Shown: positions 1-25,999 of the stretch, piece by piece
Position numbering within the stretch: position 1 is the stretch's first letter
How the letters are laid out: the number at the start of each line of letters is the position of its first letter
Source of the DNA: a virus
Virus record (IMG/VR): IMGVR_UViG_3300034104_005733
Coordinates: 1 to 25,999 of that record
Direction: 5' to 3' (one strand)
Length of the DNA: 25,999 nt
The notes under the pieces: generated by a model
What the model was told of the DNA's origin: nothing
Database searches by the model: none
The model's input: the letters and a program-made list of their open reading frames with translations, nothing else
Program-made: the position numbers and the translations under genes

Positions 1-78
1 AAACCAAAAGTGAATCTTGTTGAACCTACAGTAAAACCAACAGATTCAGAATTTGAATGTTTTGGATGTGGTTCATAA
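1..78 (+). CDS. C-terminal fragment of an unidentified gene
   Basis: The first 26 codons of the window are open in frame 1 and end at TAA (76-78). The visible tail is Lys/Pro/Val-rich and ends ECFGCGS, with two cysteines four codons apart near the C-terminus. The gene begins upstream of the window, so neither its length nor its family can be judged. It is followed 22 bases later by a strong terminator, so it is the last gene of the preceding transcription unit. Its place just before gp25 would suit another baseplate gene, but nothing in these residues shows that. Confidence 0.6.
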   Translation, partial: KPKVNLVEPTVKPTDSEFECFGCGS

Positions 79-100
79 TAAAATTACCGATAATTATATT

Positions 101-130
101 AATCCCGGCAATGTCGGGATTTTTTATTTT
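101..130 (+). terminator. Rho-independent terminator
   Basis: AATCCCG (101-107) pairs perfectly with CGGGATT (115-121). The inner bases G108-T114 and C109-G113 can extend the stem around a 3-nt loop. A run of T residues broken by one A follows (120-130). It lies between the TAA at 76-78 and the gp25 start at 173, so it separates the upstream gene from the baseplate operon. Confidence 0.9.
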
Positions 131-134
131 TAGG

Positions 135-146
135 TATTTATAAGAA
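135..146 (+). promoter_or_regulatory. Candidate late-promoter-like motif before gp25
   Basis: TATTTATAA lies at 135-143, just after the terminator and 30 bases before the gp25 start codon. The same core recurs upstream of the genes at 2584 and 11578, and a weaker form precedes 18002. Part of it (TATAAGAA, 139-146) resembles the T4 late promoter TATAAATA at 6 of 8 positions. It is placed where a promoter is needed, but assigning it a promoter role is inference. Confidence 0.35.
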
Positions 147-172
147 ATAATCATAACACTATAATTATAGAT

Positions 173-643
173 ATGGCAAACGGAACAACATATGGTATTA
201 ATTTTCCTTTTAGGGATTCGGTAAGAGGTGACTATCTACAACTTACAGAATTAGAATCACAAGAAATTAAGGCGGATTTAATTCACTTACTTTTGACTCG
301 AAAAGGTTCAAGATATTATTTACCAACATTTGGGACAAGACTTTATGAGTTTTTATTTGAACCATTTGATGGGTTAACTTTTGACGCAATTGAATCTGAT
401 ATTAGGGAAGCTGTTGGTACATTTATGCCGAATTTATTATTAAATCAAATTACTATATCACCGGCTGACCCTCAAGAAGAAGTTGATTTGGCTATGGGCA
501 CCGCAACGGTGGGAAGTAGTGAGTCATCTGTTTATCGGTTTCCGGGTAAAGGGACTTCAGAATATACCGCAAAAATAAAAATAGATTACTCAACCGATAA
601 GAGTACTTTCGGACCGAGTGATTTCGTTATCATTAATATTTAA
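173..643 (+). CDS. Baseplate wedge subunit, gp25/GPW family
   Basis: The product is a 156-aa member of the T4 gp25 / P2 gpW family, in which T4 gp25 is about 132 aa. In this family gp25 joins the gp6-gp7 wedge core at the inner baseplate and helps start sheath assembly. The family signature is visible at residues 47-64, RYYLPTFGTRLYEFLFEP. It is preceded by the helix EIKADLIHLLLTRKG and followed by a stretch with DIREAV (about 76-81). The C-terminal 50 residues are beta-prone and longer than in T4. The ATG at 173 has no clear Shine-Dalgarno sequence and sits in AT-rich DNA. The gp6-like gene starts 6 bases after the stop, the order expected for this pair in contractile tails. Confidence 0.88.
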   Translation: MANGTTYGINFPFRDSVRGDYLQLTELESQEIKADLIHLLLTRKGSRYYLPTFGTRLYEFLFEPFDGLTFDAIESDIREAVGTFMPNLLLNQITISPADPQEEVDLAMGTATVGSSESSVYRFPGKGTSEYTAKIKIDYSTDKSTFGPSDFVIINI

Positions 644-649
644 TATTGT

Positions 650-2488
650 ATGGCAAATCGTAATATATCATATACTACAAGAGATTATCAGGGAATAAGA
701 ACTGAGTTATTAAACTATGTAAGAACTTACTACCCTGAATTAATACAGGACTTCAACGACGCTTCTGTGTTCTCTGTGTTCTTAGACTTGAACGCTGCGG
801 TTGCGGATAACTTACACTACCATATAGATAGAAGTATTCAAGAGACCGTTTTACAATATGCTCAACAAAGGTCGTCTATCTATAATATCGCAAGAACTTA
901 TGGTTTAAAATTACCGGGACAAAGACCATCGGTGTCTTTGGTTGATTTTTCAATAACGGTTCCTGCGTTTGGGGACAAAGAAGATGAAAGATATTTAGGG
1001 GTGTTAACAAGAGGGTCTCAAGTAGTTGGTGCGGGTATTGTGTTTGAAAACATTTATGATGTTGATTTTACTTCACCATATAATGCACAAGGATTCCCTA
1101 ATAGATTAAAAATACCTAACTTCAATGCCAATAATGTCTTAATTAACTATACAATCACTAAAAGAGAATTAGTTGTTAATGGTATTACCAAAGTATTCAA
1201 AAGAGTTATTACTCCAAATGATGTTAAACCATTCTTTGAATTATTCTTACCTGAAAAAAATGTGTTAGGTATTACAAGTGTATTACTGAAAAGTGGTACC
1301 GAATATACCAATGTTCCATCTACTGCGGAATTTTTAGGGGCATCTAATAAATGGTATGAGGTTGACGCACTTGCGGAAGACCGAGTATTCATCGAAGACC
1401 CAACAAAAGTATCAGACCAACCGGGTATTAAGGTTGGAAAGTATATCCAAACATCTAATAGATTTATAACGGAATATACCCCAGAAGGATTTAAAAAAAT
1501 GACATTTGGTGGTGGTACAAATACCGCTCAAGATTCATTAGACCAATTTACAACAGTTGGTGCAACAATTGATTTACAAAGATATTCAAACAATTTCTCA
1601 TTAGGGTCTGCGTTAACTCCTAACTCAACACTATTCATTCAATATCGAGTTGGTGGTGGATTGGCAACAAATTTAGGGACAAATGTTATTAATCAAATTG
1701 GTACTGTAAACTTCTTTGTAAACGGACCATCTGAAACAACAAACTCATCCGTGGTTAATTCATTAAGATGTAACAACGTGACTGCAGCTATTGGGGGTTC
1801 TGGAGTACCGTCATTAGAAGAGATTAGAAACTATGTATCGTTTAACTTCTCGGCTCAAAAAAGAGCGGTTACGGTTCAAGATTATGAATCAATTATTAGA
1901 AATATGCCGGCTGAGTTTGGAGCACCTGCGAAAGTTTCAATTACGGAAAATAATAATAAGATATTAATTCAATTATTATCTTATGATACATCAGGAAAAT
2001 TAACAAGTATTGTGTCGGATACTTTAAGACAGAATGTTGCAAATTATCTATCAAACTATAGAATGATGAATGATTATATTTCAATATTAACGGCTGAAGT
2101 AATTGACTTGAGTATTGATGTTCAGATTGTTTTAGATTCTGCTCAAAATTCAGGACAAGTTATTTCGGATGTTGTTGACAGAATTTCAACTTACTTCAAT
2201 CCTCAAACAAGAGAGTTAGGTCAAAATGTTTATTTATCTGAATTAAAAAGTATTGTTCAGAATCAAAATGGTGTATTAACCGTTGCGGGATTAAACGTTT
2301 ATAATAATGTTGGAGGTCAATATTCATCTGCCGAAACATCTATGGAATATTCGGATGCTGAAACTAAAGAAATTGCAACTGTTGATGATACAATTTTTGC
2401 ACAACCATCCCAAGTGTACCAAGTTAGATATCCTAACAAAGATATTAGAGTGTCTGTTAAAAATTTCCAATCAGTTACCTTCTCTTAA
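650..2488 (+). CDS. Baseplate wedge subunit, gp6 / baseplate J-like
   Basis: The 612-aa product is close to T4 gp6 (about 660 aa). In this family, gp6 dimers form the inner ring of the baseplate around the hub together with gp25 and gp7. The N-terminus has the family pattern: TTRDYQGI at about 9-16, DFNDASVFSVFLDLNAAV at 34-51, then a helix with QETVLQYAQQRSS at 64-76 and a following YGLKLPGQRPS. The middle carries the baseplate-J-like segment around residues 400-430, with KRAVTVQDYESIIRNMP. The gene lies 6 bases downstream of gp25 and is probably cotranscribed with it. There is no obvious ribosome-binding site in the 6-base gap. After its stop is a 95-base non-coding gap, one of the few in the window. 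Confidence 0.85.
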   Translation: MANRNISYTTRDYQGIRTELLNYVRTYYPELIQDFNDASVFSVFLDLNAAVADNLHYHIDRSIQETVLQYAQQRSSIYNIARTYGLKLPGQRPSVSLVDFSITVPAFGDKEDERYLGVLTRGSQVVGAGIVFENIYDVDFTSPYNAQGFPNRLKIPNFNANNVLINYTITKRELVVNGITKVFKRVITPNDVKPFFELFLPEKNVLGITSVLLKSGTEYTNVPSTAEFLGASNKWYEVDALAEDRVFIEDPTKVSDQPGIKVGKYIQTSNRFITEYTPEGFKKMTFGGGTNTAQDSLDQFTTVGATIDLQRYSNNFSLGSALTPNSTLFIQYRVGGGLATNLGTNVINQIGTVNFFVNGPSETTNSSVVNSLRCNNVTAAIGGSGVPSLEEIRNYVSFNFSAQKRAVTVQDYESIIRNMPAEFGAPAKVSITENNNKILIQLLSYDTSGKLTSIVSDTLRQNVANYLSNYRMMNDYISILTAEVIDLSIDVQIVLDSAQNSGQVISDVVDRISTYFNPQTRELGQNVYLSELKSIVQNQNGVLTVAGLNVYNNVGGQYSSAETSMEYSDAETKEIATVDDTIFAQPSQVYQVRYPNKDIRVSVKNFQSVTFS

Positions 2489-2556
2489 CAGGTTTATTTC
2501 TGGCTTAACTAGTTTATAATTAAATATGGTGTGTGTTAATTTGAAAAATCACACAT

Positions 2557-2579
2557 AAACTATTTATAAATTAAAGGAA
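2557..2579 (+). promoter_or_regulatory. Conserved upstream motif plus ribosome-binding site
   Basis: The 19-mer aaactatttataaattaaa (2557-2575) occurs identically at 11550-11568, and in both places it lies about ten bases before a start codon. It contains TATAAATT, a 7-of-8 match to the T4 late promoter TATAAATA, and the palindrome TTTATAAA. AAAGGA (2573-2578) follows and is well placed to serve as the Shine-Dalgarno sequence for the ATG at 2584. If transcription began about 10 bases after the TATA-like core, the leader would be almost absent, so the motif could instead act in translation or RNA processing. Confidence 0.4.
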
Positions 2580-2583
2580 TTGA

Positions 2584-5500
2584 ATGGGTCAGTCATATAG
2601 AATTAGAACCGAATTAGGTATTAACAAAACAATTAATGTTCAGTTAGACCAAGATTTTGAGTTCTTAGAAATCTTATCGTTAAAAATACAACAAACTGAC
2701 GTTTATAGTAGAAGTTGTTCAGAATACGGTGTTGTTGTTGGAAGGGTTACTGCAAATAATGGTTTTGGTATTCCAAATGCCCGAGTATCAGTGTTTATCC
2801 CAATATCATCGGTTGATGAATCTAATCCACTGATATCAAGTATCTACCCTTATAAATCTCCAACTGATAAAAATGAAGATGGTTTTAGGTATAATCTTTT
2901 ACCTTATGAAAAGTCATATTCTGCTCACGCAGCAACAGGTACTTTACCTACAAGAGATGATGCGTTAACCGATGGAATTGCGGTTGAAATTTACGACAAA
3001 TACTACAAATACACAACAAAAACAAACGAGAGTGGTGACTATATGATAATGGGGGTTCCATTAGGGTCGCAAACTTTAGTAATGGATGTTGACTTATCAG
3101 ATATTGGGGAATTTTCTTTAACTCCTCAGGATTTAATTAGAATGGGATTAGCAACTGAAGGTCAAGTTGCCGGTAACCGTTTTAAAACCTCAAATGATTT
3201 ATCGTCATTACCACAAATTGTAAGTTTAACAAGAACTTTATCGGTTGCGCCATTATGGGGTGACCCTGAAATATGCCAAATTGCGGTTAACCGTGTTGAC
3301 TTTGACCTTAGAGATGATGCCAATATAGACATACAACCAACTTCGGTATTCATGGGGTCTATTTACTCAACTGCTGATTCACAGAGACTTAGACGAAATG
3401 CCAAGCCAAAGGACGATATGGGTAATTTATGTGAATTGGCTGCGGGTCCCGGGTCTATTTTAGCAATACGACAAACAATTAATTATGATGCAGACGGTAA
3501 TCCAATACTTGAACTATTCCAATTAGAAAAGTCAGGTAATATTATTGATGGTAATGGGGTTTGGTTAACCGAATTACCAATGAATTTGGATTATTTTATT
3601 ACCAATGAATTTGGTGAAAAAGTAATTTCAAATGACCCTGCAGTAGGTATTCCAACTAAAGGAAAATATAGATTTAAAGTTAAGTGGTCTCAGTCTCCTA
3701 GTTTGTCAGAACAAACAAGACGTGCTTATTTCTTAGTTCCAAATGTCAAAGAATATGGGTGGTCATCGGATAATGGTGACCCTACTAGTTCAAACGCTAG
3801 TGCTCAAAATAAACAGAGACAAAAAAGTTCATATTATTTTGGACTTGATTGGTCAGGATATACAGAAGGGTTTTCTACTGTAGAGTTGAAAAACAATATT
3901 TTAAATCAAAAAATAAATTGTGAGGATACTTTTTATCAGTTTGAGTTTAATAAAGTTTATACTGTCTCAGGTTTTATTGATGAATTTAAAAATGGTGCTA
4001 AAGGTAGATTTATTGGTATTAAAGAAATTGATAGTAATGAATGTGCTTCCACTATTAATAAATTCCCGGTTAATGAAGGATTTAGAAATTTTGATTTATT
4101 CTTTTTTATATTTTCAATAATATTACAAGTAATACAATTAATTGGGTTACCTGTTTTGATAATTTATCATTTTTTAGCCTTTTTATGGAATAATTTTGCG
4201 GTTATACTTGTTGCTTATCTTATTGTAAATTTTACGGCAAACGCAACTAATTATTGGTCGTTATTTGGAGGAGCGGTTGCCGGTACCGCTGCGTTTGGTG
4301 CAACTGCGGGTTTGATTGCCGGGTTTTTTGCAATGGCTTTATTGTATACTTTAGCAGCGGCGTTTTTAATTTTTAAGTTTAAACAAATTACTAGTTATAA
4401 ATTTGGTAGAATTAAATTACCAATGATAACTTATCCTGATTGTCAGTCTTGTGAGTGTGTTCCAGAAAGTACTGAACCGGGTGGAGAGGATGCAACGGAA
4501 GAATCTAGTCCATCTCCTGGGTTAATATCTCAATTGTCACAACCTGGTTTATATTCTGCTGGTTTAGAGGCTAATAGTCTTTCAATACCAAATCGTACTT
4601 GGCCCGGTATTGGTCCTGATAATGAAGATTATGATTCATATTTTCAGTTGGAATCAAATATGCAAGCTGAGGCGATTTCTGGTCGGTCAGTTAAACCAAA
4701 AAATCCAACAATTTTTAAAACTAATAATTCGGGTGTTTACACATTTCCTGATGGAGGGGGTAATACATCACAAGGAACAACAATACCTCCTGGTGAAAGG
4801 GTTAATATTTATAATACTCGAAAGAAATTTTTTGATAATGTAAATAAAATTAAAGTTACTTTTTCATTAGCAACAAACGGTACAAGAAGTCATTTTGATA
4901 ATACATTAACAGTATTATCTACTACGGATTTAACTCCGGGTACATTATTATCATTTGTTGACCCATTAAAAACTAAAGATAAAAATTATTTATATTCTGC
5001 AACCACAGCATCGGGAGGTTATATTGTTAATGGTATTAATGGTATCCTTAAGACAAGTGCTTTTACTGCTAATGTTCGTTATGCTCTTACTCAAACTTCC
5101 GATACGGTTGTTACTTATGATATTCCCGCATATCCGGCTGAATGTGTGAGTAGTATGGTTATTTCAATAACCGAACCGGGAACTGTGACTTATAGAACTT
5201 GTCCGGGTTCTAAAGTGACTTTATTATTTACAGGTCAAACATCAGGTACTACTAATCCTGAGGGAATTATTAGTCCTGAATTTCCGTTAGTTACAGGTAT
5301 TACAAATGTTGATTGTATTGATTTAACAAATACAGGTGGTACCGCGGAGTATTCTGCGGTAACTTATGGTGTGGGTTGTCAAAATTATATTTATCCATCG
5401 GATATTGAATATTATCAGGTATTGACCGCTATTACTATTACTAAAACAATTGTTAATGGAGAACCACAATATTCATTTCCGGGTGATAATCAAACTGGTT

Positions 5501-7938
5501 CAAGTTTTTGGAATACGTTAAATGCTGAAAATAAATTAATTACTTTTTATCAAAGTAGTTTTGAGGGTAATTATCTTCCTCTTACTTATCCAAATTATAG
5601 ACCTATCCCTAGGTCCGTAAATAACCCATTGTCATTGGCTACTTATACATTACCAACTTCAAGTTTTGAAGATTATGAAAATCAAAAAGTTCTTATTTTA
5701 CAAAGAGGGGTTGACCCTTATTCTCCGTTAATGATGAATAAATATGGTATTGGACGTATATTAGGATATCCAAATGAAGATGCGGTGACTTTTACCGCGA
5801 TGACAAGAATGAATATTCCAATACAAGCTCTTCCACCAACGACTAATGGTATTTCGGTTCAAAATCATGGTAATCAAAATAATATATGTTATTCATCTTA
5901 TTTTTATACACCGGGAATTCCGGGACAAACAAGTCCGGGGCTTAATTATTCTGCGTATACAACTCCTAATTTTGGGTTTTATGGAGCGTTGGACTCATCG
6001 TTAAACCCAATACCTCAAGTTAGTACACCAGCATTAGCTCCATCAATAAATCCGTTAGTTTCGACAAACTATATTCAACAACCTTTTTTACCGTTAGGGG
6101 CACCACCATTAAGAGGTGTTACTTCAAAAACAAATAATCGTTTCTACTCTTCGAGCATTTCTAATAGTTTTTATGATGGTTCTGAAGATTTATCCGGAGG
6201 GGCTATTATAGCGTCCTTTGGGCCATATGTTGTTAACAGTTTTCTTTCTTGGCGATTTGATGAGTGGTATTTCCGGGGTTTACCTCAAACAACATACTTT
6301 AGTCCTATATTATATCCAAGATATACAGGTACATCTGAAGTTAATATGACTAGCTCATCTCAAATTATTATGAGAACTGATAGATTACCATCTTCTGATT
6401 ATATTGATAATGCGGAAATTTTAACAGGTAGTGTTAGTTTATTACAACAAAACCTAGGATTTGCTGTTTATCCTATTGGAGGGGGTGGTCAATTATTTAA
6501 TAATCCATCAATTTCGTTAGGTGCTGATTTAGTAACTGCGGATATTGAAGGACAAATTGGGGCAACTAACGTATTAAATACTTTAGGTACTTGTGAAGAG
6601 ATGGTTGGATTGGATTGTTATCAAGGAAACGGTGTGAACTTTGGTGTAAAACCGGGATGTCAAGCTGGTGACGTTGTTGAAAATGGTTGTTACATAATGG
6701 TTAATAAACCACTAATTGATTTGGGACAAGATTTAGGGACATTCGCAGAATGGGGATTCAGGTTTAGATTCTTCTATGGTTTATGTCGAGGAGTATTATC
6801 ACAATCATTTATGAATAATTGGGTTAACGGTAGTTTATATGCATTTCCAATACAAGTTGATACCTATTTTAATAAATTAAATCAACCTGAAGCACCAAGA
6901 TTTGCTAATGAGGTAGTATATTTTGAAAAAGATACTAATAATTTTTATTATAGAAGTTCTCCGTATAGAATAACTGATAGTACTTCAGGATTAGGTAGAT
7001 TTATTGGGAGACCGGTATCAGGTTTAAGAAACCCTGTAAATAGAAGAAATTTATTATTCCCAACAACAATTATTAATTTAGGTATAAAAGATGATTTTTA
7101 CCAAGAAATAATTTTTGACCCATCGGCAAAAGGGTACATAATGAAAAGTTTAGCACCTACAAGTTATTCGGATACATCAGATTTAGTTAATTTATTTGTT
7201 ATTTCAAGAATTACAGATGAGGGATTTTTAGGGCAAATTATTGCGTTAGGTGATAATTCATTGCAACAGTTATTTACTCGAGATGGTAGTTCAAGAAGAA
7301 TTGATGCGGACTTAGCACAATCAATGTCGATTAATTCTGAATATGGGGTAATACCATTTTCACCTGAGTTTTATCAAGTTACGGGTTCTGTTGATGACCC
7401 AGTACAGATATTAGCGGGGTCTAGTGACCCAACAATGGCGGTATTTTTCTCATCAACGACTCAAGATTTACAAAACAAAGATTTCTTAACCCCAGGTGTT
7501 ATTGATTTTAGACCATCAAATAACGCAAACGCGATAACATATCCTTATGGTATTAAATCTCAAGAAGTTCCATATTACCAATGGAGGATAAATGACACTC
7601 CTAATGCGGGTGTTTTTGGTGACCAAGGAAATAATTGGGCAACAAATACAAGTGACATTTTTTCAAGAAAATATCAGTCTCTTGATAGGAGAGCAATTAT
7701 TAATCCAAGTTATATGATTCCATCAATTTACAGTATCAGCGACCTATTTGCTCGTGGATATTTATTTAATGGGACTGCAACAAATGTTGTTGACTTTAGT
7801 TATGTTGCTGATGCGGGTAATTGGGATGTTCCAACTCAAAAATATTTGGTTGGTGCCCCAAATCATTTCTATTTTGGGTTAATAAAAGGTGAGACAGCTT
7901 TAGATAAATTTAAAGAACTATATTCGATAGATGAATAA
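2584..7938 (+). CDS. Giant baseplate-region protein with membrane-like segment
   Basis: This 1784-aa protein is not one I can name. Residues 49-73 and 141-170 look like the two halves of a carboxypeptidase-regulatory-type beta fold (GRVTANNGFGIPNARVSVFIP, then ESGDYMIMGVPLGSQTL), split by a long loop. Residues 504-597 are strongly hydrophobic: about 504-535, 538-552 and a Gly/Ala-rich 560-597, enough for three or more membrane passes. Just after them is CQSCEC (620-625), then an acidic Ser/Pro linker. The remaining roughly 1100 residues are Asn/Ser/Thr/Gly-rich and beta-prone, as in phage structural proteins. It has a good ribosome-binding site (AAAGGA) and overlaps the next gene by 8 bases. 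By position it follows gp6, where T4 has gp7, but I see no gp7-like segment here. A virion role is inferred from context only. Confidence 0.55.
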   Translation: MGQSYRIRTELGINKTINVQLDQDFEFLEILSLKIQQTDVYSRSCSEYGVVVGRVTANNGFGIPNARVSVFIPISSVDESNPLISSIYPYKSPTDKNEDGFRYNLLPYEKSYSAHAATGTLPTRDDALTDGIAVEIYDKYYKYTTKTNESGDYMIMGVPLGSQTLVMDVDLSDIGEFSLTPQDLIRMGLATEGQVAGNRFKTSNDLSSLPQIVSLTRTLSVAPLWGDPEICQIAVNRVDFDLRDDANIDIQPTSVFMGSIYSTADSQRLRRNAKPKDDMGNLCELAAGPGSILAIRQTINYDADGNPILELFQLEKSGNIIDGNGVWLTELPMNLDYFITNEFGEKVISNDPAVGIPTKGKYRFKVKWSQSPSLSEQTRRAYFLVPNVKEYGWSSDNGDPTSSNASAQNKQRQKSSYYFGLDWSGYTEGFSTVELKNNILNQKINCEDTFYQFEFNKVYTVSGFIDEFKNGAKGRFIGIKEIDSNECASTINKFPVNEGFRNFDLFFFIFSIILQVIQLIGLPVLIIYHFLAFLWNNFAVILVAYLIVNFTANATNYWSLFGGAVAGTAAFGATAGLIAGFFAMALLYTLAAAFLIFKFKQITSYKFGRIKLPMITYPDCQSCECVPESTEPGGEDATEESSPSPGLISQLSQPGLYSAGLEANSLSIPNRTWPGIGPDNEDYDSYFQLESNMQAEAISGRSVKPKNPTIFKTNNSGVYTFPDGGGNTSQGTTIPPGERVNIYNTRKKFFDNVNKIKVTFSLATNGTRSHFDNTLTVLSTTDLTPGTLLSFVDPLKTKDKNYLYSATTASGGYIVNGINGILKTSAFTANVRYALTQTSDTVVTYDIPAYPAECVSSMVISITEPGTVTYRTCPGSKVTLLFTGQTSGTTNPEGIISPEFPLVTGITNVDCIDLTNTGGTAEYSAVTYGVGCQNYIYPSDIEYYQVLTAITITKTIVNGEPQYSFPGDNQTGSSFWNTLNAENKLITFYQSSFEGNYLPLTYPNYRPIPRSVNNPLSLATYTLPTSSFEDYENQKVLILQRGVDPYSPLMMNKYGIGRILGYPNEDAVTFTAMTRMNIPIQALPPTTNGISVQNHGNQNNICYSSYFYTPGIPGQTSPGLNYSAYTTPNFGFYGALDSSLNPIPQVSTPALAPSINPLVSTNYIQQPFLPLGAPPLRGVTSKTNNRFYSSSISNSFYDGSEDLSGGAIIASFGPYVVNSFLSWRFDEWYFRGLPQTTYFSPILYPRYTGTSEVNMTSSSQIIMRTDRLPSSDYIDNAEILTGSVSLLQQNLGFAVYPIGGGGQLFNNPSISLGADLVTADIEGQIGATNVLNTLGTCEEMVGLDCYQGNGVNFGVKPGCQAGDVVENGCYIMVNKPLIDLGQDLGTFAEWGFRFRFFYGLCRGVLSQSFMNNWVNGSLYAFPIQVDTYFNKLNQPEAPRFANEVVYFEKDTNNFYYRSSPYRITDSTSGLGRFIGRPVSGLRNPVNRRNLLFPTTIINLGIKDDFYQEIIFDPSAKGYIMKSLAPTSYSDTSDLVNLFVISRITDEGFLGQIIALGDNSLQQLFTRDGSSRRIDADLAQSMSINSEYGVIPFSPEFYQVTGSVDDPVQILAGSSDPTMAVFFSSTTQDLQNKDFLTPGVIDFRPSNNANAITYPYGIKSQEVPYYQWRINDTPNAGVFGDQGNNWATNTSDIFSRKYQSLDRRAIINPSYMIPSIYSISDLFARGYLFNGTATNVVDFSYVADAGNWDVPTQKYLVGAPNHFYFGLIKGETALDKFKELYSIDE

Positions 7939-9631
7939 TTACACAATAATACCAAGTAACCTTAAATATAAAGGGGCTCCTTCTGTTGATGAAAAAGTTT
8001 CAATATCTTTAGACCAAACAAGTCATGAGATAACGGAATACGATAGAAGTGCCACAATAAGTCTTGCTCAAGTTTATGATGACGAGAGGCAAGGTTGTAC
8101 TGTTTTTAGACCAACTTTTAAGGTTAAGTATTTGTATGACAACACTTATACGGGAACCACAACATTTTTACCTTTCCAATATAATTTGTATTATGTAAAC
8201 CCTGAACAATCATTTGTCAGTGGAACTTGGAAGGGGTTTCCACAGTATTATGAGTTTGATTTTTTTAGACCAATTGTGGATAATCAACATTTTCCTTATA
8301 AATCAAAAAGTGCTTACACATATAATTGGATGTATTATTTAACATATCCTCATGTTAATAACTATAAAAAGAAGTTGGTTTATTATTCTGATTTACCTAA
8401 TGGGGATATGGATTGGTTAGCTGAAGAAGGTATTCCATTTATTATTGAAAATATTGAAATTAATGGTAATGGTCTAATATCTTTTAAATGTATTGGGTCT
8501 CATGGATTAACACCGAATGAGTACGTTGAATTATCTTTAACATATAGGAATTCAAACATATTCCAAGTGTACTCATTGGGTAACGGGTTATTTGATAGTG
8601 ATGAGTATGTATTTAATGTTTTAGATATTGGATATACCGGTACGACGTTTGGTGATAATGTTATGGGTACTTTTAAAAGAGTAATTAATCCTGATAATTT
8701 AACAGAAACCAAATCAAAATATTATGTTAGAGAACATAAAGTGATTACTAATTTAGATGATATTATTGTTACTAAAATTGGTTTTGAAAAGAATGTATTT
8801 CGAGAAGATAAACAATTTGAATATAGTTCAATAACACCTAATCAAATTTCAAGAATCTCTCAAAAAACAAGTAGTAACGCTTATAATATGACATCGGCGT
8901 ATGATTTAGATTTTGCGGGATATTTGGATAATCAAAAACGACCATTAAGTGAGATTTTCTTAACTATTGTTAACAAAGGATATTCCGGATATTTTAATGA
9001 ACCTTCATATGGGGTGGGATTAAAACAAGGTTGGGAATTTAATTTAACTAAAGAGGTTAATGAATATTGGGATTTAGTTAATAATGAATCAAATACAACA
9101 GTTCCATTATCTTCATATACTCAAACTAGTGGTGCTACTAAAACTTTCTATTATAATGGTGATTTAATGAAGGGTGATGTGATGGATGGTGATTTTTGTG
9201 AGTGGAATGATTATGAGCAAATTGAGAGAGTGATTTCTCCATATTTTCATAAAATAAATTATAATCAAACAGTTTTCCAAACAATGAATAATCCGGACAC
9301 TAATTCATTAGGGTTTTATTATCAACCTCATAACAGTATGACTTTAAGGGTTTTTTCGGATTATATTGAAACCGGTGATATTGATTTTATTGACCAAGTA
9401 CCTAGTTACTCGTTTTATTCAAGTGCCGACCAACAATTTAGATGGAGAGATTTGTATACTTATGGTTTTACTGATAATTTAGAAAGAGGAGTTGATTATC
9501 CGTTTTTAAATACTGCCCACTACCCATTCTCGGATATTACTTTTAGATTAATACCGGAAGGAATAAACTATAACGAGAGCCTATATGGCACTGATTTTGC
9601 GATAAAACCATTAATTGATGAGTGTGAATAA
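7931..9631 (+). CDS. Unidentified structural protein, probable baseplate component
   Basis: The product is 566 aa and its family is not recognised. It has no signal peptide, membrane segment or cysteine cluster. It is rich in Tyr, Phe, Asn and Asp, with alternating hydrophobic residues suggesting beta structure throughout. A short segment at about residues 185-200 (SFKCIGSHGLTPNEYVEL) resembles small beta modules of fibre and baseplate proteins, but this is only an impression. The ATG at 7931 lies inside the last codons of the 1784-aa gene (8-base overlap), so translation is probably coupled. Its position inside the wedge block suggests a peripheral baseplate subunit. T4 gp8-gp10 are positional counterparts only. 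Confidence 0.55.
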   Translation: MNNYTIIPSNLKYKGAPSVDEKVSISLDQTSHEITEYDRSATISLAQVYDDERQGCTVFRPTFKVKYLYDNTYTGTTTFLPFQYNLYYVNPEQSFVSGTWKGFPQYYEFDFFRPIVDNQHFPYKSKSAYTYNWMYYLTYPHVNNYKKKLVYYSDLPNGDMDWLAEEGIPFIIENIEINGNGLISFKCIGSHGLTPNEYVELSLTYRNSNIFQVYSLGNGLFDSDEYVFNVLDIGYTGTTFGDNVMGTFKRVINPDNLTETKSKYYVREHKVITNLDDIIVTKIGFEKNVFREDKQFEYSSITPNQISRISQKTSSNAYNMTSAYDLDFAGYLDNQKRPLSEIFLTIVNKGYSGYFNEPSYGVGLKQGWEFNLTKEVNEYWDLVNNESNTTVPLSSYTQTSGATKTFYYNGDLMKGDVMDGDFCEWNDYEQIERVISPYFHKINYNQTVFQTMNNPDTNSLGFYYQPHNSMTLRVFSDYIETGDIDFIDQVPSYSFYSSADQQFRWRDLYTYGFTDNLERGVDYPFLNTAHYPFSDITFRLIPEGINYNESLYGTDFAIKPLIDECE

Positions 9632-10442
9632 AGTAACTATAGTACCTGATGGTATTGATAAACAAATCAATATACCGGTAAGACTGACTTGGGATTATTT
9701 AGGATTGGATATGGCAATCGAAGAATATGAAACTGAAGTTATTACCGAAGCAATTGGTGTTGGGCGTGACTTTGAAATCAGTCGATTTGCCCATGCTCCT
9801 GATGTAACAACAAATAATACTGAAATTAATTATGAGTTTTATTTTTATTCGGGAGGTTCAACTTATGATATTAACAATTGGAAGATAAATTATTTAGGTG
9901 AGGGATTTACACCTCAAGATTTATATTATTATACAAACAATTTTTCTAATTCATTTTTTAAATTAGATTTTTACGATAATACGGATGAAAAAAAACAAAC
10001 AAATTATTTAACGGTTATTATTCCGACACAACAGGGTTTGAAAATGACAACTCAAATGCAAAGAATTGTTGTAGATGTTAGAAAACCAAAATTTGTTTTA
10101 GATTATGTTGGTGATAAAGAAGGGTTTTTTCTTTATTGGTTAAAGAACAGGAATTTTTTGGATATTAATACCTTTTATATGTCCGCTAAATTTTATAATG
10201 CTAAGACCGGACAATTCACTAAATTGATGACAGATAATGAGACCAATGGTCAACCAAAAGGACCTCAAGCAAATTTCGCTCTTGGTTCTAATCAATATGA
10301 TTTTGATAGTAACGTACTATTTTATTATGTCGTAAATTTGGATTATAAAAACCAAACATATCAGGTAGTTAATAGTAATGGACAGAGACTCGGGACCACA
10401 GTTCCCATAAAATGGTATGAATACCTTAATCCACCTGTATAA
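9618..10442 (+). CDS. Unidentified structural protein, probable baseplate component
   Basis: I chose the ATG at 9618, giving 274 aa, over the adjacent in-frame TTG at 9615. It overlaps the end of the upstream gene by 14 bases. The protein starts MSVNKVTIVPDGIDKQINIP and is beta-prone, with many Tyr, Asn and Phe residues. The middle third (about 90-175) contains QTNYLTVIIPTQQG and a basic MQRIVVDVRKPKF stretch. There is no signal peptide, membrane span or catalytic motif. The stop shares its last base with the next start (TAATG at 10440-10444), indicating tight coupling. The family is unknown and the structural role is inferred from its neighbours. Confidence 0.55.
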   Translation: MSVNKVTIVPDGIDKQINIPVRLTWDYLGLDMAIEEYETEVITEAIGVGRDFEISRFAHAPDVTTNNTEINYEFYFYSGGSTYDINNWKINYLGEGFTPQDLYYYTNNFSNSFFKLDFYDNTDEKKQTNYLTVIIPTQQGLKMTTQMQRIVVDVRKPKFVLDYVGDKEGFFLYWLKNRNFLDINTFYMSAKFYNAKTGQFTKLMTDNETNGQPKGPQANFALGSNQYDFDSNVLFYYVVNLDYKNQTYQVVNSNGQRLGTTVPIKWYEYLNPPV

Positions 10443-11533
10443 TGGAAGATTTTTATAATATTAAAATATCACCTGAAACGATTCTTCGTGACTTATCAGT
10501 TGTTGATTATGATGGGATTCAAGTTGGTGTTTATTCTGCAATGACACAAGTTGTTAGTTCAGGGGTTAACGGTAGTTCATTACTAACAGGATTGACAATC
10601 CCTATTTTGATAAGACAAAGTGCGGTTGATGCGGGATATTATAGTCCTTTTGATGGCGCGGTATTACAAAAAAATGTAGTTGCTAATTTTATATTTTCAT
10701 CGACAACGTCAAGTCCTTATGTTTTTAATGTGTATAACACTTCGGACGAGTTCCAAAAATTTTTAGAGTTATCTGCTTATAGAATTGATTGGGGGGATGG
10801 TTCACCAAAAGAAACAATAACAACTTACGCACCTAATTCAATTAATCATACATATCCTCAGTTACCTAAACAATATACGATTAAATTAGAACAAACAAAT
10901 CCATGGGGGATTACAACAGTTTCAAAAACGATTACTGTTCCTTTTAGTGATGTTGTTATCTATAATCCTGAAGGAGAGGCGTTCTTTGCTCCATCATCAG
11001 GTAATTGGATTGGTACTTCTGTTTCGTATAATTACATATTTTCAGGGGATGCGGTAAATGAGGTTAGTGCTCAAACATCAAATAATTATGTTTCAATACC
11101 ATTCACAATTTCAGGGGTTACAAAATCGAGAATTAATGAATTAAAGACGTATGGAACATTAAGTATTAATGATAGAATTGGACTTCCGGTTATTAGTAAT
11201 GGTCAAATATGGGGTGCAATTACCGATGTCACTTCAATTTACACTGCCTATACAGTTAATACAGTTAATTACTATGATTATATTGACGGAACTACCATTT
11301 ATTTTGAACAATCATCAGGATTAACTGACAACAATTTAACTGCAGTTCCAATAACAAAAGATGAGGTGTTATTAAAAGTGATTGACCAAGCTCAAGTTCA
11401 AACTAACGTTTTTGTTGAAAGAGGTAAGAATAGTGCTTACGAAAGAATACAAAGACTTGGTGAGGTTGATAACTTGGGAGATATGATTAATTACGGATAT
11501 GGTTTTTTTAATGTGATTAACAAAGAAAACTAA
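10442..11533 (+). CDS. Structural protein with PKD-like domain
   Basis: The 363-aa product contains a PKD-like immunoglobulin-fold domain at about residues 80-168. The signature is WGDGS at 117-121, then HTYPQLPKQYTIKL (146-159) and the closing strand TTVSKTITVPF. PKD domains are beta-sandwich modules common in extracellular and phage fibre proteins, where they act as spacers or weak glycan or protein contacts. The rest is beta-prone with no recognisable enzyme motif. The C-terminus (ERGKNSAYERIQRLGEV and following) looks helical and may be the attachment part. Translation is coupled to the previous gene through TAATG. A 44-base gap with the conserved 19-mer follows. It is probably a baseplate-periphery or fibre-adaptor protein, with exact role unknown. 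Confidence 0.6.
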   Translation: MEDFYNIKISPETILRDLSVVDYDGIQVGVYSAMTQVVSSGVNGSSLLTGLTIPILIRQSAVDAGYYSPFDGAVLQKNVVANFIFSSTTSSPYVFNVYNTSDEFQKFLELSAYRIDWGDGSPKETITTYAPNSINHTYPQLPKQYTIKLEQTNPWGITTVSKTITVPFSDVVIYNPEGEAFFAPSSGNWIGTSVSYNYIFSGDAVNEVSAQTSNNYVSIPFTISGVTKSRINELKTYGTLSINDRIGLPVISNGQIWGAITDVTSIYTAYTVNTVNYYDYIDGTTIYFEQSSGLTDNNLTAVPITKDEVLLKVIDQAQVQTNVFVERGKNSAYERIQRLGEVDNLGDMINYGYGFFNVINKEN

Positions 11534-11549
11534 AATGAAAAAAAGAACT

Positions 11550-11577
11550 AAACTATTTATAAATTAAATAAGAAGAT
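11550..11577 (+). promoter_or_regulatory. Conserved upstream motif, second copy
   Basis: Positions 11550-11568 are identical over 19 bases to 2557-2575 (aaactatttataaattaaa). The motif contains TATAAATT (11558-11565), close to the T4 late promoter core. AAGAAG (11570-11575) follows, a weak ribosome-binding site before the ATG at 11578. Because the two copies lie 9 kb apart, both in short intergenic gaps, chance is an unlikely explanation. Confidence 0.42.
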
Positions 11578-12486
11578 ATGGCAATTGGAAGCTATGGTAC
11601 TATAAGACCGTCAGATGTTTCACCAGCGGATGTTGAAATCATAATGAATTACACCCCAAGTAGGGACGTTACGGATGCCTTTGTCCTAACAAAATTAGAT
11701 GCTCAAACTATTTTAAGACCTTATTTTGAGAATTCGGAAACAGGTGGAAATTCCGGTGTTGAGGTTTTAGGTGGGTTGTATAATTTAACATTACCTGCTA
11801 GTCAGTTTAATGCGTTAGGGTTTTACACCCTTTATTTAAGACCCGCTCAAATTAGAACTGTAATTACTGATTGTGGTGTTTTAAGTGCTCTCCCAAATGT
11901 TAAAGGGTTGGTTATTGATTTGGCAAATGTTCCGACACAATATCAAAATAAATTTGTACCTCAAGGATTAGTTGGATTTAGAATTGAATATTTAAATCCA
12001 GATGGGTCAAAAATTCCAAATTTCTTTAGAGTTATTACTTCGAGTTTCTATTGTGAACCTGTTGTAACGAATGAGGTAAATACACAACAAAAGTCGATTA
12101 GATATCGATATGTTGATGGAGCGTCGAACTTATTGTTTTTAACATTATCACCATCATCATCTCCAACGAACAAACCAAACGCAACACCGTTTATTGGTCA
12201 ACCAAGCCAAGATATAATAATTTCAAATACATTTTTTAATCCTGTAACATTGGAGATAGAAATGGTTGAATACGACATATCATCTCTTGCGATTGCTCTT
12301 TATGGTAATCAAACCAAATCAATTGATGATGGTATCTACACAATCTATGACTCTGCTAATAACATTTATAGACAATACAACTTATACGAGGTTAGAGACC
12401 AATTTAATGCGTTGTTATATGAAGTTAGACAGAATAGAGGTAATAATATTGATTTTAGTAAAAACTTTACAAATATAACAACTTAA
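11578..12486 (+). CDS. Unidentified structural protein
   Basis: The product is 302 aa and its family is not recognised. The N-terminus MAIGSYGTIRPSDVSPADVEI is followed by beta-prone segments such as YTLYLRPAQIRTVITDCGVL (about 83-102). A Ser/Pro/Asn-rich loop lies near 190-205. The C-terminal 40 residues (IYRQYNLYEVRDQFNALLYE and following) look helical. It has no signal peptide or membrane segment. It starts a new sub-unit of the operon after the second conserved 19-mer and ends in a TAATG overlap with the gp7/gpI-like gene, so the two products may work together. A baseplate or tail role is inferred from position. Confidence 0.55.
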   Translation: MAIGSYGTIRPSDVSPADVEIIMNYTPSRDVTDAFVLTKLDAQTILRPYFENSETGGNSGVEVLGGLYNLTLPASQFNALGFYTLYLRPAQIRTVITDCGVLSALPNVKGLVIDLANVPTQYQNKFVPQGLVGFRIEYLNPDGSKIPNFFRVITSSFYCEPVVTNEVNTQQKSIRYRYVDGASNLLFLTLSPSSSPTNKPNATPFIGQPSQDIIISNTFFNPVTLEIEMVEYDISSLAIALYGNQTKSIDDGIYTIYDSANNIYRQYNLYEVRDQFNALLYEVRQNRGNNIDFSKNFTNITT

Positions 12487-15473
12487 TGGCAGTAACTGTA
12501 AATACGACAAAATATTTTTATCCGCCAAGACCCGGAAGTGGGGCTGCAACTTTCTCTGACAATATTGTAGGTTTACAAACTGTTGAGGGAGGAGGTTTGA
12601 CGCAAGGTAATTTTGAATTTACTACATCGGTTACTGAAAAAGTTAATAGAACCTTTAATGTAGGAGCATTTTCCGAACCGTTAAGTTTACAATCATTAAA
12701 CATTGAAGATGTTAATGAGAGTAGAAGAATTATGGCAACCCAATTTCGGGTTTATCCTAATTATGATGTTTCCCAAGTTCTTAATTTTTCAATGTATGGT
12801 TCATTACGTAAGAGATTTCAAGTGTCGGCGACTAAGATAATTCATTATTTTCCTGCGTCTTTAGATGTAATATTTAATAACTTAGAATTTGTAACAGGTG
12901 CGACTGCTGTTAATATTTCTTATGATTCTGTTAATGATGAGACATATTTTGAAATTAATGTTGATAGGATTAATAACCCTTTTGACATTGATTACTCAGT
13001 TAGCGCTGCAACTAACTTAAACTTAAGGGAAATAACTACATCACCTTATCGAAATTTGTATAACACTTATTTAGATTATTGTGTTAGTATTAATGATGAC
13101 ATCTTTAAGATTGTATCATTCCAACCATCACCAACATTAAGTACAGGATACATTTCATTTTATGTTTCAGGTGCACCATTTGGGACTACCGCAAGTACGA
13201 TAAATGAGGATTTTCAAATCAGACCTAATGATTTAGTTGCTGATAGAGTTTTTGCTGAAAGTTTTGATGAGGTTGAAAAATTTTTATTAAACCGATTAAT
13301 AAGACCTGAGTTTACTGCGGTTTTTCAAGTACCGGCTCAAACAGAAAATGGTGAATTTTACACCAATTACCAACAAGTGACTTGGCCTAAAGATGGTGTG
13401 TGGAATCTTGATATCCGTTCATTTTTATTTGATGATTATTTAGCTCAACTTGATGAAATTGCTGTTAATTTAGATTCATTTAAAACAAACTTAATTTCAA
13501 GATTTTTAGTTACAGATTCACTAAAAGAGTTTGATACTTTGGGTCAAAAAGTTGAAAAAATATTTCAAATTTACGGAAGAAGTTTTGACCAAATAAAACA
13601 ATTCATTGATGCTTTAGCGTACATGAATTCGGTTAACTATAATCCATCAAATGATATACCATCTCAATTATTGGTGAACTTAGCCCAAACCTTAGGTTGG
13701 ACATCTAATTTCTCTCCAATTACTGATGAAGATTTTTTAAGTTCAGTGTTTGGTAATACCTCGACCCCGACATACCCTGGTTATGCAAGGGCTCTTACAC
13801 CAACAGAAATAAATTACGCGTTTTACCGTAATTTAATTCTTAATGCCTCTTACCTTTTTAAATCAAAAGGGACAAGAAGGTCTGTTGAATTTATGTTAAG
13901 ATTAATTGGGGCTCCGGATTCTTTAATTGAGTTTAATGAACATATCTATTTAGCCGACCAAAAAATTAATTTAGACCAATTCTATACTCAATGGGCTTCA
14001 ATATCAGGAGGTACTTATGTTGATAGAGTTCCTTCTTACTTACCGGGTGAAACATATAAAATTAGAGGTAGAGTTTATTCAGGTTATACTTCAAATGCGA
14101 CTTATGAAGATGTTTCAATTCGTTTAGATGAATACCCAATAGATGTTTTTGGATATCCAAAGGCTCCTGTAAATACTGAAAATTATTTCTTTCAAGTTGG
14201 GGCTGGTTGGTATGAATCAACTCCACAACACAGAAGTCCTGATAAGGTTGTTATTACAGGTGCGGTTTATACCGGACAAAATTATAACATCCAAACTCAA
14301 TTACAACCGTTTACTTATGGTCAGCCATATTTAGACCGTTTTAGAGATTTCCCATATATGACAGAAGGGTTTAAACTACAAAAAATAGTTGATAATAATA
14401 AGTCATGGTTAGAAGAGGATACTAAAATAAGAGTTTCAACAAGTGCGGATTATAATGCTTATTATTTTGTTGATAATGAAAAATTAGTTTTAAATGTTAA
14501 AAATGTTGATTTATTTTTAAATCCATCTCAAGGGTTGTTATATGATGTTTGGAGAGAATCTGTTGAATACGATTACCCATTTCCTGAATCAGGTTTAACT
14601 GTTGGTTATCCGGTTCCGGGAGGTGTAGATTGGACTTATATTAATCCTGAACCTAAAAAGAAAACATTCTTTGAATTTTCACAAACATTTTGGGAAAATA
14701 TGATTAACGTTAGAAATAGACAATACATTACAGATGGTAAAACTGGTGGATATCCGGTACTACAATCTATTTGGTGGAAATATATTGAATCACAACAAAC
14801 AGTAGGATTACCAAATAACAAGTATACATATCAAAAATTAATTGATTATGTTAATGGTATTGGCCCTTATTGGATGAAGTTGGCGGAACAGATGATACCT
14901 GCAACAACAATTTGGAATTCAGGTGTTAAAATGGAAAACTCAATCTTACATAAACAAAAATTTGTTTATAGGAGACAAAGAGGGTGTCAATTTATTCCTG
15001 TACCTGTTACCCCATGTTTCATCATTTCAAACATATTCGATTACACTTGTACCACGGAGTATACTGATTTTAATATATTCCCTTGGTTAAATGGTGACCC
15101 TAATGTTGGTAATTTTAATAGTATTTTGGCGAATAGGGTTAATAATATGTTATCTCAAAATGGGTATACTTTAAATGATTGTACTCAAAATTCTGTTCAG
15201 ACTGAATGGTATGTTGATTTAAGAATTGAAAATGAATTATTAATTAAAGAACCATTTTATGTTGGGTATGGATACACAGATGTCCCAACAAATACTATAT
15301 GGAGAAATGCGTTAATTCAGTATCTTCCTATGTTATATGATTATGGTTTTGAACCTTTTTTAAATGGAAATGAATTAAAGATTACGAATTTAACTTGTAC
15401 GGAAAGAAATATGGATGAAACTCTTACATTAAATGTGGGAATACAGATAAAAATAAATTGTGATAGTAACTAA
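12486..15473 (+). CDS. Probable baseplate wedge protein, P2 gpI / T4 gp7-like
   Basis: The product is 995 aa, close to T4 gp7 (about 1032 aa). Residues about 345-485 resemble the phage tail protein I family. There is a helical stretch (LGQKVEKIFQIYGRSFDQIK), then LLVNLAQTLGW near 393-403, then a helix ending LFKSKGTRRSVEFMLRLIG near 455-475. In tail protein I the LGW and KGT-type motifs occur in this order. P2 gpI is the counterpart of the gp7 core that binds gp6. A second conserved-looking segment lies near 800-825 (QMIPATTIWNSGVKMEN), followed by a basic YRRQRG. The C-terminal 170 residues have several cysteines. With gp25 and gp6 upstream it would complete the wedge triad. Large beta-rich insertions separate the segments. 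I call the match from motif appearance only. Confidence 0.5.
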   Translation: MAVTVNTTKYFYPPRPGSGAATFSDNIVGLQTVEGGGLTQGNFEFTTSVTEKVNRTFNVGAFSEPLSLQSLNIEDVNESRRIMATQFRVYPNYDVSQVLNFSMYGSLRKRFQVSATKIIHYFPASLDVIFNNLEFVTGATAVNISYDSVNDETYFEINVDRINNPFDIDYSVSAATNLNLREITTSPYRNLYNTYLDYCVSINDDIFKIVSFQPSPTLSTGYISFYVSGAPFGTTASTINEDFQIRPNDLVADRVFAESFDEVEKFLLNRLIRPEFTAVFQVPAQTENGEFYTNYQQVTWPKDGVWNLDIRSFLFDDYLAQLDEIAVNLDSFKTNLISRFLVTDSLKEFDTLGQKVEKIFQIYGRSFDQIKQFIDALAYMNSVNYNPSNDIPSQLLVNLAQTLGWTSNFSPITDEDFLSSVFGNTSTPTYPGYARALTPTEINYAFYRNLILNASYLFKSKGTRRSVEFMLRLIGAPDSLIEFNEHIYLADQKINLDQFYTQWASISGGTYVDRVPSYLPGETYKIRGRVYSGYTSNATYEDVSIRLDEYPIDVFGYPKAPVNTENYFFQVGAGWYESTPQHRSPDKVVITGAVYTGQNYNIQTQLQPFTYGQPYLDRFRDFPYMTEGFKLQKIVDNNKSWLEEDTKIRVSTSADYNAYYFVDNEKLVLNVKNVDLFLNPSQGLLYDVWRESVEYDYPFPESGLTVGYPVPGGVDWTYINPEPKKKTFFEFSQTFWENMINVRNRQYITDGKTGGYPVLQSIWWKYIESQQTVGLPNNKYTYQKLIDYVNGIGPYWMKLAEQMIPATTIWNSGVKMENSILHKQKFVYRRQRGCQFIPVPVTPCFIISNIFDYTCTTEYTDFNIFPWLNGDPNVGNFNSILANRVNNMLSQNGYTLNDCTQNSVQTEWYVDLRIENELLIKEPFYVGYGYTDVPTNTIWRNALIQYLPMLYDYGFEPFLNGNELKITNLTCTERNMDETLTLNVGIQIKINCDSN

Positions 15474-17608
15474 TGGCGTTTAATTATATTATAAATGTAA
15501 CGGGAGATTGTAATAACACTTCAGACGGGATAATTAATCTTATTATATCTGGTGGTTCTAGTCCATATACAGTGCAATGGGTTGACCCGGTATTATCAAC
15601 TGATGTTAATGTAATATCATCAGTTACTAAAACAAATTTAGTAAGTGGGACTTATAGTATTAGTGTTAATGACAGTACATTACCTGAAAATGAAGTAGAA
15701 TTTATTAACATTCCGGTTTCAAGTGGTGTTTGTTGTAGTATTTTAAATGTTGATAATACTACCTGTTCTTTAAATAACGGGTCTGTCACTGGAACTTCAA
15801 CAACACAATATTCATCAACTAATTATTCTCTTTATCACGGTGATGGGGTTTTTAGTCAATCTGCAACTACAAATCAAGATAATGTAATTTTTGGAAGTTT
15901 AACTGCCGGAACTTATTATATGACGGTATTGGACCTTGGAGGTTGTACCGGAAGAAGTCAAAATTTCATAGTTGAAGAATCTGAACCATTAAATTACGGA
16001 TTATACATGGTTCCAAATTCTGCCTGTGGTGGTACTCCAATAGGTAAGATTACTATTACCGGTATTACGGGACAACCACCATTTACTTATTTATGGAATG
16101 GAGGTTCTAGTGGGACTACAATAACGGGTTTAACTGCCGGTGGATATTCTGTAACCGTTACGGATGGGTATGGATGTCAATTAAGTAAAAGTGCGACTGT
16201 GGTCAATGTTAGTCAATTAGGATTTGGGACATTTACTTCAACTCCACCAAGTTGTTTTGCCGCGGATGGAACTATAAGTTTAACCGTTACTGGAGGGACC
16301 GCGCCTTATTATTATTCAGCATCAACAGGGGACGTGTCAATATCTTATTCTCAAACATATACAATTTCAGGTTTATCGTCAGGTGGTTACGGATTTTCAG
16401 TTACAGACGCCGGGCTATGTCAATTAAATGTTAGTACTTCAATTACCTCGGTAAATTCAATGTCTTCTGTTAGTGTTAATACAACAAATTCGACTTGTTC
16501 TAGTGTTAATGGGGAGATATTAATTTCGGTTGTTGGAGGTGTGACACCATATACTTATACATTAGTTTCTCCGGGTGGAAATACAACAAATATTAGCGGT
16601 TCCCAAACAGCTCAATTATTTTCAAATTTATCATCAGGAACCTATACTGTTGCCGTTAGTGATAGTTCAGGGTGCGCTTATATGGAAGAAGCTACGATAG
16701 TTGCCGAAAATAAATATACAATTTCTACTCAGGTATCAGGAACTACTTGTGGAGGAGCAAATGGTGCTGTTACTATTTTTACCACTCCGGGTTCTACCTT
16801 ACCATTAGATTATTCAATTGATAATGGGGTATATGATATTATTGATACTACATTAACTTCAGTTACCTTTAATAATTTAACTGCGGGTAATCACGTTGTT
16901 ACCGTATCGGATGCGGATGATTGTATTCAAACTGCAAACATTTTAATTCTTGGAAGTAGTCAATTAGATTTTTCTTTGTATAGTACTTCTTGTGGTACCG
17001 GTAATTCGGGAAAAATTACTGCGTTTATTAATCAGGGGGAAACACCATTCAGTTTTAATTGGTCTAATAACGTCCCGAATAATCCACAACAAATTCAAGT
17101 ATCAGGGTTAACAGGTGGTACTTATAGTTTAACTATTGTTGGTAGTGACGGATGTTCATTATCTCGTACAACAACAATTAGTTGTAACGCCACTTTAACA
17201 TCATATCAAACATATGTAATGGGTTCTGAAGTATTTAATATTGAATCTCCAACTAAATTTGGGTTATTACAAATGTTAAATGAAGGATTTTATGATTTAA
17301 CCGTTGATAATACAGGTTGTGATTTAGTTAGCGCGACTTTTACCGCAAAAGTTTCGGTGACTCCATTAGATTTAACGACTAGTGAGACATTTTATACATC
17401 TACATCATTAGGTGATGAGCCTCAGGATAATCTATATTATGATACTATTACTCAGTTATTATTAAGTATTCCTGGTGTTGGTAGTGTTACAGTAAATCCT
17501 TTAGAAAATACAATTACAATTGAGACGACAAGAGGTAATGATACATTACAAGGTCAAGAGATTATAATTGACTTGATAATTGAATATGATATAATCTGCT
17601 TAACATAA
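15473..17608 (+). CDS. SprB-repeat protein, probable tail adhesin
   Basis: The 711-aa product consists mainly of seven SprB-type repeats, at about residues 12-68, 97-158, 185-234, 261-315, 342-401, 426-483 and 507-561. Each opens with Cys followed by a Gly-rich turn. Most then show a GG..P(Y/F)TY-type strand and close with LTAGTYTVTV(T/S)D..GC-like residues. Good examples are ITGLTAGGYSVTVTDGYGC (217-235) and LSSGTYTVAVSDSSGC (395-410). This repeat is known from SprB, the mobile gliding adhesin of Flavobacterium johnsoniae, and related Bacteroidota surface proteins. The C-terminal 140 residues are a different, non-repeat domain. There is no signal peptide, consistent with assembly in the cytoplasm as a virion protein. 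It is coupled by TAATG at both ends. A host-contact role is inferred. Confidence 0.72.
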   Translation: MAFNYIINVTGDCNNTSDGIINLIISGGSSPYTVQWVDPVLSTDVNVISSVTKTNLVSGTYSISVNDSTLPENEVEFINIPVSSGVCCSILNVDNTTCSLNNGSVTGTSTTQYSSTNYSLYHGDGVFSQSATTNQDNVIFGSLTAGTYYMTVLDLGGCTGRSQNFIVEESEPLNYGLYMVPNSACGGTPIGKITITGITGQPPFTYLWNGGSSGTTITGLTAGGYSVTVTDGYGCQLSKSATVVNVSQLGFGTFTSTPPSCFAADGTISLTVTGGTAPYYYSASTGDVSISYSQTYTISGLSSGGYGFSVTDAGLCQLNVSTSITSVNSMSSVSVNTTNSTCSSVNGEILISVVGGVTPYTYTLVSPGGNTTNISGSQTAQLFSNLSSGTYTVAVSDSSGCAYMEEATIVAENKYTISTQVSGTTCGGANGAVTIFTTPGSTLPLDYSIDNGVYDIIDTTLTSVTFNNLTAGNHVVTVSDADDCIQTANILILGSSQLDFSLYSTSCGTGNSGKITAFINQGETPFSFNWSNNVPNNPQQIQVSGLTGGTYSLTIVGSDGCSLSRTTTISCNATLTSYQTYVMGSEVFNIESPTKFGLLQMLNEGFYDLTVDNTGCDLVSATFTAKVSVTPLDLTTSETFYTSTSLGDEPQDNLYYDTITQLLLSIPGVGSVTVNPLENTITIETTRGNDTLQGQEIIIDLIIEYDIICLT

Positions 17609-17913
17609 TGACACAAGTTAGAATTGATGAAATATCAGGGGGTACTTACCCAATTAGTGTATACATTGCTGATGTGTACGGAAATAATCGTAGTTTATTA
17701 GGTGTTATTGGTACAGGTCCTGTACCACCAACAGTTGACTATAATACTGTGATACCTACAATATTTAATACCGCTCCGGAAATTATGTTATTGTTAGTGG
17801 ATGATAATGATTGTGAAATGTTTAAAATACTTGATTGTACCTTTGGTTGTGCATTTAACATCACTATTGAAATGGTGTCTTGTACTGTTAACATTAATAT
17901 TACCGAGGTATAG
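17608..17913 (+). CDS. Small Cys-containing protein of the adhesin block
   Basis: The 101-aa product starts at an ATG overlapping the previous stop (TAATG). The sequence GGTYPISVYIADVYGN at about 11-26 resembles a single beta module of the kind seen in its neighbours. The C-terminal half has four cysteines (CEMFKILDCTFGC and a later SC) and ends NINITEV. It has no signal peptide or membrane segment. It is probably a small structural or adaptor protein working with the SprB-repeat protein. The DNA just after its stop carries a second, degraded version of its 3' end (see the repeat at 17895-18000), so this gene was probably once duplicated. Confidence 0.55.
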   Translation: MTQVRIDEISGGTYPISVYIADVYGNNRSLLGVIGTGPVPPTVDYNTVIPTIFNTAPEIMLLLVDDNDCEMFKILDCTFGCAFNITIEMVSCTVNINITEV

Positions 17914-18000
17914 TCGTTTTCTTAAAGAATAAAAACTTCATTTTTCATTTTAATATTACTGAAATAGGATAGTCGTGGTATTTATTTAATAAAAACATCG
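17895..18000 (+). repeat. Imperfect direct duplication of a gene end and leader
   Basis: Two copies of about 50 bases lie head to tail. Copy 1 (17895-17940) spans the last codons and stop of the 101-aa gene: taatattaccgaggtatag, then tcg, then an A-rich stretch with aataaaaac. Copy 2 (17950-18000) reads taatattactgaaatagg, then atagtcg, then taataaaaac just before the ATG at 18002. Copy 2 in frame still reads F-N-I-T-E-I-G-stop, against I-N-I-T-E-V-stop in copy 1. This looks like the remnant of a duplicated gene whose body was lost. Copy 2 also contains TATTTATTT (17979-17987), similar to the motif before other genes. Confidence 0.55.
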
Positions 18001-18001
18001 A

Positions 18002-19084
18002 ATGTCAATATATTCTATTCTTGTTACCAATAATGCACCTGGGTGTACCTCTGAAATCGAACAACAATTAACGGTAACGGAGTGTACTCAATACCTTGTT
18101 AGTCTTACACCAAATTCAAATTCAGTTGGGCCATTTAACATTTATTTAGATGATGTTATTTACTACTCTGCAGTAACTCGAAATAATTTTTTAGATGGAG
18201 TTGTTGTGAATGTGGATTGTATAAGTCCTACTCCATCACCAACACCTACTAATACTCCGACGCCAACACAAACTCCAACAAATACTGAGACACCTACTAA
18301 TACTCCTACTAATACTCCAACTCCTACTCAAACAGGTACGTCAGGATTAACACCTACCCCAACACCAACAAATACGGAAACTCCAACTCAAACGCCAACA
18401 AATACGGAAACTCCAACTAATACTCCAACTAATACACCTACAAATACGGGAACACCAACCCAAACTCCGACGCCTAGTATGGCGGCGTTCTATGCTTATA
18501 TCTTTGCGGAACCTCAAAACTCAACAGATGATACTGATTTACTTAACTTTGCGACAACAGGAGGAGCAATTGATTGGTATTCTTATTATTCTGCGACAGT
18601 TCCTAATAATAACTCAGGAAGTTACAGTAATGATTTAGATGTTTATGCTCATCAACCATCATTTATTAATGGTACAGGTGATTTTGTTAAACCTGACGAC
18701 TTAAAAGCTCCAATAGCTCAAGTTAATGGACAAATAATCAATGGTCTTAGTCAAAGTATTTACACATTTGGTTCAATAGAGGTTAATTCATCAATAGTTA
18801 CACCATCTGAAGAGTATTTTTATACTATTTGGATACCGTTAAACGGTGTTAATGGTTCTTTAACTGACATGACAATTGATGTTGGAACTAATCTTGGTGG
18901 TGATGAACTTTATAGTAATATTGGAACCATTGTTGGTACTACGGCACTTAATGTGACTGTTACATCCGGAGCAGCAATACCTGCTGGAACTTATCGAGTA
19001 TTATGGGTAAGTCCACAATTTATATTACCAATACTAACACCGTTATCAGGTTCACTATATTTTAGAGGTGACACTAAAAGTTAA
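18002..19084 (+). CDS. Fibre-like protein with Thr/Pro/Asn linker
   Basis: The 360-aa product has three parts. Residues 1-74 form a small beta module with cysteines at 15, 28 and 73 ([20 protein letters not shown] at 48-67 is typical). Residues 75-159 are a low-complexity linker built from TPTNTPT, TPTQTPT and TNTETPT units. Residues 160-360 are a globular beta-rich domain starting [13 protein letters not shown] and ending [12 protein letters not shown]. Such Thr/Pro linkers are extended and flexible and usually join binding modules in extracellular proteins. M160 could be an internal start, but no ribosome-binding site is visible there. The gene sits between the SprB-type and collagen-like genes, so a short fibre or adhesin role is likely. 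The family of the C-terminal domain is not recognised. Confidence 0.65.
18224..18478 (+). repeat. Low-complexity Thr/Pro/Asn-coding repeat
   Basis: About 85 codons built from short units such as actaatactcct, acaaatacgg and caaactccaaca. They encode alternating Thr with Pro, Asn, Gln or Glu. The DNA units are degenerate at synonymous sites, so the repeat is stronger in protein than in DNA. A short GTSGL interruption (residues 112-116) echoes the GTS triplets of the gene downstream. Confidence 0.85.
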
Positions 19085-19110
19085 TAAATAATAATAAAAT
19101 CAAACATAAA

Positions 19111-22100
19111 ATGGCGTTTCCATATAAAAATCCTACATCATTAAGTCTTCTAAATTCACCTGAAGGTGTTACTTTAACTAATCCACAAGGGACTAATTTT
19201 TCAGTGTCACAAGTTGGGGGTTATCAAGAGGTGTATTACACAGATAATTTAAAATTGACTTTTAGTGGTACCGGTACTCAAACACTTTCAGCAAACACTG
19301 TTCCAATACAGATTTCGGTACAACCAAATACGGGATTACAATGGACTATCTTAACACTTAATTCTGATAATATTTCGTCAGGGAGAAGAAGACTTGGAAT
19401 GCAAGTCTATGTTTATGAAACCGATACCGTTTATCAATATTACATACCTGATTACGATGTTTTATGGAATGGTCTTACGGGTTTAACAGGTAGTTCCGCT
19501 ATAACGCAACAATCAACATTTACTACAGTAAATGCTAGGTCTCAACAGGGTAGAGATTTTATTTCAGCTTGGACGGGGTCAACAATTGAAGGTGTTAATG
19601 GGGTTACAAGAGATAATGCCAAATGGAGAATAGTTAGTTCAACTGATATTCAAATAACAGGTGGTACATATTATTCCGCAACAACAACTTTAGATTTATT
19701 CAATAGTACAGGTGGTACGATATCAATATCAGGATTTAATGGTACTGTAACCGGTGGTACATATAATAGTGGTACTGAAACATTAACACTTAATAATAGT
19801 GATGGAAGTGAAGTAGAAATTTCAGGATTCACATCAGGTACAGGGTCGGCCCTTTCGGTTGGTGATGGTACTACTACAGTGTTTCCTGTTTCAGGTATTA
19901 CATTTGTTAACGCTACTGTAACTAATAATGGCAACGGTAATATTACCGTTACTACTTCTGCAGGAACAAGTGGGACTTCAGGTACAAGTGGAACTTCGGG
20001 TGTTAATGGAACATCGGGAACAAGTGGTACTTCAGGGACTAGTGGAACAACAGGGACAAGTGGTACTTCAGGGACTAGTGGAACAAGTGGGACCTCAGGA
20101 ACTAGTGGGACTTCAGGCACATCAGGGATTAATGGTACTTCAGGTACAAGTGGAACTTCAGGAACATCAGGTACTTCAGGGACTACCGGAACATCAGGGA
20201 CTAGTGGTATTGATGGAACATCAGGTACTAGCGGTATTGATGGAACATCGGGGACTTCAGGTATTGACGGAACATCAGGTACGAGTGGTATTGATGGAAC
20301 ATCAGGTACTAGCGGTATTGATGGAACATCGGGGACTTCAGGTATTGACGGAACATCAGGTACGAGTGGTATTGATGGAACATCAGGTACGAGTGGTATT
20401 GACGGAACATCAGGTACAAGTGGTATTGATGGGACATCGGGAACTAGCGGTATTGACGGAACGTCAGGGACTTCGGGTATTGACGGAACATCAGGGACTT
20501 CGGGTATTGACGGAACATCAGGTACAAGTGGTATTGATGGTACATCGGGGACAAGTGGTACGGATGGAACTTCAGGAACTAGCGGAACTTCAGGAACAGA
20601 TGGTACTTCAGGTACTAGTGGTATAGATGGTACTTCAGGAACAAGTGGTACGGATGGAACATCAGGGACTTCGGGTATTGACGGAACATCAGGTACTAGT
20701 GGTACGGATGGAACTTCAGGGACTAGTGGAACAACAGGGACATCAGGTACAGATGGTACTTCAGGTACTAGTGGTACTTCAGGTCTTAGTGGTGTAAATG
20801 GTACTTCAGGTACAAGTGGAACAACCGGTACTAGTGGTACAAGTGGAATTGATGGTACATCAGGTACTTCAGGTACTTCAGGTACATCTGGAACTAGTGG
20901 TATTGACGGAACATCGGGGACTTCAGGTACGAGTGGAACTAGCGGTACTTCAGGTATTGATGGAACTTCAGGCACTAGTGGTACATCAGGAATTGATGGT
21001 ACTTCAGGAACAAGCGGAACTTCAGGTATTGATGGTACATCAGGAACTAGCGGTATTGACGGAACTTCAGGAACAAGTGGTACAACCGGAACTAGTGGAA
21101 CATCAGGTATTGATGGTACTTCAGGTACAAGTGGAACATCAGGTATTGATGGAACTTCGGGTACCTCAGGTACAACAGGAACTTCAGGAACTAGTGGAAC
21201 TACGGGTACTTCAGGCACGAGTGGTACTTCAGGTACGAGTGGTATTGATGGAACTTCGGGAACTTCAGGTATTGACGGAACGTCAGGTACTAGTGGGACT
21301 GATGGTACTTCAGGAACTAGTGGAACTACAGGAACATCAGGTACTTCAGGGATAGATGGAACATCAGGAACCTCGGGAACAAGTGGAATAGATGGTACTT
21401 CAGGAACTAGTGGAACTACAGGTACTTCAGGAACTAGTGGAACTACAGGTACTTCAGGAACAAGTGGAACAGATGGTACATCAGGAACTAGCGGAACAGA
21501 TGGTACTTCAGGTACAAGTGGAACAGATGGTACATCAGGAACTTCAGGAACTTCAGGAACTAGCGGAACAGATGGTACTTCAGGTACAAGTGGAACAGAT
21601 GGTACTTCAGGTACAAGTGGAACTTCAGGGACTAGTGGAACAACAGGGACATCAGGTACAGATGGTACTTCAGGTACTTCAGGGACAAGCGGTACGGATG
21701 GTACATCGGGAACAAGTGGAACAGATGGTACTAGCGGTACAAGTGGAACAGATGGTACATCAGGAACAAGTGGTACATCAGGTACAGATGGTACATCAGG
21801 TACTTCAGGAACTTCAGGAATAGATGGAACATCAGGGACTAGTGGTGTTGATGGAACATCAGGTACATCAGGAACAAGTGGTATAGATGGTACTTCAGGT
21901 ACGAGTGGAACTTCAGGTATTAATGGAACATCAGGTACTAGCGGAACTTCGGGAATTGATGGGACTAGTGGAACAGATGGTACTTCAGGTACGAGTGGAA
22001 CGAATGGGACTTCAGGGACTAGTGGAACGGATGGAACTTCAGGTACTAGTGGTACTTCAGGAATAGACGGAACTTCAGGAACAAGTGGAATAGATGGAAC

Positions 22101-25100
22101 TTCGGGAACAAGTGGAACGGATGGTACTTCAGGTACAAGCGGTATAGATGGTACAAGTGGAACAAGTGGAACAGACGGAACTTCAGGAACTAGCGGTACA
22201 GATGGAACTTCAGGTACTAGTGGTACAGACGGAACTAGTGGTACTTCAGGTATTGATGGAACTTCAGGTACAAGTGGAATAGATGGAACTTCGGGAACAA
22301 GTGGAACAGATGGAACTTCAGGTACTAGTGGTACAGACGGAACTAGTGGTACTTCAGGTATTGATGGAACTTCAGGTACAAGTGGAATAGATGGAACTTC
22401 GGGAACAAGTGGAACAGATGGAACTTCAGGTACAAGTGGAACTTCAGGACTAAGTGGTGTTAATGGTACTTCAGGGACAAGTGGTACATCAGGAACAAGT
22501 GGAACTTCAGGTATTAATGGTACTTCAGGAACTAGCGGTACGGATGGAACTTCAGGTACATCAGGCACAAGTGGAATAGATGGAACTTCAGGAACAAGCG
22601 GAACTTCAGGAACGTCAGGTATTGATGGAACTTCAGGTACAAGTGGAACGGATGGTACTTCAGGTACATCAGGTACAAGTGGAATAGATGGTACAAGTGG
22701 TACATCAGGAACTTCAGGAACAGATGGAACATCAGGAACTTCAGGAACAGATGGAACATCAGGTACAACAGGTACAAGTGGAACAAGTGGTACGGATGGT
22801 ACTTCAGGAACTAGCGGTACAGATGGTACTTCGGGAACTAGCGGTACAGATGGTACTTCAGGTACAAGCGGTACAGATGGTACTTCAGGTACTAGTGGAA
22901 CAAGTGGAACAACGGGTACTTCAGGAACTAGCGGAATAGATGGAACATCAGGAACAAGTGGTACGGATGGTACTTCAGGAACTAGCGGTACAGATGGTAC
23001 TTCGGGAACTAGCGGTACAGATGGTACTTCGGGAACTAGCGGAATAGATGGTACATCAGGAACTAGCGGAATAGATGGTACTTCAGGTACTAGTGGAACA
23101 AGTGGAACAACGGGTACTTCAGGAACTAGCGGAATAGATGGTACTTCAGGTACAAGCGGTATAGATGGTACTTCAGGAACTAGCGGTACAGACGGTACTT
23201 CAGGAACAAGTGGAACGGATGGTACATCAGGTACTAGCGGAACAGATGGAACTTCAGGTACGGATGGTACTTCAGGAACAAGCGGTACAGATGGTACTTC
23301 GGGAACTAGTGGTACAGACGGAACTTCAGGAACTAGTGGTACAGACGGAACTAGTGGTACTTCAGGAACAGATGGTACTTCAGGAACAGATGGTACATCA
23401 GGAACTAGCGGTACTAGTGGTACTAGCGGAACAACAGGTACAAGTGGAACATCAGGTTCAAGCGGAACAGATGGTACATCAGGAACTAGTGGAACTTCAG
23501 GTACAGATGGTACATCAGGTACTTCGGGAACAACAGGAACAAGTGGAACTTCAGGTACTGACGGAACCAGTGGCACTTCGGGTATGGATGGTACTTCAGG
23601 AACTAGCGGAACAGATGGAACTAGCGGTACATCAGGTACGACAGGAACAAGTGGTACTTCAGGAATTAGCGGAACTTCGGGAACAACAGGTACATCAGGA
23701 ACTAGTGGAACAGATGGTACTTCAGGAACTAGTGGTACGGATGGAACAAGTGGTACTTCAGGAACAAGTGGAACGGATGGTACATCAGGAACATCAGGTA
23801 CAGATGGAACTAGCGGAACTTCAGGTACAGACGGAACTTCAGGAACAAGCGGAACAGATGGTACTTCAGGGACTAGCGGAACAGACGGAACTAGCGGTAC
23901 TTCAGGTACGGATGGTACTTCGGGAACTAGCGGAACAGACGGAACAAGCGGAACATCAGGAACTAGTGGTACTTCGGGTACAACAGGTACTTCAGGTACA
24001 AGTGGAACGGATGGAACTAGCGGAACTTCAGGAACAACAGGAACTAGCGGAACTTCAGGGACTTCAGGGACAGACGGAACTAGCGGAACATCAGGTACTT
24101 CAGGAACTAGCGGAACTACAGGAACAAGTGGAACTTCAGGAACAGACGGTACATCAGGTACTTCAGGAACGACAGGAACAAGTGGTACATCAGGGATTGA
24201 TGGAACTTCAGGAACTAGTGGTACTTCAGGTACAAGTGGAACAACAGGTACAAGTGGGACTAGCGGTACTTCAGGGACTAGCGGAACTTCAGGAACTTCG
24301 GGAACAGATGGTACTTCAGGAACTAGTGGAACTACAGGAACAAGTGGGACTTCGGGAACGACAGGAACAAGTGGGACTTCGGGAACAACAGGAACAAGTG
24401 GAACTTCAGGAGTAAATGGATTGTCATCTAATGTGTTTTTATATCGAGCAAAAACAAACGCACAGTCAGGAGACCCGGGTGACGGATACATACTTTGGAA
24501 TAATGCGACTCTGATAGACTCAACGAGTATTAATATAGACCATATTGACGATGAAGGTGAAGATATCGATGTATTATTGGCTCTAATACAGTTGAATCAA
24601 AAAATTATAATTCAAGATAGAAATAATTCAGATAACTATCAAATTTGGGTTGTAAGTGGGACACCTGTCGATGCTGGAAATGCGTATTGGACTTACCCTG
24701 TGACACTATTTAGTTCAAGTGGAACGGCTAACTTCACAAATAATCATGAAATTTTATTATTTATAACACCATTCCAAGGTACAAGTGGAACTTCAGGTTC
24801 AAGCGGTACATCAGGTACAAGTGGAACTTCAGGGACTAGTGGTACATCAGGAATTGATGGGACTTCAGGGACTAGTGGTACATCAGGAATTGATGGGACT
24901 TCAGGTACAAGTGGAACTTCTGGTTTAAACGGAACTTCAGGTACAAGTGGTACTAGCGGAACAACAGGTACCTCAGGTACAAGCGGTACTTCAGGGATTG
25001 ATGGAACATCAGGAACTAGCGGTACAACAGGTACAAGTGGAACTTCAGGAATTGATGGTACATCAGGAACTAGCGGTACTTCAGGAACAACAGGTACTTC

Positions 25101-25999
25101 AGGTACATCAGGAATTGATGGTACGTCAGGAACTAGCGGTACTTCAGGAACAACAGGTACAAGTGGTACGTCGGGTATTTCAGGAACTTCAGGTACATCA
25201 GGTACAAGTGGAACTTCAGGTACTAGTGGAACATCAGGTACTAGTGGAACATCAGGAATTGATGGAACATCAGGAACTAGTGGAACGTCAGGTATTAATG
25301 GTACTTCAGGAACTAGCGGGACTTCAGGTACAAGCGGAACTTCAGGGATAGATGGAACTAGCGGTACTTCAGGTACAACCGGAACGAGTGGAACTTCAGG
25401 TACATCAGGAACTAGTGGTACTTCAGGAATTGATGGAACTAGTGGTACTTCAGGAACTAGTGGAACGACAGGTACTTCAGGTACAAGTGGTACATCAGGT
25501 ACAAGTGGAACTTCAGGTATTGATGGTACATCAGGTACAAGTGGAACTTCAGGAACTAGCGGTACTTCAGGTACTTCTGGGACAACCGGAACGAGTGGAA
25601 CTTCAGGTATTAACGGAACTTCGGGTACATCAGGAACTAGTGGAACTACAGGTACAAGTGGAACTACAGGTACTAGTGGTACAACAGGTACTTCGGGAAC
25701 TTCGGGTGTTAATGGTACTTCAGGTACATCAGGAACAACGGGTACTTCAGGAACTACAGGTACATCAGGAACTACGGGAACTAGCGGTACTTCAGGTACA
25801 ACAGGTACGTCAGGAACTTCGGGTGTAAATGGAACTTCAGGAACTAGTGGAACAACAGGTACTAGTGGTACATCAGGTGTTAATGGTACTTCAGGTACAT
25901 CAGGAACAACGGGTACTTCAGGAACTACAGGTACATCAGGAACTACGGGAACTAGCGGTACTTCAGGTACAACAGGTACGTCAGGAACTTCGGGTGTAA
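19111..25999 (+). CDS. Giant collagen-like tail fibre protein (3' end missing)
   Basis: The reading frame opens at the ATG at 19111, 26 bases after the previous stop, and is still open at the window end (2296 codons plus one base), so the C-terminus is missing. Residues 1-284 are non-repetitive and beta-prone. They include two related modules of about 31 residues, starting near 182 (ITGGTYYSATTTLDLFN) and 213 (VTGGTYNSGTETLTLNN). Residues 285-1770 are Gly-X-Y triplets, mainly GTS with GTD, GID, GTT, GVN and GIN and no Pro. Residues 1771-1889 form a globular island, then triplets resume to the end. Collagen-like triplets form trimeric rods in phage fibres and other surface proteins. The gene follows other adhesin-like genes, so it is probably a long fibre. 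Codon use of the N-terminal region and island matches the neighbouring genes. The start has no clear Shine-Dalgarno sequence. Confidence 0.85.
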   Translation, partial: MAFPYKNPTSLSLLNSPEGVTLTNPQGTNFSVSQVGGYQEVYYTDNLKLTFSGTGTQTLSANTVPIQISVQPNTGLQWTILTLNSDNISSGRRRLGMQVYVYETDTVYQYYIPDYDVLWNGLTGLTGSSAITQQSTFTTVNARSQQGRDFISAWTGSTIEGVNGVTRDNAKWRIVSSTDIQITGGTYYSATTTLDLFNSTGGTISISGFNGTVTGGTYNSGTETLTLNNSDGSEVEISGFTSGTGSALSVGDGTTTVFPVSGITFVNATVTNNGNGNITVTTSAGTSGTSGTSGTSGVNGTSGTSGTSGTSGTTGTSGTSGTSGTSGTSGTSGTSGTSGINGTSGTSGTSGTSGTSGTTGTSGTSGIDGTSGTSGIDGTSGTSGIDGTSGTSGIDGTSGTSGIDGTSGTSGIDGTSGTSGIDGTSGTSGIDGTSGTSGIDGTSGTSGIDGTSGTSGIDGTSGTSGIDGTSGTSGIDGTSGTSGTDGTSGTSGTSGTDGTSGTSGIDGTSGTSGTDGTSGTSGIDGTSGTSGTDGTSGTSGTTGTSGTDGTSGTSGTSGLSGVNGTSGTSGTTGTSGTSGIDGTSGTSGTSGTSGTSGIDGTSGTSGTSGTSGTSGIDGTSGTSGTSGIDGTSGTSGTSGIDGTSGTSGIDGTSGTSGTTGTSGTSGIDGTSGTSGTSGIDGTSGTSGTTGTSGTSGTTGTSGTSGTSGTSGIDGTSGTSGIDGTSGTSGTDGTSGTSGTTGTSGTSGIDGTSGTSGTSGIDGTSGTSGTTGTSGTSGTTGTSGTSGTDGTSGTSGTDGTSGTSGTDGTSGTSGTSGTSGTDGTSGTSGTDGTSGTSGTSGTSGTTGTSGTDGTSGTSGTSGTDGTSGTSGTDGTSGTSGTDGTSGTSGTSGTDGTSGTSGTSGIDGTSGTSGVDGTSGTSGTSGIDGTSGTSGTSGINGTSGTSGTSGIDGTSGTDGTSGTSGTNGTSGTSGTDGTSGTSGTSGIDGTSGTSGIDGTSGTSGTDGTSGTSGIDGTSGTSGTDGTSGTSGTDGTSGTSGTDGTSGTSGIDGTSGTSGIDGTSGTSGTDGTSGTSGTDGTSGTSGIDGTSGTSGIDGTSGTSGTDGTSGTSGTSGLSGVNGTSGTSGTSGTSGTSGINGTSGTSGTDGTSGTSGTSGIDGTSGTSGTSGTSGIDGTSGTSGTDGTSGTSGTSGIDGTSGTSGTSGTDGTSGTSGTDGTSGTTGTSGTSGTDGTSGTSGTDGTSGTSGTDGTSGTSGTDGTSGTSGTSGTTGTSGTSGIDGTSGTSGTDGTSGTSGTDGTSGTSGTDGTSGTSGIDGTSGTSGIDGTSGTSGTSGTTGTSGTSGIDGTSGTSGIDGTSGTSGTDGTSGTSGTDGTSGTSGTDGTSGTDGTSGTSGTDGTSGTSGTDGTSGTSGTDGTSGTSGTDGTSGTDGTSGTSGTSGTSGTTGTSGTSGSSGTDGTSGTSGTSGTDGTSGTSGTTGTSGTSGTDGTSGTSGMDGTSGTSGTDGTSGTSGTTGTSGTSGISGTSGTTGTSGTSGTDGTSGTSGTDGTSGTSGTSGTDGTSGTSGTDGTSGTSGTDGTSGTSGTDGTSGTSGTDGTSGTSGTDGTSGTSGTDGTSGTSGTSGTSGTTGTSGTSGTDGTSGTSGTTGTSGTSGTSGTDGTSGTSGTSGTSGTTGTSGTSGTDGTSGTSGTTGTSGTSGIDGTSGTSGTSGTSGTTGTSGTSGTSGTSGTSGTSGTDGTSGTSGTTGTSGTSGTTGTSGTSGTTGTSGTSGVNGLSSNVFLYRAKTNAQSGDPGDGYILWNNATLIDSTSINIDHIDDEGEDIDVLLALIQLNQKIIIQDRNNSDNYQIWVVSGTPVDAGNAYWTYPVTLFSSSGTANFTNNHEILLFITPFQGTSGTSGSSGTSGTSGTSGTSGTSGIDGTSGTSGTSGIDGTSGTSGTSGLNGTSGTSGTSGTTGTSGTSGTSGIDGTSGTSGTTGTSGTSGIDGTSGTSGTSGTTGTSGTSGIDGTSGTSGTSGTTGTSGTSGISGTSGTSGTSGTSGTSGTSGTSGTSGIDGTSGTSGTSGINGTSGTSGTSGTSGTSGIDGTSGTSGTTGTSGTSGTSGTSGTSGIDGTSGTSGTSGTTGTSGTSGTSGTSGTSGIDGTSGTSGTSGTSGTSGTSGTTGTSGTSGINGTSGTSGTSGTTGTSGTTGTSGTTGTSGTSGVNGTSGTSGTTGTSGTTGTSGTTGTSGTSGTTGTSGTSGVNGTSGTSGTTGTSGTSGVNGTSGTSGTTGTSGTTGTSGTTGTSGTSGTTGTSGTSGV
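20221..20382 (+). repeat. Perfect 81-bp tandem duplication inside the fibre repeat
   Basis: Positions 20221-20301 and 20302-20382 are identical, including every synonymous base. The unit encodes 27 residues (three G-I-D/GTS/GTS nonamers). The surrounding units differ at synonymous sites, so this marks a recent slippage or unequal-recombination event. Confidence 0.85.
22201..22416 (+). repeat. Perfect 108-bp tandem duplication inside the fibre repeat
   Basis: Positions 22201-22308 and 22309-22416 are identical copies of a 36-residue unit starting gatggaacttcaggtactag. The exact match at all synonymous sites indicates a recent in-frame expansion. Confidence 0.85.
24421..24777 (+). other. Globular island domain within the collagen-like fibre
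   Basis: These 119 codons (residues 1771-1889) stay in frame with the flanking triplets but contain no Gly-X-Y repeat. The segment has a normal globular composition: LSSNVFLYRAK at the start, an acidic HIDDEGEDIDVLL stretch, KIIIQDRNNSDNYQIWVVSG in the middle and NNHEILLFITPFQ at the end. It looks like a compact beta domain inserted as a knob in the rod. It could be a receptor-binding or trimer-nucleating module. The family is not named with confidence. Confidence 0.75.
24826..24897 (+). repeat. Perfect 36-bp tandem duplication
   Basis: Positions 24826-24861 and 24862-24897 are identical copies of a 12-residue unit (TSGTSGTSGIDG). They lie near the start of the second triplet block, just after the island domain. 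Confidence 0.8.
25705..25999 (+). repeat. Long exact repeat with 171-bp period at the window end
   Basis: The sequence starting at 25705 (ggtgttaatggtacttcagg) recurs at 25876 and matches base for base for the 124 bases available before the window ends. The period is 171 bases (57 residues). Identity at all synonymous sites indicates recent duplication, and the true copy number past the edge cannot be seen. Confidence 0.85.

Follow-up and report, generated by a model that had tools for sequence, protein, structure and literature searches.

Results

Gene organization of the window

The window (the whole stretch of DNA that was analysed, 25,999 nucleotides long and identical with the entire IMG/VR virus record IMGVR_UViG_3300034104_005733) carries a plus-strand series of genes in which baseplate genes come first and a very long fibre gene comes last. 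The first two genes encode a gp25-like baseplate wedge protein (173..643, + strand) and a baseplate J/gp6-like wedge protein (650..2488, + strand), and they put the fibre in a tail/baseplate gene cluster, within the same operon-like run. Large proteins without confident function follow, then an SprB-repeat protein (15473..17608, + strand; PF13573, E=6e-22) as a structural neighbour, and finally a 360-aa protein with a Thr/Pro-rich (TPTNT) linker (18002..19084, + strand), directly upstream of the fibre gene in an order kept in relatives. Long linker proteins of this TPTNT/TPTQT kind are found near the fibre both in the window (18002-19084) and in the related stretch L030 (15929-19330), and they might be a second glycosyltransferase target.

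The predicted collagen-like tail/baseplate fibre gene (19111..25998, + strand) starts with an ATG at 19111 and stays open for 2296 codons with 0 stops up to the contig end. Since the window is the whole record, the truncation of the gene is due to the end of the contig, and its product is at least 2296 aa long. The start is backed by a conserved N-terminus (M-x-F-x-YKNP) across relatives; no strong Shine-Dalgarno-like sequence is visible upstream of 19111. The protein is divided into a proposed N-terminal attachment domain (aa 1-284, 19111..19962), a first Gly-X-Y run of 496 triplets (aa 285-1772, 19963..24426), a 117-aa non-collagen island (aa 1773-1889, 24427..24777), and a second Gly-X-Y run of 136 triplets that is open at the contig end (aa 1890-2296, 24778..25998). 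A relative of the island (46% identity) sits inside a Gly-X-Y protein of the cultured Methylophilaceae phage P19250A. The Gly-Tyr/Phe/Ile-Ser array of that phage (L229 4363-7968) is called a tape measure protein in GenBank, which is likely a misannotation.

Composition of the Gly-X-Y arrays

The two runs are perfect and together hold 632 Gly-X-Y triplets (496 and at least 136, about 1896 residues), and 608 of the 631 full triplets belong to four types: GTS (446), GTD (62), GID (55), and GTT (45). Over both arrays the X position is filled mostly by Thr (554) and Ile (62), and the Y position by Ser (453), Asp (119), Thr (45), and Asn (14). There are 0 Pro, 0 Lys, and 0 Arg in the arrays against 119 Asp, and each of the protein's 12 Pro falls elsewhere. 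The original prediction of a frame open to the window edge, with about 1900 Gly-X-Y residues of these four types and with great length in the absence of Pro, was thus borne out in its counts and composition; it had missed the non-collagen island. The Pfam Collagen HMM (PF01391), proposed there as a check, matches the fibre protein with 817 bits. Uninterrupted Gly-X-Y triplets, the mark of collagen-like proteins, are present, whereas the Pro-rich X position or charged-pair stabilisation that is typical of such proteins (not strictly required) is absent; usual bacterial collagen-like proteins have Pro at 19-31% of X positions (PMC8968730).

In the first run, codon positions 1 and 2 of the Gly codons are GG in 496/496 cases while A (237), T (217), G (37), and C (5) share the third position, and GTS is spelled by 41 different 9-mers. 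Fixed GG with freely varying third positions indicates that selection acts on the protein, and the repeat exceeds chance by far and is constrained at the protein level. The long antisense ORFs over the array (up to 1606 aa) are by-products of the repeat. The Ser codons of adjacent GTS triplets (19963-24426) switch between TCN and AGY in 158 of 202 pairs (shuffles: mean 99, maximum 121). This alternation is present in L013, L028, and L136 and absent in L112 and L148, so it is lineage-specific; its interpretation as a general anti-slippage device was rejected, as other arrays do without it.

Relatives and complete homologues

The N-domain is conserved across 17 relatives, with 45-95% identity among those aligned. 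In two of them (L024 and L025) a shaft that lacks Gly-X-Y runs follows a window-type N-domain, i.e., a conserved N-terminal attachment domain is combined with an exchangeable distal part. The N-domain and the remainder of the protein are exchangeable modules, as in other fibres. Its AlphaFold2 model is of low confidence (pLDDT 46), and no N-domain was found in annotated phages or bacterial genomes.

The close relative L013, whose N-domain shares 94% identity with that of the window and whose upstream genes have products with 70-95% identity, has a complete 3343-aa fibre with a stop codon and a conserved C-terminal domain. Complete fibres of 2733 aa and 2568 aa were also found in L028 and L038, respectively, and one of 3488 aa, with 824 triplets in Pro-free arrays, in the 735-kb phage LR756501. 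In the latter (L232, L317) the Pro-free GTS fibre adjoins fibres with Gly-Pro-Gln/Thr triplets. In the second array of L013 (10001-20032) there are about 20 recurrent in-phase Gly-to-Ala triplets (ATS) in a higher-order repeat of about 30 residues, which is odd for a collagen triple helix. The stretches L009 and L013 have identical backbones, and the only differences of L013 within 385 triplets are a clean 21-triplet (189 nt) loss and a single changed triplet. L012 shares the backbone of L013 at 100% identity for 10 kb and across the N-domain, and the window's array then follows from the array start; the junction (L012 10001-12429, fibre nt 1-2429) falls exactly at the repeat start, with zero mismatches to the window after it. 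L012 is either a natural recent shaft exchange or a chimeric assembly.

The pattern GTSGTSGIDGTSGTSG was found in at least 120 IMG/VR stretches. Pro makes up less than 2% of X and Y in 148 of 157 loci with at least 15 triplets, a set that was partly chosen by the repeat pattern itself and is not a census. Pro-free Gly-Thr-Ser shafts are a widespread type that is common in aquatic phages. The window fibre had been called unusual, which is right only in part, as Pro-free Gly-Thr-Ser arrays are shared by those IMG/VR stretches and by the 735-kb phage.

Among characterized proteins there is a close likeness with EPclA and EPclB, prophage collagen-like tail-fibre proteins of E. coli O157 for which a trimer is proven (PMC3368898). 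They too consist of an N-domain, a collagen shaft, and a C-terminal domain; EPclB has two collagen runs with a non-collagen repeat between them, and the shaft length of both varies in multiples of three, as in the window-type fibres (PMC3368898). EPclA differs in its shaft of about 111 residues, which was found unglycosylated, with no associated glycosyltransferase reported (PMC3368898), while the window shaft has at least 1896 residues and no Pro. FibU of phage 80-alpha is another collagen-like phage fibre with a much shorter shaft (PMC7048315).

The C-terminal cap domain

The complete relatives end in a conserved cap domain (KSFDIPHPTKEG...LEGPEHGVY.RG; L013 19559-20029), a putative receptor-binding or trimerisation domain, which occurs in many fibres of aquatic phages, with 291 stretches confirmed. 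No Pfam family matches it over the curated cut-off; its AlphaFold2 model has a good core (pLDDT 79) and no PDB match at E<=0.001. Uncultured phages have the cap too, in BFVD proteins named 'collagen triple helix repeat', and it recurs, with up to 57% identity, in a tail-fibre-like protein that the immuto phages of Flavobacterium encode and in cyanophage fibre-like proteins. Most cap-domain relatives have no Gly-X-Y run. The Flavobacterium phage vB_FspM_immuto has a distant gp6 as well (28% identity), and no TibC match was found in the immuto and cyanophage genomes.

A TibC-type glycosyltransferase often accompanies the arrays in relatives

Downstream of the complete Gly-Thr-Ser fibre genes, convergent with them and about 30 nt off, lie genes for large enzymes. 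In L030, which is from the same contig as L013, these are an FkbM methyltransferase and a 1451-aa protein composed of FkbM, Gly_transf_sug, and Glycos_transf_1 domains and a C-terminal GT9/TibC-type part; in L028 they are a 1024-aa TibC-type protein and a 520-aa methyltransferase/glycosyltransferase. Other phage versions of the enzyme carry a fused GT4-type domain. NCBIfam TIGR04414, the family of the autotransporter O-heptosyltransferases AAH and TibC with a curated cut-off of 200 bits, scores 279, 277, and a further 292 bits, and the C-terminal part matches the TibC crystal structure 4rap with E=2e-50. The catalytic, sugar-binding, and iron-finger residues of TibC have been assigned (PMC4358343). 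The base Asp110, Thr226, Lys230, Trp305, and the iron-finger Cys339, 342, 358, and 370 are invariant in 21/21 phage domains, whereas the position of the sugar-binding Arg286 is Thr in 21/21, so the donor sugar may differ. No TibC-type domain was found in bacterial genome contigs with the patterns used.

The residue modified by TibC and AAH is Ser and not Thr, at N-S-G-G and T-S-A sites, and the known acceptors of the family are repetitive Ser-rich proteins (PMC4358343). T-S-G occurs about 446 times in the window shaft, and the Bacteroidota O-glycosylation motif D[ST][AILVMT] occurs 0 times in its array. The likeness to TibA/AIDA-I with TibC/AAH thus extends to the enzyme family, found in the window's relatives, and to a repetitive Ser-rich partner; there the partner is a secreted autotransporter (PMC4358343) and in the phages it would be a Gly-X-Y fibre. 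The phage enzymes also differ from TibC/AAH in their frequent fusion to more glycosyltransferase or methyltransferase domains, besides the Thr at Arg286. In the phage of the window such an enzyme gene would lie outside the window, as the contig ends inside the fibre and no same-phage contig extends past the repeat; its presence there is presumed from the relatives. The glycosylation that the original prediction had guessed from composition has in this way gained genome-context support from a TibC-family enzyme that goes with such fibres, and for the window itself it depends on that presumed enzyme.

Enzyme and arrays are associated statistically. Among loci chosen only by the cap domain (n=80), TibC was found in 12/17 with a Gly-X-Y run vs 1/63 without (p=1e-9), or, after reduction to 90% cap identity, in 7/12 vs 0/28 (p=4e-5), and among contigs chosen only by the Gly-Thr-Ser pattern it was over the cut-off in 13/20, including 8/8 above 100 kb (p=1e-5 vs 20 control contigs with TibC in 0/20 and arrays in 0/20); all these p-values are too small, as the lineages share ancestry and are not independent, IMG/VR contigs repeat, and the controls were unmatched for length. 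The 7/20 repeat contigs without TibC are all shorter than 100 kb. Among 50,697 annotated phage records TibC was found in four. LR756501 and its apparent duplicate LR756503 both have Gly-Thr-Ser arrays; the Microcystis phage Mel-JY01, whose record names a host, has a 203-triplet array; and LR756504 has TibC and no array by the pattern used. The Gly-Thr-Ser fibre of Mel-JY01 (L318 739-2298) is likely misannotated in GenBank, where it is called on the wrong strand.

Discussion

The gene most plausibly encodes a long fibre, on the tail or baseplate of a T4-like myophage, that would consist of an attachment domain, a Gly-X-Y shaft, and a distal cap. The collagen-like phage fibre originally proposed is upheld by the N-domain in 17 relatives, the T4-like baseplate cluster upstream, the Pfam match, and the capped complete homologues. 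Observed are the anatomy of the sequence, those homologues, an N-domain that relatives combine with different shafts, an enzyme of the TibC family encoded by relatives, and a statistical link between that enzyme and the arrays; on this basis we propose, at a probability of roughly 0.55, that this fibre has a Pro-free collagen-like shaft that is glycosylated at Ser/Thr by a TibC/AAH-family enzyme. The N-terminal 284 residues would dock the fibre to the baseplate or tail, and three chains would wind into a Pro-free collagen-like shaft whose length, if the collagen rise of 0.286 nm per residue holds, would exceed 540 nm in the window and come to about 780 nm in the complete L013 fibre. The conserved C-terminal domain would cap the shaft and trimerise it and/or bind a receptor. 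The Ser (perhaps Thr) side chains, which in a triple helix would all face outward, would be O-glycosylated in the host cytoplasm by the phage-encoded TibC/AAH-family enzyme, and the fused or adjoining glycosyltransferase and FkbM methyltransferase modules might lengthen the glycan or methylate it. The coat of sugar would then take the place of proline in stability, hydration, and stiffness.

Collagen stability is usually ascribed to proline and hydroxyproline, or to charge pairs. In host-guest peptides, triple helices form poorly with Thr at X and with Ser or Asp at Y, and a Gly-Thr-Ser repeat without Pro or charge pairs is likewise a poor helix former. A poor helix former, glycans proposed to aid hydration, and a Ser glycosyltransferase that travels with the arrays together suggest a concrete stabilising mechanism. 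A precedent may be BclA of Bacillus spores, a collagen-like shaft reported to be glycosylated and whose sugar is thought to better the hydration network (PMC8968730). BclA differs in being of another sequence type, modified by other enzymes, and located on a spore surface instead of a virion. The BclA shaft also keeps proline.

Several points count against the proposed model: a window that lacks the enzyme gene, LR756504 without an array, the 7/20 repeat contigs without TibC, the Thr at the Arg286 position, the TPTNT proteins as alternative targets, the weak helix formers in X and Y, the ATS triplets of L013, and the shared ancestry behind the association. An alternative that we consider unlikely while giving it real weight is that this is an ordinary long collagen-like fibre with an unglycosylated shaft, that the TibC-type enzyme and its fused modules act on host surface sugars, TPTNT proteins, or other adhesins, and that the genes are merely linked. 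The enzyme is indeed encoded on the opposite strand and is sometimes distant, some array contigs do without it, and TPTNT-type proteins occur in 37/80 TibC loci. However, a Thr/Ser-rich array of at least 20 triplets lies within about 10 kb in 53/80 TibC loci, against 6 with TPTNT and no array, and in 10/11 tested TibC loci without a nearby array one was found elsewhere on the contig. In LR756501 the array (near 404 kb) and TibC (at 580 kb) are about 175 kb apart; co-occurrence that persists with genes so far apart argues against simple linkage. The repetitive Ser-rich nature of the known acceptors of the family also speaks for the shaft as the target.

That the Gly-Thr-Ser repeat is instead a flexible, heavily glycosylated mucin-like tether, or folds in some other glycine-rich way, for example as a polyglycine-II bundle, seems quite improbable to us. 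The absence of Pro, Lys, and Arg, the dense Thr/Ser, the Gly-to-Ala triplets of L013, and the generally weak helix formers would suit such a structure, but the three-residue spacing of Gly is strict through all 632 triplets although the third codon positions vary freely, a register that a disordered tether does not need, and a polyglycine-II sandwich needs turns, none of which are present in the shaft. An assembly artefact, in which the assembler inflated or stitched the repeat, was considered and rejected as having only a very slight chance, even though most relatives' contigs break within the repeat and L012 could be a chimera: L012 is base-identical to the window over 1568 nt from fibre nt 862, through 175 triplets of the array, L009, L010, L011, and L015 share one 385-triplet array among themselves, exact repeats inside the window's first array reach no more than 128 nt, and L013, L028, L038, and LR756501 hold complete, stop-terminated genes for 2.5-3.5 thousand aa, so that neither the internal stop nor the collapsed repeat by which the original prediction could be overturned has appeared.

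Beyond the window, the glycosylated-shaft model leads to a more tentative proposal, to which we give clearly less than even odds: in aquatic phages over a wide size range, the collagen triple helix may be stabilised by dense Ser/Thr O-glycans, not by Pro, via a phage-encoded multidomain TibC-type enzyme, and this two-part 'fibre plus glycosylator' system may have spread and lengthened as a unit. No published link between phage collagen and a TibC-type heptosyltransferase, no report of GTSGTSG in phages, and none of Pro-free phage collagen was found, which is a weak negative since most subscription journals lay outside the search.

If the model is true, a natural repeat of 600-900 triplets without Pro or charge pairs would be a test case for glycan-stabilised collagen, and the large glycosyltransferases in some aquatic phages would be explained. 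The range of proteins modified by TibC/AAH enzymes, a family known to date from bacterial adhesins, would then reach beyond the autotransporters.
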